Assembly (NCBI GenBank): GCA_022844135.1
Contig: JALHMG010000021.1
Location: forward strand, 1-64,000
DNA length: 64,000 bases
Direction: 5' to 3'
Source of the DNA: Lysobacterales bacterium
GTDB lineage: Bacteria; Pseudomonadota; Gammaproteobacteria; Xanthomonadales; SZUA-5
The position numbers were made by a program, and so were the translations under genes. Shown in pieces: positions 1-64,000 of the stretch (its first letter is position 1; each line of letters starts with the position of its first letter). The notes beneath the pieces were generated by a model that saw nothing but the letters and a program-made list of their open reading frames with translations, had not been told where the DNA came from and searched no databases.

Positions 1-236
1 CCGGGTCAACCATTCCGCCCGGTGCGGCGGCGCAGCCGCCGCCCGTTCGAGCGGGCGCGCCGCATGCGGCGCAAGCTTGCCCGCTCTCACCCTTCTCGCG
101 CCTCGATTCCGACGCAAAGGTCCGGCCTGGCGGCGCAGCCGCCAGTCGTTCGAGAGGGCGCATCGCATGCGATGCAAGCTTGCCCTCTCTCACCCTTCGC
201 GATCTTCCGCGTTCCCTCATGAAATATGCGGGCTAG
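1..236 (+). repeat. Partial MITE-like element, copy A (right end)
   Basis: The right end, positions 171-232, matches the right end of the two 246-bp elements near 20 kb: the shared GATTCCGRCGCAAAG segment, then the terminal repeat ending in ATGAAATATGCGGG, then target bases CTAG at 233-236. Unlike those copies it carries an inserted module of about 75 bp (GGCGGCGCAGCCGCC hairpin, GCATGC and GCAAGCTTGC) twice, at about 26-97 and 129-200, a 103-bp period. The left end lies outside the window. The element supplies the TAG stop of the neighbouring DUF262 gene. Confidence 0.75.
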
Positions 237-1948
237 CTCAATTGCGCGATGCGCCAGATGGCGGTCGCCTGTGTCGCCATCCAGTTTTGGTGGGCAGCGA
301 TACGTTCGGCTGTCCATTCGGCATTGTCGGTCGCCAGCTTGCGGGTGACGGCGAATCCGCTCTGCTGGTACACGGCCCGCTTTTCGGCATAGGGCACGTT
401 GCCAAGATCGCGGTTGCTGCCGGATTGCAGCAGGGTCATGTTGCCCAAGCGATAGATCAGCGCGTCGGCGTCGTCGTTACCGAACCCGCCCCAACCATCG
501 GGCGCGTTCTGTGGCAGGACGTGCTCGATGTTGTAGGCGTCGCTGGTGAAGCTGTAGTCCTGATTGGAAAGACGCTTCTCCAGCGCGCATAGGATGAAGC
601 GCACCACCTTGTTGTTGCGCGAATCGGTGGTGCGAATGATCTTTTCAGCGAAAGCGGCCCGGAATGCGCTGTCATCCGGATAAATGCTGCGCATCGCGAG
701 CAGCGTAGGACCCAGCGTGTCGAGATCCCTCTTCGCCACGCGCTCCGCGACCTCGTTGTACTTTCGTTCTTGCTCGGCGGTGCTGTAGGAGCCGATGACG
801 TTGAAGCGCATCGAGATCACGACCGTCGCACGCAGCAACGCAGTAAATTCGGGCGCATCGAAGGCGCGCTTGCCCGCCAGCAGCAACGGGAAGGGCTGAC
901 GCACGCGAAAGGTTTTCAGGACACCCGCCAGTTCCTTGTCTGCCTGGGGCCAGTCCGACGCCTCGGGCGATGACAGTGCCAGATAGGTATCGAGGTCCTC
1001 CTCCATGTCGCGCAGCAGTTGGAACACTGCCTGTGCCGTGTTGACCCCCGCCCGGATGGTCTTGAACAAATCAGCCTGACGCGCAAAGCTGCGACGACTG
1101 TTCCAGTGCACGCGCAGGAAGTCTGGGAAATTCTCCGATTGCAGTCGGCCGACGATCGATTCCCAGCGGTCTTCTAGAGAGCGCAGCTCGTGATCGACTT
1201 CTTCACCACGGTCGAGTACCGAAAACAGGTAGTTCTTGAGGAGATCGGTAGCGGACAGGCGCACGCCGCGCGAATTCAGCGTTTCGAAAACTTTATAGGC
1301 GTTCAGCTCGTCGGTGACGGTAATGACCGTGAAGAACAGGCGATCGCTGAGGTCTTCGACGAGCTTGGCAAGGCGCATGCCCTCGTTGCCGCTGCTGGCC
1401 TTGAGGTACGCCGACACTTGCTTGTCGAACCACTCAAAGGTCTTCCGCAGCAGATGCTCGGATGCACGAAAGCCCCGCTGCGGAAGGTGGCCCAGCGGCA
1501 CCAGATAGGTCTGGAAGTAATTGTTGTTGTTGCGATTGAGCGTCAGCTTTGGCCGGGCTACCAGGGTCACCGGGTCCAGATAGCCGATATAGGTTTGCTG
1601 GATTTGCGTTTGTCGCCGCCAGTTGGGTTCGGCCTCGTTACCGGCCTCGATCAGGCGCTGGAAGTTCTTCAATACCGCCAGCACAATGATGCTGATGGTG
1701 GTCAAGCGCTGTTGACCGTCGATGACATCGAAGGTCTTGTCGTCTGCCGACTGCAAGACCAGGTAACCCATGTAGTGGGCCGACTCGCCATCGTCCTTCA
1801 GCGTGCCCATGAGATCCAGCCACAGATCCTCCCACTCCTCATGGGTCCAACTGTAATCGCGCTGGAACCTCGGAATCCGGTAGGTCAGACCGTTGCCGAT
1901 CAACTTCCGAAAGGTGTTGTTCTCAGTCTTGAAATTGGTGGCGGCCAT
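233..1948 (-). CDS. DUF262/DUF1524 GmrSD-type restriction protein
   Basis: A 571-residue protein with the two halves of the GmrSD family fused. The N-terminal DUF262 part has IPRFQRDYSW at 25-34 and VIDGQQRLTT at 75-84, the ParB-like nucleotide-binding signature. The C-terminal DUF1524 part has the HNH-like nuclease motif EHVLPQ (His476) followed by RLGNMTLL. Known members are NTP-dependent endonucleases that cut modified, for example glucosylated hydroxymethylcytosine, phage DNA. That makes an anti-phage role likely but not shown. The stop codon is the TAG of the CTAG that borders a mobile repeat, so a few native C-terminal residues may have been lost. Start is ATG at 1948 with a weak ribosome site. 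It appears to stand alone. Confidence 0.88.
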   Translation of the reverse strand: MAATNFKTENNTFRKLIGNGLTYRIPRFQRDYSWTHEEWEDLWLDLMGTLKDDGESAHYMGYLVLQSADDKTFDVIDGQQRLTTISIIVLAVLKNFQRLIEAGNEAEPNWRRQTQIQQTYIGYLDPVTLVARPKLTLNRNNNNYFQTYLVPLGHLPQRGFRASEHLLRKTFEWFDKQVSAYLKASSGNEGMRLAKLVEDLSDRLFFTVITVTDELNAYKVFETLNSRGVRLSATDLLKNYLFSVLDRGEEVDHELRSLEDRWESIVGRLQSENFPDFLRVHWNSRRSFARQADLFKTIRAGVNTAQAVFQLLRDMEEDLDTYLALSSPEASDWPQADKELAGVLKTFRVRQPFPLLLAGKRAFDAPEFTALLRATVVISMRFNVIGSYSTAEQERKYNEVAERVAKRDLDTLGPTLLAMRSIYPDDSAFRAAFAEKIIRTTDSRNNKVVRFILCALEKRLSNQDYSFTSDAYNIEHVLPQNAPDGWGGFGNDDADALIYRLGNMTLLQSGSNRDLGNVPYAEKRAVYQQSGFAVTRKLATDNAEWTAERIAAHQNWMATQATAIWRIAQLS

Positions 1949-2491
1949 GGTTCAATCTCGGGTTCGGCTGCCAAAGCGCGTGGCTTTGCGTCTTGGCGGA
2001 GCAGAGTATCGCGGGGGATCGGCGATCGGCATGCCGCAGCTATCAAGCACAGCGAAAGCGGCGCCCAGATAAAGAGAACCCTGCTGATTTGAGGTTGCCC
2101 TTGTGGGTAGAGCCTTCGCGGGGCCACAAGCCTAGCCGGTACTGCCGGGACCGACAAGCTATCGGCGCGCAGCCGCGCACCGATTCGCCGATTGACACGT
2201 TCTCGCAGTTGGTCAGTTCCGGATCGGCCATGACCGCGCCGATGGCGGCATGGACGTGGTTGGCAGGACGATTCTGCCAACTTCCATATGCCTGAAATCG
2301 CTCCATTGGTGCTCGGCGTTCTTCCAGATGAAGTCCGCCGGAGATGCGCCATATCTACCTGCTTTTACCATTTGCAGCCCCCAATCGATCGCTGGACTGA
2401 GGTAACCAGCATGGCGGTTGGATGTCCGGCGTGACTGGGCGTTCCGCCAGGGGGAACTGCTGTTCTCCCTGGCGCGATTGAGAAGCACGCC
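1949..2491. other. Gene-poor interval
   Basis: About 540 bases without a convincing gene. Short open frames on both strands (for example minus 2043-2306 and 2213-2488) lack ribosome sites, recognisable domains and a consistent coding signal. It could be decayed accessory DNA between the DUF262 gene and the lipoxygenase. The promoter of the DUF262 gene should lie in the first 150 bases, but no clear boxes were found. Confidence 0.5.
2445..2474 (-). terminator. Candidate hairpin terminator after lipoxygenase
   Basis: Two 13-base arms (CGCCAGGGGGAAC and GTTCTCCCTGGCG) pair with one G.T and a TGCT loop. The hairpin lies 18 bases past the lipoxygenase stop on its transcribed strand. There is no T-run after it, so intrinsic termination is only possible. 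Confidence 0.4.
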
Positions 2492-4606
2492 TCAAATACT
2501 GATCGAATTCGGTATCCGTGACGGTAGCTGGTACGGGTAGGGCATGGGCCGCTCGCGGTTGCGTTTGCGGATTTCGATTTCGATGAGTGCGAGGGCGTCT
2601 TGCAGGTCGGCGACGATGGGCTGTACGCGTGGGTCGGTGAAGTACGGATCGCGTGGGTTGTGCTCGTAACGGCCGAAGGTGTCGTACTGAACTTCGCTCA
2701 GCAGGAACTCGAAGGTTGCCCCGTACAGCGCGATGTCGAGCGGCGGGTACCAGGGCAGGCAGTCGTCGATGGTTTTGAGTTCTGTGCTGCGGGTGGGCGA
2801 GGCGCGATACAGGCTGCCGCCGACGCTGGGCACATAGGACATCAGCGGGTACTGCGCGTAGTTGACCGAGGCGTGGCGCGGGCCGGCGGTGTAGAGAATC
2901 AGGCTGACCATGTCGATCAGGTAATCCAGGCTCTCGATGCGCCACGGGCGCGCCGGATCGCCGCTGGCGACCAGTCCGCTCATGCCTTGAAATGCGCAGT
3001 ATTCCGGTGCGGTCAGCTCGTAGATGAAGCCTTGCAGCTCGATGTCATCGCGCACGTCTTGATCGTTCTTGTAGTAAACGCGTAAGTACGCGCCGACATA
3101 GTCGCGAATCGCTTTCCACAACAGCAGTGTGTCGTCGCGGAACGGGAACGCGGGCAGACGATCGACGCCGCGCAGCGCGAAGTCGTTCGCCGGGAAATGT
3201 TCGTCCCAGCGCCATGCGCGGTGCGCACGGGAGACCAGCTCCAAACTCGATTCGATGGCGATGCCGACATTGCACGCGACCACGCCGCCGGGCACGATGA
3301 GGCTGTGGATCGCATCGTCGTTGATATTGATGGTGAAGCGGAAATGCGGGATCAGCAGCTTGTAGAGCGGATGCAATTCGCTCAGTTGCCGATGCATCGC
3401 CACAATCATCGGCTCGACGATCAAATGGGTGTCGCCAAGGTGCGCCACTGCCTCATGCTGGATCGCAGCGCACACATTCATCGTGTACTTGGCGATGCGC
3501 CACTTCAGCAGATTGTGATCGTTGCCGCCGGCGCAGTTGTTGGGCGTATAGATTGGCGTCGCCTCCGCATCGAAGCGTTGGCCGAGCTGGATGGCGATGG
3601 GTTGTAGCGCGCCGCCCGGCGGATACCCTTGCGGTGGTTTGTCGTTCCAGTAAAACACCGCAATCGGCGCGGCGATATAGCGCTGCTCGCCGTGCAGGGC
3701 TTCTGTTTTGGCGTCGGCAAGGCAGGCAAAATCGACCACGTACAGCAAGCCGTCGCGCGTGGCGCTTTCCAGCGTCACCGTTGCATTGCCGCTGACGCTG
3801 CGCAAGATGGCGTCGGTCACCGGCATTTTTTGCAACAAATCCGGCAGCGCCAGCGCTTTCGATCCGGCACGGACTTCGGGCAACACGCCGAGCAATTGCG
3901 TGGTGTTGAATCCGCCGATTTGCAGAAAACCAAAAAACCAATCCTGCTCTGAAGGCTCGCCATCCGACGGCATCCATGGCTGGCGCGCGATCGTCAGCGC
4001 CTCCGGCTTGGGCATTTTCGGGAACAGCAGCTTGTAATCGCCGATGTCCTCCGGTTGCAGATACGCCCGGCCATGCGCGCCGTTGAGCAGATCGTAAGCG
4101 GTCGATTTCAGAATCGCCGTTGGGCCTTCGGCGAGGGTTTCTTTGAACAGCTTGTCGAGGCCGGTGATCATCGCCTCGATATCTTTGGGGATGTTCGACA
4201 GCGACTTGAGCGCCTCCGGCAGCTCCGCCAATGCCTTGAAGAAGGCTTTCATGTTCTTGATGTCGCGTACCGGATGGAGCGCACTAAACTCCTCGTCGAG
4301 CTTCTTCCACGCCGCTTCGATATCGGCGAAGGTCTGCGTCGGCAGATCGCCCTGCAGCTCGCGTTCCAGCAACATCTCGATCACGCACTTGAAGTTCTCG
4401 AGCATCGGTGCGAACACCTTGAGCACCTGCGCCTCGTAGTCGAGCGAAAACTTCTCGGCGCGCGGCAAATCGGCCGACATCGGCACCGAGTTCAAATAGC
4501 TCGTCATGTAGTTGTAGTTGGTGCGCGCCATCGACAACTGGAATGCGCGTGCCTGTCTGGCTTCGGGCGAGTCTTGTTGCGGTAGCGTGGGTGTGACGGT
4601 CGACAT
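2492..4606 (-). CDS. Lipoxygenase (non-heme iron dioxygenase)
   Basis: A 704-residue protein with a complete set of lipoxygenase iron ligands: His389 and His394 in HLGDTH (H-x4-H), then the family segment MHRQLSELHPLYKLLIPH, His578 and Asn582 in HASVN (H-x3-N), and a C-terminal Ile704 whose carboxylate is the fifth ligand. The family inserts dioxygen into polyunsaturated fatty acids to give hydroperoxides. No signal peptide is seen, unlike the secreted Pseudomonas enzyme, and the length matches a catalytic domain with an N-terminal helical extension. ATG at 4606 is preferred over an upstream in-frame start because AGGGGG sits 4-9 bases before it. It precedes no obvious partner; the MATE exporter upstream is on the same strand, 73 bases away. 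Confidence 0.93.
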   Translation of the reverse strand: MSTVTPTLPQQDSPEARQARAFQLSMARTNYNYMTSYLNSVPMSADLPRAEKFSLDYEAQVLKVFAPMLENFKCVIEMLLERELQGDLPTQTFADIEAAWKKLDEEFSALHPVRDIKNMKAFFKALAELPEALKSLSNIPKDIEAMITGLDKLFKETLAEGPTAILKSTAYDLLNGAHGRAYLQPEDIGDYKLLFPKMPKPEALTIARQPWMPSDGEPSEQDWFFGFLQIGGFNTTQLLGVLPEVRAGSKALALPDLLQKMPVTDAILRSVSGNATVTLESATRDGLLYVVDFACLADAKTEALHGEQRYIAAPIAVFYWNDKPPQGYPPGGALQPIAIQLGQRFDAEATPIYTPNNCAGGNDHNLLKWRIAKYTMNVCAAIQHEAVAHLGDTHLIVEPMIVAMHRQLSELHPLYKLLIPHFRFTININDDAIHSLIVPGGVVACNVGIAIESSLELVSRAHRAWRWDEHFPANDFALRGVDRLPAFPFRDDTLLLWKAIRDYVGAYLRVYYKNDQDVRDDIELQGFIYELTAPEYCAFQGMSGLVASGDPARPWRIESLDYLIDMVSLILYTAGPRHASVNYAQYPLMSYVPSVGGSLYRASPTRSTELKTIDDCLPWYPPLDIALYGATFEFLLSEVQYDTFGRYEHNPRDPYFTDPRVQPIVADLQDALALIEIEIRKRNRERPMPYPYQLPSRIPNSISI

Positions 4607-4678
4607 GAGTCCCCCTGGTTTGGACGTTGCGAACGCGCTGAACGCTAGCCGTTCAACCTTGCGTCCGCAATGCAAGCT

Positions 4679-6088
4679 TCAAACCTTGACGTTCTTCCAA
4701 CCGCCGCGACTGAACAGCCACAGCGTAAACAAACCGACGGCGGTCTCCGATACGAACACGCTCCAGAACACGCCGCTGTGCGCCCAGCCGAGCGGCACGG
4801 CGAGTGCGTACGCCAGCGGAATCTGGATCAGCCAGAAAAACACGAGGTTGATGTAAGTGGGCGTTACGGTATCGCCGGCGCCGTTGAAGGCCTGCACTGC
4901 GACCATCCACCAGCCGTAAACGAAGAACGAGAACGAGACGATCCAGAGCCACTCCCCGCCGATGGCGATCACGGCGGGGTCGTCGCTGAAGATGCCGATG
5001 ATCTGTTCGTGGAACACAAAGAACAGCACCGACGCGCTTAGCGTAAACACCATGTTGTACCAGCCGATTTGCCATACCGCAGCCTCGGCGCGATCCGGCC
5101 GATTGGCGCCCAGGTTTTGACCCACCAGCGTTGCCGCCGCGTTCGACAAGCCCCACGCCGGCATCAGCGTGAACATCAGAACACGCATGGCGATGGTCGC
5201 GCCGGCCACCGCGTCGCTGCCGACATTGGCCAGTACGCGCATCAGGAAAATCCACGCGCTGGTGGCGATGATCATCTGACCGATGCCGCCCAACGACGTG
5301 CGCACGATGTGCCAGATCGTGGCCAGATCCAGCGCCAGATTCCGTAAGTCGATAGCGATATGCTTGGCGCCACGGAACAGGATCCACAATTGCAGCAACA
5401 CGCCCACGCCGCGACCGATGTTGGTGGCGATCGCAGCGCCCTCGATGCCATAGGCCGGGATCGGGCCGAAGCCGAAAATCAGGATCGGGTCGAGAACGAT
5501 ATTCAAGCCGTTGGCCACCAGCAGCACGCGCATCGCCACCGCCGCATCGCCCGCGCCGCGAAAGATCGCGTTGATCACGAATAGCAGCATGATCACCACG
5601 TTGCCGCCGAGCATCCATTGCGTATAGCGATAACCGTGCTCGATGGCCCAATCGTCGGCACCCATCAAGCGCAGCACATCCTTAGCGTAGAACACGCCGA
5701 TCAAGGCAAACGGAATCGACGCCAGCACGCCAATCCAGATCGCCTGCATCGCGGTGCGCGCCGCGTCTTCGGGTTTTTGTTCGCCGATGCGCCGAGCAAT
5801 GATGGCCGTCACCGCCATCGCCACACCCATGGCAATCGAATAAAGCAGGTACAAGCAAGTTTCGGTGATGCCCACCGTGGCCACCGCCGAAGAACCCAGG
5901 CGCGCCACGAAATAGATATCGACCACCGCAAACAGCGACTCCAGCAGCAGCTCGATCATCATCGGCACTGCGAGCAGCAGCACCGCCCGCTGCAGCGGAA
6001 TCGTCGTGTAGTCGGCATTGGTGCCCGCGATCGCGCTCTTCAGATCGGCGAGCAGCGAGGGTCGCTCGTGGGCTGGGACGGACTCCAT
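4679..6088 (-). CDS. MATE family efflux transporter
   Basis: About 469 residues with some twelve hydrophobic segments arranged as two similar halves, typical of MATE (NorM/DinF-like) exporters that couple Na+ or H+ entry to drug or metabolite export across the inner membrane. Family-like stretches include AVPMMIELLLESLF near the N-terminus with the following VDIYFVARLG, and GLSNAAATLVGQNLGA opening the second half. The substrate cannot be read from sequence. ATG at 6088 (MESVPAHERP) is favoured over an in-frame ATG 14 codons earlier because the extra residues look unrelated to the family, though neither has a strong ribosome site. It lies upstream of, and on the same strand as, the lipoxygenase, so co-transcription is possible. 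Confidence 0.93.
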   Translation of the reverse strand: MESVPAHERPSLLADLKSAIAGTNADYTTIPLQRAVLLLAVPMMIELLLESLFAVVDIYFVARLGSSAVATVGITETCLYLLYSIAMGVAMAVTAIIARRIGEQKPEDAARTAMQAIWIGVLASIPFALIGVFYAKDVLRLMGADDWAIEHGYRYTQWMLGGNVVIMLLFVINAIFRGAGDAAVAMRVLLVANGLNIVLDPILIFGFGPIPAYGIEGAAIATNIGRGVGVLLQLWILFRGAKHIAIDLRNLALDLATIWHIVRTSLGGIGQMIIATSAWIFLMRVLANVGSDAVAGATIAMRVLMFTLMPAWGLSNAAATLVGQNLGANRPDRAEAAVWQIGWYNMVFTLSASVLFFVFHEQIIGIFSDDPAVIAIGGEWLWIVSFSFFVYGWWMVAVQAFNGAGDTVTPTYINLVFFWLIQIPLAYALAVPLGWAHSGVFWSVFVSETAVGLFTLWLFSRGGWKNVKV

Positions 6089-6269
6089 GGCGGCAAAGCT
6101 ACCGCAACTGACGAAGGCGTTGCACGCCAAAGCCGGTCACAACAGCGCTCTGATGCAGCGATAACTCGGCCCGCCATCCGCGCAGCGAAAAACCACGTCT
6201 TCGCTCCGCGGGCCTGCCCTGCTCTGGTGCCGGGCTAAAGTTTCCGCAGGGAACTTTGGCGCGAAGAAA

Positions 6270-6920
6270 CTAAAGCGCAACCCACAAAGCGGCAGCGTAC
6301 ACGATGCGATCCACACCATCGCTCCCCGCTTGCTCGTGGCGCGTGGTGTATAGCGCCTGAGATTTGTGTGGCAGGGTAGCGAGGCCTTGCGCATCGGCGG
6401 TGATGTTGGTGTCGCCCATTGTGAGCACTGCGCCGCCGAGCGGTTGGCCATTGAAGCGCACTTGCACTTGCAGTTGCCCATTGGCGGGCGCAGCTTGCGG
6501 CACGATCTCGAATTTGGCGCCGCTTGGCTTCAGTGCGCCCGGCCCAAAGGAATAGACCGACTTTCCATATTTGACGAAGTTGCGCACTTCGGTCGCAGTG
6601 GGGTGCTCGTTGCGCCCGCCCGGAATAAACTTTCCGGCTTCGGGCGTCTTCGCAAACAAGCCGTTGTCGAAGTCGACATCGATGACTGCCGCGCCGTCGG
6701 CCTTCACCACGCTCATGTCGTCGCGGCGCTCGATGCTGATGGGCAGAATCGCGCCGTTCGCGTCGATGGCCTGGGCGCCGCGCAGTTTGTCGGCCGGATA
6801 AGGCTCGTTATGGCCGGGGTGGCCATAGACCACCAGACCGCTCGCGTCGACGTAAACATCATGGGCGTGGACTTGGGCAGTGAGCGCGAATGCGGCGAGC
6901 ACGATGAGAAGACGTTTCAT
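6270..6920 (-). CDS. DUF4198 periplasmic protein (NikK/NikM-like)
   Basis: A 216-residue exported protein: signal peptide MKRLLIVLAAFALTAQVHA, then mature HDVYVDASG. The body fits DUF4198, a beta-rich family whose characterised relatives (NikM, NikK, CbiM-associated proteins) help nickel or cobalt uptake. The mature N-terminus starts with a histidine, and the protein ends in a hydrophobic stretch without a clear membrane anchor. AAGGA lies 9 bases before ATG 6920, which decides the start over longer upstream frames. It is the last gene of a minus-strand cluster with a TonB receptor, a one-helix periplasmic protein and a HupE-like permease, context that supports metal or metallophore handling. 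The exact ligand is inferred only. Confidence 0.72.
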   Translation of the reverse strand: MKRLLIVLAAFALTAQVHAHDVYVDASGLVVYGHPGHNEPYPADKLRGAQAIDANGAILPISIERRDDMSVVKADGAAVIDVDFDNGLFAKTPEAGKFIPGGRNEHPTATEVRNFVKYGKSVYSFGPGALKPSGAKFEIVPQAAPANGQLQVQVRFNGQPLGGAVLTMGDTNITADAQGLATLPHKSQALYTTRHEQAGSDGVDRIVYAAALWVAL

Positions 6921-7026
6921 GGTGGAATCCTTGGAGTGGTGAGGTTTTTCTGGGAACGCGTACCGATCCGGCGAAATACGGTCGGTGAAATCGAAGCGCC
7001 GAACGTGGCGAGGCGCGCAACGCGGT

Positions 7027-8961
7027 TTACAGCGGCACCGAAATGCCGATCTGCGCATCGAGAGACGGCAGTGGATCGAAGGCGTTCTGGCCGTTGATCA
7101 CGAACTGCGTTTCCGAGCGATCGTCGTAGGGGTTAAGCGTCAATTGCGCGAAAGCGCGGAAGCGAGCGAACTGTCGGCTCAGCTTGGCGGAGATCGAGGT
7201 CACCGGATCGCGCACGATGCTGCCGGATGCATTGAGCGGCGCGCGGCCGTAGCGCTGCGCGTATACGTCGAGCACGTAACTGTCTGGGCGCCACGTGATG
7301 CCCGCTACTTGCGAGTTCTGCGGCACGCCGGTCACTTCGCGCGCGGCACTCAATGTGACCAGTTCAGCGTCGACGCGCGAGGCGCCGAAGAACGCTTCGA
7401 GCCATTGTCCGCGCCAGCGCAACTCGCCCTCGATGCCATCGCGCGTGGTCGATCCCAGATTGGCGAACTCGCCCGGCGCCACCTGCACGAACTCGCCTGC
7501 GGTGTCGGTACGGTAGGCCGCCAGTTCAGCGCGAATGCCGTTGCCCCAATCGATGCGCACGCCCAGATCGGAGCTCTTGAGTTCGAACGGTTCCAGGTCT
7601 TGAAACCGCGCGCCGCGGTTGTCCGGCGAGAGTTCCACTTGCGAAGGCGAGCGTAAGCCGCGACCGCGATTGGCGTAGATCTCGATGCTGTCCGTCGGGC
7701 GCCAGGCCACTCCGAATTTCGGGCTGAGGAGATCGCCTTTGCCGCTGCCCGATGCGGTCGTATTGAAGCGATTGACGACCTCGCTATCGAACTGATCCCA
7801 ACGCAGGCCGAGCGTTGCCTTGAACGAATCGACAGGCGCCCATTGCGCTTCGGCATATAGGCTGGTCTGCGTCGTTTCCGCGTCGCGATCGGACGTCACG
7901 GCGCCGAGCACGCGGCGAACGCTGCGCCGGGCGAGGCGCTGGGTGTCGTCGAAGCGCAAGTCGATGCCGCCAGCGAACAGAATCGTCGACCAGCGATGCT
8001 CGATATCGGCACCAAAGCCGAAGGTGTTGCCTTCGGTGAACGTCACTGATTGACCTGCCCCGAAGTCGGCATAGCGCGAGCGTTCGTCTCGGATCGCGTA
8101 CAGGCGCGCTGCGACGTCCAGGTGATCTTCGAAGGTGCTGGCGTAGGTCAGGTAGGCTTGGGCGTGATCGACGTCGCCACCGTCGCTGGTGTTGATGGCT
8201 GCAGTGCGCGCGCGGCGGCCGGCGACGACATCTGCAACGGGCAAATAGCCCGGAGCGCCGAAACGGCGCGTATCGATTTGCGCCACGACGCTGAAGCGAT
8301 GTTCATCGCCGAAGCTGTGTTTGGCGAACAGTCCTGCGCGTTCGGAGAAAGCGTTGTCGCGAAAGCCGTCGGAAGTGAAGCCCTCGGCGATGACGAACGG
8401 TGCGCCGTTGCCATAGGAGGCCACGGCCTGGCCATAGCCAAAACGCCCGAGCGTAGCGTCGATCGCGCCGCCATTGAGGCTGCCTTTGGTGACGATATTC
8501 ACCGTGCCGCCGAGCGCAAAATTGCCGCTGCGCGCCGAGAACGGGCCTTTGGTGATTTCGACGCGTTCGATCATTTGCGGCAGCAGCCAGTTCAAATCCG
8601 CAAGACCGTGCGTGCGGCCGTTGACTTGATTGATCGGTACGCCATCGACGTAGACCGCCGCATCGACGCCATGGCCACCGGCAAAACCGCGCAGACCAAA
8701 ATCATCGCCGACGTCGCCTTGGTTGATATTGCGCACCACGAGCCCGGTGCTGGTGCGAAACAAATCCATCACATGGCCGATGTTCATCGCGGCAATGTCA
8801 TCGCTGTCGAGGATGACGGTGCCGGCCGGCAGTTGTTCCGCGTCGCGTCCGAGTGCGGTGCGATCCGGGCGCTCGCCGATCGCCTCAACCTGCGGCAGCG
8901 TCGTCAGATCGTGGGCGTGCACCGAGGCCGAAAGGCAGAAGAAAAGTAACCCGCGTTTCAT
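7027..8961 (-). CDS. TonB-dependent outer-membrane receptor
   Basis: A 644-residue receptor with signal peptide MKRGLLFFCLSASVHA, a plug domain (LPAGTVILDSDDIAAM through GGTVNIVTKG) and a long beta-barrel. The plug includes VYVDGVPINQ and VEITKGP, standard for receptors that take up metal chelates, cobalamin or similar scarce ligands using TonB energy. The sequence itself does not name the ligand; neighbours (DUF4198, HupE-like permease) suggest a metal. GGAGA lies 8 bases before ATG 8961, which makes this the start rather than the in-frame ATG at 8985. Open frame upstream to about 9400 is a decayed repeat and not part of the gene. The gap to the DUF4198 gene is 106 bases. Confidence 0.9.
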   Translation of the reverse strand: MKRGLLFFCLSASVHAHDLTTLPQVEAIGERPDRTALGRDAEQLPAGTVILDSDDIAAMNIGHVMDLFRTSTGLVVRNINQGDVGDDFGLRGFAGGHGVDAAVYVDGVPINQVNGRTHGLADLNWLLPQMIERVEITKGPFSARSGNFALGGTVNIVTKGSLNGGAIDATLGRFGYGQAVASYGNGAPFVIAEGFTSDGFRDNAFSERAGLFAKHSFGDEHRFSVVAQIDTRRFGAPGYLPVADVVAGRRARTAAINTSDGGDVDHAQAYLTYASTFEDHLDVAARLYAIRDERSRYADFGAGQSVTFTEGNTFGFGADIEHRWSTILFAGGIDLRFDDTQRLARRSVRRVLGAVTSDRDAETTQTSLYAEAQWAPVDSFKATLGLRWDQFDSEVVNRFNTTASGSGKGDLLSPKFGVAWRPTDSIEIYANRGRGLRSPSQVELSPDNRGARFQDLEPFELKSSDLGVRIDWGNGIRAELAAYRTDTAGEFVQVAPGEFANLGSTTRDGIEGELRWRGQWLEAFFGASRVDAELVTLSAAREVTGVPQNSQVAGITWRPDSYVLDVYAQRYGRAPLNASGSIVRDPVTSISAKLSRQFARFRAFAQLTLNPYDDRSETQFVINGQNAFDPLPSLDAQIGISVPL

Positions 8962-9001
8962 CAAAGGTCTCCGAGAGTGGCTCATTGGTTTAGCCTGAAA
9001 G

Positions 9002-9098
9002 TGACTCTTGTTCGCAGGAAGACACAGGACCTCTTCGTACCGAATAACGTCGTGTCTTCGTGCTTTGGTGTGAAATCTTTTTGTCGCGCCAGCGACTG
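9002..9098. repeat. Dispersed intergenic repeat (KARRHD type)
   Basis: On the minus strand this stretch reads in one frame as RFHTKARRHD followed by a charged tail, a signature seen in many bacterial intergenic repeats and often mis-annotated as part of a gene. Here it would extend the TonB receptor N-terminally. The core is AAAGCACGAAGACACGA on the minus strand. Known as a pattern; this copy's family was not verified. Confidence 0.4.
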
Positions 9099-9115
9099 CC
9101 GCCCCGCGCGCCCCG

Positions 9116-9571
9116 TCAGTGGGACGCGCCATGACGCGCCCGGCCGCGTACCGCCTGCACGATGTTTCCAAGTAACGATGCCGCCAGCAGCAACAGCAGC
9201 GCCGATTGCGGAATCGCCAACTGCGTGGCTTCGCCGCGTACCGTAGCGGCGCCATCGTCTGCAACCTGCACGGTCGCAGTGACCTCGTGTCCGAGCCCGT
9301 CGTCGATCTCGGCGCGCCACTCGCCCGGTGCTGCGGGGACGAAGGCCACGCGGCCGTCGCGGTCGGTGCGCGTGCGCAGCGCGATCGACTGATCCGGCGC
9401 ACGCACGATCACATCGGTATCGCCCATCGGCTCGCCGGTGGAGTAGCCAAAGCGCACCACGGTGGCCGCGATGGTCTCGCGCTGGAAGCCAGCCCCGTGG
9501 GCGAATGCATCGCTGCCGACGAGCGCCAGCGCCATCAGAACTGCACGTTGAAACTGCGCTCGATGAGCCAT
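9116..9571 (-). CDS. Small periplasmic protein with C-terminal anchor (NikL-like)
   Basis: A 151-residue protein: signal peptide MAHRAQFQRAVLMALALVGSDAFA, mature start HGAGFQRE, a beta-sandwich-like middle (GEPMGDTDVIVRAPD, TDRDGRVAFVPAAPGEWRAEI) and one transmembrane helix near the C-terminus (SALLLLLAASLLGNIVQAV). This layout, a carboxypeptidase-regulatory-like fold plus a single helix, is that of NikL-type accessory proteins of nickel/cobalt transporters. The gene overlaps the end of the HupE-like gene; an in-frame ATG at 9535 would give a TGATG junction, but ATG 9571 supplies the positively charged start of a normal signal peptide. The function is inferred from architecture and neighbours. 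Confidence 0.68.
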   Translation of the reverse strand: MAHRAQFQRAVLMALALVGSDAFAHGAGFQRETIAATVVRFGYSTGEPMGDTDVIVRAPDQSIALRTRTDRDGRVAFVPAAPGEWRAEIDDGLGHEVTATVQVADDGAATVRGEATQLAIPQSALLLLLAASLLGNIVQAVRGRARHGASH

Positions 9572-10638
9572 AGCAAAGCCACTCCGGCAATCAAAAGGGA
9601 TCCCGTGGTCAGCGCCATGCGATACAGCGCCCAACGTCGACAGAGGTACGCGATGGGGAGAAAAACGGATGCGGCGAGAACTTGCGCGCCCTCAACGCCG
9701 AGGTTGAATCCGAGCAGCGCCAGCAGCATCGAGGCGGTTGTCATTTCAAGCCCGGCGAGCACCGATGCGTAGCCCGCGCCGTGGATCAAGCCGAAGCCGA
9801 ATGCCACCGCCCAAAGCCGCTCGCCGCGCGCCAGCGGCAGCACGTTGTTCAACGCCGCGAACAGAATGGTTGCGGCTACCAGGGCCTCGACGAAGCGTAC
9901 CGGCAGGCGCATCCACTCCAGGCTCACGGCAGCCAGGCTGAGCGCGTGCGCGAGGGTGAATGCGGTAATGACCTTGACGACATCGACAAAGGCTCGCCAC
10001 GCCGAATCCGCCACTTCATAGCGGCCGGCGCGATAGCGAACGACCGCAGGCAGCAACAGGCAGCTCAAGAACAGCAGGTGATCCAGGCCCAGCCCGATGT
10101 GAAACACGCCCTGCCAGAAGAACGCCGCGAACGCCGCCATACCTTGCGGCGCTCCAGGCTCGATATGCGCGCGGCGCACCTCGCCGCTGAGGATCGCGCT
10201 GCGCTCGCCGCCGTGATCGATGCGCGCCAGCAGACGATGATCGGGATCGATGTCGACCAGCCAGTCATAGCGCAGATCGAGCGCTCCGCTGCGCGCGCAG
10301 ATGGCGCGAAACGGCAGTGCGAGATGCAGCCCATCGCCGTGCTCAACCAGCGCGATCGGAGCACCTTCGATGGCGCAGGGTTCGCCGTCCATCGCGATCG
10401 CCAGCGCTTGCGCCGGCAACGCGCGCAGCGCGGGCTCGATGGTGCGCGCCTCGCCCCAGGTGGCGACGCCATCGCTGTTGGCGTCCAGAGCGAGCATACG
10501 CTGCGCGTCGTCGATCGCGATGTCGAATCGACCTTCAATAGCTGTGCCTGCAACGTCGAGGTTGAGATAGGCCGTGCTGGACTGATGCGCCGACGCCGAG
10601 CTTGCGGCGAGAAGCGCGTATACGAACAGATGCCTCAT
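9535..10638 (-). CDS. HupE/UreJ-like membrane protein with EF-hand-like loop
   Basis: A 367-residue protein: signal peptide MRHLFVYALLAASSASA, a periplasmic domain of about 170 residues, then about six membrane helices. The helix region carries HIGLGLDHLLFL and GFGLIHGAGYA, the histidine/aspartate motifs of the HupE/UreJ family, some members of which transport nickel. The periplasmic domain contains a canonical calcium-type loop, DANSDGVATWGE (D-x-N-x-D-G-x5-E). ATG 10638 overlaps the stop of the upstream TPR gene as ATGA, so translation is probably coupled. Families of this extended type commonly sit beside DUF4331 and TPR genes, as here. The transported ion is not established. Confidence 0.82.
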   Translation of the reverse strand: MRHLFVYALLAASSASAHQSSTAYLNLDVAGTAIEGRFDIAIDDAQRMLALDANSDGVATWGEARTIEPALRALPAQALAIAMDGEPCAIEGAPIALVEHGDGLHLALPFRAICARSGALDLRYDWLVDIDPDHRLLARIDHGGERSAILSGEVRRAHIEPGAPQGMAAFAAFFWQGVFHIGLGLDHLLFLSCLLLPAVVRYRAGRYEVADSAWRAFVDVVKVITAFTLAHALSLAAVSLEWMRLPVRFVEALVAATILFAALNNVLPLARGERLWAVAFGFGLIHGAGYASVLAGLEMTTASMLLALLGFNLGVEGAQVLAASVFLPIAYLCRRWALYRMALTTGSLLIAGVALLWLIERSFNVQF

Positions 10639-11729
10639 CGCGCCAGCCGCCGTTGCAGAGGAACGTCGACAATGGCATTGGTTTCGAGCCACTCGCGCAC
10701 CGGCCCCAGCGCAGCCTCATCGCCTGCCAGGCGCGCTGCATCGACCAGCAACTCGGCGTCGATTGGCTCTTTTTGTTGCGCGAAGTTGATCTGCGCGGCG
10801 CGCAGTGCGCGCTGGCCGTCGTGTGCGATGTAGGTGAAGTAATAGGCGTCTTCGCGCGCGTGACCGGTGTCGTTGCGCAATGCCCGCGCTTCGATGCCGG
10901 ACTCAATTGTGCGCCGCAATTCGGCATACGCATGGCCGAGCGCTCGCTGTGCCCGGGCGCGCCGCAAGTCGGCGCCGTCGCCCGGTAGTGTTTGCAGCAC
11001 TTGGAGGGCCTCATCGGGTTTGTCGATCGCCAGCAGCGCATCGGCGTAGTTCAGAACTTGAACGGGTTTTCCGGTCTGCGCCGCATCGGCCAGCCGATCC
11101 AGGGCGTCCGGCTTGCCCAGACGCCACGCCAACTCGCCAGCCACACCGCGCGCAAAGTCGCCGACGGGCCCGGTACCCGGTGCCGTGTCGAGCATGTCGA
11201 CCAGCGCCGTATAGGCGGCATGGCCATGCCCGGTGCGAGCGCGCGGCAAGGCTGCACACGCAGCGACGCCGAGCGGCTCAACGCGTCCCAGCAGTGCCGC
11301 GCAGTCGCGCAGCGCCCCGGTGTAGTCGGCGCGCAGCGTGCGCAGCACCGAACGCACGAAATGCGCTTGAGCGGGGGCGTCCGGTGTCTTCAATAGCGCA
11401 TCGAGTTCCGCCAGCGCATCGTCGAAGCGATGCAGCCGCTGCAGTACGGTTGCATAGACCACTCGCAGCTCAGCATCGCCGCCCGCGCGGTGCGGCTTCA
11501 CTGCAGCCAATGCGTAATGCGCATAGGCCGGATCCTGGGTGGCTTCAGCGCGATCCAGCATGCGCCGTGCGTAGGCAATGGCGCCGTCGCGGTCAGCCAG
11601 CGTCCGCAGTTCTTGCAGCGCCTGCGGCGCCTCGCTGCTGACGTTGCCGAGCGGCATCGCATCGTCGCTGGGACGGAAAGGCATCGCGTTCAACGCGAGA
11701 GCGATGAGTGCTGCGGTGGCGGGGGGCAT
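10635..11729 (-). CDS. Tetratricopeptide-repeat protein
   Basis: About 364 residues rich in helix-turn-helix repeats of TPR type (for example AYAHYALAAV, RVVYATVLQRLHRFDDALAELDALL, NYADALLAIDKPDEALQVLQTL). A short hydrophobic N-terminus (PPATAALIALALNAMPF) may be a signal sequence, which would place it in the periplasm like its partners. TPR domains bind proteins; no enzymatic motif is visible. Its stop overlaps the HupE-like start (ATGA), and the DUF4331 gene is 73 bases upstream on the same strand, so the three probably form one transcript. ATG at 11729 is chosen because the upstream residues are Arg/Ala-rich and unlike a protein start; no strong ribosome site distinguishes it. Confidence 0.8.
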   Translation of the reverse strand: MPPATAALIALALNAMPFRPSDDAMPLGNVSSEAPQALQELRTLADRDGAIAYARRMLDRAEATQDPAYAHYALAAVKPHRAGGDAELRVVYATVLQRLHRFDDALAELDALLKTPDAPAQAHFVRSVLRTLRADYTGALRDCAALLGRVEPLGVAACAALPRARTGHGHAAYTALVDMLDTAPGTGPVGDFARGVAGELAWRLGKPDALDRLADAAQTGKPVQVLNYADALLAIDKPDEALQVLQTLPGDGADLRRARAQRALGHAYAELRRTIESGIEARALRNDTGHAREDAYYFTYIAHDGQRALRAAQINFAQQKEPIDAELLVDAARLAGDEAALGPVREWLETNAIVDVPLQRRLAR

Positions 11730-11802
11730 TGCGTTGGATTCGCTTGGTGACGAAGGCGAAGCGATGCGCTGCGCCGCGCGATGCGCGGCGCAGCGCAAGG
11801 CG

Positions 11803-13218
11803 TTAGTTGCGTGCGCCCGGTACTGGCGTGTTCAAGTACGGGAACGTGGTCCGGAACTGGCCGGCGTTGACAGTCGCGCCGTCGGTAATCGGCAACTGGC
11901 CGGCCGGTGCGACGTCGCTCGGCAACAGCGCGCCCATCGCTACGCGCAGTTCAATATCGACCACATCGTCGCCCGGACGACGGCCATTCGGGAAGCCCGC
12001 GGTATCGCCGCCCAATACGCCGAGATTGTTCTGCGCGGCCGCAGCCTTTGCCGCGATGCCCATGTTCAGGCGCAACATCTCCGATGCGGTCACACCCGGC
12101 GGTTGATTCAGACCCGAGACGCCGGTCAGGAACGCCGCTATCAGATCCGTGCGCGGGAACAAATTCGGCGCGGGCGCCGCAAAGAGGATTTCGATCAGTT
12201 CCGGCAGCGTGGGATTGGTCACGTACTGCGCGAACTGGCCGTCGTTGCGCGGCTCGGAGGCATTGAAGCGATCCTTGTCTGGAACGCCGATGACAACCTC
12301 GTTCACCAGCGGCGCGCCTAAGCGCGAGACCTGACGGAATGGTCGCTTGCCGGAGGTTCCGCCACTGCCCGCGTTGGTCAGCGCGAAGTCGCGGGAGGGC
12401 AGGCTGGCCGTGGTCCAGGCGCCGATGATGTCGGAATTACCGCGAACGCATGCGATCGGCACTTCGAGGATCAAACTGGTGACGTTCTTATCGGCGATGG
12501 TATTGGTTTCGCCGTTGACCGGGCCAAGCGGATTGGTATTGATCAGATCGAAGATCTCGCCCAGATTTACGCTGAAGGGATCGCGGCGCTGTCCGACGAA
12601 CACGCGACCTTCGCTGCACCCAGGGATGGCGATGCGCCAGATGTGGTTGTCCGCATACTGAGCATAGTTCGGCTGCGACTTGGTGCCGATGTAATCGAAG
12701 GGTTTGCGAAAGCGCGTGACGTTGGACATCGAGGCATTCTGTGCCAGCTGCGGATCGTTGAAATCGCGCTCGCCGCGAATCACACCCACGGTGTAGGTCT
12801 CGAGCAAATTCTTGACGTTGTCGTTGGCCTCCGGCGTCGTGCCGAATGCGCCGATGTTGATCAGCGGCACGGCCACCGGAACGCCATTGACCGGGATCTT
12901 CAAGTCCTGAGAGAAGTTCTGGAAGCGAAACTGGAAGGTCAAATCCTCGATGGCGTCGCCGTTGTTATCGACATGGATTTCGTACAGCGCATCCGGGTCC
13001 ATCGAAAAGTAGTTCGGTCCGCCGTAGGCGTCTTGCAGGGGCAGGTAGTTGGCGATAAAGGTCACGAAGCCGTCTCGGCCGGCTTCATAGCTACGAAACA
13101 TGTAGAAGTCGGTGGCATCGACTTTCGGTATTTCGGTGATGCCGGGGGCTTCGCGGTGGCTCGATGCAAAAGCGTGCGAACTCGCCGCGAGCGCGAGCAA
13201 CAGTAACGTGCGTTTCAT
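11803..13218 (-). CDS. Secreted DUF4331 protein
   Basis: A 471-residue exported protein with signal peptide MKRTLLLLALAASSHAFA and the DUF4331 start SSHREAPGITEIPKVDATDFYMF. It contains HVDNNGDAIEDLTFQF, an acidic D-x-N-x-D loop that could bind calcium, and several conserved asparagine/glycine turns. The family has no established function; it recurs beside TPR and HupE/UreJ-like genes, as in this cluster. GAGGA stands 7 bases before ATG 13218, which sets the start. It is the first gene of the cluster, so the promoter should lie between 13219 and 13432, where two hairpins are seen. No membrane segment other than the signal peptide. Confidence 0.88.
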   Translation of the reverse strand: MKRTLLLLALAASSHAFASSHREAPGITEIPKVDATDFYMFRSYEAGRDGFVTFIANYLPLQDAYGGPNYFSMDPDALYEIHVDNNGDAIEDLTFQFRFQNFSQDLKIPVNGVPVAVPLINIGAFGTTPEANDNVKNLLETYTVGVIRGERDFNDPQLAQNASMSNVTRFRKPFDYIGTKSQPNYAQYADNHIWRIAIPGCSEGRVFVGQRRDPFSVNLGEIFDLINTNPLGPVNGETNTIADKNVTSLILEVPIACVRGNSDIIGAWTTASLPSRDFALTNAGSGGTSGKRPFRQVSRLGAPLVNEVVIGVPDKDRFNASEPRNDGQFAQYVTNPTLPELIEILFAAPAPNLFPRTDLIAAFLTGVSGLNQPPGVTASEMLRLNMGIAAKAAAAQNNLGVLGGDTAGFPNGRRPGDDVVDIELRVAMGALLPSDVAPAGQLPITDGATVNAGQFRTTFPYLNTPVPGARN

Positions 13219-13244
13219 TGCGCATCCTCGATTGGGGTAAGGAC

Positions 13245-13287
13245 GCTGGCCCAAGGAGCCAGCAAACCGCGAATAGTCGCGATTTGC
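13245..13287. terminator. Two adjacent hairpins between gpsA and DUF4331
   Basis: GCTGGC/GCCAGC (13245-13250 with 13258-13263) is followed by an 11-base arm pair GCAAACCGCGA/TCGCGATTTGC (13262-13287, one mismatch, loop ATAG). They could end the secB-gpsA transcript or shape the leader of the DUF4331 transcript. Neither has a T-run. Confidence 0.35.
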
Positions 13288-13432
13288 TGCTGTTACGGTG
13301 CTACGACAGAAATTGGATGCGGCGCGAGGTGGACACCGATGTGCTGGAAGTAGCGCACGTATCCGAGGGCCGATTGCAATGGCTGACGACGTGGGCGCGC
13401 GCTGTGGGCGTTCCGATCGACAGCCGGGTCGA

Positions 13433-14449
13433 TCAGAATTTCAGTTCCGCCCCGTATTCAGGCTTTTGATCGCGCGCCAGGAGCGCGCGCAGACCGTCTG
13501 CCGGCGTCGTGTCGCCGTGCAATACCGCCCGAACGCGCGAGGCGATCGGCAGATCGAGATCGAAGCGCTCGGCCAGGCGCATCACCTCATCGGCGGTCTG
13601 TACGCTCTCTACCACCTGTCCGATGTCGGCTACTGCTTGCGCCAGTGGCGTGCCGCGACCCAGCGCCAAGCCGAGGCGCCGATTGCGCGACAGGTCCCCG
13701 GTACAGGTGAGCACCAGATCGCCAAGTCCGGCCAGCCCGATGATGGTTTCGGCGCGCCCACCCAATGGCTTATTGAGGCGCAGCATTTCGTTCAAGCCGC
13801 GCGTGATCAATCCGGCGCGCGCATTGAGGCCCAAGCCCATGCCATCGGCAATGCCGGTGGCAACCGCAAGCACGTTCTTCATCGCGCCGCCCAACTCGGC
13901 GCCGCGGATATCGTTGCCGGTGTAGGCGCGGAACTGCGGGCCGTGAAGAGCCTTGGCGACCGTATTGGCGAAAGCGTCGTTGTCCGAATGCACGGTCACC
14001 GCGCTTGGCATGCCGAGCGCCACTTCTTTGGCGAAACTGGGGCCGGTGATGACGGCTTTCGGCAGCGCCGTGCCGAATATGCGATCGGCCACCTCGTGCA
14101 GGAAATCTCCAGAGCCGGGCTCGAAGCCCTTGCTCGCCCATGCCAGCCCCGCCGGCATGCCGATGTCGCGCATGGATCGCAACGTCTCGGCGAAGGCGTG
14201 GCTTGGCACCACCACCAGCACCCAGTCGGCGTCGGTCAACGTGGCGCGCAAGTCGGTGCTGTAAATCATGTCGCCGGGCAGATCGATGCCAGGCAGATAA
14301 CGCTCGTTGCGCCAGCTCGTTCCGGAACGCGTGAGGCCGTCTTCGCGACGGCCCCACAGTTTGACTTTCGCTTCGCCGCGCGCCAACAAACTGGCCAGAG
14401 CTGTGCCCCAGGATCCTGCACCAAGCACTGCAATGGTGGACACGGCCAT
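13433..14449 (-). CDS. gpsA: Glycerol-3-phosphate dehydrogenase [NAD(P)+]
   Basis: A 338-residue cytoplasmic enzyme that reduces dihydroxyacetone phosphate to sn-glycerol 3-phosphate for phospholipid synthesis. The N-terminal Rossmann motif is [10 protein letters not shown] (10-19), followed by the family segments [26 protein letters not shown] and a catalytic Lys region [20 protein letters not shown]. The C-terminal helical domain contains [14 protein letters not shown] and [12 protein letters not shown]. The length fits GpsA. It lies 7 bases downstream of secB on the same strand, a conserved gammaproteobacterial arrangement that implies one transcript. Confidence 0.97.
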
Positions 14450-14456
14450 ACAGCGA

Positions 14457-14942
14457 TTAAGCGGCGACCTGTTGCTGTTGTTTGCGGCGCAGGTTCTCGG
14501 CGTAAATCTGCTCGAAGTTGATCGGCTGCAGCAGGAACGGCGGGAAGCCGCCTTGTTCGATCAGCGTCGAGATCGCATGGCGGGCGTACGGGAAGATGAT
14601 GTTCGGGCAATAGGTGCCGATCACCAGATCCAACTGCTGCGCGTCGAAGCCCGACAACCCAAAGATGCCGGCCTGCTGCACTTCCACCAGAAACGCGGTC
14701 TTCTCGCCGACCTTGCACGTGACCGTCACCGTGAGCACGATTTCGTAAACGCTCGGCGCCAGCTGCTGCGCCTTCTGATTGAGGTTCAGCTCAATGCGCT
14801 GCTGGCCCTGCTCTTGGAAAATGTGCGGCGCTGTCGGCGCTTCGAAGGACGCATCCTTGACGTAGATTTTCTGCACCTGCAATTGCGGGCCTTGATCTGC
14901 GCCGCCGTTTCCGTTGGCGCCATTGGTGGTTTCGTCTGCCAT
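14457..14942 (-). CDS. secB: Protein-export chaperone SecB
   Basis: A 161-residue SecB: the conserved opening [17 protein letters not shown], the middle [15 protein letters not shown], and [22 protein letters not shown] with [22 protein letters not shown]. SecB tetramers hold preproteins unfolded in the cytoplasm and hand them to SecA. ATG 14942 is supported by TAGGA 6 bases upstream and the family N-terminus; a much longer in-frame extension continues antisense through the neighbouring regulator gene and is spurious. gpsA follows after 7 bases. A Gly/Asn-rich linker ([11 protein letters not shown]) precedes the core, common in this lineage. Confidence 0.97.
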
Positions 14943-15278
14943 GAGAAATCCTAAAGAGTTATTGAAAAGTGGGTCCGGCGCATTGAGGCGCGCAGCCCGC
15001 AAGTATGGCATGGTCGGAGAGATTATTGATTCTGTGGCAAATGGATCGGTCAATGGGCGTTGACGGTCGCTGTGGGCGAGGGCAGCTTTGCGGTCAACGG
15101 TCAACGAAAAATCTGATTTACGGCGCGAACAAAGCCGATCGCGTTGGCGAGAGTTCGAGGCCGCATGCCGTGCATTCCCATCGACGATTGGCCATTGACC
15201 ACCGGCTCCGGTCCCATCGGCCACTCGGGCGTTCGCCATGGCACGTAAACTGCTCATACTGTCCGTTTCCGCCGAGTC
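14943..15278. other. Divergent intergenic region
   Basis: About 336 bases separating the secB-gpsA promoter side from the response-regulator gene. It must hold both promoters. It contains repeated GGTCAAC/GGTCAACG words around 15080-15110 but no clear sigma-70 or sigma-54 boxes, and no gene or structured RNA that I can support. Confidence 0.4.
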
Positions 15279-16670
15279 ATGCGCATGTCCGACCACGCCC
15301 CGATCCTGATTGCCGACGACCAACGCGATGTGCTCGAAGCGCTGCGCTTCCTGCTGAAAGCCGAAGGGATCGCCTCGGTGCAGGCGATGAGCCCAGAAGC
15401 GGCGCTGGAGATCGTGCACAAAGGGCCGCTCTCGGTGGTGCTGATGGATTTGAACTACACGCGCGATACCACCAGCGGCCAGGAGGGGCTTGAGCTGCTG
15501 GCCAATATCCGTGCGCTCGATGCGGAGCTGCCGGTGGTGGTGATGACTGCGTGGGGTACGATCGACATCGCTGTGGAAGCGATGCGCCGCGGCGCCAACG
15601 ATTTTGTCGAAAAGCCTTGGGACAACGCGCGCTTGCTTTCGATCCTGCGCAACCAGGCGAACTTCGGTGCGACGCGCAAACGCGCGCAAAGGCTGGAACG
15701 CGAGGTCGAAATCCTGCGCGGCACACGCGCCGATTTCGTTGCGGAATCGGCCGCGATGCGTCCGATATTGGACATGATCGCGCGCGTCGGGCCCACGGAT
15801 GCCAATGTGCTCGTGCTCGGCGAGAACGGCACCGGCAAGGGTCTGATCGCCGACCTGTTGCACCAGAACTCGCGGCGCGCGAGCAAGCCGCTGATCAAGG
15901 TCAACATGGGCGGCATCGCCGAGACGGTGTTCGAAAGCGAGATGTTCGGCCACGTGCGCGGCGCGTTCACCGACGCCAAGCAAGATCGCATCGGGCGTTT
16001 CGAGCTGGCCGATGGCGGCACGTTGTTTCTCGATGAGATCGGCAACATCCCGGCCGCACAGCAACCCAAACTGCTGCGCATCCTGGAAGATGGCGAGTTC
16101 GAACGTTTGGGCTCCTCGCGCACCAGCAAGGCAAACGTGCGCTTGATCTCGGCAACCAATGCTGATCTCGCCGATGACGTCGCCAAGGGTCGTTTCCGCA
16201 AGGATCTGCTGTTTCGCTTGAACACGGTGGAGCTGAAATTGCCGCCGCTGCGCGAGCGTAAGGAAGACATCCTGCCGCTCGCGCGAGGTTTGCTTGCGCG
16301 CTTCGCCGAGCGCTATCAACGCGACGCGATGAAGCTGTCGCCGAGCGCCGAACGGGCGCTGCTCGGCTACGGTTGGCCAGGCAACGTTCGCGAGTTGTCG
16401 CACGTCCTGGAGCGTGCCGTGCTGATGGCGCGCGGCAGCGAAATCGACGATCTCGCGTTCAGTTTCCCGTCGCCGCAATCCTCCGAAACCGAACTCGATC
16501 ACATGACCCTGGACGCAGCGGAAGAAATGATGGTGCGCCGCGCGATGATTCGCGCCGAGGGCAATGTGCAGCGCGCCTCCGACATCCTTGGATTGTCGCG
16601 CGCAGCGCTATATCGGCGCCTGGAGAAGTACGGGATACGTTCGCCGGGCGAGGGGGCGGAGGAGGGATGA
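15279..16670 (+). CDS. NtrC-family sigma-54 response regulator
   Basis: A 463-residue regulator: receiver domain (about 8-125, phospho-acceptor Asp57 in LMDLNY), AAA+ domain with Walker A GENGTGKG and Walker B LFLDEIGN, and a Fis-type helix-turn-helix ([20 protein letters not shown]). The sigma-54 contact loop reads GAFTDA rather than GAFTGA. NtrC-family proteins remodel sigma-54 polymerase when phosphorylated. A NtrY-like kinase gene follows 136 bases downstream, the expected partner, so the pair resembles NtrX/NtrY; targets cannot be told from this window. An alternative start two codons in (MSDHAP) is equally plausible. Confidence 0.93.
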
Positions 16671-16707
16671 TGCGCGCGCTCGGCGACGTTGAGGCACGTA
16701 GCATGAG

Positions 16708-16779
16708 GCACGGGGCACGTAGGGCCGGAACCTCATGTCGGGTTCCCGACTCAGCTGAAGCGTCCCCCGTGCCCCGTGC
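16708..16779. repeat. Inverted repeat between regulator and kinase genes
   Basis: Perfect 12-base arms GCACGGGGCACG (16708-16719) and CGTGCCCCGTGC (16768-16779) enclose a smaller hairpin GGAACC/GGTTCC (16727-16746). There is no T-run. It could lower read-through from the regulator gene to the kinase gene or be a dispersed palindromic repeat. Confidence 0.5.
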
Positions 16780-16806
16780 TGCGCGCCTCGCTCCAGATCA
16801 AGCCAG

Positions 16807-18114
16807 ATGAAGCCCCTTCGCTACGAGCTGAAAGTTGCATCGTTATCGGTGCTGCTTGTGCTGCCGTCGCTCGCCGCTGCGCTGTGGTTCTTGTGGCAGT
16901 CGCCGCTCGACATGCAGTGGCGGCTGGGCATCATCGGCGGGCTGCTCGTTGCGACGGTCTGGCTAGGCATCCGCCTGCGCCGTGTCATCGTTCATCCTTT
17001 GCTGACGCTGGTCAATTTGCTCGATGCGCTGCGCGCCGGCGATTACAGTTTACGCAGCACCTCGGCCGTCCGCGGCGATGCTTTGGGCGAAGTGCTTTGG
17101 GAGGTCAATGCACTGGCGAGCACCCTGCGCGAGCAGCGCCTGCGTGTGGAGGAGTCGGGCGCGCTGCTCGGCAAAGTGCTGTCGAACGTCGATATCGCGA
17201 TCTTCGCCTTCGACGATGAGCAGCGACTCAAGCTGATCAACGCCGCTGGCGAGCGCCTGCTGGCGCGCGATGCCGCCTCCGCCCTCGGGCAAACGGCACT
17301 GGAACTCGGCCTCGAGGCCTGCTGCGCCGATGTGATTCCGTCGACGCTGAAAACCGCATTCCCCGGTGGCGCCGGCAGTTTCGATTTGCGGCGCACCACC
17401 TTCCGCGAGGGCGGGCGGCCGCATCAGTTGCTGGCGATCACGGATCTGTCGCGCGCGCTGCGCGAAGAAGAGCGCGGCGCATGGCAGCGGCTGATCCGCG
17501 TGCTCGGGCACGAATTGAACAACTCGCTGGCGCCGATCCGCTCGATGGCGTCGACCTTGTCCACGGTCGTGACCCGCGAGCCCTTGCCGCACGATTGGCG
17601 CGAAGACGTGCTCGGCGCGTTGCAGATCATTGGCGATCGCGCAGAATCCCTGACGCGGTTCATGTCTGGCTATACGCGGCTGGCGCGGCTGCCGCCGGCG
17701 AACAAACGCCAAGCTTCGCTGCGCGGCATGCTGCAGCGCGCGGCGCGCCTGGAGCAGCGCCTGACGGTCATCGTCGAAGATGGCCCAGACAAAACGCTGG
17801 CGCTCGATCAGGACCAGATCGAGCAGGCGCTGATCAACCTGATCAAAAACGCCGCAGAGGCTGCGCTGGAAACCGGCGGCGGCGTGCGCGTGCGCCTGCT
17901 CGAACATGGCAGCGGCGCACGCATCGAGATCGACGACGAGGGCAAGGGATTGGCAAAAACCGAAAATCTGTTTGTGCCGTTCTTCACCACCAAACCCGGC
18001 GGCAGCGGCGTTGGCCTCGTGCTTGCCCGGCAAATTGTCGAAAACCACGGCGGCAGTTTGAGCCTTGCCAATCGTCCCGATGCGTCCGGCTGCCGGGTGA
18101 CGATCGACTTGTAG
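16807..18114 (+). CDS. NtrY-like sensor histidine kinase
   Basis: A 435-residue membrane kinase: two N-terminal membrane segments (about 10-30 and 38-56), a HAMP-like linker, a PAS-like sensor (about 115-215), a HisKA region with phospho-acceptor His235 in [21 protein letters not shown], and an ATP-binding domain with NLIKNAAEA (N box), DDEGKGL (G1) and [11 protein letters not shown] (G2). The periplasmic part is only a few residues long, so the signal is probably cytoplasmic or in the membrane. The [10 protein letters not shown] version of the H box is typical of NtrY-like kinases paired with sigma-54 regulators such as the gene upstream. Confidence 0.92.
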
Positions 18115-18205
18115 TCGTCTCAGGCTCGTCAACTGGCGCGAACGCAGCTCAGGAAGGTGCGCTCAGTCGGACATGACGGAGCGCGCCCGGTACAGCCGCG
18201 ACCGT

Positions 18206-19333
18206 CTAAAGACAGCTTGGTGAAGCGCATTTGTGGATCGCGATCGACGGTTTGCCGATGCCGTTGCGTTGCACCACCAGCAACGGCAGGCCATCGTCGG
18301 GAATGGTCAAAGATGGCCGGCTGCTGAGGATCTCGCCCGGATCCAGCACGACGCTGGCGAGATTGGGTTTCGCGCAAAACGGATCGCTGCAGCGCATCGC
18401 GCCCAGACCGTCTCCGGCCCAAACCAGCATCGGTATTTCCGATGCGCCTCGCGCAAAATCGACCTCGCCCGACCCTAATGCCGGCTGGGCGATATCGGCA
18501 ATTGGACCAGGGTCGCTGCAACTGGCGCCACAGGCAACGCTCGCGATGCTTCCGTCTTTGCGCTGAAAGGCCAGAACCGCGCGATAGTATTGGTTCACCG
18601 ACAACGCCACCTCGACGATCTCGCTTTGCGTGGCGATGCCGTGGGCATTGACACCGTTGCCGCAGTCGGGTGTCCCGCAAAGGCCTACCGCCAGGCCTTT
18701 TTCGCCTTTAGGCAGATATGCCAGATAAGGCAGAGCGTCGAAGCGGTGGGCGATGGCGACGCGCGAGGCAAAAAGCGGCACGCCAGTCGAGTTCACGTGG
18801 TAGACATTCGCGGCGGTGGCTGCCGTACACTTCGTATCCGAGCATCGCTTCAGGCCGACGAAGCCACCGACGATGTAGGCAAGCAGCGGTCGCGATCCTG
18901 ACGCGGCAGGTCGCGACAGGCTGATCGGCGCTTCAATATCCAGGCCGTTGCTGTGCGTGCTATGCACGTTTCCAGCGGTGCATCCGGGATTGCCACAAGC
19001 CACCGTGCGAATGCGCTGAAGCGACTCGCGAAAGGCGAGCAATGGAAGGCCCTCGTCGCCGGCAATCAAATCGATTCCGTCGGCGTAGAGACCAGCCGGG
19101 TCTTTCCAGATCATTGTCGTGGTACCGCTGTTGCATAGTGCATCAGCGCAACTCAACACGTGGATTGCGGCATCGCTGCTGCGAAAAGCGACGATCGGGC
19201 TGGTGGAGTCGACGGCCAGTACCTTCGGCTCCGCAGCATCCATGCGGATATTCGTGCAGGGCGGCCCGTCGCAGGCCTGCGCCGTGACGTTGATGAGGGC
19301 TAACGCGGCCAATAACCAGGATCGCTCGAACAT
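18206..19333 (-). CDS. Secreted cysteine-pair repeat protein
   Basis: A 375-residue exported protein of unknown function. Signal peptide FERSWLLAALALINVTAQA is followed by CDGPPCTNIRM. The rest is built of about seven repeats of 45-60 residues, each ending in a close cysteine pair: LSCADALCNS, VACGNPGCTA, KRCSDTKCTA, GLCGTPDCGN, VACGASCSD, MRCSDPFCAK and HKCASPSCL. Between pairs are strand-like segments such as LPLLAFRES and IPMLVWAGD. This suggests a disulfide-stapled beta-propeller. ATG 19333 is chosen for the signal peptide. Repeats of this general look occur in extracellular proteins of predatory or polymer-degrading bacteria, but I recognise no specific family. Confidence 0.7.
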   Translation of the reverse strand: MFERSWLLAALALINVTAQACDGPPCTNIRMDAAEPKVLAVDSTSPIVAFRSSDAAIHVLSCADALCNSGTTTMIWKDPAGLYADGIDLIAGDEGLPLLAFRESLQRIRTVACGNPGCTAGNVHSTHSNGLDIEAPISLSRPAASGSRPLLAYIVGGFVGLKRCSDTKCTAATAANVYHVNSTGVPLFASRVAIAHRFDALPYLAYLPKGEKGLAVGLCGTPDCGNGVNAHGIATQSEIVEVALSVNQYYRAVLAFQRKDGSIASVACGASCSDPGPIADIAQPALGSGEVDFARGASEIPMLVWAGDGLGAMRCSDPFCAKPNLASVVLDPGEILSSRPSLTIPDDGLPLLVVQRNGIGKPSIAIHKCASPSCL

Positions 19334-19695
19334 GTGTTCGCTCCGGGAGGGAAGTCGAACTCTAAAAACGCCCAGCCGGCGCAAAACGCACTCGGTCATT
19401 GTTGAGCGCCAACCCGTGGGGCATCGACGAGGCGACAGTCATTGCGACCTGCCGTTCTGAGACGTTCGCGGTTCATGTCCGGAGAACCAATGAGCGACTT
19501 TCGTTCGGCTGCCCTTTTACGCGCCAGCAGATTGGCTGGCGACGCAAGAACCGGCTGGTCGACAGAGACGAAGTGGACCGACATGCCGCATGTCGAAATC
19601 GAAGCAGCGTAAGCTCAACCGAACAGGAGCGCGCACGGCCGGGGCGTCCACCGTTGGGAGACCTGCGGTTTCGCGTCTCCGCAACATCAGCGTCT
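19334..19695. other. Gene-free interval
   Basis: About 360 bases with no supportable gene. Open frames exist on both strands but none has a domain or ribosome site. It holds the promoter side of the secreted repeat protein and the region after the broken dehydrogenase gene. Confidence 0.45.
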
Positions 19696-19784
19696 CTAAC
19701 TGCGACTTGCTGCCCTGAAAGCGCGCGTTACCGCAATCATGTCGAGACGGCCCAGGCCCAAGGCGTCCGCAATCCGATAGAGAT

Positions 19785-20038
19785 CTAGCCCGCATATTTC
19801 ATGAGGTCGCGATGAAATGGCTTGATTTCGTTGTTACAGCGTGGAAATCATCGAGTTGGTCGTTCTGACAGAGTGTTCGCTGCCATTTCCTCGCTAACAC
19901 GGCCCTCGCTCGTTCTTTGCACCGGACTCTTCGTTGCTCGTCGTCCCAATGGAACAACCATTCCTCCTCCTCGCGCCTCGATTCCGGCGCAAAGCCCTTC
20001 GCGATCTTCCGCGTTCCCTCATGAAATATGCGGGCTAG
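19785..20038 (+). mobile_element. 246-bp MITE, copy B
   Basis: The element occupies 19789-20034, flanked on both sides by CTAG (19785-19788 and 20035-20038), the target duplication. Terminal inverted repeats are CCCGCATATTTCATGAGG and its complement. No transposase is encoded. The minus strand is open across the whole element and adds an Arg/Glu-rich tail starting ARIFHEGTRKIAKG to the interrupted gene. A 4-bp YTAR target duplication is characteristic of IS5-group transposases, which may mobilise it in trans; that is inference. Confidence 0.9.
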
Positions 20039-20793
20039 GCTGGCGTCCATCCAGGGCGTGCTGATGCCATCCTCGTGAGCCGATTGCGCAATGAGGCGTG
20101 TCGTTTCCAGCACATTCACAATGGCTGCCTGAGCGCCAAGATCATCGGTCAACAGTTTGTCGACCTTCACCCGCGAGATATCGCTCGCCATCTGGCTGTC
20201 GTTGACGACCCTCGCCCAGGCCTGCGTATCCAGCCCTTCGGCTTGGGCATAATTTGCGGCCTCTGCGAGACCTGTAATCGATGCGATCAGGAAGATATTG
20301 ACGGCAAATTTCATCTTCAGGCCATTAGGTACTGCGCCGCAGCGAACCGTCGATCTGCACAGCGCGGCAAAAAGGGGCTCGACACGGGCAATCGCTGCCT
20401 GATCTCCTGCGAGCATCGCAACCAGTTTTCCCTGTTCGGCGGGCTTGCGCGAACCCGACACTGGTGCCTCGACGTAAGCGCCTCCGGCCGCATGAATATC
20501 GGTCTCCAGCGCTTTGGAATAACGAGGACAAACGGTGGCAGCGTTAACAACAGTTCGGCCCACGACGTCTCTTTGGAAACGCTCCGTGCCGCGACCGAGT
20601 ACTTCGTCTATGGCACTCCCATCCTTCAACATGAGAAAGACTATCTCGCTGGCCGCGAACAAGCTCGACGGTGAATCGGCAACAAGGGCTCCAGCCTCTG
20701 CAAGTGAGGCGCACCTCTCGTGTGAGCGGTTCCATACGGTGAAGCGAAGACAGCTACGGGCAAGATTCAGCGCCATAGCTTCCCCCATGGTGC

Positions 20794-21047
20794 CTAGCCC
20801 GGATATTTCACGAGGTCGCGAGGAAATGGCTTGATTTCGTTGTAACGGCGAGGAATTCCACGGCTTGACCGAAATGACAGACTGTCAGCGGCCATTTCCT
20901 CGCTAACGCGGCCCTCGCTCGTTCTTTGCGCCGGACTCTTCGTTGCTCGTCGTCGCAATGGAACAACCATTCCTCCTCCTCCCGCCTCGATTCCGGCGCA
21001 AAGCCCTTCGCGATCTTCCGCGTTCCCTCATGAAATATCCGGGCTAG
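20794..21047 (+). mobile_element. 246-bp MITE, copy C
   Basis: The element is at 20798-21043 with CTAG duplications at 20794-20797 and 21044-21047, in the same orientation and of the same length as copy B. Its terminal repeats begin CCCGGATATTTC and end GAAATATCCGGG: both ends carry the same base change relative to copies B and D (CCCGC/GCGGG), so the pair covaries. An inner perfect inverted repeat GCGAGGAAATGGC (20818-20830) / GCCATTTCCTCGC (20891-20903) bounds the most variable part. It sits in the glycine-rich NAD loop codons of the dehydrogenase gene. Confidence 0.9.
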
Positions 21048-21187
21048 ACCAATGAAACCGATGGATGGGGAAGAGCGAGCGTTCACGACTGAGCAGGAAT
21101 TTTATGTCGCTATGGTTCCGTCAAGCCAGGAGTCCCAGGCCCGTATGACATTGCCAGCGATCCTGCGCCCATGATTTCAACTTACCG

Positions 21188-22126
21188 TCAGCGCTGCGTT
21201 GCAACGCCATCGGACGCCTTGCGGGCTGATGCAGGTTCCGGGCCGGCCGCCCGCAACCAGCCCTCCAAGGTGCGTCGCAGATCGGCGCCGATTTCCTCAT
21301 CGTCGAGGGCGCAACGCAGCGTGGCTTGGACGAAGCCGAGCTTGTTGCCGCAGTCGTAGCGCACGCCATCGAAGCGGTAGGCAAATGCGTCTTGCTCGGT
21401 GAGCAAGGCGGCGATGGCGTCGGTGAGCTGGATTTCGCCGCCGGCGCCCGGTTTGGTGTTCTCCAGCAAATCGAAGATGCGATGGTCGAGCACGTAGCGT
21501 CCGACCACGCCGAGATTGCTCGGCGCCACATCGGGGCGCGGCTTTTCGACGATGCTGTCGATTTTCATCAGTTGCGAATCCACCGGTGTGCCGGACACGA
21601 TCCCGTAGCGCGAGGTGTCTTTCCACTCGACTGGTTCCACCGCGATAACACTGCCGCCATGTTCTGCTTGCACTTGCGCCATCTGCGCCAACGCGCCTGG
21701 CCCGTCGCGATTCAAAATAAAGTCATCGGGCAAAATGATCCCGAAGGGTCCGCTGGCGACGGCGGGCCTGGCACATAACACCGCATGACCCAATCCGCGC
21801 GCTTCAGGCTGCAGCACGAACACCGGTCGCACGTGGGCGGGCAGGGTTTCGCGCACCATTCTCAGATGCTCAGTCTTGCCACTGCTTTCCAGACGCGCTT
21901 CGAGCTCGAAGGCCATATCGAAGTGATCGTTGATAGCGCGCTTGTTGCGATTGACCACGAATACCAGCGTATCGGCACCGGCGGCGATGGCTTCATCGGC
22001 TGCCCACTGGATCAGCGGGCGATCCATGATCGGCAACAACTCCTTCGGCACGGCTTTGGTCGCCGGCAGAAAACGTGTGCCCAGGCCAGCCACAGGGAAA
22101 ACCACGGTTCGCAGTCTTACAGTCAC
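21188..22126 (-). CDS. galU: UTP-glucose-1-phosphate uridylyltransferase
   Basis: A 312-residue enzyme making UDP-glucose from glucose 1-phosphate and UTP for lipopolysaccharide, capsule and glucan synthesis. The nucleotide-binding motif is PVAGLGTRFLPATKAVPKELLP near the N-terminus, with family segments IQWAADEAIAAGADTLVFV, LGHAVLCARP, ILPDDFIL, VGRYVLDHRIFDLLE and GGEIQLTDAI. GTG 22126 is my start because homology begins within a few residues; the frame runs open upstream but adds about 45 unrelated residues. The ribosome site is weak. It is the first intact gene beyond the MITE-broken dehydrogenase, 101 bases away on the same strand. Confidence 0.95.
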   Translation of the reverse strand: MTVRLRTVVFPVAGLGTRFLPATKAVPKELLPIMDRPLIQWAADEAIAAGADTLVFVVNRNKRAINDHFDMAFELEARLESSGKTEHLRMVRETLPAHVRPVFVLQPEARGLGHAVLCARPAVASGPFGIILPDDFILNRDGPGALAQMAQVQAEHGGSVIAVEPVEWKDTSRYGIVSGTPVDSQLMKIDSIVEKPRPDVAPSNLGVVGRYVLDHRIFDLLENTKPGAGGEIQLTDAIAALLTEQDAFAYRFDGVRYDCGNKLGFVQATLRCALDDEEIGADLRRTLEGWLRAAGPEPASARKASDGVATQR

Positions 22127-22386
22127 AGGCAATGCTCGAAGACGAGAGATCCCCGAGCATAGCGTGCAATTGTGAAACCGCCGGGCCAACGTGTTCGTTA
22201 CCGAACGAGGTTTTGGCAGGCATTGGAATGTGGTGGGGCAAGGGCAAGGGACAGCGGCCACCCAGATTCATCCTGGCCACTCGCTGCCCGAGCCCCGGCC
22301 GAGGCGATTCCGAGAGCGACACTCGGCCCCTGCCCACTGTCCCGCGCTTCGCTGCGTTCAGCGCTCGATTGGACCGCAGCGCAGCA

Positions 22387-23136
22387 TCACACCTGATTCA
22401 TGCCGCCATCGACGCAATACTCGGCCCCGGTCACAAACGAGGCATCGTCGGAGAGCAGGAACGCTGCCACTGCTGCGACTTCCTCTGACTTGCCGAAACG
22501 GCCGAGCGGCACCTGCGCGACCACATTGGCGCCGAACTCGGCGATGGCGGCTGCCGGCATACCGGTGCGGTCGAAGAACGCCGTCTCGATGGGTCCCGGT
22601 GCAACCGAATTGGCTCGGATGTTACGCGGCGCCAACTCGGCGGCGAGCACCTTGACGATGGTGCGCAGCGCGCCCTTGGTGCTGGCGTAAATCGCGCTGC
22701 CCGGCAAGCCCATCTCGGCGACGATACTGGTGGTGAAGAGCAGGTTGCCACCCGAAGGCACCAGTGGCAGCAGCGCCCGCACTTGCAGCAGGGGACCGCG
22801 CACATTCACCGCAAAGTGCTCGTCGAACTCCGCAGCCGTGGCGGCTTCGGCTGGCGAGAAGCGGCCGAAACCGGCGTTGAAAAACACGGCATCGAGTTTC
22901 GATGTGTGCTTGGCGACTTCAGCCGCGAGGTCGGTTGCGCTGTTTGCGTCACCGGCATCGTTCTTGATCGCGATGACGGCATCGCCCAGAAACTCGCGCG
23001 CTTTGGCCAGCGAAGCGTCGCGCGAACCGCTGACGATTACGCGTGCGCCTTCGGCGAGCAGGCGCTGCGCGGTGGCCAGACCGATACCGCTGGTGCCGCC
23101 GGTAACAAGTACGGTTTTTCCTGTAAAGCGATTCAT
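22387..23136 (-). CDS. SDR family oxidoreductase
   Basis: A 249-residue classical short-chain dehydrogenase: cofactor loop TGGTSGIG (12-19), NAG in FFNAGFGRF, catalytic Ser in TTSIVAEM and catalytic YASTK, then GPIETAFF and the C-terminal GAEYCVDGGMNQV. These enzymes oxidise or reduce hydroxyl or keto groups with NAD(P)H; the substrate is unknown. AAGGAGAG before ATG 23136 is a strong ribosome site. A LysR-type regulator is transcribed divergently from 23228, so the 91-base gap probably contains the operator controlling this gene. Confidence 0.93.
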   Translation of the reverse strand: MNRFTGKTVLVTGGTSGIGLATAQRLLAEGARVIVSGSRDASLAKAREFLGDAVIAIKNDAGDANSATDLAAEVAKHTSKLDAVFFNAGFGRFSPAEAATAAEFDEHFAVNVRGPLLQVRALLPLVPSGGNLLFTTSIVAEMGLPGSAIYASTKGALRTIVKVLAAELAPRNIRANSVAPGPIETAFFDRTGMPAAAIAEFGANVVAQVPLGRFGKSEEVAAVAAFLLSDDASFVTGAEYCVDGGMNQV

Positions 23137-23163
23137 TGGATCTCTCCTTGGGATGGGTGGGTC

Positions 23164-23204
23164 GCGACGCTTGATCGTCGCTGGAAGCGCAGACTACGAT
23201 CTGC
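23164..23204. promoter_or_regulatory. Candidate LysR operator
   Basis: Two dyads lie between the divergent SDR and LysR genes: GCGACG/CGTCGC with a 6-base gap (23164-23181), and GCAGA-CTACGA-TCTGC (23189-23204). The spacing and location are those expected of an autoregulating LysR site. The protein's actual binding site is not shown. Confidence 0.45.
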
Positions 23205-23227
23205 ATGTTTGCAAGGAAATCATCAAA

Positions 23228-24250
23228 ATGCGAAAGCAAAGTTTGCATGAGCGCAAGACAAAGCTGGCCTGGGTCGACGTGCAAACCGTGCTCGCGGTGG
23301 TTCGCACCGGAAGCCTCAGCGGCGCGGCGCGAGAGCTCGATGTCGAACATTCGACGGTGTTTCGCCGCATCGACGACATCGAACAGCGGCTGGGCGCCCG
23401 CTTGTTCGACCGCGAACGCGGCAGTTACATCGCCAACGGACACGCCGAGACCATCGCTGAGGCGGGTCGGCATATGGAGGCCGCTGCGCTCGAAGCGGAG
23501 CGCCGAGTGCTGGGCGCCGACACGCGCCTGACGGGAACTATTCGCCTCGCGACCAGCGACTTGCTCGCTGCGTACTTGTTGCCCAGCATCCTCGACGGTT
23601 TTCTGCGCAGCCATCCTGACATCGAGATCGAGATGGCGGTGTCTGGCGCAAACGTCGACTTGCATCGCCGCGAAGCGGATCTGGCGCTGCGCGCCACGCT
23701 GGCGCCGCCCGAATCGCTGATCGGCCGCCAGTTGGCGTTGATCGATTACGCGGTGTTCGCGCGATGCGACAGCGTCGATCCGAATGCCATCCCACCGGAT
23801 TTGCAGGCGCTGACCTGGGTGGGATTCGACGACGGATTACAACATCTGCAGATCGCACAATGGGTGCGCAGCGCTATTCCCGTCACACCACGGGTGAGGG
23901 TCGACTCCTTGCAGGCGATGTTGCATGCAGTCGCCGCTGGCGTGGGCGTTGCGGTGTTGCCGAGATTCGCCGCTGCACAAGACCCGCGCCTGACGCAAAT
24001 CAGCGAACCGATCGACGGGCCGAAGATGCCGATCTGGCTGTTATCGCACCCCGACATCCGCGGCAACGCCCGTGTACGCGCGCTATCGCAGCACCTGATT
24101 GCGCATCTGCCGCCGGCCATCGAAAGCGCCCAGGCGCGCGCCGCATGCAGCGAGCGGTTGTGGTGTCGGGCGGCGTTCAAGCCGGCTAAGCGCGTACGCC
24201 AGCGTGCGACGCCTGCGCCCGCGCCTGGATCAGATGCGCCAGCACGCTGA
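23228..24250 (+). CDS. LysR-family transcriptional regulator
   Basis: A 340-residue LysR regulator. The N-terminal winged helix reads DVQTVLAVVRTGSLSGAARELDVEHSTVFRRIDDIEQRLGARLFDR, followed by the linker helix and a periplasmic-binding-protein-like effector domain (IRLATSDLLAAYLLPSIL, VDSLQAMLHAVAAGVGVAVLPRF). ATG 23228 follows AAGGA by 10 bases; the frame is open far upstream but that part is antisense to the SDR gene. The divergent SDR gene is the likely target. The C-terminus has a basic, proline/alanine-rich tail, and the last 65 bases overlap the end of xdhC on the other strand, so the tail may be a recent extension. Confidence 0.93.
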   Translation: MRKQSLHERKTKLAWVDVQTVLAVVRTGSLSGAARELDVEHSTVFRRIDDIEQRLGARLFDRERGSYIANGHAETIAEAGRHMEAAALEAERRVLGADTRLTGTIRLATSDLLAAYLLPSILDGFLRSHPDIEIEMAVSGANVDLHRREADLALRATLAPPESLIGRQLALIDYAVFARCDSVDPNAIPPDLQALTWVGFDDGLQHLQIAQWVRSAIPVTPRVRVDSLQAMLHAVAAGVGVAVLPRFAAAQDPRLTQISEPIDGPKMPIWLLSHPDIRGNARVRALSQHLIAHLPPAIESAQARAACSERLWCRAAFKPAKRVRQRATPAPAPGSDAPAR

Positions 24251-25076
24251 CGGCGATTTCATGCGGCGTTTGTGCGCCGATGGGCAGGCCGACCGGCGCC
24301 TGCAGTTGGCTCAACTGCTGCGACTGCTCGGGCGTCAGCGCCTCCAGGACCTGGCGAATCCGGCGCGCGCTGCCCATCATGCCGAGGAATGCGCAGCGAT
24401 GGCCGGCAATGACGCGCAGCGTCGCAACGTCGCTGGCGAAGTCGCGGTTGAGCAGAACGATGTAGAGGTCGCGGCGCGTGTCTAACGCGGCGCGCAGAGC
24501 ATCGATAGGGCCGCTCAAGGTTCTCGCCGTTGGAAAATGGGTTGCATTGGCGAATTCCGGCCGCGCGTCGTACACCCAAAGCTCGACGTCGAGAAGCCGC
24601 GCCATCTCGTAAAGCGCCAGTCCGCAGTGGCCGCCACCGACAATCACGAGGCGTGCGTCAGGGTCGATGCGCATCGCGCCGCGAGCGTCGCCGATATCGT
24701 CGCCACAGAGATCCACCGGCTCGCCTGCGGTGAGTGCAGCAGCAATTGCAGCAGCCCGGGGTCGATCGTCCATGTCCCAGCGGCGCAGCGCAATTTCCAT
24801 GCGCCCGCCGCAGACGCCCGCCGCATCGGCGCCGCCGGTCAAGTCGATCTCAATCGAGGCGCTGCGCGTGGTGGCGCCGAGCAGCGTCGTCGCCGCCGCG
24901 ATGACGCGCGCTTCGGCCAGGCCGCCGCCGATCGTGAAGTCGGTGCCGAGCGCCGAGACCAGCATTCGCGCGCCCGATTTGCGCGGCGTCGCGCCGCGCG
25001 TGGCGATGACGCTGGCGAGCACCGCGGGTGCGCTGGCAAGGCGCTCGGCCAGTCTCTCGAACAAGCGCTCGTTCAC
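24186..25076 (-). CDS. xdhC: XdhC family molybdenum cofactor chaperone
   Basis: A 296-residue XdhC-like protein, which binds and sulfurates molybdenum cofactor and inserts it into xanthine dehydrogenase. Domains: N-terminal XdhC/CoxI segment (ATRGATPRKSGARMLV) and the C-terminal Rossmann part (LVIVGGGHCGLALYEMARLL, ending with FLGMMGSARRIRQVLEAL and PVGLPIGAQTPHEIAVSVLAHLI). The start is GTG 25076, overlapping the xdhB stop as GTGA, which implies coupled translation. Its 3' end overlaps the LysR gene by 65 bases tail to tail. It is the third gene of an xdhABC operon. Confidence 0.95.
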   Translation of the reverse strand: MNERLFERLAERLASAPAVLASVIATRGATPRKSGARMLVSALGTDFTIGGGLAEARVIAAATTLLGATTRSASIEIDLTGGADAAGVCGGRMEIALRRWDMDDRPRAAAIAAALTAGEPVDLCGDDIGDARGAMRIDPDARLVIVGGGHCGLALYEMARLLDVELWVYDARPEFANATHFPTARTLSGPIDALRAALDTRRDLYIVLLNRDFASDVATLRVIAGHRCAFLGMMGSARRIRQVLEALTPEQSQQLSQLQAPVGLPIGAQTPHEIAVSVLAHLIQARAQASHAGVRA

Positions 25077-27334
25077 GTGGCGCGAACGCGTTCGACGGCG
25101 CGCAGAATAGCTTCCGGCGTCGCCGGCGAATCGAGCGCCACCTCGCGTGCCGCGCCGAAGGCCGCCACCGCGTCGCGCAGGGCCTCGCGCGCGCTCAAGG
25201 CCAACATCAACGGCGGCTCGCCGACGCCCTTACTGCCGAAGATCACGTCGGTCGTCGGCGCCGCGGCGCGACGGTAGAGGTCGACGCGAAAATCCTGCGG
25301 CACATCGCCTGCGGTTGGAATCTTGTAGGTGCTCGGTGCATCGGTGAGCAAGCGACCGCTCGCGGAAAAACGCAACTCCTCGCACGTCAGCCAACCTAAG
25401 CCCTGGACAAAACCTCCTTCGATCTGTCCGCGATCGATCGCCTCATGGAGCGAATCGCCAACGTCGTGCAAGACGTCGACGCGGCGCAGCCGATGCACGC
25501 CGGTGTAGCCGCAAACCTCGACCTCGCTGACGGCCGCGCCGAACGAAAAATAGTAGAACGGATGGCCCTGACCCTTGGCCGGATCCCAATGGATCGTCGG
25601 GGTGCGGTAGTAACCGGTGGCCGCGAGACTGACGCGTGCGCGATACGCCGCTTGCACAACCTCAACAAAGCTCAGCGACTGGTCTCCGGCCGCGATGCGA
25701 TCGTCGGCAAACGCCAAGGTATCCGGCGCAACGCACAAGCGCTCCGCCGCGACTGCGGCAAGCCGATCGCGCAAGGTCTCGCACGCTGCCTTGATCGCCT
25801 GGCCGTTGAGATCGGATCCCGAGCTGGCGGCGGTCGCCGAGGTGTTGGGCACCTTGTCGGTGCGGGTGGTCATGATCTGGATGCGATGGGCGCTGACGCC
25901 CAACACGCGCGCCGCTACGATCAGCATTTTGCTGTGCAGCCCCTGGCCCATCTCGGTGCCGCCGTGATTGAGCTGAATGCTGCCGTCCTGATAGATCAGC
26001 ACCAGTGCGCCGGCCTGGTTGTACTCGGTCTTGTTGAACGAAATGCCGAACTTTACCGGCGTGATCGCGAGGCCCCGCTTGCGGCTCGCGCTTGCTGCAT
26101 TGAACGCGTCGATGTCTGCGCGCCGCCGCGCATAGTCGCTGCGCTGTTTGAGCTGCGCCCAGAGCAGCGGCAACTCATAGTCTGCGAGCTGCTGGCCGTA
26201 ATGCGTGACATCGCCGTTGCGATAGGCGTTGCGCTCGCGCACGAGATCGGGCGCCAATCCCAGATGTCGCGCGATGCGATCTTGAATTTCCTCGGCGAAC
26301 AACATGCCCTGCGGCCCGCCGAAGCCGCGAAATGCGGTGTTGGATGGCAAGTGGGTTTTCGCAATACGACCGACGACGCGCGTGTTCGGGCAGTGGTAAG
26401 CGTTGTCGATGTGCACCATGGCGCGCATCAGCACCGGCGGCGACAGATCGCAGCTCCAGCCGCCGTCGGCAACCATGTCGACATCCAGAGCCAGCAGCCG
26501 TCCGTCGTGATCGAAACCCACCTCATAGCGCGCAAGGAACGGATGGCGCTTTCCCGTCATCTGCATATCGAGCCCGCGGGGCAACTGGATGCCGACCGCG
26601 TGCCCAGTGATTTTGGCGGCCAATGCGGCGATAGCGGCGAATGCGTTCGCTTGCGTTTCCTTGCCGCCAAAACCGCCGCCCATGCGCAGACAACGACACA
26701 CGACGCGATTAGACGGGATGCCAAGCACGTGAGCGACCATTGCCTGCGTCTCCGACGGATGCTGCGTGCTGGCGGTAATCTCGACGATGCCCTCGCCGTC
26801 GATCGATGCCCAACTGGCGTGCGTTTCCAGATAAAAATGATCCTGGCCGCCGCAGCGCGCTTCGCCGCGCAAGCGTCTGGGCGATGCGGCCATCGCGGCA
26901 TCGACATCGCCGCACCCAACGCGCGCCGGTTTCAGGTGGAACTGCTCGGCTGCGAGTGCTGCGTCGATACTCAAGCACGCCGGCAGCGGCTCATAGTCGA
27001 CGCGCACCCGTCTCGCCGCCGCTTGTGCCGCGGCCATGTCGTTCCCCACCACCCATGCCACCGCCTGGCCGACGTGGCTGACAACATCGGCCGGCAATAG
27101 CGGCTCATCGTGCACGATGGGGCCGGTGTTGTTTTCGCCGGGAATGTCTTTGGCGGTCAGCACCGCATGGATGCCAGGCATCGCCAGTGCCGGAGCGGTG
27201 TCGATTGCCAGCAGGCGCGCATGCGCATGCGGCGATTGCACCGGATACAGGCGCAGCAACTTCGCTGGAAGCGCCTGCTCGTCGGTGTACACGGCGCGGC
27301 CGGTGACGTGGCCGTGGGCGGATTCGTGGGTCAT
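25073..27334 (-). CDS. xdhB: Xanthine dehydrogenase, molybdopterin subunit
   Basis: A 753-residue large subunit that oxidises hypoxanthine to xanthine and xanthine to urate at the molybdenum centre. Visible features: N-terminal GRAVYTDE and QSPHAHARL (domain I), then the molybdenum-cofactor region with RMGGGFGGKETQ, TAFRGFGGPQGM, NHGGTEMGQGLHSKM, ATAASSGSDLNGQA, and the catalytic glutamate in SKGVGEPPLM. Length is usual for XdhB. ATG 27334 is preceded by DNA rich in GAGGGCAC repeats. Order xdhA-xdhB-xdhC on the minus strand; xdhC overlaps by four bases. Confidence 0.96.
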   Translation of the reverse strand: MTHESAHGHVTGRAVYTDEQALPAKLLRLYPVQSPHAHARLLAIDTAPALAMPGIHAVLTAKDIPGENNTGPIVHDEPLLPADVVSHVGQAVAWVVGNDMAAAQAAARRVRVDYEPLPACLSIDAALAAEQFHLKPARVGCGDVDAAMAASPRRLRGEARCGGQDHFYLETHASWASIDGEGIVEITASTQHPSETQAMVAHVLGIPSNRVVCRCLRMGGGFGGKETQANAFAAIAALAAKITGHAVGIQLPRGLDMQMTGKRHPFLARYEVGFDHDGRLLALDVDMVADGGWSCDLSPPVLMRAMVHIDNAYHCPNTRVVGRIAKTHLPSNTAFRGFGGPQGMLFAEEIQDRIARHLGLAPDLVRERNAYRNGDVTHYGQQLADYELPLLWAQLKQRSDYARRRADIDAFNAASASRKRGLAITPVKFGISFNKTEYNQAGALVLIYQDGSIQLNHGGTEMGQGLHSKMLIVAARVLGVSAHRIQIMTTRTDKVPNTSATAASSGSDLNGQAIKAACETLRDRLAAVAAERLCVAPDTLAFADDRIAAGDQSLSFVEVVQAAYRARVSLAATGYYRTPTIHWDPAKGQGHPFYYFSFGAAVSEVEVCGYTGVHRLRRVDVLHDVGDSLHEAIDRGQIEGGFVQGLGWLTCEELRFSASGRLLTDAPSTYKIPTAGDVPQDFRVDLYRRAAAPTTDVIFGSKGVGEPPLMLALSAREALRDAVAAFGAAREVALDSPATPEAILRAVERVRAT

Positions 27335-27382
27335 GCCCGAGACATCCGGCTTTTTGGCTCGCGGTAGCGACGGACGAAGCAC

Positions 27383-27414
27383 GTGCCCTCGTGCCCTCGT
27401 GCCCTCATGCTCTC
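27383..27414. repeat. Short tandem repeat (8 bp)
   Basis: Three perfect GTGCCCTC units followed by one ATGCTCTC, in the 127-base gap between xdhA and xdhB. On the coding strand it reads GAGGGCAC. It adds length between two genes that normally abut. Confidence 0.6.
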
Positions 27415-27461
27415 GCTCTTCGCTTCGGCATTCACTGCCGTACATCGCTTCCCGGCATCGC

Positions 27462-29951
<2,490 letters not shown>

Positions 29952-30023
29952 GATGCGCATGCCGCCAACGAAGCAACGCCACGCGCCGAAAACGGTCTTC
30001 GCCCCCATAGCCAGATAATCTCC

Positions 30024-31118
30024 ATGGTCATTTTCTTCGGCATCGTTGCGCTGCTCGTCAGCACCTGGTTGATGTTGCGACTGCGGCGCGAGCGCGCGTT
30101 TCGCGGCGAACGTCTTGAGCTTCACGGTTATGTTGTCGAACGCACGGTGCGCACGCACAAAGGTAGAACAACGCTGAGCCTGGGCGTGGCCAGCGGCAAC
30201 GCCGAATTGAGCGTCAAGCCTGAGGACGCCTTCGCGCGGTTCTTGAAAACCTTGAACATCGGCCGCGACGTGACCTGCGGCGACAGGCGCCTGGACGAGC
30301 GCCTGCTCTTCGAGAGCGACGACCCGCGCGTCGTACTCTGGCTCAAGTCCGCCAGCGAGGCGCGCGAAGCGATTGGGGCGGTGTTCAATCTCGGCGCAGC
30401 ACGCCTGATGGCCCACGGTGGCCGGATCTGGGCGACATTTAACGCCAAGACATCGGAGATCGACGTCGACGTGGTTAGCGTGCAACTCGCGGTGGCGCTG
30501 CACAAGCTCGCCGCCAGTGTGCCCGGCACGATCAGCGGCCCCCACGAGCGCAGCGTCTTCCACGCCGGACGCGCGTTGTTTCTGCTTGCGCTTTCCGGTG
30601 GCCTGGGAATCTCTGCGGCCGTGATGTTTTTTGCGCATGTCGCGCCAAAGTACCCGCAACATGTACAAGGCTTCGGCATGTATGCGGCTGCATCGCTGAT
30701 TTCGCTGCTGATCGGCGCTGCCCTGTGGTGGCTGGCGGCACAGTGGATCAAGGACAGCGCGCGGGCGCGTCCGGTGCTGATCGATCTGGCGCTGATCGGG
30801 CTGACCAGCTTTGTCGTTATCGGTACGGTCAGCGCCGGCAATTTGAATGTGTTGCTGGCGAGCGGGCCGTCGATGGTTGAGGAGGTCACCGCCGGTGCGT
30901 TGATTCGCCGCGAATCGCGCCGCAAACGCCGCCGCAGTTCGACCTCTTACCACATCGAATTGCCGGCATTGCAGGATGGCAAAGTGCTAGCCAACCGTTA
31001 TGCCTTGAGCGCCAGCGACTACGCCGCGCTGCACACCGGTGCCAGGGTGCGCGTCGAATCGCAGCGCGGTTTCTTCGGACCCTATTTTCTGCTGCGCGCG
31101 CCGCAAAAAGTGGACTGA
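30024..31118 (+). CDS. Uncharacterised membrane protein
   Basis: A 364-residue protein I do not recognise. An N-terminal membrane segment (VIFFGIVALLVSTWLML) is followed by about 160 soluble residues, three more membrane segments (around 190-275, with LFLLALSGGLGISAAVMFFAHV, ASLISLLIGAALWWL and LIDLALIGLTSFVVIGTV) and a basic soluble tail with RRESRRKRRRSS. The stop at 31118 is followed one base later by the GNAT start, so the two genes are probably co-transcribed. No catalytic motif is seen. Confidence 0.75.
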   Translation: MVIFFGIVALLVSTWLMLRLRRERAFRGERLELHGYVVERTVRTHKGRTTLSLGVASGNAELSVKPEDAFARFLKTLNIGRDVTCGDRRLDERLLFESDDPRVVLWLKSASEAREAIGAVFNLGAARLMAHGGRIWATFNAKTSEIDVDVVSVQLAVALHKLAASVPGTISGPHERSVFHAGRALFLLALSGGLGISAAVMFFAHVAPKYPQHVQGFGMYAAASLISLLIGAALWWLAAQWIKDSARARPVLIDLALIGLTSFVVIGTVSAGNLNVLLASGPSMVEEVTAGALIRRESRRKRRRSSTSYHIELPALQDGKVLANRYALSASDYAALHTGARVRVESQRGFFGPYFLLRAPQKVD

Positions 31119-31119
31119 C

Positions 31120-31632
31120 ATGTCTGACGATTGGCGACAGTTGACGACCCTCGGCGCGACGCTCGCTTTGCGCCCGCTGGCTGCCGACGATTTCGATGCG
31201 CTCTATGCCGTCGCCTGCGACCCCGACATCTGGACGGTGCATCCCGAGCCCTTGCGCTGGCGGCTCGACGTGTTCACCGGGTTCTTCGCCAAAGCTTGCA
31301 ACGACGGCGCGCTGATTGTTGCCGAGCGCAGCAGCGGCGCGATCGTCGGCAGCTCGCGCTATTACGAATGGGCCCCGGCGCTTGAAGAGGTCGCGATCGG
31401 CTACACCTTTCTCGCGCGCCGCCTTTGGGGCGGCGCCGCAAACGCCGAGCTCAAGCGGCTGATGCTCGATCACGCATTCCAATATGCGAAGCGCGTGTGG
31501 TTCCACGTCGGCGTCGACAACATCCGCTCGCGCCGAGCGATGGAGAAAATCGGCGCCACCCTGGACCGCATCGAGCTGCGACCGAGCGGAGGGCGCCTGT
31601 TGACGACCGCGTTCTACAGGATCGACCGCTAA
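31120..31632 (+). CDS. GNAT family N-acetyltransferase
   Basis: A 170-residue acetyltransferase of the RimJ/RimL-like group: opening LGATLALRPLAADDFDALYAVACDP, the strand-rich core IVGSSRYYEWAPALEEVAIGYTFLARRLWGGAANAELKRLML (acetyl-CoA region) and VDNIRSRRAMEKIGA. It would transfer acetyl to an amine of a small molecule or protein N-terminus; the acceptor is unknown. ATG 31120 follows the previous stop by one base. Its own stop TAA is also the target base group of a 37-bp mini-element that lies directly behind it, leaving the protein unchanged. Confidence 0.9.
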   Translation: MSDDWRQLTTLGATLALRPLAADDFDALYAVACDPDIWTVHPEPLRWRLDVFTGFFAKACNDGALIVAERSSGAIVGSSRYYEWAPALEEVAIGYTFLARRLWGGAANAELKRLMLDHAFQYAKRVWFHVGVDNIRSRRAMEKIGATLDRIELRPSGGRLLTTAFYRIDR

Positions 31633-31673
31633 CCCGCATATTTCATGAGGTCGCGATGAAATATGCGGGCTAA
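31629..31673 (+). mobile_element. 37-bp mini-MITE, copy D
   Basis: The first 30 bases (31633-31662) match the left end of copy B and the last 14 (31656-31669) match its right end; the seven shared bases are ATGAAAT (31656-31662). It is flanked by CTAA at 31629-31632 and 31670-31673. This is what a deletion between the two ATGAAAT words of a full copy would leave: 246 minus 209 bases. It can form one long hairpin and may act as a terminator after the GNAT gene. Confidence 0.88.
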
Positions 31674-31748
31674 GCCATGCGTTGGGCGTGGGTGCGTCGC
31701 CGGCCACAAACCAAGCTACGATAAGCAACCCCAGTTCCGGATGCCGCC

Positions 31749-33815
31749 ATGCTGCGCCAGTTCCGCGCCTGCCCATTGTGCGAGGCGATTTGCGGTCTTG
31801 AGTTTCGCTCAGAAAACGGCCAGCTGACGGCGATCCGCGGCGACCTGGAAGACCCGTTCAGCGCCGGACACATTTGCCCCAAGGGCAATGCAATTCTCGA
31901 TCTGGAAGCGGACCCCGATCGCCTGCGCACGCCGCGGCTGAAAGTCGATGGTCGCTTCGTCGAGATCGGCTGGGAGGAGGCCCTGCAGCGAGCGGGCGAG
32001 GGCATCGCAGAGATTCAGGCGAGCCACGGCGCCAACGCGGTCGCCGCGTACGTGGGCAATCCGAACGTGCATCACTTCGGCCACATTGCCTACGTGCCGC
32101 AGTGGCTGCGCTTGCTCAAAACGCGCAACGTGTACTCGGCATCGAGTGTCGATCAATGGCCGCACCAGTTGGTGGCCTGGGCGATGTTCGGTCACCAGTT
32201 CCTGATTCCCATCGTCGATCTCGATCGCACCGATTATTTGCTGATGCTTGGCGCCAATCCGGTGGCCTCCAACGGCAGCTTGCTGACCGCACCGGGCATC
32301 GCCAAACGGCTGAAGGCGTTGACCCAACGAGGCACCTTTGTGCTGGTCGATCCGCGCCGCACGGAGACGGCGGAAATCGCATCGCGCCATCTGCCGATCC
32401 GGCCCGGTGGCGATGCCGTGTTTCTGGTGGCGCTGCTGCAGGCGCTGCAGAAGTGCGGGCCACCGCGATTGGCCAACTATGGCGATCGCCTCAGCGGGTT
32501 CGACGCATCGCTGGCGGCGATGCCCGCTTTCGACAACGGCGAGATCGAGTCGCGAACCGGTTTAACGGCGGCCGACATCGAGCAGATCGCGCATGAGCTG
32601 TACGCCAGCGAGCGTGCCGCTGTGTACGGTCGCATGGGTGTCTCAACGCAGCGCTTCGGCACACTGTGCCAGTGGCTGATGCAACTGATCAATGTTTATC
32701 TTGGCCAACTGGACCGACCCGGCGGCGTGTTGCCGAATGATCCGGTGTTGCCGGTGACCGGCAAAGGCACCTCGCCCGGCAACCGCAATCGCTGGCGCAG
32801 TCGTGTGCGTGGCCTGCCGGAGTTCGCCGGCGAGCTGCCGGTGTCGGCGTTGACCGAGGAAATCGAAACGCCGGGCGAGGGCCAGGTGCGGGCGCTGTTC
32901 ACCTCCGCCGGCAACCCGGTGTTGTCCACGCCCAACGGCGCGCGGCTCGATGCCAGTTTGCGCTCGCTGGACTTCATGGTGTCGATGGACATCTACATCA
33001 ACGAGACCACGCGGCACGCTGACGTGATCCTGCCGCCGGCATCGTTTCTGACGCAGTACCACTACGATTCGGTGTTCAACGCCTTCGCCGTGCGTCGCGT
33101 TGCGCGGCTGAATCGGCCGCTGCGCGAGCAGGCCAGCGATGAGCGCGCCGACTGGGAAATCGTCAACGGTTTGGCGCGCGCGTATGCCGGTGCCAGCGGC
33201 AAACCGTGGGCCGATTTGCCGCCGCCGCGGGCGTTGATCGAGGGCGCGATCCGACGCGCCGGGCGCGTCGATTTCGATGCCTTGGCGCAGGCCGAACACG
33301 GGCTCGATCTGGGTCCGCTGGAGCCGAGCTTGCTGGCGCGACTGGAAACGCCCAGCGGGCGCATCGAGTGCTGGCACGATTTCATCGCCGAGGATTTGCA
33401 GCGCCTGGCGGCATCGCCAGCGGCGATGGCCATGCAACTGATAGGCCGGCGCGATGTGCGCAGCAACAACAGCTGGATGCACAACGCCCAGCGATTGGTG
33501 AAAGGCAAGCTGCGCCATCAATTGCAGATGCATCCCGACGATCTGGCGGCGCTCGGCGTTGCCAGCGGCGAGCGCGTGCGCGTGCGCTCGCGCGTTGGCG
33601 AAATCGAAACCGAGGCGGTCGCCGATGACGCGCTGCGGCCGGGCGTTGTTTGCCTGCCGCACGGTTTTGGCCACCAGCACAATGACATCGGCCTGCAGCT
33701 TGCGCGCACCGTGATCGGCGCCAGCTACAACGATCTGAGCGATCCGCTGGAGCTCGACGTGCCCAGTGGGAATGCGGCGTTGAATGGGCTGGAGGTCAGT
33801 GTGACGCGGATTTGA
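31749..33815 (+). CDS. Molybdopterin-dependent oxidoreductase
   Basis: A 688-residue protein of the DMSO-reductase superfamily. N-terminal 4Fe-4S cysteines: CPLCEAICGLEF and HICPKGNA. The molybdenum-binding middle includes GNPNVHHFGH, SASSVDQWPHQ, LMLGANPVASNGS and VLVDPRRTETAEIA, and the C-terminal domain QMHPDDLAALGVASGERVRVRS is the molybdopterin-dinucleotide-binding barrel. A serine rather than cysteine or selenocysteine is likely near the metal (SASSVDQ). There is no Tat signal, so it is cytoplasmic. Electron partner and substrate are unknown; formate-dehydrogenase-like or biotin-sulfoxide-like roles are possible. It ends tail to tail with the next gene. Confidence 0.9.
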   Translation: MLRQFRACPLCEAICGLEFRSENGQLTAIRGDLEDPFSAGHICPKGNAILDLEADPDRLRTPRLKVDGRFVEIGWEEALQRAGEGIAEIQASHGANAVAAYVGNPNVHHFGHIAYVPQWLRLLKTRNVYSASSVDQWPHQLVAWAMFGHQFLIPIVDLDRTDYLLMLGANPVASNGSLLTAPGIAKRLKALTQRGTFVLVDPRRTETAEIASRHLPIRPGGDAVFLVALLQALQKCGPPRLANYGDRLSGFDASLAAMPAFDNGEIESRTGLTAADIEQIAHELYASERAAVYGRMGVSTQRFGTLCQWLMQLINVYLGQLDRPGGVLPNDPVLPVTGKGTSPGNRNRWRSRVRGLPEFAGELPVSALTEEIETPGEGQVRALFTSAGNPVLSTPNGARLDASLRSLDFMVSMDIYINETTRHADVILPPASFLTQYHYDSVFNAFAVRRVARLNRPLREQASDERADWEIVNGLARAYAGASGKPWADLPPPRALIEGAIRRAGRVDFDALAQAEHGLDLGPLEPSLLARLETPSGRIECWHDFIAEDLQRLAASPAAMAMQLIGRRDVRSNNSWMHNAQRLVKGKLRHQLQMHPDDLAALGVASGERVRVRSRVGEIETEAVADDALRPGVVCLPHGFGHQHNDIGLQLARTVIGASYNDLSDPLELDVPSGNAALNGLEVSVTRI

Positions 33816-34983
33816 AGCTCGCCACCAGCCGCTGCGCGATCGCGCTGGTGCGTAGCTCAATGCGATAGCGATTGGCGCCGGGTGTGGGCAGGTCGACGGG
33901 CAGTTGCCAGTGCGAGGTTCGATCCAAACGTGGGTCGGTGCTGAGCACTGCCGCATCGAAACCAAGATCGATAAACCACACGAACGCAGGATGTTCGGGT
34001 GTTGCATCGAGTTTCACGAGCACCGATGTGGTGTCCGCGGCGGCCTCGTTGCCGAAGCGGTGCGACCAAACGCAAGCCGCTTCGCTACAGGGTGTCCAAA
34101 GCCCGGTCGTCGCTGGCGGCAGGTAAAGGCGCATCGTCGAACGCTGCGTCAGCCCGGCGAGCGCCGCGAAGTTGAAGCCGTAATCTGCTTGCCAACGGTT
34201 CTGGTCCGTCGCCATGACGCGCCGCTCGGCAACTGCGCTTTCGGGCGCGGCAGCGAAGTAGCCTGAGAGCGCGATGCGATCTGGCAGCAGGCGACCGCCC
34301 TGTTTCAGAAAGCGTCGGCGCGCATCGCCAATGTAATGCAGCACACCTTCGGCAAAGGGATCGTTGCCGATGATCTCCGAGACCAGCACATCGGCGCGCT
34401 CGGGAAGTTCGACATCGGTGGACCAACCGCGTACCACTTTAACGACATCGGCAAATCCGTTCGCCGCAATGATTTCCTCGGCCGTGTCGGCGAAGGAACT
34501 GGCCTCGATGGCGTACACGCGCGCCGCGCCGGCGCGCGCCGCCGCCATCGCCAGCACGCCGGTGCCGGTGCCGAGGTCTACAACCACGTCGCCGGGCCGC
34601 ACGCTGCGCGTTATCGCAGACAGATACGCCATCGTCCGGGCGGCGTCGTTGAGCATCGCGATGTGCATGCCGATTTCGCCGTGAAAGCGCCCGGCTGGCA
34701 GCGTCGCGGCGGCATCGCGTAGAAACCCGAGCGCGAACAGCTCGCTGATAAGCGCCGTGGATTCGACGAACGCCGCTTTCGATTTTGCCGCCAATATCGG
34801 CAGCGCTTCGATCACGGTCATCGGTCGCGCGAAGGTTTCGAGGATGCGCAACACCGAGGGCGTCGCGCTGAGCGCGGCGCCGCCGCGTTTGAGCGTCACC
34901 ATGCCGTGCGTTTCGAAGGCCACGCTCACATCGTTGGCGATCAGTCGCTGATCGAGCGCAAAGGTTTTTGTTGAGGACTCCAT
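33796..34983 (-). CDS. PRMT-like methyltransferase with PqqD-like N-terminus
   Basis: A 395-residue SAM-dependent methyltransferase. The Rossmann motif I is VVDLGTGTGVLAMAAARAG, followed by acidic YAIEAS. The segment SEIIGNDPFAE carries two glutamates nine residues apart, the double-E spacing of protein arginine methyltransferases, and is followed by FLKQGGRLLPDRIALSGYF as in that family. The first 95 residues form a separate winged-helix-like module (LKRGGAALSATPSVLRILETF to ELFALGFL) that resembles PqqD/RiPP-recognition domains. The start ATG 34983 overlaps the comEC stop as TGATG, so the two are co-translated. The protein substrate is unknown. Confidence 0.78.
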   Translation of the reverse strand: MESSTKTFALDQRLIANDVSVAFETHGMVTLKRGGAALSATPSVLRILETFARPMTVIEALPILAAKSKAAFVESTALISELFALGFLRDAAATLPAGRFHGEIGMHIAMLNDAARTMAYLSAITRSVRPGDVVVDLGTGTGVLAMAAARAGAARVYAIEASSFADTAEEIIAANGFADVVKVVRGWSTDVELPERADVLVSEIIGNDPFAEGVLHYIGDARRRFLKQGGRLLPDRIALSGYFAAAPESAVAERRVMATDQNRWQADYGFNFAALAGLTQRSTMRLYLPPATTGLWTPCSEAACVWSHRFGNEAAADTTSVLVKLDATPEHPAFVWFIDLGFDAAVLSTDPRLDRTSHWQLPVDLPTPGANRYRIELRTSAIAQRLVASFKSASH

Positions 34984-37301
34984 CAGGGTTCCCGTTCGAG
35001 GGTGGCGGCCGGCGGGGCAGGGCGCCACCAGCGTTGCTCTGTTTCCCGCGCTTGCTCAACGGCGATCGGTGCGCCACCGCGAAAACGCACGGCGATAGCG
35101 CCAGATTCCGCCGTGTTGCGCTGCCGGGCCCCAGCCGAATCGACCCGCGCCGTTACTTCCGGCCGCGGGAAGCCGAATCGATTGCGATAGCCAGCCGAAT
35201 ACAGCACCCATTGCGGCGATACGGCCGACAGGAATGCCGCCGAGCTCGATCCGGCGCTGCCATGATGACCGGCGATCAGCACATCGACATCGATGGCCAG
35301 CGCTTGTTCGCGCACCAGACGTCCCTCGACCACCTCACCGATGTCGCCCGGAATCAAAGCGCTGCCGCCCGCTCCCGATACGCGCACCACGCAAGAACTT
35401 TCGTTGCCAAGATACGGCATCAACTGCGGCGGATGCAGCACCTCGATCGCTACGCCGTCGAAATCCCAGCGTTGGCCGGGCCGGCAGCGCTCGCCGCCAG
35501 TTATTTTTTCGGGCAGCGCGCCATAGCGCTCTGAGACCTGCAGTCGCCGCAGCAGGCTCTCGGTGCCGCCGCTGTGATCGAGGTCATCGTGACTGACGAT
35601 GAGCACATCCAGCGCTTGAACGCCGAGTCGCGTGAGGCTCGGTACCAGCACGCGATCGGAGAGATCGCCGCCGTCGGGAAATCCGGGGCCGGTATCGATC
35701 AGCAGCGCATGGTTCGCAGTGCGGATCAGCGTCGCCTGGCCCTGTCCAACGTCCAGCAAATGCAAGTCGAAATCGCCAGCCGGCAGCGCTTCGCGCGGCG
35801 GAAAAACCAGCGGCAACAGCGCCAGCAGCCCCGCGAGGCGCAGCGGCCAGCCGCGAGGCGCGAGCAACCAGAGCGTGCCGCCGATGGCCAGCAACCACGC
35901 CCACCAGGTCGGCTCGGGCAGCGCCATGCGTGCTGCCGGCCATTGCGCGGCATGTGTGACCAGGGCATCGAAGGGTACCAGCAGCCAGGCGGCCAGATGC
36001 AGCAGCATCGCGCTTAACGGCACCAGCGGCCACGTTGCCAAGGCCGCAATCAGCACCGGCACTACAATGAAAGTTACATACGGCACGGCGAGCAGATTCA
36101 CCAGGGGCGCGCCGAGGCTCGTTTGCTGAAAGAACGCCAGTCCCAGCGGCAGCAGAGCGACCGATAAACCCAACTGCGGCAACACCCAGACGCGCCAGCC
36201 GCGAAGCGGTCGCCATTGGCCGGAGTAGGCCAGAATGAGCCAAGCCACGGCGCCGAAACTGAGCCAGAATCCGGCGCCCAGCGGCGCCAGAGGGTCGATC
36301 ACGAGCACAGCCACCAGTGCCATCGCATAGCGCGTCCACCAGCCCAGTTCGATGCGCATCAGCACGCCGAGCAACATTGCGGCAATCGTGATCAACGTGC
36401 GCTGCGTGGGCAGCGAGAAGCCGGCGATCTGCGCATAAGCAAACGCGGCGATCAACGCGCCCAGCGCCATCCCCTGAGGTCTGGGCAGGCGCATGCCCAA
36501 AGCGGGCCACAGCCAATACAGCAACCAGACCAGTCCACCGCCGACCGCCGCCGCGAGACCCACGTGCAGACCGGAAATCGCGATCAAGTGCGTGGTGCCG
36601 GTGGCGCGAAAGGCGTCCCAGTCGAGGTCGTTCAACTCGCGCGTGTCGCCAATCGCAAGGGCTTTGACCAGCGCGCGCAGGCGGCCGGGCGCGAGCGTTG
36701 CATCGACGCGTTCGGCAATCGCGTTGCGGGCTTGCAGCACCGGCTGGCGCATGTCGCACGCGACCGGCCTGGCGGTCGTGATGTAGCCGGTCGCGCTGAG
36801 TTGCTGTGCCGCAGCGTAGCGTTCGAAATCGAAGCCGGATGCGTTGACCAGTCCGCGCGGCGGTTTGAGGCGCAGCGTGGCCTGGAGGCAGCGATCGGGT
36901 TCGATTTGCGCGGCCGGGTCGTACCACGACAAGCGCAGTCGCCGGCCTTGTGTGTCCAGCGCGTCGAAGCGTAAAGCGCGATCCAGACGCTGCGGCAAAC
37001 TGATCACACGCAATTGCAGGTCGACTTCGCTCCCGCCAGCAAATCGCGTTTTCAGACTGGCGTGTGCTGCCATCGATGCATGCGCCAGACCAAGCACGAA
37101 CAGCAGCGTAAGGCGGCCGACGCGTCGGGCAGAACACCACCACACCGCGGCGGACAGCGCGATGGCTAGTCCCAGCAGTGTCGGTGCGGGCAGCGACGGC
37201 AACGCCGCGAGCACGGCGCATCCGCAAGCAAAGGCCAAACCATCGGCAAGCGCGAGAGGCGCACTTCGCGCCGCACCAGCGCTGCGTGCAACTATTCGCA
37301 T
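34983..37301 (-). CDS. comEC: ComEC/Rec2 DNA-uptake channel
   Basis: A 772-residue inner-membrane protein that brings single-stranded DNA into the cytoplasm during transformation. Order: N-terminal membrane helices, an extracytoplasmic OB-like domain (LRFDALDTQGRRLRLSWYDP), the Competence domain with its membrane helices (LIAISGLHVGLAAAVGGGLV, QGMALGALIAAFAYAQIAG), and a C-terminal metallo-beta-lactamase domain with SHDDLDHSGG and GHHGSAGSSSAAFL. Length matches the family. ATG 37301 starts the typical short basic N-terminus. The methyltransferase gene follows with a one-base overlap, an unusual partner. Confidence 0.95.
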   Translation of the reverse strand: MRIVARSAGAARSAPLALADGLAFACGCAVLAALPSLPAPTLLGLAIALSAAVWWCSARRVGRLTLLFVLGLAHASMAAHASLKTRFAGGSEVDLQLRVISLPQRLDRALRFDALDTQGRRLRLSWYDPAAQIEPDRCLQATLRLKPPRGLVNASGFDFERYAAAQQLSATGYITTARPVACDMRQPVLQARNAIAERVDATLAPGRLRALVKALAIGDTRELNDLDWDAFRATGTTHLIAISGLHVGLAAAVGGGLVWLLYWLWPALGMRLPRPQGMALGALIAAFAYAQIAGFSLPTQRTLITIAAMLLGVLMRIELGWWTRYAMALVAVLVIDPLAPLGAGFWLSFGAVAWLILAYSGQWRPLRGWRVWVLPQLGLSVALLPLGLAFFQQTSLGAPLVNLLAVPYVTFIVVPVLIAALATWPLVPLSAMLLHLAAWLLVPFDALVTHAAQWPAARMALPEPTWWAWLLAIGGTLWLLAPRGWPLRLAGLLALLPLVFPPREALPAGDFDLHLLDVGQGQATLIRTANHALLIDTGPGFPDGGDLSDRVLVPSLTRLGVQALDVLIVSHDDLDHSGGTESLLRRLQVSERYGALPEKITGGERCRPGQRWDFDGVAIEVLHPPQLMPYLGNESSCVVRVSGAGGSALIPGDIGEVVEGRLVREQALAIDVDVLIAGHHGSAGSSSAAFLSAVSPQWVLYSAGYRNRFGFPRPEVTARVDSAGARQRNTAESGAIAVRFRGGAPIAVEQARETEQRWWRPAPPAATLEREP

Positions 37302-37477
37302 CGTTACCCTTCTTGTTGGCCCTGGCACGATGTTGAGAAACGCACTTCCTGTCCGTTTCTCAAGTCGCGAGTCCGGCGCATGGACACCACACCAGGGCAG
37401 TTTAGCCGGAACACTTCGCAGGCGCGCTGCAGACCTTCGAACACGTATCCTCGTTCGAATCCTTCGATAGCGCGACC

Positions 37478-38584
37478 ATGCAACTCACCAGCTTCGATAT
37501 TGCGTTCTTCAGCGCCGCACTGATCAACCTCACCAGCGCGGTCATGCTGGTCGGTATCGCGCCGGCGACACCGATGCGCAAAGCGCTGTGGGTGTACGCT
37601 GCGGGCCTCGGTCTGATGGGCGTCTCGCTGCTGACCGTCGCGCTGCGCACCTGGCTGGGCATTTCGGGCCAGGACTGGCTGATCACCAACACCACCAGCG
37701 TGCTGTCGGCGGCCTGCCTCATCGTTGCGGTGCATTACATTTTCGAGCGCGCGCCGCCGTTCAAGGCGATTGCGACGGCGCTGGCGATACTGGTGGTGCT
37801 GCTGACGATCTTCGATGGCGATGTCGACAAGCGCCCGCTGCGCAGTCTGATCACGGTCGGCGCGCTGATGGTATCGATGTTCTGGCGTGCGAGTCTGGCG
37901 CTCCGATTTCATCCTCGCGATGAGCGCGCTCCTGCCGTGGCGATGGCTTTGCTGCTGAGCACCAACGGCAGCGTGATGCTGGTCGCCATTGTCTGGTCGT
38001 TCCTGGGCGATACCAACAACCCGGCAGTTGGCTTTGCCGCGATGACCGGCGCCACCATTTCGGTGCCCGTGATCGTCACCGTATTGATGATCGTCAACCG
38101 CCGCGCGCAGGCCAAACTGCGGATGCTCGCCGACACCGACACGCTCACCGGCGCGCTCAATCGGCGGGCCTTCTTCGAGCAGGCGGAACAGCGCCTCGAA
38201 GGGGCAGTGCTGGCGATGATCGATTTCGATAACTTCAAGCACATCAACGATCAGCACGGCCATCTGGCGGGCGATCAGGTGCTCGCAGCGGGCATCGGCG
38301 CGCTGCGCAGTCGCATCGAACCCGGTTCCTTGCTCGGTCGTTATGGCGGGGAGGAGTTCATTTTGCTGCTGCCACCGCAGGTCGATCCGGCCAAGCGCAT
38401 CGAACCACTTCGGCTGGGTATCAACACCGCCGCCTCCACGGCGCTGGGGCGGCCGGTGACGGCGTCCATCGGCTTTGCCAGGCATCGCGCTGGCGAACAT
38501 ATCGACGCTACTATCGGGCGCGCCGACCGCGCGTTGTACGATGCCAAGGCGCTGGGTCGCAATCGCAGCGTCGCCGCGGCGTAA
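37478..38584 (+). CDS. Membrane diguanylate cyclase
   Basis: A 368-residue protein with about six membrane helices in the first 205 residues (an MHYE-unrelated 6-helix sensor) and a GGDEF domain in the rest. The active-site loop is RYGGEEFILLLPP, a functional GGEEF variant, with the substrate-binding DFDNFKHINDQHGHLAGDQVL and TGALNRRAFFEQ segments. It should make c-di-GMP from two GTP in response to a membrane-sensed cue. No RxxD inhibitory site is obvious before the GGEEF. It is divergent from comEC with a 176-base gap. Confidence 0.93.
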   Translation: MQLTSFDIAFFSAALINLTSAVMLVGIAPATPMRKALWVYAAGLGLMGVSLLTVALRTWLGISGQDWLITNTTSVLSAACLIVAVHYIFERAPPFKAIATALAILVVLLTIFDGDVDKRPLRSLITVGALMVSMFWRASLALRFHPRDERAPAVAMALLLSTNGSVMLVAIVWSFLGDTNNPAVGFAAMTGATISVPVIVTVLMIVNRRAQAKLRMLADTDTLTGALNRRAFFEQAEQRLEGAVLAMIDFDNFKHINDQHGHLAGDQVLAAGIGALRSRIEPGSLLGRYGGEEFILLLPPQVDPAKRIEPLRLGINTAASTALGRPVTASIGFARHRAGEHIDATIGRADRALYDAKALGRNRSVAAA

Positions 38585-38644
38585 ACAGAGCAGGATATTG
38601 CCTCTGATAGCATCGCGCGCCTCGATGTTTGAGTGCGCCCGATC

Positions 38645-39787
38645 ATGCTCGTCAGCAAGTTACCCAAGGTCGGAACGACCATTTTCACTGTGATGTCGCA
38701 GCTCGCAGCGCAGCATCGCGCGGTGAATCTGGGCCAGGGATTTCCCGACTTCGAAGGCCCATCGGCGCTGCATGAAGCGCTGGCGCGGCATACGCGCGAA
38801 GGCAAGAACCAATACGCACCGATGACCGGCATTCCGGCGCTGCGCGAGGCCATCGCGCGCAAGACCGAGCGCTTGTATGGCCGCGTGGTCGATGCGAACA
38901 GCGAAATCACTGTGACCAGTGGCGCCAGCGAGGCGCTGTTTGCGGCCATCCACGCCGTGGCGCGCGCGGGCGACGAAGTGATCGTGCTCGATCCTTGTTA
39001 CGACTCGTATGAGCCCGCGATCGAGCTGGCGGGGGCGCGGGCGATACACGTGCCTCTGACGCCGCCGCATTTCGGCGTCGATTGGCAGCGCCTCAGAGAT
39101 GCGATCACGCCGCGAACGCGGCTGATCATGATCAACACCCCGCACAATCCCACCGGCGCAACCCTGAGCGCCGACGATCTGGATACGCTCGCCGAAATAC
39201 TGCGCAACACCTCCATCCTGGTGCTCAGCGACGAGGTATACGAGCACATCATTTTCGATGGCCGCGAGCATCAAAGCGTGCTGCGACACCCCGAGCTTGC
39301 GGAGCGCAGCTTCGCGGTGTCGAGCTTCGGCAAGACTTATCACATCACCGGCTGGAAGATCGGCTATTGCATCGCGCCGCCCGCGTTGTCGGCCGAGTTT
39401 CGCAAGGTCCATCAGTACCTGACCTTCTGCACCTTCAATGCCGCGCAGTGGGCGCTCGCCGAGTATCTCGACGCCGATCCGCAGCATTACCTCGATTTGC
39501 CGGCGTTCTATCAGCAAAAGCGCGACTACTTCGCTGCCGCGCTGGCGCCCTCGAAGTTCCAGTTGCTGCCCGTCGCTGGCGCTTACTTCCAGCTCGCGGA
39601 TTACTCGGCCCTGAGCTCGGAGAACGACTTCGACTTCTGTCGCCGGCTGATCGCCGAGCACGGTGTCGCAGCGATTCCGGTGTCGGCGTTTTACGAAACG
39701 CCACCGGCGCAATCGATCATCCGGTTCTGTTTTGCGAAGACGCAAGCCACCCTCGACGCCGCTGCGGAGCGTTTATGCGCGATTTGA
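38645..39787 (+). CDS. Methionine/aromatic aminotransferase (YbdL-like)
   Basis: A 380-residue class I PLP aminotransferase closest in pattern to YbdL: NLGQGFPDFEGP, NQYAPMTGIPALREAIA, SGASEALFAAIHAV, INTPHNPTGATL, LSDEVYEHIIFDG and the PLP lysine in SFGKTYHITGWKIGY. The C-terminal arginine is in SIIRFCFAK. YbdL-type enzymes favour methionine, histidine and phenylalanine. ATG 38645 is preferred to a GTG four codons earlier. The following omega-amidase gene overlaps by 13 bases, an arrangement that lets the 2-oxo amide product of glutamine transamination be hydrolysed. Confidence 0.92.
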   Translation: MLVSKLPKVGTTIFTVMSQLAAQHRAVNLGQGFPDFEGPSALHEALARHTREGKNQYAPMTGIPALREAIARKTERLYGRVVDANSEITVTSGASEALFAAIHAVARAGDEVIVLDPCYDSYEPAIELAGARAIHVPLTPPHFGVDWQRLRDAITPRTRLIMINTPHNPTGATLSADDLDTLAEILRNTSILVLSDEVYEHIIFDGREHQSVLRHPELAERSFAVSSFGKTYHITGWKIGYCIAPPALSAEFRKVHQYLTFCTFNAAQWALAEYLDADPQHYLDLPAFYQQKRDYFAAALAPSKFQLLPVAGAYFQLADYSALSSENDFDFCRRLIAEHGVAAIPVSAFYETPPAQSIIRFCFAKTQATLDAAAERLCAI

Positions 39788-40554
39788 CCGTTACCCTGAT
39801 CCAGGACGCCACGGTGTGGCACGACGCGGGAGCGAATCAGGCGCTCTACGGCGCGAGCGTGCGCGCAGCCCCGCGCAGCGATCTGATCGTATTGCCGGAG
39901 ACTTTTCTTTCGGGTTTCTCCAACGCAGCCGATGCGGAAACGATGGATGGCCAGGGCATCGAATGGCTGCGAGGCTTGAGCGCCGAGGTCGATGCGGTAA
40001 TCACTGGAAGCCTGGTCGTGCGCGATCAGGAGCGCGTGGTCAATCGCCTTGTCTGGGCACGGCCCGACGGCACGCTCGCGATCTACGATAAGCGCCACCT
40101 GTTCCGCATGGCCAAAGAACATGAGCGCTACGCGGCCGGTGCAGAGCGACTCATCGTCGATCTGCACGGGTGGCGCATTTGCCCGCAGGTTTGCTACGAC
40201 TTAAGGTTTCCGGTGTGGCTGCGCAATCGTATGGGCGATGGACGCATGGATTACGACGCGCTGCTGTTCGTCGCCAACTGGCCCTCGCCGCGGCACCACC
40301 ATTGGCGCACGCTGCTGCAAGCGCGCGCCATCGAGAACCTGGCGTACTGCGTTGCGGTCAATCGCGTCGGCACCGACGGCAACCAGTTGCAGTACCTCGG
40401 CGGCAGCGCCGCCATCGACTTTCTGGGCAACCATATCGCTGAGCTGGGCAGCGATCCGGGTTCGGTCACAATCAAGTTGTCCGCCGCCCGGCTCGCCGCG
40501 CATCGCGAGCGTTTTCCGGCTTGGATGGATGCGGACGAGTTTGAGCTCAAGTAG
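39775..40554 (+). CDS. Omega-amidase/nitrilase family hydrolase (YafV-like)
   Basis: A 259-residue carbon-nitrogen hydrolase with the nitrilase catalytic set: Glu in VLPETFLSGF, Lys in YDKRHLFRMAKEH and Cys in PQVCYDLRFPVW. YafV/Nit2-like omega-amidases cleave 2-oxoglutaramate and 2-oxosuccinamate, the products of glutamine or asparagine transamination. That fits the overlapping aminotransferase gene upstream (13 bases), a pair used in methionine salvage to regenerate methionine from 4-methylthio-2-oxobutyrate. Start ATG 39775. No signal peptide, so cytoplasmic. Confidence 0.93.
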   Translation: MRDLTVTLIQDATVWHDAGANQALYGASVRAAPRSDLIVLPETFLSGFSNAADAETMDGQGIEWLRGLSAEVDAVITGSLVVRDQERVVNRLVWARPDGTLAIYDKRHLFRMAKEHERYAAGAERLIVDLHGWRICPQVCYDLRFPVWLRNRMGDGRMDYDALLFVANWPSPRHHHWRTLLQARAIENLAYCVAVNRVGTDGNQLQYLGGSAAIDFLGNHIAELGSDPGSVTIKLSAARLAAHRERFPAWMDADEFELK

Positions 40555-40605
40555 TCGGTTCGAATTTCCTGTCGTACACTGATCGCAAGCATTCAAACGA
40601 GGTGT

Positions 40606-41193
40606 ATGGGCTTGGCGCTCGCTAAACCTCTGACGTATTTGGACTATGCAGCCATCCCGCGCCGCGAGGACGAACCGCGATTCGAGTTGATCGATGGCCG
40701 CATCGTCATGATGGCTGGCGCGGGTCGTCGGCATCAGCGGGTGGTGGTCGAATTGACCGGACAAATCCGCGAAAAACTGCGCGGACGCCGTTGCGAGTTG
40801 TTCATCGCCCCGTTCGATGTACGCCTGCCGCGCCCCGGTCAAGCCGCCAACGATGCCAACGACGTGCTTCAACCCGACCTCATGGTGTTCAGCAATCCTG
40901 AGAATCACGATGAGCGCGGTGGTCTGTGCGCGCCTGAATTCGTCATTGAGGTGTTGTCGCCCAGCGGTGGTGCTCACGACATGGTGCGTAAACGTCGGAT
41001 CTACGAAGCCCACGGTGTTCTGGAGTATTGGATCATCGATCCGATCAACGAGGTCGTCCACATTCATCGACTTGTGGATACTCGTTATGTGCACGAAAGT
41101 GCCGAGTGGGAGCCATCGATGACCGTCGCAGCTGTCGATGGTCTATCGCTCGATTTGGCGGTCCTGCGCGATTTGCTTCGCGACGAGGCTTAG
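40606..41193 (+). CDS. Uma2 family restriction-like nuclease protein
   Basis: A 195-residue Uma2 (DUF820) protein with the PD-(D/E)xK-like core: FELIDGRIVMMAG, then QPDLMVFSNP (acidic residue), FVIEVLSPSGGAHDMVRKRRIYEAHGVLEYWIIDP (glutamate and lysine). The family is abundant in cyanobacteria and scattered in proteobacteria; nuclease activity is predicted from the fold, function unproven. GAGGT lies 6 bases before ATG 40606. It sits between the YafV and pyruvate kinase genes with no obvious partner. Confidence 0.9.
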   Translation: MGLALAKPLTYLDYAAIPRREDEPRFELIDGRIVMMAGAGRRHQRVVVELTGQIREKLRGRRCELFIAPFDVRLPRPGQAANDANDVLQPDLMVFSNPENHDERGGLCAPEFVIEVLSPSGGAHDMVRKRRIYEAHGVLEYWIIDPINEVVHIHRLVDTRYVHESAEWEPSMTVAAVDGLSLDLAVLRDLLRDEA

Positions 41194-41273
41194 CTGCGAC
41201 GCAATCGATTGCGTCGACACAACGCACACGTCCTGCTGCTAGATTCAGTGGCTGCGCATCGGGGAGAGGCGAC

Positions 41274-42731
41274 GTGTCGCGACGTACCAAAATCATTGCA
41301 ACCTTGGGGCCGGCTACTGACAAGCCGGGAATGTTGGCGAAATTACTCGATGCCGGCGCCGACGTAGTGCGCCTGAACCTTTCGCACGGCACCGCCGAAG
41401 ATCAGTTGCGGCGCGCGGAGGACGTTCGGCGCGTGGCGCTCTCGCTCGGGCGCGAGGTTGCCATCCTGGCCGATTTGCAAGGACCGAAAATTCGCATCGA
41501 GCGCTTCGCCGATGGTGCGATCGATCTGGTGCCCGGCCATCCCTTCGTGCTCGATTGCGCGGACCAGCCGCTGCCGGGCACGCAACATCGCGTTGGCGTC
41601 AGCTACAAACGCCTGTTTCAAGACGTCAAGGCCGGCGATACGCTCCTGCTCGACGATGGCTTACTGAGCCTCAAGGTCGAACGCATCGACGGTTTGCAGA
41701 TCCATACCGAAGTGAACATCGGTGGGCGTTTGTCCGACCGCAAAGGCATCAACCGACTCGGCGGTGGCTTGAGCGTCGATGCGCTCAGCGACAAGGACCG
41801 TCGCGATATCGAGTTGGCGGCACGCATGGGCGCCGATTATCTGGCGGTGTCGTTCCCGCGCTCGGCGGCGGACATGAACCAGGCGCGCGCGCTGCTGCGT
41901 GGCGCCGGCTCTTCGGCGGCGCTGGTGGCAAAGATCGAACGCGCCGAGGCGATCGAAAATCTCGCAGAAATCATCGAGGCCTCCGACGCGATTCTGGTCG
42001 CGCGAGGCGACCTTGGCGTCGAGATCGGCTACGCTGAACTGCCCGGCCTGCAAAAACGCATCATTCGCGAATCCGTGCTGCGACATCGGGTCGTGATCAC
42101 CGCCACGCAAATGTTGCAGTCGATGGTCGAGTCGCCGATTCCGACGCGCGCCGAAGTGCTCGATGTGGCCAACGCAGTGCTCGATGGATCGGACGCGGTG
42201 ATGCTGTCGCAAGAGACCGCCTCGGGTAAGCATCCGGACAAGTCGGTGCAAGCGATGCGCAGCATTTGCGAGGCGGCCGAGCGCCAGTTCGAGGCGATGG
42301 ACGGAAATCTGTCGGCGCCTACGGATATCCAGCGTATCGATCAGGCGATCGCGATGGCGGCGATGGCGCTGGCCAATCGCACCGGCGTGCGCGCGATCAT
42401 CGCGCTGACCGAATCCGGCGCCACGGCGCAGTGGCTGTCGCGCTTCCGCTCGCGCATCCCGATTTATGCGATGAGCCGGCACCAGATGGCGCGGCAGAAA
42501 ATGGCGCTGTATCGCGACGTGTATCCCGTCGCCTTCGATCCACAGGGCGGTGGGGTGACGCATTCCACGCGACTGGCGGTGGAGCTGTTGCACGCGCAAG
42601 GGCGGCTCGTCGGTGGAGATCGGGTCGTGGTGACCACCGGCGATCACACCGGACTGTTAGGCGGCACTAACACGCTGAAGCTCCTGCGCGTCGGGACCAA
42701 CGGCACCCCAGAGGGCATGGCGGATTTGTAA
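41274..42731 (+). CDS. pyk: Pyruvate kinase
   Basis: A 485-residue enzyme converting phosphoenolpyruvate and ADP to pyruvate and ATP. Opening RRTKIIATLGPATDKPGML, then VVRLNLSHGT, ADLQGPKIRIERF, SVDALSDKDRRDIELAARMGADYLAVSF, catalytic lysine in LVAKIERAEAIEN, GDLGVEIG, and ATQMLQSMVESPIPTRAEVLDVANAVLDGSDAVMLS. The C-terminal regulatory domain is complete (RVGTNG near the end). The start is GTG 41274 with GGGGAGAGG 5-13 bases before it; the frame is open upstream but antisense-like. Confidence 0.96.
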   Translation: MSRRTKIIATLGPATDKPGMLAKLLDAGADVVRLNLSHGTAEDQLRRAEDVRRVALSLGREVAILADLQGPKIRIERFADGAIDLVPGHPFVLDCADQPLPGTQHRVGVSYKRLFQDVKAGDTLLLDDGLLSLKVERIDGLQIHTEVNIGGRLSDRKGINRLGGGLSVDALSDKDRRDIELAARMGADYLAVSFPRSAADMNQARALLRGAGSSAALVAKIERAEAIENLAEIIEASDAILVARGDLGVEIGYAELPGLQKRIIRESVLRHRVVITATQMLQSMVESPIPTRAEVLDVANAVLDGSDAVMLSQETASGKHPDKSVQAMRSICEAAERQFEAMDGNLSAPTDIQRIDQAIAMAAMALANRTGVRAIIALTESGATAQWLSRFRSRIPIYAMSRHQMARQKMALYRDVYPVAFDPQGGGVTHSTRLAVELLHAQGRLVGGDRVVVTTGDHTGLLGGTNTLKLLRVGTNGTPEGMADL

Positions 42732-42830
42732 TGGCCGGCATCCGGCCGCGCCCACGCAATTTTTTGACAACGGACCGCTGAGACTTAGCATTCCGGCCCC
42801 TTATTCGCCGTCATCCTGCCCTGCCAACCG

Positions 42831-45179
42831 ATGAAAGCCTCTCCACAAGTCATCGCTGCATTCGCCGACAAAGCCAAAGGCGTGCTGGTTGAAACGCATC
42901 GGCTGAACAACGGCGAATGGGACACCGCGCGGGCCGAGAAGCACCAGGACGAGCTCAGCAGTCTTGCCGATTTTGCCAGCAACCTCGAGCTGCACAATGT
43001 GCATGCGGCAGTGCTCGATCTGTATGCCTACGTCAGTGTGTTTACGGAAGGAACGGCGCGGCCGAATTCCGCGCAGCGAGCCGAAATCGAGCGGCTGATG
43101 CAGGACGCGCAGGGCTCGATACTCGACCTGACGCCACGCAGCGATACCCTGTCTGGCGCGGTGGTGTATCTATTGGCGCCCACCTTGCAGGCGCCTCCGA
43201 GTTTGGCGGCAAGTCTGAAGCAGGAAGGCCTGAAACTGGCGGTCTTTCAGGACGGCGACGCTTTCGCCGAAGCCATTCGCCAACATCTGCCGCAGATCAT
43301 TCTTGCCGAATCCTCGGTCGTCGGCGCAGCGTCCGAGCTGCTCGACCAGCTGGCGCCGAGCGTTCCAGAAGCGACGCGATTGTCGCTCGTCGGCATCGAT
43401 AACGGCGAAGCTGGCGCCCGATTGCAGGCGCTCGTCGGCGGCGCCGATTTGTTTCTCGCGAGGCTGGACGACCCGACGCTGGGTGCGCAGATCAAGGAGC
43501 TGTTGGCAACGCACACCAACGAACCATTTCGCGTTCTGGTGATCGACGACGATCGCCAGGTCGGCACGTATTGCGAGGCGATCCTGCAGCGCGCCGGGAT
43601 GCGCGTCGAGGCGCTGACCGACGGCGCGCAGGCGATTGCCGCCGTGCGTCGTTTCAAGCCCGATTTGATCCTGATGGATTTGTACATGCCGCAGATAGAC
43701 GGCATGACGCTGACCCAGCAACTGCGACAAACCAACGATGCCGTGGTGTTGCCGATCGTGTTCCTGTCGGGCGAACAAAGCGAAGAGGCGCGCTTTCAAG
43801 CGATCCAGGCCGGCGGCGATGACTTCCTGACCAAGCCCATTCGCCCGCGGCATCTGGTGGCGGCCGTGCGGTCGCGCATCAAGCGTGTGCGCGCTTTGGG
43901 CAAGCAGGTGACCAAGCGTCCCAGCGATGGCCATGGCTACTTGCGGCGCGGCGCGTTCCTGGATTGGCTGCGCGACGTCAAGTCCAGGCCGCCCACCGGC
44001 GCCTGCGCGTTGATGATCGCAACCGTCGATCAATCGACAGAGTTGCAGGAGCGCCTGGCCTGGACAGTCGGCCACGAGCTGGAACAGGCGGTCGGTCAGC
44101 GTCTGGCGCAGTCGCTATTCGGCGACGATCGCTACTGCCTGATCGACGAGTTCGGCTTCGCCATCCTTGTGCAACGGTCCAATCGCGAGGCCATCGCCGA
44201 GATGGCGAACGCGGTGCGCTTACAAGCGGTCGATCACGCCTTCAAGGTCGAGGGTCAGGATATGCGCCTGACCGTGAGCGTTGGTGTCGCGCTGATGCCC
44301 AATGCCGAGCGCAGCGTCGATGACTGGATTAACTCGGCGTTCAACGCCGCGCGAACCGCCAAGCGCCTCGGCGGAAATCGCGTCGAGGGCTTGCTCGGCG
44401 ACACGGTCGCGGGATTGTCGCCCGAACGCGTTCTGCGCATCCGCGAACTGTTGAACGATGCGGTGTCCGCCAGCGGCTTGACCATCGATTTCCAGCCGCT
44501 GATCCCATTACGTGCGGCCGAGACCGGCCGTTACACGATGGCGGTGCGCATGCGCGATCCCAAAGAACCGCTGGCCGGTATTCCGCGCAGCGAGTTTTGC
44601 GCTGTGGCTCGCCAATTGAAGCTGCAGGCCGAGATCGACCGCCTCGTGGTCACGCGCGCTCTGAACGGACTGGATGACCAGCGTACCCGCAACCGGGTCA
44701 ATGAAATCGTCGTGCCGGTCGATTTGCTGTCCATCGACCGGCAACAGCTGACCTGGTTCCAGGGCGTGCTCGGACGCCGTCCGGCGACCGAACAACGCAT
44801 CACGATGGAGTTCGATGCTGCGCCCTTGCTCGAACTGGCGCACGCGCCCCGGGTCCTGGAGCGCCTCAGTGCCGACGGCGCACGCATCGGGACTGTGGAT
44901 CGCAGCGGCAGTTTGGCGCTGATCGCGGACTTGGCGAAGCTGCCGATCCATACCTTACGCTTGTCGGCTGCAACCATGCAGTCGCTGGAGCCGAGCGTCG
45001 TTGGTCCGATGCTGGAGCCTTGGTTCCGCGCCCGCCGCGAATTGGTCGTCGACGAAATCAGCGATCTCAATCAAATCTCGCGCTTCTGGAATTTAGGCGT
45101 GGACTACTTGCAGGGAGATTCGCTGGCTACAGCCAGTCCGCGCCTCGATTTCGACTTCTCGGAAATCAGCCTTGGCTAA
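42831..45179 (+). CDS. Response regulator with degenerate GGDEF and EAL domains
   Basis: A 782-residue protein: about 230 N-terminal residues without a recognised domain (two repeat-like alpha/beta segments), a receiver (about 233-350) with VLVIDDDRQVG and phospho-acceptor Asp283 in MDLYMPQ, a GGDEF-like domain (about 375-525) whose signature is DEFGFAIL, and an EAL-like domain (about 540-775) where the ExL motif is replaced by DFQPLIPL and EFDAAP. Neither enzyme motif is intact, so c-di-GMP binding or protein scaffolding as in FimX-like proteins is more likely than catalysis. It overlaps the rdgB start by eight bases. Confidence 0.85.
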   Translation: MKASPQVIAAFADKAKGVLVETHRLNNGEWDTARAEKHQDELSSLADFASNLELHNVHAAVLDLYAYVSVFTEGTARPNSAQRAEIERLMQDAQGSILDLTPRSDTLSGAVVYLLAPTLQAPPSLAASLKQEGLKLAVFQDGDAFAEAIRQHLPQIILAESSVVGAASELLDQLAPSVPEATRLSLVGIDNGEAGARLQALVGGADLFLARLDDPTLGAQIKELLATHTNEPFRVLVIDDDRQVGTYCEAILQRAGMRVEALTDGAQAIAAVRRFKPDLILMDLYMPQIDGMTLTQQLRQTNDAVVLPIVFLSGEQSEEARFQAIQAGGDDFLTKPIRPRHLVAAVRSRIKRVRALGKQVTKRPSDGHGYLRRGAFLDWLRDVKSRPPTGACALMIATVDQSTELQERLAWTVGHELEQAVGQRLAQSLFGDDRYCLIDEFGFAILVQRSNREAIAEMANAVRLQAVDHAFKVEGQDMRLTVSVGVALMPNAERSVDDWINSAFNAARTAKRLGGNRVEGLLGDTVAGLSPERVLRIRELLNDAVSASGLTIDFQPLIPLRAAETGRYTMAVRMRDPKEPLAGIPRSEFCAVARQLKLQAEIDRLVVTRALNGLDDQRTRNRVNEIVVPVDLLSIDRQQLTWFQGVLGRRPATEQRITMEFDAAPLLELAHAPRVLERLSADGARIGTVDRSGSLALIADLAKLPIHTLRLSAATMQSLEPSVVGPMLEPWFRARRELVVDEISDLNQISRFWNLGVDYLQGDSLATASPRLDFDFSEISLG

Positions 45180-45783
45180 AGCTGAGTTACACGAAAGGCC
45201 CACCCCGGGTCCGTGGGTGCTGGCATCCCACAACCGCGGCAAACTGGCGGAGTTCCGAAGCCTGCTGGGCGATGTCGAACTCAAGTTGGCGAGCGAGTTC
45301 GGTCTTTCGCCGCCGGCCGAGCCTGAAAACACTTTCGTCGAGAACGCGCTGATCAAGGCGCGCTTCGTCGCACGGGCAACCGGGCTGCCAGCGCTCGCCG
45401 ACGACAGCGGGCTGATGGTCGACGCGCTCGGCGGCGCGCCGGGCGTTCACAGCGCGGTGTACGCTGGAGAGCATCAGCCGGACGCCGCGCATATCGAAAA
45501 GCTGCTGCGCGCGACCGTGCACGTTGCTGAAGGCGCACGCGGCTGCCAATTCGTTTGTGTGCTCGTTCTGGTCCAGCGGCATGACGATCCTCTGCCGTCG
45601 ATTGCGCAAGGCATTTGGCGCGGCGAGTTGCTGCGCGAGTGCCGCGGCACCGGTGGATTCGGTTACGACCCGATTTTCTTCGACCCGCAAACGGGGATGT
45701 GCGCGGCGGAAATGGACCACGACGTCAAAGCGCGACTGAGCCATCGCGGCCGCGCCTTGGCGGCACTGCGCACAATGCTGTGA
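45172..45783 (+). CDS. rdgB: XTP/dITP pyrophosphatase
   Basis: A 203-residue HAM1/RdgB enzyme that removes non-canonical purine nucleoside triphosphates. Motifs: VLASHNRGKLAEFRSLL, ENTFVENALIKARF, ADDSGLMVDALGGAPGVHSAVYAG, GTGGFGYDPIFFDP and LSHRGRALAAL. There is no ATG near the start; TTG 45172, overlapping the previous stop, gives a normal N-terminus, with a later GTG in PWVLASHN as an alternative. The hemW start overlaps its stop by four bases (GTGA), so rdgB and hemW are translationally coupled, a common gammaproteobacterial order. Confidence 0.93.
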   Translation: MAKAELHERPTPGPWVLASHNRGKLAEFRSLLGDVELKLASEFGLSPPAEPENTFVENALIKARFVARATGLPALADDSGLMVDALGGAPGVHSAVYAGEHQPDAAHIEKLLRATVHVAEGARGCQFVCVLVLVQRHDDPLPSIAQGIWRGELLRECRGTGGFGYDPIFFDPQTGMCAAEMDHDVKARLSHRGRALAALRTML

Positions 45784-46913
45784 AACTGTCCCCGCCGCCG
45801 CTGTCGCTCTACATCCACATTCCGTGGTGCGTGCGCAAATGTCCCTACTGCGACTTCAATTCGCATCAGCGGCCGATGCAAATCCCGGAGCAACGCTACG
45901 TGGATGCGCTGCTCGCCGATCTTGATACCGAGGCGCCGCTGGCAGATGGGCGCGAGCTGATCTCGATTTTTTTTGGCGGCGGTACGCCCAGCTTGTTCAG
46001 CGGCAGCGCGATGCGCGCCATTCTGAACGGTGTCCGCGATCGTTTGCGATTGGCGCACAACGCCGAAGTGACGCTGGAAACCAATCCCGGCACCGCCGAG
46101 TTCGATCATTTCGAGGCGTATCGGGAAGCTGGCATCAATCGCCTGTCTTTCGGCGTGCAAAGCTTCGACGACGCAGCGCTCAAGCGCCTGGGCCGAATCC
46201 ACGGCGGCGACGAAGCGCGATCGGCTTTTGCGCTCGCTCGTGCGGCGGGCTTCGACAACATCAATATCGATTTGATGTACGCGTTGCCATCGCAAACCTT
46301 GCCGCAGTCGCTGGCGGATATCGCCTGCGTATCGGAACTTGGGCCGGAGCATTTGTCGCACTATCAACTGACGCTCGAACCTGGCACGGTGTTCGCGCGT
46401 TTCCCGCCCGACGCTTTGCCCGACGACGATGCGCTCGCGGATATGCAGGAGGCCACGCAGGCAGCCATTGCCCAGGCCGGTTGGGTGCAGTACGAGGTCT
46501 CCGCCTATGCGCGTCCGGGCAGACAATCGCGGCACAATCTCAACTACTGGACTTTCGGCGACTACCTCGCCATCGGCGCGGGCGCACACTCCAAGACCAC
46601 CACCACCCACGTCCGGCGGCGCACGCGCATCCGCAACCCGAACGACTATTTGCCGGCGATCCATCGCATCGCTGAGGACAAGATTGTCCCGACGAGCGAG
46701 CTGCCGTTCGAATTCATGTTGAACGCGCTGCGCCTGCGCGATGGTTTCAGCGTTCACGACTTCGAGCACCGTACGGGCTGCGAACTGGCGAGTGCCGGGT
46801 TCGAGCAAGCCCGGCGTCGGGGACTCATTGAATGCGACGGCGACATGATCCGCGCCACGGCGCTGGGCTATCGCTATCTCAACGACACCGTGGCGTGTTT
46901 TTTGGCGTCCTGA
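45780..46913 (+). CDS. hemW: Radical SAM heme chaperone HemW
   Basis: A 377-residue HemW (formerly mis-named HemN-like) protein. The radical-SAM motif is CVRKCPYC (CxxxCxxC) after SLYIHIPW, followed by IFFGGGTPSLFS, ETNPGT, NRLSFGVQSFDD, NINIDLMYALPSQT and HLSHYQLTLEPGT. HemW binds heme and delivers it to respiratory enzymes rather than oxidising coproporphyrinogen. The start is GTG 45780, overlapping rdgB as GTGA; no ATG is available near the conserved start. Confidence 0.95.
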   Translation: MKLSPPPLSLYIHIPWCVRKCPYCDFNSHQRPMQIPEQRYVDALLADLDTEAPLADGRELISIFFGGGTPSLFSGSAMRAILNGVRDRLRLAHNAEVTLETNPGTAEFDHFEAYREAGINRLSFGVQSFDDAALKRLGRIHGGDEARSAFALARAAGFDNINIDLMYALPSQTLPQSLADIACVSELGPEHLSHYQLTLEPGTVFARFPPDALPDDDALADMQEATQAAIAQAGWVQYEVSAYARPGRQSRHNLNYWTFGDYLAIGAGAHSKTTTTHVRRRTRIRNPNDYLPAIHRIAEDKIVPTSELPFEFMLNALRLRDGFSVHDFEHRTGCELASAGFEQARRRGLIECDGDMIRATALGYRYLNDTVACFLAS

Positions 46914-47046
46914 CGGCGATCGCCAACGCGGCAGGGCGCCCTGCGAACAGGCCGGGCGGCGCGCCATGGCGCTATGTTCTTGCCGTTCCTGGCTGCAAAT
47001 GGAACGCCACCCGGCCCTCGACCATCGCCAATTCAGAAGCGTGCTA

Positions 47047-47077
47047 TTGTTACTTCATAACTGTTATGAGGTAACAA
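47047..47077 (+). promoter_or_regulatory. Two overlapping Zur-like operators before znuD
   Basis: Positions 47048-47062 read TGTTACTTCATAACT and 47062-47076 read TGTTATGAGGTAACA; both fit TGTTA-N5-TAACA, the core of the proteobacterial Zur box, and they share base 47062. Together they form a 31-base palindrome with one mismatch. The ribosome site GAGGT (47068-47072) is inside, and the ATG starts two bases after it, so a bound repressor would block translation as well as any upstream promoter read-through. Confidence 0.8.
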
Positions 47078-47078
47078 T

Positions 47079-49091
47079 ATGCGCAGAAAGTTTCTGGCGA
47101 TCATCATCGCCCAATCGCTCGCGGCGCCAGCTTTCGCTGCTGAAGACCACAGCGAAGAACACGCCAAGGCACTCGACGCCATTGTCGTCAAGGCCACACC
47201 GCTGGGCAGCTCCTTAGGCGATCTGATCCAGCCAGCGACCGTGCTGACCGGCGCAGCGCTCGAGGAGCGAAAAGCAGCCACGCTCGGCGAAACCTTGAGC
47301 CGGGAACCGGGTGTGCATTCGAGCTACTTCGGCCCCGGCGCAAGTCGGCCGATTATTCGCGGGCAGGATGGCGCGCGTGTGCAAGTGCTCAGCGATGGCA
47401 CCTCGTCGATGGACGCCTCCACGGTCAGCGTCGATCACGCCGTAACCATCGAGCCGTTCCTCGCCGATCAGATCGAAGTGTTGCGCGGCCCGACGACGTT
47501 GCTGTACGGGCCAGGTTCGGTGGGCGGTGTGGTCAACGTGCTCGACGGCCGCATTGCTGAGCAAGCCATCGATGGTGGATTTGCAGCGCGTGCGCAACTC
47601 GGCACCGACACGGTCGCCGACAGCGTGTTCGGCATGGCGCGAATCGATGCCGGCTCGGATCGCTTCGTGTTGCACGCGGATGCGTTCTATCGCGATACCG
47701 AGGATTACGACATCCGCGGCCGGTCCGAAATCGATGCCGACGAGGATGAGCCCGAAGGTACCTTGGAGAACTCCTCGCTGGATGCCAAAGGCGGCGCGAT
47801 CGGCGCCTCGCTGATTGGCGAAAGTGGGTTCCTTGGCCTGTCGGTATCGCGTTTCGATACCAACTACGGCATACCCGGCCACGGCCACGAACATGAGGAC
47901 GAATCGCAGAACAAGGGTGGCGAGGAAGAGGTGGTTCGCCTCGACCTTGAGCAAACGCGTATCGATCTGAAGGGTGGGCTCGACAACCCGTTCTCCGGTG
48001 CCGAAAGCCTGCGTGTGCGCTTGAGCCACAACGATTATGGCCATGTGGAACTGGAAGGCGATGAAATCGGCACGGAGTTCGACAATCAGGAGCTGACCGG
48101 TCGCCTCGACATCGTTCACGGCGAGATTGCCGGCTGGCGCGGCGCGTACGGACTGAACTTCACGCGGCGCGATTTCTCTGCGCTCGGCGAGGAGGCGTTC
48201 GTTCCGCCCAGCGATACCGAACAGTTCGGCATCTTCCTCGTCGAGGGCAAAGACTATGGCCCGTGGAAGATCGAATTCGGCGCGCGCTACGACACGCAAT
48301 CTATCGATATCGATGGCGCCAGCGCCGATCACTCCGGCTTCAGCGCCTCGGTTGGCGCGGCGTTTGCCGTCTCCGATGCGGTAACGCTGAACGCGAGCCT
48401 GGATCGCGCCGTGCGCCTGCCGACCAGCGAAGAGCTGTTCTCCGATGGGCCGCACATCGCCACCGGCAGCTTCGAAGTCGGCGATGCCGATCTCGATGAG
48501 GAGGTCGCCAATCAGCTGGACGTCGGATTGAAGTACCGCAGCGAGCGCTTCAACGGCAGCGTATCGGCGTTTTACGCACGCTTCGACGATTTCATCTACC
48601 TGAGCGAGACCGGCGAGGAGGAGGACGAGCTGCCGGTGCGCCAGTGGAGCCAGAACGATGCGCGCTTTACCGGCTTTGAGGCCGAGGGCGTGATCCACCT
48701 GAGCGAATCGGACAGCGGCCATTTCGATATCCGCGGCTTTGCCGATACCGTGCGCGCACGCCTGACCGATGGCGACGACTTGCCGCGCATCCCGCAAACG
48801 CGCATCGGCGCCGAGTTGAAATGGCACCTCGGGCCGTGGCGCGCCAGTGCCGGTCCGGTGCACTATTTCGATCAGGATCGTGTCGCCGAATTCGAGACCG
48901 AGACCGACGCCTTCACGCTGTGGAATGCCGCCGTCAGCTACCGCATCGATGCCGATGCCGCGAGTTTCGATCTGTATTTGAAGGGCGACAATCTCGCCGA
49001 CGAGGACGCGCGCTTGCACACCTCCTTCCTCAAAGACCGTGCACCGCTGCCGGGCCGCAACTTTACGGCCGGCGTGCGGATGGTGTTCTAA
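47079..49091 (+). CDS. znuD: ZnuD-type TonB-dependent zinc receptor
   Basis: A 670-residue outer-membrane receptor: signal peptide MRRKFLAIIIAQSLAAPAFA, a His/Glu-rich mature start (EDHSEEHAKALDAIVV, TonB box region), plug (ETLSREPGVHSSYFGPGASRP, VLRGPTTLLYGPGSVGGVVNVLDGRI) and a barrel ending GRNFTAGVRMVF with a terminal Phe. A loop near 267-275 reads GHGHEHEDE, a metal-binding cluster seen in ZnuD-like zinc receptors. Zur-like sites overlap the start, strongly supporting zinc repression. It stands alone, with no periplasmic partner adjacent. Confidence 0.93.
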   Translation: MRRKFLAIIIAQSLAAPAFAAEDHSEEHAKALDAIVVKATPLGSSLGDLIQPATVLTGAALEERKAATLGETLSREPGVHSSYFGPGASRPIIRGQDGARVQVLSDGTSSMDASTVSVDHAVTIEPFLADQIEVLRGPTTLLYGPGSVGGVVNVLDGRIAEQAIDGGFAARAQLGTDTVADSVFGMARIDAGSDRFVLHADAFYRDTEDYDIRGRSEIDADEDEPEGTLENSSLDAKGGAIGASLIGESGFLGLSVSRFDTNYGIPGHGHEHEDESQNKGGEEEVVRLDLEQTRIDLKGGLDNPFSGAESLRVRLSHNDYGHVELEGDEIGTEFDNQELTGRLDIVHGEIAGWRGAYGLNFTRRDFSALGEEAFVPPSDTEQFGIFLVEGKDYGPWKIEFGARYDTQSIDIDGASADHSGFSASVGAAFAVSDAVTLNASLDRAVRLPTSEELFSDGPHIATGSFEVGDADLDEEVANQLDVGLKYRSERFNGSVSAFYARFDDFIYLSETGEEEDELPVRQWSQNDARFTGFEAEGVIHLSESDSGHFDIRGFADTVRARLTDGDDLPRIPQTRIGAELKWHLGPWRASAGPVHYFDQDRVAEFETETDAFTLWNAAVSYRIDADAASFDLYLKGDNLADEDARLHTSFLKDRAPLPGRNFTAGVRMVF

Positions 49092-49180
49092 CCGGCAGCA
49101 AGGAGTTCGCAGCCGTCGTTCCCGCAAAGCGGGCGTTGCTATGTCCGTTGTCAAATGGCGATGCGCTCGAAACGAAGTAT

Positions 49181-50075
49181 CCGGTCGGCGGCGCGAATGT
49201 TTCGTGCCAACGTGATGCGAATGATTCGTGCGCCCCGTTGGGGCGCGGCGTGATTGTGGGCGTCGGTACCAGGGTTCCACCCTGTTCCAGGGTTTCACCC
49301 TGTTCCAGGGTTTCACCCTTCGCTATCACCGTCGGCCCCGTTGGGGCCGTGCCCGCCCAGATTGTAGGCGCCCCATCGCGCCCACGATTTCCCATGCCAA
49401 GGGCATGGACGTTGATTGGGGGAATTCCGTGCGCCTCGATACGAATCCGATTTCCCATGCCAACGGCATGGACGTTGATTGGGGGAATTCCGTGCGCCTC
49501 GATACGAATCCGATTTCCCATGCCAACGGCATGGACGTTGATAGCGAAGGGTGGAGCGAGGAACGAGCGCAACCCTGGTAACCGGCCAGAAAAATGAAAA
49601 CCGCCCCAACGGGGCGGACGGCGGCATTGTGCGGTCGTTGTATCCCCGCCCGCCGGTCGGCCGCGCGGATGTTTCGTGCCAACGTGATGCGAATGATTCG
49701 TGCGCCCCGTTGGGGCGCAGCGTGATTGGGGTCGTCGGTACCAGGGTTCCACCCTGTTCCAGGGTTTCACCCTTCGCTATCACCGTCGGCCCCGTTGGGG
49801 CCGTGGTCGACCGGAACGTTGGCTCCCCGTCGCACCCGAGTTTCTCCATGCCAACATGGACGTTGATTGGGGGAATTCCGCGCATCTCGACACGCACCCG
49901 ATTTGCCATGCCAAAGGCATGGACGGTGATTGGGGGAATTCCTTGCGCTTCGACACGCACCCGATTTGCCATGCCAACGGCATGGACGGTGATAGCGAAG
50001 GGTGGAGCGAGGAACGAGCGCAACCCTGGTAACCGGCCAGAAAATGAAAACCGCCCCAACGGGGCGGACGGCGGC
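49181..50075. repeat. Duplicated intergenic block with 63-bp repeats
   Basis: Two copies of a block of about 420-445 bases with a 472-base period (starting 49181 and 49653). Each contains 63-base units (near 49386, 49449, 49512 and again near 49847-49985) with a CCATGCC-AAC-GGCATGG hairpin and GTTGATTGGGGGAATTCC (GTGATTGGGGGAATTCC in parts of copy 2), tandem CACCCTGTTCCAGGGTTT units, and hairpins with CCCCGTTGGGG or CCCCAACGGGG cores at both ends. Sixty-three bases is a whole number of codons, so frames stay open on both strands, but there is no ribosome site or domain and I do not call a gene. Confidence 0.85.
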
Positions 50076-50093
50076 TTGCCTCGAACAAACCCC

Positions 50094-50843
50094 TCAAGCC
50101 ATCGCCTCACGCTTCAGGCGCGCCGATTCTTCGCTGCCCAGGTAGGCCTCGACGCCGCGGCGCATCCCGTAAATCACGGGCGTCAGCGCCACCGCCATGC
50201 TCGCCTTGTAGAGGTAGTTCACCGTACCGACCGCCAGGAACAAGCTCCAGCTCCATTGCTGCGGGCCGAGCACAAAAGCGATGTACAGGACTACAAAAGT
50301 GTCGACGAACTGCGAGACCAGGGTCGAGCCGGTGGCGCGCAGCCAGACCTTGCCCTCGCCGGTGCGTTTGCGGATTGCGTGGAAGATGCGCACATCGATC
50401 AGCTGCGCCACCAGAAACGCGGTAATCGACCCGCCTATCGACCACATGCCCTGACCGAAAATCGCCGCGAAGGCCTTCTGCATATCCGGCACGCCTTGCT
50501 CGGCGCCAACGCCCACCCACCATCCGGCCGGCGCCAGGCCAATGGCGAAATAGGCGAACATGAAGGCGTACAGGATCAGAGCCACGGCCAGCCAGGATAT
50601 GAAGCGCACGCCGCGCTGACCGAAGTACTCGTTGATAAGGTCGGTCAACACAAACACGATCGGCCATAACATCACGCCCGCCGTGAAGTTCAGCGAGCCC
50701 TGCTGACCGAACAGATTCCAGTTGAACGGCGACAAGCCCAGCGTGTCCTCAAGCGCAAAAATCTTGACGCCGACGAATTCGGCAATCAGCGCGTTGGTGA
50801 TGAAGATCGCAGTGAGGACGAGGAACAGCTTTTGTGCGCGCAT
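50094..50843 (-). CDS. yhhQ: Queuosine precursor transporter (YhhQ/VUT family)
   Basis: A 249-residue membrane protein with about six helices, of the VUT/YhhQ family that imports 7-cyano-7-deazaguanine (preQ0) or preQ1 for tRNA queuosine modification. Family cues: ITNALIAEFVGVKIFAL, MLWPIVFVLTDLINEYFGQRGVRF and AQLIDVRIFHAIRKRTG with WLRATGSTLVSQFVDT. ATG 50843 with AGGAAC upstream is the start; the frame is open further but outside homology. It is the last gene of a minus-strand series (thioesterase, MltD, AAA ATPase). No preQ1 riboswitch motif was found in the 106-base leader. Confidence 0.9.
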   Translation of the reverse strand: MRAQKLFLVLTAIFITNALIAEFVGVKIFALEDTLGLSPFNWNLFGQQGSLNFTAGVMLWPIVFVLTDLINEYFGQRGVRFISWLAVALILYAFMFAYFAIGLAPAGWWVGVGAEQGVPDMQKAFAAIFGQGMWSIGGSITAFLVAQLIDVRIFHAIRKRTGEGKVWLRATGSTLVSQFVDTFVVLYIAFVLGPQQWSWSLFLAVGTVNYLYKASMAVALTPVIYGMRRGVEAYLGSEESARLKREAMA

Positions 50844-50846
50844 GAG

Positions 50847-50947
50847 TGTGTTCCTGGTCCTTGGTTGTTCTTGGACTAACGTTGCGCATTGAAAACATCG
50901 GCCCCCGACCGCTGGCCAAAAAAACCAGCAACCAGCAACCAAGAACC
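50847..50947. repeat. Short dispersed repeat in yhhQ leader
   Basis: The words ACCAGCAACCAGCAACC (50924-50940) followed by AAGAACC, and GGTTGTTCTTGG (50860-50871), form an inverted pair around CCAAGAAC/GTTCTTGG. This looks like a common intergenic repeat rather than a gene signal. Confidence 0.4.
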
Positions 50948-50949
50948 GG

Positions 50950-52419
50950 CTAATCCGCAGGCACCGTGCGCTCGGCGGCCCATGCGCGCAAGGATGCCAC
51001 CTTCTCGGCCATCACCACCGATAGCGGCCGCGTCTGGCGGATTTCATCGAGCAAGTGGCGCTGATCCAGCGCCGAGTTCTCACCGTGCGCGGCGTACAGG
51101 GAGGCAACGATGGCCTGCTCGATCTCGGCGCCAGAAAAACCATCGCTGGCCAGCGCAAGCGCTGCAAGATCGAAGTTTTCGACGCCAAGACTGCGTCGCT
51201 GCAAGTGCACGCGCAGCAGCTCTTCGCGCACCTCGAAACTGGGCAAATCGACGAAGAAGATCTCGTCGAAGCGACCCTTGCGTAGCAACTCCGGCGGCAA
51301 CTGATCGATGGCATTGGCGGTGGCGACGAGGAAAATCTTCGCCTTACGCTCGCTCATCCAGGTCAGGAAGTAGCCAAGGATGCGACGCGAGACCCCATCG
51401 TCGCTGCTGGAGGTCGCAAAGGCCTTCTCGATCTCGTCGATCCACAGCACGCACGGCGCCATCAGTTCGGCTTGGCTCAAACTCTGGCGCAGATTTTTCT
51501 CGGTTTCGCCGTGGTACTTGTTGTAGATGCTGCCCATATCCAGGCGCAGCAGCGGCACCTGAAAACCGCCCGCTGTAGCTTTCGCCGCCAGGCTCTTGCC
51601 GGTGCCCTGAACGCCCAGCATCAGGATGCCTTTGGGCGGATCGAGCTGCGCCGGCGCCGATCCTAAGAACACCGCGCGGCGCTGTTCGATCCAGCGCTTC
51701 AGGCGGCGCAGCCCGGCGACGTCGTTAAAGCCGACCGGCTCGTATTCGAAGCTGAGCACGCCGGATTTGTTCAACAGATCGAATTTTGCCTTGGCCACCG
51801 CCGGCAAATCGGCGTCGGTAATCATGCCGTCGGTGGCGATGATGCGCCGCGCGATGCGGCGCGCATCGGACGCGCCCAGGCCTTTCAAGTTGCGCACCAC
51901 GGCCTTGAGCGCGCTGGCATGCACCTGCACGCGCTTGCCGGCGTTTTCGCGCGAGTATTGGCTCGCCTCTTCGCGCACGATGCGGTCCAGCTCCTGCTCG
52001 TTGGGCAACTCCAGTTTGAAGTTCACGGCCAGCGACTCGAGATCTTTCGGGATCTCCAACTGCGCGCCAACCAGCGCCACCGTGTGCGCCGACGAGCCAT
52101 GGCGCAGCGCAATCTCGCGCATTTGCCGCAGCGTCACCACGTACTTCAAAAAAGGCGTGTAGTCGAGCAGCAGGAACACGCTCTTTTGCTGCGTCTGCGT
52201 GATCGTATCGAGCACCTCGGACGAACTCATCGGTCGCGCCGGGGCGTCCATATCCAGACGGCGAAGACCGGTGGTGATGCTCCACACGTAAAGCGGCTTC
52301 AAGCTTTGCTGCAAAGCGCGCTGGAAGGCGGCAATCGCCTCCATCTCTTCCTGGGTTTCCAGCGCCAGTAACGGGGTTTCAGCGCGCAATAGCGCGGCGA
52401 GATCTTGATGTTCGTTCAT
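50950..52419 (-). CDS. Ycf46-like AAA+ ATPase
   Basis: A 489-residue AAA+ protein. An N-terminal domain of about 230 residues (ALLRAETPLLALETQEEMEAIAAF) precedes an FtsH/Cdc48-like ATPase: Walker A GVQGTGKS, Walker B VLWIDEIEKAF, sensor region VATANAIDQLPPELLRKGRFDEIF (arginine finger) and a C-terminal lid. The fold order matches Ycf46-type proteins, whose role is poorly known, with links to carbon sensing and photosynthesis in cyanobacteria. There is no membrane segment or protease domain. MltD lies 34 bases upstream, yhhQ 106 bases downstream. ATG 52419 is preferred to an earlier ATG four codons up. Confidence 0.87.
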   Translation of the reverse strand: MNEHQDLAALLRAETPLLALETQEEMEAIAAFQRALQQSLKPLYVWSITTGLRRLDMDAPARPMSSSEVLDTITQTQQKSVFLLLDYTPFLKYVVTLRQMREIALRHGSSAHTVALVGAQLEIPKDLESLAVNFKLELPNEQELDRIVREEASQYSRENAGKRVQVHASALKAVVRNLKGLGASDARRIARRIIATDGMITDADLPAVAKAKFDLLNKSGVLSFEYEPVGFNDVAGLRRLKRWIEQRRAVFLGSAPAQLDPPKGILMLGVQGTGKSLAAKATAGGFQVPLLRLDMGSIYNKYHGETEKNLRQSLSQAELMAPCVLWIDEIEKAFATSSSDDGVSRRILGYFLTWMSERKAKIFLVATANAIDQLPPELLRKGRFDEIFFVDLPSFEVREELLRVHLQRRSLGVENFDLAALALASDGFSGAEIEQAIVASLYAAHGENSALDQRHLLDEIRQTRPLSVVMAEKVASLRAWAAERTVPAD

Positions 52420-52453
52420 GGCAGCCAGCATAACTGCCCGTGCTGCAGCTTTG

Positions 52454-53986
52454 TCATGTGCAGGTAGGCAAGCGTAACTTCTGGCCTACCTTGAGTGCGT
52501 ATCGCGGCGCGCGAAGGCCATTCAGGCGCCCCAGTTCTGCCACCGTCGTGCATCGCGCGCGCCGTGCGATGGCGTGCAAGGTATCGCCGCGGCGCACCGT
52601 GTACGACATGGCAACCGGCCCGGTCGGGTTCTTGGCGTCCTGCAGTGCGGCGATGCGCGCCATCAATGCGGCATCCGCGCACTGCGATCCGACCGCACTG
52701 GCAGCCGGCACGCGGACCTGCGTGCCGGCAGGCAATCGCAACTCCGGCTTGATGCGTGGATTGGCGTTGCGCAAGGTGCGAAACCAGCCGTCGATGCGCT
52801 CACCCTGACCCAGGCAAATCGCCAATTCTGCCAACGATAAACTGCTCGGCAGCGCGTAGGTTTGCAGGGTTGGTGTCAGCGTCGGAAAACGCAAACCATA
52901 ACGCTCGGGGTAGAGAAACAAATACGCCGCAGCGAGGACCTTGGGCACGTAATCGCGCGTTTCCGCCGGCAGCGCGAAGTAGATCGCGTCGGACCAGAAG
53001 CTCTTGCCCGGATGGCGCTTGACCAGTCGACCAACGCGGCCTTCGCCGCCGTTGTAGGCGGCCAGCGTCAGTTCCAGGTTTTGCCCCAAGCGCCCGAGTT
53101 GCTCGCGAAGATAGGCAACGTTGGCCTGGGTCACACGCGTGGGATCGAGGCGCTCATCGAAATCGCTGCCGCCCAGACCGAAGCGCCGCGCCGTGGCCGG
53201 CATGAACTGCAGCGGCCCAGCCGCGCCAGCGCGCGAGTAGGCATGCACACGGCCGGCCGATTCCTTGGCCAAAATGCCGAAGAGCAAAGCCTCCGGCAAT
53301 CCGGCCTGCTCGTACACCGGCCACATATCGCCGCGCAGGTACTGGTAATTGATCCAGGATTCAATGAGCTGCGGGCGCATCCACGTCAGCCAATCTTCGA
53401 GCGCCGCCCGCACCGGCTCGTTGAGCACGATCAGCTCGCCAAGCGGTTTGCCGGCGAGCATCGGAACCGCTGGCGCCTCGCCCGTGGGTGCCGGTAACGC
53501 AGGCGCCTCATCGACGGGCGGAGCATCCTCGGGTTCTTCGGAAAATCCCGCAGCAACGCCCTGCAGCCGCACCAGCACACTCAACGCCTGCACGAAGCGC
53601 TGCGACTCGCATCCGGGCGCTTCCGCGCACTCCAGCGCAGCGCGTTCGATGTCTCTGAGCGCCGCATCCATGGCCTGGCTGCCCTCGCGCGGACTGCCCG
53701 CGCGAATCAGTTCCAGCCCTGCCTGGAATGCCGCAGTGGATTCGCCAATCGTTGCGTACAGCGGCTCGTAGGATGGAGTCGCCACCACCGGCTCGACGCG
53801 CGGCGCCGGTGCGCTGGCGCATCCCGCCAGCAGCGCGACCGCCAGCAGCCAAAGCCAATGGGTTGGGCGCCAATCATCCGATCCCCTTCGCTTGGCGGCA
53901 TGGGCAACGGTTAGCGCCGGGCCCTCGCTGCGTGGCCCTCGCTCATGCCGCCAACCGCGAACTCGCGCCACTTCAATGAAGCGCAT
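52454..53986 (-). CDS. mltD: MltD-like membrane-bound lytic transglycosylase
   Basis: A 510-residue lipoprotein that cleaves peptidoglycan. Lipobox LLAVALLAGCASA gives an outer-membrane anchor cysteine. The catalytic SLT domain reads LFGILAKESAGRVHAYSRAGAAGPLQFMPATARRFGL (catalytic Glu in AKES) and LAAYNGGEGRVGR. A C-terminal LysM module starts YTVRRGDTLHAIARRARCTTVAELGRLNGL. The start is uncertain: ATG 53986 gives about 43 residues before the lipoprotein helix, more than usual, but no better start codon lies in frame closer to it. It overlaps the thioesterase end by 14 bases. Confidence 0.88.
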   Translation of the reverse strand: MRFIEVARVRGWRHERGPRSEGPALTVAHAAKRRGSDDWRPTHWLWLLAVALLAGCASAPAPRVEPVVATPSYEPLYATIGESTAAFQAGLELIRAGSPREGSQAMDAALRDIERAALECAEAPGCESQRFVQALSVLVRLQGVAAGFSEEPEDAPPVDEAPALPAPTGEAPAVPMLAGKPLGELIVLNEPVRAALEDWLTWMRPQLIESWINYQYLRGDMWPVYEQAGLPEALLFGILAKESAGRVHAYSRAGAAGPLQFMPATARRFGLGGSDFDERLDPTRVTQANVAYLREQLGRLGQNLELTLAAYNGGEGRVGRLVKRHPGKSFWSDAIYFALPAETRDYVPKVLAAAYLFLYPERYGLRFPTLTPTLQTYALPSSLSLAELAICLGQGERIDGWFRTLRNANPRIKPELRLPAGTQVRVPAASAVGSQCADAALMARIAALQDAKNPTGPVAMSYTVRRGDTLHAIARRARCTTVAELGRLNGLRAPRYALKVGQKLRLPTCT

Positions 53987-54398
53987 TGTCGATCACTTTC
54001 CAGATGCCGCTGGCGAACGCGATCTGCCGATCCGCATCGAAGATTTCGCCGGCCGCGAAGATGATCGAACGCGTGCGGCGCAGCACTTGCGCTTCGGCGT
54101 ACAACCAGCGCCCCGGAAATGTCGCTGCGAGAAACTGGCAGTTCAACTCGATGGTCGCGAACTGCGTCTCATGCCCGATCTCATCGCCGATCGCCCGGTA
54201 CAAGGCGAAGTCCGCAAAGCTTGTGATGACCCCGCCATGCACCACGCCTTCTGGGTTCAGATGCTTAGGCTCAAGCTGCACCGCCCGGCGCATGCCATGC
54301 GGCAGTTCGATCTCGTAGAACGGCCCGATGTGCGAAGAAAACCCGCGCTGCTGCGGCGCCAGTTTGAGCCGCGGCAGCTGAGGAGGACGTTCGGACAT
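53973..54398 (-). CDS. PaaI/DUF4442-like hotdog thioesterase
   Basis: A 141-residue hotdog-fold protein of the PaaI/YbdB type that hydrolyses acyl-CoA thioesters. The core LNPEGVVHGGVITSFADFALYRAIGDE carries the family HGG and catalytic acidic residue, followed by ATIELNCQFLAATFPGRWLYAEAQVLRRTRSIIFAAGEIFD. The acyl group is unknown. Start ATG 54398. MltD follows with overlap, so the two are probably one transcript. Confidence 0.87.
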   Translation of the reverse strand: MSERPPQLPRLKLAPQQRGFSSHIGPFYEIELPHGMRRAVQLEPKHLNPEGVVHGGVITSFADFALYRAIGDEIGHETQFATIELNCQFLAATFPGRWLYAEAQVLRRTRSIIFAAGEIFDADRQIAFASGIWKVIDNALH

Positions 54399-54561
54399 AG
54401 GACCGCTTTGTTGGGAGCGAATGGCTCGCAGTCTATCAGGGCAATTCGATGGTCAGCGGCCGGCACATAAGCCTCGGCGCCGGTCCCGCTGTCGTCGTCC
54501 GTCGACAGCGTTGCTACGCCACCCCGCCGCGTCCCCGCCGGTCCCGTTTCGGTGCTCCCGG

Positions 54562-54589
54562 TTGACATACTTGGGTGCTAAGCTGATCT
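54562..54589 (+). promoter_or_regulatory. Candidate sigma-70 promoter for the GH18-like gene
   Basis: A perfect -35 box TTGACA (54562-54567) is followed 16 bases later by TGATCT (54584-54589), a weak -10. The ribosome site AGGAGG then sits before ATG 54618. The -35 match is the only strong part. Confidence 0.45.
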
Positions 54590-54617
54590 CACGCCAGCTA
54601 AGCAGGAGGAAGCGGTC

Positions 54618-55484
54618 ATGTCCACGCGTATCGCAATTTACATCGGCAACGAGCTTTATCCAGGCGGCGGTTCCGATCCGGCCGCTACGATCAAAATGCT
54701 GCAAGCGAGCCCACTCACCAGTCCCATTCTCAGTCTGTTGAACTTGAGCGCCAAAGACACATCTCAGTTGGTCTACAACAACACCCCCAATGCGGTGTAT
54801 GACACCTCAGGCAACTACATCGGCGATAGCACCTGGCCGGGCATCCTCGCGACACTGCGGGGCGGCAACATCGTCGAGGCCTACTTGTCGTTCTCCACCA
54901 ACGGCACTCAGTTCATGGGCCAGCTGATCGCCAGCAATCCCACCGCCGCGCAGAACATTCTCAGCCATATCAAAAACACGCTCGGATTCGACGGCATCGA
55001 TATCGACGACGAGAGCGGCGATTTCTCCGCCGGCTCGCCGCTGTACGCGTTGACCGACGCCGCCATCGCCGTGGGCCTCAAACTCACGGCAGCACCGTTT
55101 TTCAGCCCGTCCAGCTGGGGCGACTGGATTGCGCACGTGCAAAGCAAAGGCGGCACCGTCGCCTGGCTCAATCTGCAGTGTTATGCCGGCGGCAAAACCA
55201 ACAATCCCGGCGATTGGTTAGGAATGGGCAACCCTGCAGTGCCGATCGTGGCCGGCACCTGCAGCAACTGCAAGAACCCGCAAACCACCTGTTCCACCAC
55301 CAGCGTGCAAGCGCTCTACACCTTGTGGACCAGCGGCAAAGGCAGCGTTTCCAGCGATTGCTGGACCGGCACGCCCAACACCCAACCCCAAGCCATCGGC
55401 GGCGGTTTCTTCTGGACCTTCGGCAGCATCTCAAGCAATTTCACCGGTTACATGACGGCCATGCAAACCGGGTTAAATGCCTGA
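54618..55484 (+). CDS. GH18-like glycosidase without signal peptide
   Basis: A 288-residue protein with the GH18 chitinase signature DGIDIDDE at 125-132 (Asp125, Asp128, Asp130 and the acid/base Glu132), and a TIM-barrel-like pattern: RIAIYIGNELY, VEAYLSFSTNGTQ, LTAAPFFSPSSWGDW, VAWLNLQCYAGG and GGGFFWTFGS. GH18 enzymes cleave chitin or related beta-1,4-GlcNAc chains, but peptidoglycan- or mannan-cleaving and inactive members exist. There is no signal peptide or membrane helix, odd for a polysaccharide enzyme. AGGAGG precedes ATG 54618. It is next to, but transcribed away from, the thioesterase. Confidence 0.85.
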   Translation: MSTRIAIYIGNELYPGGGSDPAATIKMLQASPLTSPILSLLNLSAKDTSQLVYNNTPNAVYDTSGNYIGDSTWPGILATLRGGNIVEAYLSFSTNGTQFMGQLIASNPTAAQNILSHIKNTLGFDGIDIDDESGDFSAGSPLYALTDAAIAVGLKLTAAPFFSPSSWGDWIAHVQSKGGTVAWLNLQCYAGGKTNNPGDWLGMGNPAVPIVAGTCSNCKNPQTTCSTTSVQALYTLWTSGKGSVSSDCWTGTPNTQPQAIGGGFFWTFGSISSNFTGYMTAMQTGLNA

Positions 55485-55549
55485 GCCGCGCACGAGCGCA
55501 TCGTCGACGTTTTGCCCAACCTCGCAGACGCCACAAAGCCAGGCGCACG

Positions 55550-55630
55550 AGGCGAGACATGCAATAGCCCAGGGCGCAGCCCTGGGTTGCGTTCCCATCA
55601 AAAAAAGCGAGCCCTGAAGGGGCGGCAAGA
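55550..55630. repeat. Dispersed palindromic repeat
   Basis: CCCAGGGC-GCA-GCCCTGGG (55568-55586) is an 8-base perfect hairpin with flanks AATAGC and TTGCGTTCCCATC then AAAAAAAGCGAGCCCTGAAGGGG. On the minus strand it reads GTQPRAAPWAIA, a pattern widely seen in bacterial interspersed repeats. It could also end transcription of the GH18-like gene. Confidence 0.55.
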
Positions 55631-55772
55631 GCGATGCCTTCGCCGATATCCAGCCCGCCATCGCGCAACGCACGCCCGTCAGTCAACACCGCATCGATGC
55701 CATCGCGCGCTGGTCCAGCCCATGCGTTCCGGCTAAAGTGTAACCACATGTTGCTGATAGGGGGCAGCAGGG

Positions 55773-57161
55773 ATGGTGGCCAATTCGGATGCATTGAACG
55801 AGCAGCGCTCGATTGGGCAGTCCGCTGGTACCGCTGCGCCCGGAATCGATCGTGACACAACCGATCAGCGAATCGAGTTGAACGATGTGCCCTGCTTGAT
55901 GCAGAGCGTGCTTTGTGATTCGACGCGAATGCCGCCGTTCGTTGGCCCGTGGTTTGAGGCACTGACGTCGCGACTGCGCTCCAGCTTTCCTCAGCTCGCC
56001 GACGCGCATGCGCAGGCGGTTGTTGGTTGCTTCGTCAGCGCAGATCGAGGCCAAGTCGGCAAGTTGTTCCTGGCCATTCGCAAGGCAAGCGAACAAGTTA
56101 GACCAGCGGACGAATCGGCGCGTACCTGGGCACACCAACTGACGCTGCTCGCCGCAACGCGTTGCATCAAGCCCGATTGCTGGAACGCGTTCCAGCGCGC
56201 TTCGACCGCAACCGCGCGCAATGCATTGGTCGGCAAAGCGGCCACATCAAGCAAACTGATCGCTTGTATCGGCGTTGCCGGCTTGCTCGGTCAGGTAATC
56301 GAAATCGATGGCAATGGCATCGTCGCCTTGGATCATGTCGCGCCCGTTGTCGAGCTTCGGCAACGCTTGCTCGGGCAAATCTACGACCAGATTTGCACGG
56401 CGCCCAATCAACGTCGCGGCGATGCGAACGCACCGTTAACGTCGATTGAGGAGGGTCGCGTCCGAACGCACTTTCGAGACCTGCGCGACGACGGCAAGTT
56501 TGGCGCCATCGTTTTGCGTGTAGCCGAGTTGGATGCCATCGTGAGTCTGGACGTCGCTGCAGCGATCAATGCAACGGTCATCGAAGGCTCGCCGACGCAC
56601 GCTGATTTTGTGCACGCTGATACGGGCTTTACCGTTGGCGAGCTGGAGGCGGAGTTGGAACGGCTCCTTGGCATGGTGCCGGCTCAAGACGCAGGCGCGC
56701 ACGTGGCGATCTCGCAACCGAAACGCGGGTGTCCCGATCACGAGTTCCACGTCTTCATCAGTTATGCGTCGGAAGACCGAACCTTCGTATCAGAGCTGCA
56801 GACGGCGCTCGAAGCTCGTGAGCTGCGCGTCTGGCGCGATCGTGGGCAGCTCACGCTCGGGGACAACCTCGTGGCAAAAGTAAATGAAGGATTGAGCCGA
56901 TCGCGGTTCGCAGTGGTCGTGCTGAGTCGGTCATTCTTAGCCAAGAGTTGGCCCATGGCCGAATTGAACGCTCGCTTTTCGCAAGAAATGAACGAGCAAC
57001 GCAAAAGTCTATTGCCGGTATTGCTGGACATCGACCATGCGTCCGTGTCGAAAAAGTTGCCGCTGTTATCGCCCAAGTTGACGATCGGCGCCGATGCAGG
57101 CACCGAACGCGTCGCAGCCGAAATCCAAGACGCCATTGATGCCGCTCGCCGAGAATTCTGA
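55773..57161 (+). CDS. TIR-domain effector-like protein
   Basis: A 462-residue protein. The C-terminal TIR domain (about 324-461) starts EFHVFISYASEDRTFV, with VWRDRGQLTLGDNL, LSRSRFAVVVLSRSFLAKSWPMAEL, where Glu397 matches the catalytic glutamate of NADase TIR domains. The first 320 residues (two or three mixed alpha/beta segments, one containing VIEIDGNGIVALDHVAPVVELRQRLL) match nothing I recognise; an effector-associated or sensor domain is possible. The stop overlaps the MoxR start (TGATG). In the operon context it is the likely toxic effector, degrading NAD(P) when activated; activity is inferred. Confidence 0.85.
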   Translation: MVANSDALNEQRSIGQSAGTAAPGIDRDTTDQRIELNDVPCLMQSVLCDSTRMPPFVGPWFEALTSRLRSSFPQLADAHAQAVVGCFVSADRGQVGKLFLAIRKASEQVRPADESARTWAHQLTLLAATRCIKPDCWNAFQRASTATARNALVGKAATSSKLIACIGVAGLLGQVIEIDGNGIVALDHVAPVVELRQRLLGQIYDQICTAPNQRRGDANAPLTSIEEGRVRTHFRDLRDDGKFGAIVLRVAELDAIVSLDVAAAINATVIEGSPTHADFVHADTGFTVGELEAELERLLGMVPAQDAGAHVAISQPKRGCPDHEFHVFISYASEDRTFVSELQTALEARELRVWRDRGQLTLGDNLVAKVNEGLSRSRFAVVVLSRSFLAKSWPMAELNARFSQEMNEQRKSLLPVLLDIDHASVSKKLPLLSPKLTIGADAGTERVAAEIQDAIDAARREF

Positions 57162-58183
57162 TGCCATTGCCTACGCTGCCAGAACCGTTCCAGTACTTCG
57201 TCGACAACAGCCAGGCACCCACGCGGCTGGAGCAAGACGCGCGGTTTCCCCTTGCCTGGCACCACTGGAGCGCAACGGAGCGTTCTGCGGTGCTGCAAGC
57301 CTGGGCCAGCGGTCGTCCGCTGCTGGTGCGTGGCGAGGCGGGGTGCGGCAAAAGTCAGATCGCGCGCGCGGTCGCTGCCGTGTTGGATGTGGGCTTGATC
57401 TCTGAGGTTATTCACCCACGGTTTGAGGCTTCCGACTTGCTGTATCGTGACGATCCGGTGGCGCGCCTTGCGCAAGCGCAAGTGATTTCCGCAGTGAAGT
57501 TGCCGAGCGACAAGCTTGATGAAGTGAAGCATTGGGTCAGCGAACAACTGGAGCCTGGCCAGTTTGTCAAACCGGGTCCCATCTGGCGTGCTGCCAAGAC
57601 CAAGCCCAGCAGCGACAGGCCACAGTTATGGCCACGCGCCGTGGTGTTGATTGATGAAATCGACAAAGCCGATTCCGATGTGCCCAATGCGCTGCTCGAT
57701 GTGCTCGGCAATCGCAGTTTCGAAGTGCCGGGATACAAGGAGCCGGTCAATCTGGGCCGCGAGCATGCGCCGCTGATCGTGGTCACCACCAACGAGGATC
57801 GCGAGCTGCCGCCAGCATTTCTGCGGCGCTGCGCGGTCCTGAATATGCGCCCTGACGATAAGGACGAAAACAAGTTCACAGCGTGGTTGCGTGATCGCGC
57901 CAACGTGCACGCAGACTTCGCACCGTGGAAAGGGCTGAGCAACGGGCCGCTCGATCGCGCGGCGAAACAAGTGTGGGACGATCGGGAGAAGGCAAAGGAC
58001 GCCGGATTGGCGACGGTGGGACTGGCCGAATACCTGGACTTGCTCTACGGCGTCAGGCGCCTTGCCGGCGACGACATCGTTAAAGCCAACACTTTGCTCG
58101 ACGAGCTGTCGCGGTTTGCATTGGTCAAACACCGCGAACAGGACCAGCAGCGTGAGCCGGTCAAGCATGACGACGCTGGCTGA
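57161..58183 (+). CDS. MoxR-type AAA+ ATPase
   Basis: A 340-residue ATPase of the MoxR/CbbQ type: Walker A GEAGCGKS (58-65), then HPRFEASDLLYRDDPVARL, Walker B VVLIDEIDKAD (161-171), FEVPGYKE, VVTTNEDRELPPAFLRRCAVL (sensor and arginine finger region). MoxR ATPases act as chaperones that remodel partner complexes holding vWA domains. It overlaps the TIR stop by one base and its own end overlaps the vWA-FGS start by 17 bases, so the three are translated together. In ternary MoxR/vWA conflict systems this is the NTP-dependent switch. Confidence 0.92.
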   Translation: MPLPTLPEPFQYFVDNSQAPTRLEQDARFPLAWHHWSATERSAVLQAWASGRPLLVRGEAGCGKSQIARAVAAVLDVGLISEVIHPRFEASDLLYRDDPVARLAQAQVISAVKLPSDKLDEVKHWVSEQLEPGQFVKPGPIWRAAKTKPSSDRPQLWPRAVVLIDEIDKADSDVPNALLDVLGNRSFEVPGYKEPVNLGREHAPLIVVTTNEDRELPPAFLRRCAVLNMRPDDKDENKFTAWLRDRANVHADFAPWKGLSNGPLDRAAKQVWDDREKAKDAGLATVGLAEYLDLLYGVRRLAGDDIVKANTLLDELSRFALVKHREQDQQREPVKHDDAG

Positions 58184-60950
58184 CGCAAACGTCGAGGCAG
58201 CGCCCGCGCGCGGCAACGTGAGCCGCGTCGACCTGTTGCACGCGCTCGCGTTGGCAAAGATCGATTGGTTCGAGCTGCCGTCGGCTGGCGGCGCCGGTTT
58301 TCAGTGGCGTCCCGAGGTTCAAGAGCGTCGCTTTAGCGCAGGCGATTCGGTTGTCGATGTCTCGCCACAGCGCTTCATCGCCGAGACGACAGAACGGCCG
58401 CCACTGCAGATGCCGGACTGTTGGTCGGTGACCCAGATCGAAAACATCGATGCGGACGCCGAGCCGGCCGAGACGCTCACGCCGACGGCACCGGTGACGC
58501 CGTTGCCGCTGGCCACCCCACAACAGAGTCGCGAGGCGGCGCGGCAATTCATGACCAGCGGCGCGCGCGCTGCGTGGCCGCAATTGCGCGGCTCGCTGCA
58601 GCGCGCGTTGTGCCCGGCGCGAGTGGCCCGTCGCCGACCGGTCGACTGGTCGCGAGTATCCAGGCGCAGCGCAGAGTTGCGCCCCTTGTTGCCGTTGCCG
58701 CGCCGCCAGATGCGGCGCTGGCCGGCCAATCTGGTGCTCGCGCTGGATCGCAACAGCCCGTCGCTCGCGCCCTTTGTCGACGATATGGACTGGCTGGCGG
58801 ATAAGTTATGCCGTCTGGTTGGCCATCGGGCGGTCGATGTACGCGTCTTGGGCAACGATCCGGCAGCGAGTTACGCCAAGTGGAGCCCGGATCAGATCCA
58901 ACCTGCTGCGGGCCGCTGGCAGGCGCTGCACGGCGATGCGTTGGTGCTGATCAGCGATGTCGGACATGGCGCTAAACCGCGACAGCAACTGTTCGATGCG
59001 TGGTTGCGGCAACTGGCGCATGGCGGAACTGAGATCACCGTCCTGGGCCTGGGTCCGATAACGCGCGCGAGTGTGCCCGCTGCTGCGCAACTGCAATCCT
59101 GGTTTGCTGGGCAAAAACCCACGGCTGAACAACGCGAGGTAGAGCAGTTGTTGAGCCTGGTCGCCGCCGTGGGTTTCGCCAGCGATGGACTGCTGCGAGC
59201 GCTGGCGCAAGTCGTGCGACCCGGCGCGCCGCCGCTCGATTTGATCTGGGCCGCGTGGAATCACCCCGATGTTGTGGCTGGCCATCGACTGCTTTGGCTG
59301 GAGCCGTCCAAGTCTGCGCATTACGAGCGCGTCCTCTCGTGGTTGGATCTCGATCAACTGGTCGCGGCAGCCGAACGGATTCGGCAGTTGAATGCACAAG
59401 TCGATCAGAACACCCGCCACCTGAGCGCACTGCGTTTTGGGCAGTTGGCGCCACAAACACTGCAAGATCCGCACTGCGCGGCAGCCCACGCGGCAGCGGA
59501 GCGATACCTTACGCACGAGTTGCCGGTGCAACGGCAATCAAGCGAATCCGATCAGGCCACGTGGGAGCAGAAGATCAAGCGATTGATATCGCTTGCGCAT
59601 CCACTTGTGCATCAGCGATATCGCCGATCGTTTGCGCGGCTGGCGCAGTTGAGCGAAGCCTGGCGCGGCGAAAGCAACGGCGATGCGGCCGAATGGAAGC
59701 TGATTCGCGCGGGCGATTCGTTGCGGTTGTTGCGCAACGATCAGCCGTGGTCGGGTGCAGTCCTGGCGGATGACATCAGGGCCGCGTCAAACTCGGTGGT
59801 GCGTATCCGACAGGGCGATGCGCTGCGTTGGCGCGGACTCGACGCAGCGGATGTCGAACTTTTCGATTTGTCTTCACCGTCAACTGACCTCGTATTGGAA
59901 TTGGACTCGGTCCGCATCTGGCTATCGCGCACTCAAAGACCAAGCTGGGCGAATGGCTGGCGATATGACCGATCCGGAATTTGCGTTAAGTTTTTCTCTC
60001 CTTGGGGTAGCGAGGTCTCTTTGTCCTGGCCGAACCGGGAACGGAATGTAAGTTCGAGTTTCGGTTTCGACGAGTATGGCCTATACCTGGATCTTCGCAT
60101 TGAAAAGGCAACCCAACGCCTGCGTTGGATCGAGCCTGGCGAATTTCTAATGGGTTCGCCCGACGATGAGATTGACCGGTTGCCCGGGGAAGGTCCGCAG
60201 CATCGCGTACAGATAAGTGAAGGGTTTTGGCTGGCCGATAGCGCGTGTACACAGGCCTTCTGGCGTGCCGTGGTGGGTGGTCGAAATCCTGGGCACTTCT
60301 CCGACGATATGCGGAAGCCCGTCGAACAAGTCAGTTGGGTCGATGTGCAGTTTTTTTTAAAGCGCTTGCAGCAACGCCTGCCGTCGGGCAGCGAGCCGGT
60401 GCTGCCCACCGAGGCGCAGTGGGAGTTCGCCTGCCGGGCCGGCACCCAAACGACGTTTAATCTAGGTATGAACATCACTACCGATCAGGTGAATTACGAC
60501 GGCAGCTACCCCTATGCGAACGCCGCCATGGGCGAGTGCCGTGGGCGCACAGTACCGGTAAAAAGCTTGCCACCTAATCGCTGGGGACTGTACGAGATGC
60601 ATGGCAATGTCTGGGAGTGGTGCGCGTGTGACTTGCGCGCTTACGCAGAAAGCGGGTCAAGCGACGTTTCTGTTGACCCAATTGGATCGAAGGAGTTGAA
60701 GGCAAGTGACCTACGCGCCGTCCGCGGCGGCTCGTGGCGCTTCGGCGCACGCGCCGCGCGCTCCGCTTTCCGCAAGGCATACCAGCGCGACGTGCGCTAC
60801 TCGACTCTGGGCTTTCGCTTTGCCCTTAAGTCGATGAGCCAGGGGCGCCCGGAGGGCGCAGTCAGCGGGCCAGAGCCGGCATCGAAGCGGCGGGACGCCG
60901 CTTCGACGCGTAAGCGAGGTCTTTTTGATTGGGCGCGCAAGAAACCATGA
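58167..60950 (+). CDS. vWA-like and FGS domain fusion protein
   Basis: A 927-residue protein. Residues 1-185: an acidic and basic low-complexity N-terminus with SRVDLLHALALAKIDWFELP. About 188-310: a vWA-like Rossmann domain (LVLALDRNSP, ALVLISDVG, TEITVLGLGPIT) whose metal-site DxSxS reads DRNSP, so probably degenerate. About 320-640: helical linker. About 640-895: a formylglycine-synthase-like domain (LRWIEPGEFLMGSP, WEFACRAGTQ, GLYEMHGNVWEWCAC, RAVRGGSW to LGFRFALKS) that lacks the paired active-site cysteines. The vWA partner of the MoxR ATPase is the likely role; the FGS domain probably binds a ligand. Its tail has SRPs and basic residues and encodes hairpins. Confidence 0.86.
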   Translation: MTTLADANVEAAPARGNVSRVDLLHALALAKIDWFELPSAGGAGFQWRPEVQERRFSAGDSVVDVSPQRFIAETTERPPLQMPDCWSVTQIENIDADAEPAETLTPTAPVTPLPLATPQQSREAARQFMTSGARAAWPQLRGSLQRALCPARVARRRPVDWSRVSRRSAELRPLLPLPRRQMRRWPANLVLALDRNSPSLAPFVDDMDWLADKLCRLVGHRAVDVRVLGNDPAASYAKWSPDQIQPAAGRWQALHGDALVLISDVGHGAKPRQQLFDAWLRQLAHGGTEITVLGLGPITRASVPAAAQLQSWFAGQKPTAEQREVEQLLSLVAAVGFASDGLLRALAQVVRPGAPPLDLIWAAWNHPDVVAGHRLLWLEPSKSAHYERVLSWLDLDQLVAAAERIRQLNAQVDQNTRHLSALRFGQLAPQTLQDPHCAAAHAAAERYLTHELPVQRQSSESDQATWEQKIKRLISLAHPLVHQRYRRSFARLAQLSEAWRGESNGDAAEWKLIRAGDSLRLLRNDQPWSGAVLADDIRAASNSVVRIRQGDALRWRGLDAADVELFDLSSPSTDLVLELDSVRIWLSRTQRPSWANGWRYDRSGICVKFFSPWGSEVSLSWPNRERNVSSSFGFDEYGLYLDLRIEKATQRLRWIEPGEFLMGSPDDEIDRLPGEGPQHRVQISEGFWLADSACTQAFWRAVVGGRNPGHFSDDMRKPVEQVSWVDVQFFLKRLQQRLPSGSEPVLPTEAQWEFACRAGTQTTFNLGMNITTDQVNYDGSYPYANAAMGECRGRTVPVKSLPPNRWGLYEMHGNVWEWCACDLRAYAESGSSDVSVDPIGSKELKASDLRAVRGGSWRFGARAARSAFRKAYQRDVRYSTLGFRFALKSMSQGRPEGAVSGPEPASKRRDAASTRKRGLFDWARKKP
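60845..60906 (+). repeat. Hairpins in the 3' end of the vWA-FGS gene
   Basis: GCGCCC-GGA-GGGCGC (60845-60859) and the 10-base TCGAAGCGGC/GCCGCTTCGA pair (60882-60906, loop GGGAC). They follow directly the FGS core and encode the odd Arg/Pro-rich tail of the protein. Confidence 0.6.
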
Positions 60951-61033
60951 GCCAGCACTTCTCCCCGATCATGCCAGGAAGCGCAGCAGCGCAACGAACG
61001 CTCGCCGGATTGCACATTTTTGCGCGCTTATGA
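60947..61033 (+). CDS. Possible 28-residue bridging ORF
   Basis: Starts MSQHFSPIMPGSAAA and ends LHIFARL. Its ATG overlaps the vWA-FGS stop as ATGA (60947-60950), and its TGA overlaps the next FGS start as ATGA (61030-61033). Nothing marks a product; it may only carry ribosomes from one gene to the next, since the downstream FGS gene has no ribosome site. It could be chance. Confidence 0.4.
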   Translation: MSQHFSPIMPGSAAAQRTLAGLHIFARL

Positions 61034-61842
61034 ATCCGCGCTTCCCACGGCTGTTTCCACCCATCTGGGCCGTCGCCTGGGGCGATGATCGTTTTGGACT
61101 TTGGGCGGAGCTGGAAATCGATGGGGTGGCCCAGCGTCTGCGCTGGATCGAGCCCGGTGAATTCCTGATGGGCTCGCCGGAAACGGAGTTCATGCGTTTC
61201 GAAGACGAGAGCCCAGAGCATGCGGTTCGTATCACCTCTGGTTTTTGGTTGGCCGACACAACTTGCACACAAGCGCTGTGGATGGCAGTGGTGGGCGGGA
61301 CGAATCCGAGCCTTTTCTCCCAGGATCGAAAGAACCCGGTTGAACGAGTAAGTTGGGATGACGCGCAAGGATTTCTTCGTCGACTTGGCGACCGTCTAAT
61401 CGGTGCGGAGACGGCGTTACCGACTGAAGCTCAATGGGAGTACGCGTGCCGCGCCAGTACCAATACCGCTTTTGCCTTTGGCAATACGGTAACGAGCGAT
61501 CAGGTGAACTTTGGGGACTTCCGCCACAGCGAGCCCGAGAATGGCGCCTACCGTCAGCGGACTTTGCCCGTGAGGACTTTTGCCCCCAATCGCTGGGGAT
61601 TGTTTGAGATGCACGGAAACGTGTGGGAGTGGTGTGCTGACGGTGATCGCAAATACGAATCCTCCAGAGGCGTCATAACGGACCCAATTGGTCTGACTGA
61701 GTTGGGCCCGGGCGCACATCGCGCCGTTCGCGGCGGCTCATGGGTTTTCGATGTCGACCACGCGCGTTCAGCAAATCGCTTTTTTCGTCCCCGTGACTTC
61801 CGGCTTGAAGACCTGGGCTTTCGCTTCGCCTTGAGGTCCTGA
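61030..61842 (+). CDS. Stand-alone FGS (SUMF1-like) domain protein
   Basis: A 270-residue protein almost entirely made of the same domain as the C-terminus of the preceding gene: WAVAWGDDRFGLWAELEIDG, LRWIEPGEFLMGSPETE, WEYACRASTNTAF, GLFEMHGNVWEWCAD, RAVRGGSWVFDVDHARSANR and LGFRFALRS. The cysteines required for formylglycine formation are missing, so a binding role in a C-type-lectin-like fold is more likely. ATG 61030 follows the stop of a 28-codon ORF as ATGA. The core is roughly 55-60 percent identical by eye to the fused copy. Together with the vWA-FGS protein it might sense or bind a ligand for the TIR/MoxR system. Confidence 0.85.
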   Translation: MNPRFPRLFPPIWAVAWGDDRFGLWAELEIDGVAQRLRWIEPGEFLMGSPETEFMRFEDESPEHAVRITSGFWLADTTCTQALWMAVVGGTNPSLFSQDRKNPVERVSWDDAQGFLRRLGDRLIGAETALPTEAQWEYACRASTNTAFAFGNTVTSDQVNFGDFRHSEPENGAYRQRTLPVRTFAPNRWGLFEMHGNVWEWCADGDRKYESSRGVITDPIGLTELGPGAHRAVRGGSWVFDVDHARSANRFFRPRDFRLEDLGFRFALRS

Positions 61843-61848
61843 GCCCAG

Positions 61849-61906
61849 CGGCCCGGAGGGCCGTGCAGTTCAAGGCCGCCGGAGGCGGCTGCCGCCCGGA
61901 GGGCGG
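61849..61906 (+). terminator. Three hairpins with GGA loops after the FGS operon
   Basis: CGGCCC-GGA-GGGCCG (61849-61863), GCCGCC-GGA-GGCGGC (61875-61889) and CCGCCC-GGA-GGGCGG (61892-61906), followed by TGCTTTTGC. The same GGA-loop design as at 60845. They probably end the operon, or reduce read-through into the opposite-strand hicBA. Confidence 0.6.
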
Positions 61907-61940
61907 TGCTTTTGCTGTTGACGCGCCGAGCGCGGGCGGA

Positions 61941-62165
61941 TCAATCCCTGCCCAACAATTGATCGACGGTCACGCCGACGTCTTGCGCGATCTTGCGCAA
62001 GAGCACGGGTGAAATGTCTTGGCCGACATGAAACGGTACCGTGGTTGCCCGACCATCGACGTGCCGAAACTGTTTGTGCGAGCCTTTCTGACGGGCTTCC
62101 GTGAAGCCAAGTCGTTCAAGGCAGCGCACCACTTCTTGTGGTTTGAGTACCGGCAGGTGTCCCAT
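61941..62165 (-). CDS. hicA: HicA mRNA interferase toxin
   Basis: A 74-residue HicA: dsRNA-binding-fold sequence KPQEVVRCLERLGFTEARQKGSHKQFRH, with the catalytic His30 in GSHKQF, then VPFHVGQDISPVLLRKIAQDVG. It cleaves mRNA when free. The start ATG 62165 is four bases past the HicB stop, so the antitoxin is made first, the reverse of the usual hicAB order but common in the hicBA variant. It lies 98 bases from the FGS operon on the opposite strand. Confidence 0.93.
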   Translation of the reverse strand: MGHLPVLKPQEVVRCLERLGFTEARQKGSHKQFRHVDGRATTVPFHVGQDISPVLLRKIAQDVGVTVDQLLGRD

Positions 62166-62169
62166 CGGC

Positions 62170-62379
62170 TCAGGCTACGGCCACTTGCTGTGTACCCACG
62201 AATTGGGCGTCCAACAATGGTTCGCCGTCCTCCAACAAAAGCGACACGACCTCTTGCAGGTTGCGGTTGAGTTCGTCCAAGGTCTTGCCTTGCGAGTGTG
62301 CGCCTGGGAAGCCGGGCACGTAGCCGACATACAAACCCGTGTCTGAGCACTTCTCGATCACCGCTGTATACGTCTGCAT
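62170..62379 (-). CDS. hicB: HicB antitoxin (short form)
   Basis: A 69-residue HicB: the partial RNase-H-like fold MQTYTAVIEKCSDTGLYVGYVPGFPGAHSQGKTLDELNRNLQEVVSLLLEDG. It binds and blocks HicA. It has no C-terminal DNA-binding helix-turn-helix or ribbon, so autorepression would need another factor. GGAGGG lies 7-12 bases before ATG 62379; the long open frame continuing upstream is not part of it. Confidence 0.92.
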   Translation of the reverse strand: MQTYTAVIEKCSDTGLYVGYVPGFPGAHSQGKTLDELNRNLQEVVSLLLEDGEPLLDAQFVGTQQVAVA

Positions 62380-62603
62380 CAAAAGCCCTCCGCATAATTC
62401 GCTGCGCATTCCACTCGCGTCTGCAATGCGATTCTCTTGCAGCTCGACATTAGTGTACTGCATGGCCCACTTCTGGCTCAGCCTCTCCAAATCGCAGCGA
62501 CTGAGTATCGGAGCGGCCACACGGACAGATTCGCCCCGCTGGTATCTGCCCCGCCAATCTCGTACATTGCTCGCCGATGTCAGCGACGCAGGGAGGGCGG
62601 TCG

Positions 62604-64000
62604 ATGCAATCGACGGATGTGACTCAGCCGAACTACTTTCACAAGGTTGTCGATTGCCAGTGGGCGTGTCCTGCGCATACGCCGGTTCCCGAATACATAC
62701 GCTTGATCGCAAGCGAGCGGTACGCGGACGCGTACATGGTGAACTGGAAATCGAATGTGTTTCCGGGGATTCTGGGGCGCACCTGCGATCGGCCGTGTGA
62801 GCCGGCGTGTCGTCGCGGTCGCGTTGAAGAGAGCGCGGGTCACGCGCCGGAGCCGGTGGCGATTTGTCGGCTGAAACGCGTCGCGGCGGATTACAAGGGC
62901 GATATCTCGGCTCTGATGCCGCCGCTCGATGTGGCGCCCAACGGCAAGCGCATTGCGTGCGTGGGCGCGGGCCCTGCATCGTTAACCGTGGCGCGCGATC
63001 TGGCGCCGCTGGGCTACGAGATCACGGTGTTCGACAGCGAGGCGAAGGCGGGCGGATTTATTCGCTCGCAGATACCGCGTTTTCGTCTGCCCGAGAGTGT
63101 GATCGATGAGGAAGTGGCGTACGCGACGCGCGGGCATGTGCACTTCAAAGCGGGGCAGCGCGTCGACTCGCTGCGCGCGTTGATCGACCAAGGATACGAC
63201 GCGGTGTTTATCGGCTGCGGCGCGCCGCGTGGGCGCGATTTGCCGCTGCCGGGTCGCGCGGAAGCGAAAGCGAATATCCACCTCGGGATCGACTGGCTGG
63301 CGTCGGTGTCTTTTGGCCACATCACCGAGATTGGGCGGCGCGTCATTGTGCTCGGCGGTGGTAATACGGCGATGGACTGCTGCCGCTCGGCGCGACGTTT
63401 GGGTGGGCAGGAAGTCACCGTCGCGGTGCGTTCGGGTTTTGAGGAGATGAAGGCCAGCCCGTGGGAAAAAGAAGACGCAATCCACGAGGGCATCCCGATT
63501 CGCAATTTCCTCGTGCCGCTGGAATTTTTGCACGAGGATGGCCGTTTGATCGGCATGCGCTTTCAGCCGGTGAAACCGGAGATCGACGCGCGCGGGCAGC
63601 GGCAGTTGGTGCCCACGGGCGAGGGCGATGTGGTCATCGATTGCGATGATGTGTTGATCGCAGTTGGGCAAGAAAACGCCTTCCCCTGGATCGAGCGCGA
63701 TCTGGGTTTGGAGTTCGATCGTTGGGGTCTGCCGGTGCTTGATGCGGCTACGCACCAATCGACCTTGCCGAAGGTGTTCTTCGGTGGCGATGCGGCGTTC
63801 GGGCCGAAGAACATCATCTGGGCGGTGGCGCATGGCCACGAGGCGGCGATCAGCATCGATCGGTTTGTGCGCGGCGAAGCGCTGCTGCCGCGCCCGGCGC
63901 CGGGCACAACGCTCGTATCGCAGAAGATGGGCATCCACGAGTGGAGCTACGACAACGACATCTCCAACGCCGCACGCAACAAAGTTCCGTGGGCGCCGAG
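62604..64000 (+). CDS. GltD-like FAD/NADPH oxidoreductase (3' end outside window)
   Basis: At least 465 residues are visible and the frame is still open at the window edge. The N-terminal iron-sulfur region has cysteines at 18 and 22 (DCQWACPAHTPVPEY), then GRTCDRPCEPACRRGRVEE and PVAICRLKR. The FAD site reads CVGAGPASLTVARDLAPLGYE and the NADPH site VIVLGGGNTAMDCCRS, with AVGQENAFPW and FFGGDAAFGPKNIIWAVAHGHEAA near the end. This is the small-subunit (beta) fold of glutamate synthase and related dehydrogenases such as PreT; which enzyme cannot be fixed without the neighbouring gene. GGGAGG precedes ATG 62604. Confidence 0.9.
   Translation, partial: MQSTDVTQPNYFHKVVDCQWACPAHTPVPEYIRLIASERYADAYMVNWKSNVFPGILGRTCDRPCEPACRRGRVEESAGHAPEPVAICRLKRVAADYKGDISALMPPLDVAPNGKRIACVGAGPASLTVARDLAPLGYEITVFDSEAKAGGFIRSQIPRFRLPESVIDEEVAYATRGHVHFKAGQRVDSLRALIDQGYDAVFIGCGAPRGRDLPLPGRAEAKANIHLGIDWLASVSFGHITEIGRRVIVLGGGNTAMDCCRSARRLGGQEVTVAVRSGFEEMKASPWEKEDAIHEGIPIRNFLVPLEFLHEDGRLIGMRFQPVKPEIDARGQRQLVPTGEGDVVIDCDDVLIAVGQENAFPWIERDLGLEFDRWGLPVLDAATHQSTLPKVFFGGDAAFGPKNIIWAVAHGHEAAISIDRFVRGEALLPRPAPGTTLVSQKMGIHEWSYDNDISNAARNKVPWAP

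Follow-up and report, generated by a model that had tools for sequence, protein, structure and literature searches.

A recurrent DUF4331–TPR–HupE gene core around an EF-hand-bearing anglerase-type permease, a candidate trans-envelope transition-metal acquisition module

The closest described relatives of the locus discussed here are the Ang-1–HupE/UreJ-2 "anglerase" permeases (main text of PMC12537917; structure 9gce), in which, as in the permease of our window, a signal peptide, a predicted mature His1, an Ang-1 beta-sandwich and a PF13795 permease come together, and at some of whose loci DUF4198 likewise lies nearby. According to that text, the Kd for Ni2+ is 18 nM in a DUF4198 protein and 220 nM in an Ang-1 domain, which binds Cu2+ at 74 nM; the text also proposes feeding of the permease and describes HupE-type proteins as permeases for nickel. 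The window permease differs from those anglerases in its EF-hand loop and in its coupling to TPR and DUF4331 proteins; EF-hand, calcium, Ca2+, TPR, tetratricopeptide and DUF4331 are not mentioned in the main text of PMC12537917. A second point of comparison is the NikKLMQO-type nickel/cobalt ECF transporters, which have DUF4198 and a NikL-like protein in common with the window, whereas the window has a HupE_UreJ_2 permease, no CbiM/NikM in its genome and a NikL-like protein that reaches 42 bits against a cut-off of 100. We take DUF4198 to be NikK-like.

The window is the whole 64,000-nucleotide stretch of Lysobacterales DNA that was analyzed. On its minus strand, from 13218 down to 6270, we found all six genes that a first-pass annotation had placed in a single-direction cluster: DUF4331, TPR-like, HupE_UreJ_2, NikL-like, TonB-dependent receptor and DUF4198. 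The features are as follows.

13261..13288, no strand assigned: palindrome/hairpin AGCAAAyCGcG-N6-CGCGrTTTGCT, between gpsA and DUF4331
11803..13218, minus: exported DUF4331 protein (PF14224, E 1e-141, 473.5 bits, profile positions 1-421, over the Pfam cut-off); predicted mature N-terminus SSHREAP (X-X-His)
13156..13164, minus: Ser-Ser-His codons, predicted ATCUN-type mature start of DUF4331 (His21)
10635..11729, minus: TPR-like exported protein (weak TPR/HEAT matches, all below cut-off)
9535..10638, minus: Ang-1-type domain fused to a HupE_UreJ_2 permease (PF13795, E 2e-38, 131.9 bits, cut-off 24.5)
10585..10587, minus: His18 codon, predicted mature His1 of the Ang domain, directly after ASA
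10450..10485, minus: EF-hand loop DANSDGVATWGE inside the Ang domain (12-residue pattern; ligands 1, 3, 5 and 12, plus Gly6)
9116..9571, minus: NikL-like one-helix exported protein (NF058648, 42 bits, cut-off 100; PF13620 below cut-off); predicted His after the signal peptide, AFA|HGAG (site judged by eye)
7027..8961, minus: TonB-dependent receptor (PF00593, E 9e-33; PF07715, E 1e-17); predicted mature His1, VHA|HDL (cleavage heuristic)
6270..6920, minus: DUF4198 protein (PF10670, 41.1 bits, cut-off 34); predicted mature His1, VHA|HDVYV (cleavage heuristic)

The ATGA and nested overlaps claimed for the cluster are present: the TPR stop and the HupE start have 4 bp of the sequence in common (ATGA, 10635-10638), and the HupE and NikL-like genes overlap by 37 bp. 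The DUF4331 and TPR genes are spaced by 73 bp, and gaps of 154 bp and 106 bp precede the receptor and DUF4198 genes, respectively. In a congener genome (G001), the six-gene order is identical (61-87% identity). Both the one-direction unit of metal-type envelope proteins and its DUF4198/NikL/HupE kinship, as proposed at the first pass, were borne out, with PF10670 over its cut-off and the NikL-like protein below that of NF058648. A MATE-family transporter gene lies downstream (4679-6130); BLAST against the congener's 20 kb gave no match to it, and it was excluded from the cluster.

All three core genes (DUF4331, TPR and HupE) were present at 48 of 96 HupE loci, in the order DUF4331–TPR–HupE at 44 of the 48, reversed at 2 and with DUF4331 on the opposite strand at 2. 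The complete cores came from beta- and gammaproteobacteria, Nitrospira/Nitrospirales, a cyanobacterium, Melainabacteria and a "deltaproteobacterium" (taxa by record, many of them MAGs). A start codon allowing the 4-bp TPR–HupE overlap was found at 74 of the 86 loci counted (89 with a TPR match, of which 3 were unscorable). Mantel r was 0.88 for HupE–TPR and 0.41 for HupE–DUF4331, and none of 999 permutations was as high. Within one order, 10 of the 11 strong window-type permeases had an adjacent TPR gene and 7 had DUF4331, compared with 0/9 and 0/9 for other HupE_UreJ_2 proteins. The named loci are the best 80 of at least 586 relatives and the query alignment was built from DUF4331-linked loci, so the DUF4331 share among them (37/80) may be overstated; the window, L031, L036, L037 and L038 were picked for DUF4331 and count in the sets of 85 and 96, outside the 80. 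About half of the TPR–HupE pairs have no DUF4331 nearby, and 8 of the 43 HupE loci without DUF4331 in the 85-locus set end too near a contig end to show it.

A TPR homologue was present at 75 of the 80 named HupE loci (the best 80 of at least 586 relatives). Against Pfam, no family exceeded its cut-off for the TPR-like protein of the window (HEAT_2, E 6.6e-4; TPR_19, 0.0093; TPR_16, 0.013); its homologue at L038 passes TPR_16, and the protein between DUF4331 and HupE at L036 was missed by the TPR profile and received no TPR call from Pfam. The emphasis of the first-pass annotation shifts with these counts: its six members stand, but DUF4331 and TPR, whose roles it had left as unknown, are the commonest partners of the permease, and the receptor, NikL-like protein and DUF4198 are minority, optional ones.

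In the AF2 model of HupE (pLDDT 88.5), the Ang domain matches Cu-bound Ang-1 (9gce) with Z 11.5 and rmsd 2.9 over 128 residues (Foldseek E 1.3e-4), a match that sequence searches missed and that came through fold alone. The predicted mature His1 (His18) is invariant in 32 aligned HupE proteins and pairs in the model with residue 1 of 9gce, model residues 13-18 having pLDDT <50. Counting against the reading as an acquisition module, the Ang-1 fold, as modeled, is also found in the periplasmic zinc proteins ZrgA (8f1b) and PA4063 (7amx), whose beta-sandwiches match the Ang domain at Z 11.6 and 10.2; these chains (8f1b_F and 7amx; 135 and 140 residues) differ in having no permease and are 12-13% identical to the Ang domain. 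The EF-hand-like loop that had been noted in the permease proved real. Its 12-residue pattern occurs in 77 of 85 HupE proteins, and a search of the PDB with a profile from 13 Ang domains reached EF-hand proteins. Over a whole sequence, where several repeats add up, the lowest E was 7e-5 (2jnx); for a single stretch, the lowest i-E in the three alignments displayed was 0.08 (2b1u). Because of this pattern and these matches, we consider the loop more than chance. Within one order, the pattern was found in 9 of 11 strong window-type permeases versus 0 of 9 other HupE_UreJ_2 proteins, and the loop, judged by sequence, marks the TPR/DUF4331-linked permease subfamily.

A crude cleavage rule placed His1 at the mature start of 62 of the 77 HupE proteins with a site and His3 in 44 of 56 DUF4331 proteins; among 182 other ORFs, 13 had a His at any of positions 1-3. 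The heuristic gave no site in 31 of 108 HupE proteins, overran on the window HupE and found no site in the window NikL-like protein, and the sites of these two window proteins were assigned by eye. Under the -3/-1 rule, a mature X-X-His start (ATCUN type) fits 39 of 40 linked DUF4331 proteins, a set that includes L124 (GTH), where the upstream frame is probably wrong, and from which L073 (twice), L038, the second piece of L081 and L098 were omitted (no readable start or weak scores). With a laxer rule that allows Ser or Gly at -1, cleavage to His1 also fits 31 of the 40 (SSH and ASH forms). An X-X-His-type start was likewise predicted in 14 of 14 unlinked DUF4331 proteins, and His21 is invariant across 31 aligned DUF4331 proteins. 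The AF2 model of DUF4331 (pLDDT 81.8, pTM 0.85) has a pLDDT below 50 at residues 1-21. Foldseek gave no match for it at E 0.001, and a known fold is still possible; in VIA-align the best Z was 5.8, and the rows listed were nearly all antibody chains, with the exception of 2ivf_C, ethylbenzene dehydrogenase (Z 5.5). The PDB contained no sequence relative up to E 10, and no mention of DUF4331 or PF14224 was found in the literature searched. Because no structural match was significant and the modeled N-terminus is of low confidence, it is the N-terminal motif that points to a metal role for DUF4331.

With middling confidence, we read the locus as a module for acquiring a transition metal across the envelope, with an EF-hand "anglerase" permease at its center. 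A metal or metal chelate would cross the outer membrane through the TonB receptor, and periplasmic proteins with metal-ligating mature N-termini would then bind the metal, DUF4198 and the NikL-like protein via His1 and DUF4331 via its ATCUN-type X-X-His. Being translationally coupled to the permease, the TPR protein may dock DUF4331 onto it or serve as a scaffold for the two. The HupE Ang domain would in turn accept the metal at its mature His1 and pass it into the permease, and the EF-hand loop may be a Ca2+ site that stabilizes or gates the Ang domain. The metal is presumably of the Cu2+ or Ni2+ class, and its direction presumably inward.

The first-pass annotation had proposed a nickel/cobalt-type uptake cluster, of which the envelope unit and the DUF4198/NikL/HupE kinship stand, but nickel or cobalt as the substrate here is not supported. 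In the window genome and four related carriers, we found no credible match to urease, NiFe hydrogenase, CbiC, NikR or CbiM/NikM (S component PF01891 in 0 of 5 genomes; three control genomes positive), and Ni-SOD was silent in the same five genomes, as it was in the control genomes. For urease, G000 gave a single partial match (23.5 bits, cut-off 23; E 2e-4; 48 of 121 positions) and G018 one below the cut-off. Nickel or cobalt thus has no obvious user in the window species, where copper is no less likely a substrate than nickel. The absence of CbiM/NikM from the genome agrees with the original view that no ECF ATPase is involved. A strict nickel/cobalt uptake system serving Ni enzymes or cobalamin, which the DUF4198 and NikL kinship and the Ni2+ binding of a DUF4198 protein (main text of PMC12537917) would favor, therefore seems unlikely to us, as none of these markers was credible in the five genomes. 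Elsewhere, the co-occurrence with nickel enzymes that had been suggested as a check was found: urease was present in 14 of 16 named-strain genomes hand-chosen from the 80 permease loci (the best 80 of at least 586), and, in one order, in 9 of 12 carriers versus 39 of 108 others (Fisher p 0.013; hand tally, kinship uncorrected). However, this association, uncorrected for genome size and common ancestry, may reflect both and is not special to the subfamily, because genomes with other HupE_UreJ_2 types only show an equal share (9/12; any HupE, 18/24 vs 30/96).

Metal-responsive regulator sites had been suggested at the first pass as something to look for at 13219-13432. Within this stretch lies the palindrome (13261-13288), which occurs at one place in the genome, recurs at the corresponding place in the congener and gives RNA fold z values of −3.8 and −4.2; it is possibly an operator or a leader hairpin, and we treat it as a lead only towards a dedicated regulator motif. 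Rfam gave no match at gathering score over the whole window, and hence no riboswitch or known RNA; between 6000 and 13600 there were no sigma-70 promoters, with 1.1 expected by chance, and one terminator-like site versus 6.8 expected.

Unbiased clustering of neighbors returned an ECF sigma family at 16 loci, with DUF4331 present at all 16. A profile of this family, built from ten proteins of DUF4331-bearing loci, matched at 17 of 37 DUF4331 loci versus 1 of 43 without DUF4331 (the best 80 of at least 586; p 4e-6, inflated by related loci), and the family occurred at 5 of 13 HupE-less DUF4331 loci. Among ten anti-sigma candidates tested, seven were ChrR cupin (PF12973) and three RskA_C (PF10099) proteins. 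The ECF/anti-sigma link is as compatible with a stress response as with uptake, and under redox stress the ECF sigma factor with its ChrR-cupin or RskA-type anti-sigma could turn on DUF4331–TPR–HupE for metal buffering or detoxification, sequestering copper or another metal. We consider this improbable: the ECF profile was drawn from DUF4331-bearing loci, it had no match in the first 20 kb of the window or the 20 kb of the congener, the main text of PMC12537917 describes HupE-type proteins as permeases for nickel, and the receptor points inward.

A single TonB-receptor family was found at 17 of the 80 named loci (the best 80 of at least 586), on the permease strand at 14 of them and as a fragment match (164 bits) at L086; the window receptor is remote from this family (186 bits vs 838-1163 for 16 of the 17). 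Its co-occurrence with DUF4331 in these 80 loci (the best of at least 586) was not significant (11/37 vs 6/43, p 0.10). Regarding substrate, the window receptor scored below the cut-off of every NCBIfam model listed, as did six members of the recurring family, four of them encoded at named loci and two at DUF4331 loci lacking HupE. DUF4198 adjoins the permease in the window, in the congener and at no fewer than 3 of the 80 named loci, again the best 80 of at least 586, and lies beside DUF4331 at one HupE-less locus; these counts are minimum values, as a two-sequence profile missed cases; L034, L075, L099 and L127 came to light with another profile and Pfam. At L127, both TPR and the EF-hand pattern are missing. 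NikL-like relatives adjoin HupE in L031 and L090 and were found at at least 1 of the 80 (same best-80 set). The receptor and DUF4198, whose constant absence from homologous clusters would have spoken against the annotated pathway, thus do occur in some of them. The scarcity of NikL-like and DUF4198 genes at the named loci, together with the spacing of 154 and 106 bp ahead of the receptor and DUF4198, would suit two adjoining modules, DUF4331–TPR–HupE as one unit and NikL-like, receptor and DUF4198 as another, joined in this genus. We give this little credence, given the 37-bp overlap between HupE and the NikL-like gene, the NikL-like gene that follows HupE in Algiphilus (L090) too, and the recurrence of DUF4331, DUF4198 and receptor together in another family of the order (L034).

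It is very improbable that the EF-hand is the substrate site of a system for calcium or lanthanide rather than Cu/Ni, as the pattern in 77 of 85 permeases and the presence of Methylomonas, which are methylotrophs, among the named loci (L106 and L126; best 80 of at least 586) might suggest, because the invariant His1 of the permease would be an unusual ligand for hard ions and nearly all EF-hand loops shown, L090 excepted, lack the Pro2 carried by those of lanmodulin.

Beyond the acquisition module in this species, a joint claim, that DUF4331 is family-wide an ATCUN metallochaperone and that DUF4331–TPR–EF-hand anglerase is a widespread, unrecognized envelope metal relay, from a free X-X-His through His1 to a permease gated by Ca2+, which an ECF sigma factor controls in many species, is possible but doubtful. 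If true, metal relays would run through free protein N-termini. DUF4331, an exported family without an assigned function, gains partners and a testable chemical feature in its conserved predicted X-X-His start. The analysis also extends the recently described anglerase permeases by an EF-hand and two partner proteins, and it puts a name to a three-gene unit that recurs across several phyla.

The first-pass annotation described this region well: six genes lie on the minus strand, flanked by gpsA and a MATE-family transporter, with an ATGA common to the TPR–HupE junction and a 37 bp overlap between HupE and the NikL-like gene.

13433-14449, gpsA, neighbour of the cluster
13218-11803, minus strand, DUF4331 protein, first gene
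11729-10635, minus strand, TPR-like exported protein (TPR), second gene
10638-9535, minus strand, HupE_UreJ_2 permease (HupE), third gene
9571-9116, minus strand, NikL-like one-helix protein, fourth gene
8961-7027, minus strand, TonB-dependent receptor, fifth gene
6920-6270, minus strand, DUF4198 protein, sixth gene

Another genome of this genus (the congener) carries the corresponding six genes in the same order. Two of the labels are soft: no TPR family passed the Pfam cut-off, and the NikL-like protein matched NF058648 at 42 bits against a cut-off of 100. A bacterial lipoxygenase is encoded two genes downstream (2492-4609; PF00305, E = 4e-48), and a GmrSD-type restriction enzyme lies at 233-1948 (PF03235, PF07510).

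The scan of named genomes used five aligned HupE proteins, headed by that of the window and all from DUF4331-linked loci. Of the 586 relatives confirmed, we discuss the best 80 (the named loci), which are the nearest ones and no random sample. Profile searches of these best 80 of 586 found a TPR homologue in 75 loci, DUF4331 in 37, all of which also had TPR, and a NikL-like gene in one; Pfam-confirmed DUF4198 was present in three. When the window, four relatives chosen for DUF4331, and eleven loci from a separate sample were added to these best 80 (96 loci), DUF4331, TPR, and HupE occurred together in 48, with the window's order in 44, a reversed order in two, and DUF4331 on the opposite strand in two. 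Judging from the two reversed loci, the trio seems to stay linked through rearrangement. A start codon allowing the 4-bp TPR–HupE overlap was available in 74 of 86 scored loci (TPR matched in 89), and protein distances correlated at r = 0.88 for HupE and TPR and r = 0.41 for HupE and DUF4331. In addition, a verrucomicrobial locus (L127, 6911-8979) has a DUF4198 gene immediately upstream of a HupE gene on one strand, a direct pairing of both families.

Specificity was examined in 120 tool-drawn genomes of one order, 12 of which had a strong window-type HupE match (>350 bits); 22 additional places had weaker HupE_UreJ_2 matches. One of the strong loci (G062, locus L066) was already among the named ones; the other 11 were compared with the nine best of the weaker places. 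TPR was adjacent to 10/11 strong versus 0/9 weaker HupE, DUF4331 to 7/11 versus 0/9, and the EF-hand pattern occurred in 9/11 versus 0/9 of the proteins. Thus, the EF-hand permease associates with both partners, TPR and DUF4331.

Among the named loci (best 80 of 586), one TonB-receptor family, many members of which share the plug motif VTQHSGxGKANQYFLRG, was found in 17, on the permease strand in 14; 11 of the 17 had DUF4331 and six did not. The window receptor scored 186 bits on the profile of this family, whereas 16 of the 17 members scored 838–1163, and it is therefore a distant stand-in. The same family, together with ECF sigma/anti-sigma genes, lies beside three HupE-less DUF4331 loci (L034, 9625-16376; L039, 6054-12600; L040, 3165-9724), the first of which also has DUF4198. 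The window genome encodes a second DUF4331 protein, about 63% identical (L033 on contig G000:C8, 8718-10217); the 20 kb examined there matched neither HupE nor TPR.

In 16 loci, every one of them with DUF4331, unbiased neighbour clustering recovered a family of ECF sigma factors. A profile made from ten proteins of these DUF4331-bearing loci detected the factor in 17/37 named loci with DUF4331 versus 1/43 without (best 80 of 586; p = 4e-6, kinship of loci ignored), the sole exception being L078, whose sequence ends just before HupE, and at 5/13 HupE-less DUF4331 loci. Ten anti-sigma partners comprised seven with a ChrR cupin and three with an RskA C-terminus; two kinds beside similar operons suggest repeated recruitment. 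The ECF profile had no match in the first 20 kb of the window or in 20 kb of the congener. A near-perfect palindrome, AGCAAAyCGcG-N6-CGCGrTTTGCT, lies at 13261-13288, 43–70 bases upstream of DUF4331. It occurs once in the window genome and at the corresponding place in the congener, with one two-mismatch place in G002 and none in 18 other relatives; its RNA fold z-scores were −3.8 and −4.2.

Several of these proteins are predicted to begin with histidine. HupE His18, invariant in 32/32 aligned proteins, is the first residue of the predicted mature permease, usually HKPSDSYL. DUF4331 differs from the permease: the −3/−1 rule allowed the histidine of its HREAP motif as mature residue 3 in 39 of 40 readable proteins. 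When Ala was required at −1, 36 proteins fitted residue 3, three fitted residue 2, and none fitted residue 1; with Ser or Gly also permitted, residue 1 became possible in 31/40. The residues up to this histidine vary (SSH 24, ASH 7, ANH 6, ADH 2, GTH 1) at constant spacing, and an A|X-X-H start was also found in 14/14 DUF4331 proteins taken from HupE-less stretches, which score 48–676 bits and include very distant members. An X-X-His sequence, where the N-terminus is free, forms the ATCUN motif. A cleavage heuristic gave His1 in 62 of 77 HupE proteins having a site (31 without), His3 in 44 of 56 DUF4331 proteins (six without), and histidine at any of the first three residues in 13/182 other exported-like ORFs. 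It predicted a His start for the window DUF4198 protein and receptor, and failed for the window HupE and NikL-like proteins, whose sites were assigned by eye.

The AlphaFold2 model of HupE (pLDDT 88.5) matched the Cu-bound Ang-1 domain 9gce (Z = 11.5, rmsd 2.9, 128 residues), and its fold also matched the zinc proteins ZrgA (Z = 11.6) and PA4063 (Z = 10.2). Residue 18 aligned opposite 9gce residue 1, in a poorly modelled His site (residues 13–18, pLDDT <50). PMC12537917 gives His1 and Asn41 as metal ligands in 9gce and places three helices between strands 2 and 3; the EF-hand loop of HupE (mature residues 35–46) falls within this segment by residue number alone. The DUF4331 model (pLDDT 81.8; residues 1–21 <50) had no significant match in the structure search. 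The DUF4331 alignment contains a DNNGDAxED stretch (window residues 84–92) resembling a calcium-type loop, with D84 and N85 nearly invariant.

The cluster had been read as a nickel/cobalt pathway, and its parts are compatible with both copper and nickel: according to PMC12537917, a DUF4198 protein binds Ni2+ (Kd 18 nM), and an Ang-1 domain binds Cu2+ (74 nM) better than Ni2+ (220 nM). PMC7190382 and PMC11870441 also place DUF4198 with iron-limited receptors or iron-responsive operons. As evidence against nickel or cobalt for the window species, no NiFe hydrogenase, CbiC, NikR, or CbiM/NikM was found in the window genome or four other carriers (the congener, G004, G011, and G018); neither was Ni-SOD, which is weak evidence since control genomes were silent too. 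Urease-domain searches of these five genomes gave two partial matches, at 23.5 bits in the window genome (just above the 23-bit cut-off; E = 2e-4) and 22.3 bits in G018 (E = 5e-4). The expected co-occurrence with nickel enzymes held elsewhere, with urease in 14/16 strain-titled genomes carrying the permease and, in the order-level sample, in 9/12 window-type carriers versus 39/108 others (p = 0.013, genome size and descent uncorrected), but not specifically: carriers of other HupE_UreJ_2 types alone had an equal share (9/12), and the window species lacks a credible urease. Because the binding reports fit both metals, nickel/cobalt users were not found here, and urease is common elsewhere, we retain a "Cu or Ni class" assignment, with copper at least as likely as nickel in the window species.

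Among 5.39 million papers searched, none mentions DUF4331 or PF14224, so the pairing of DUF4331 with the permease seems unreported within that set. The system type itself is not new, being a variation on anglerase permeases already known. On our best reading, the cluster forms a relay for metal acquisition whose last component is an EF-hand anglerase permease; TPR is the near-constant periplasmic partner of this permease and DUF4331 a frequent one, while the receptor, NikL-like protein, and DUF4198 are optional outer parts.
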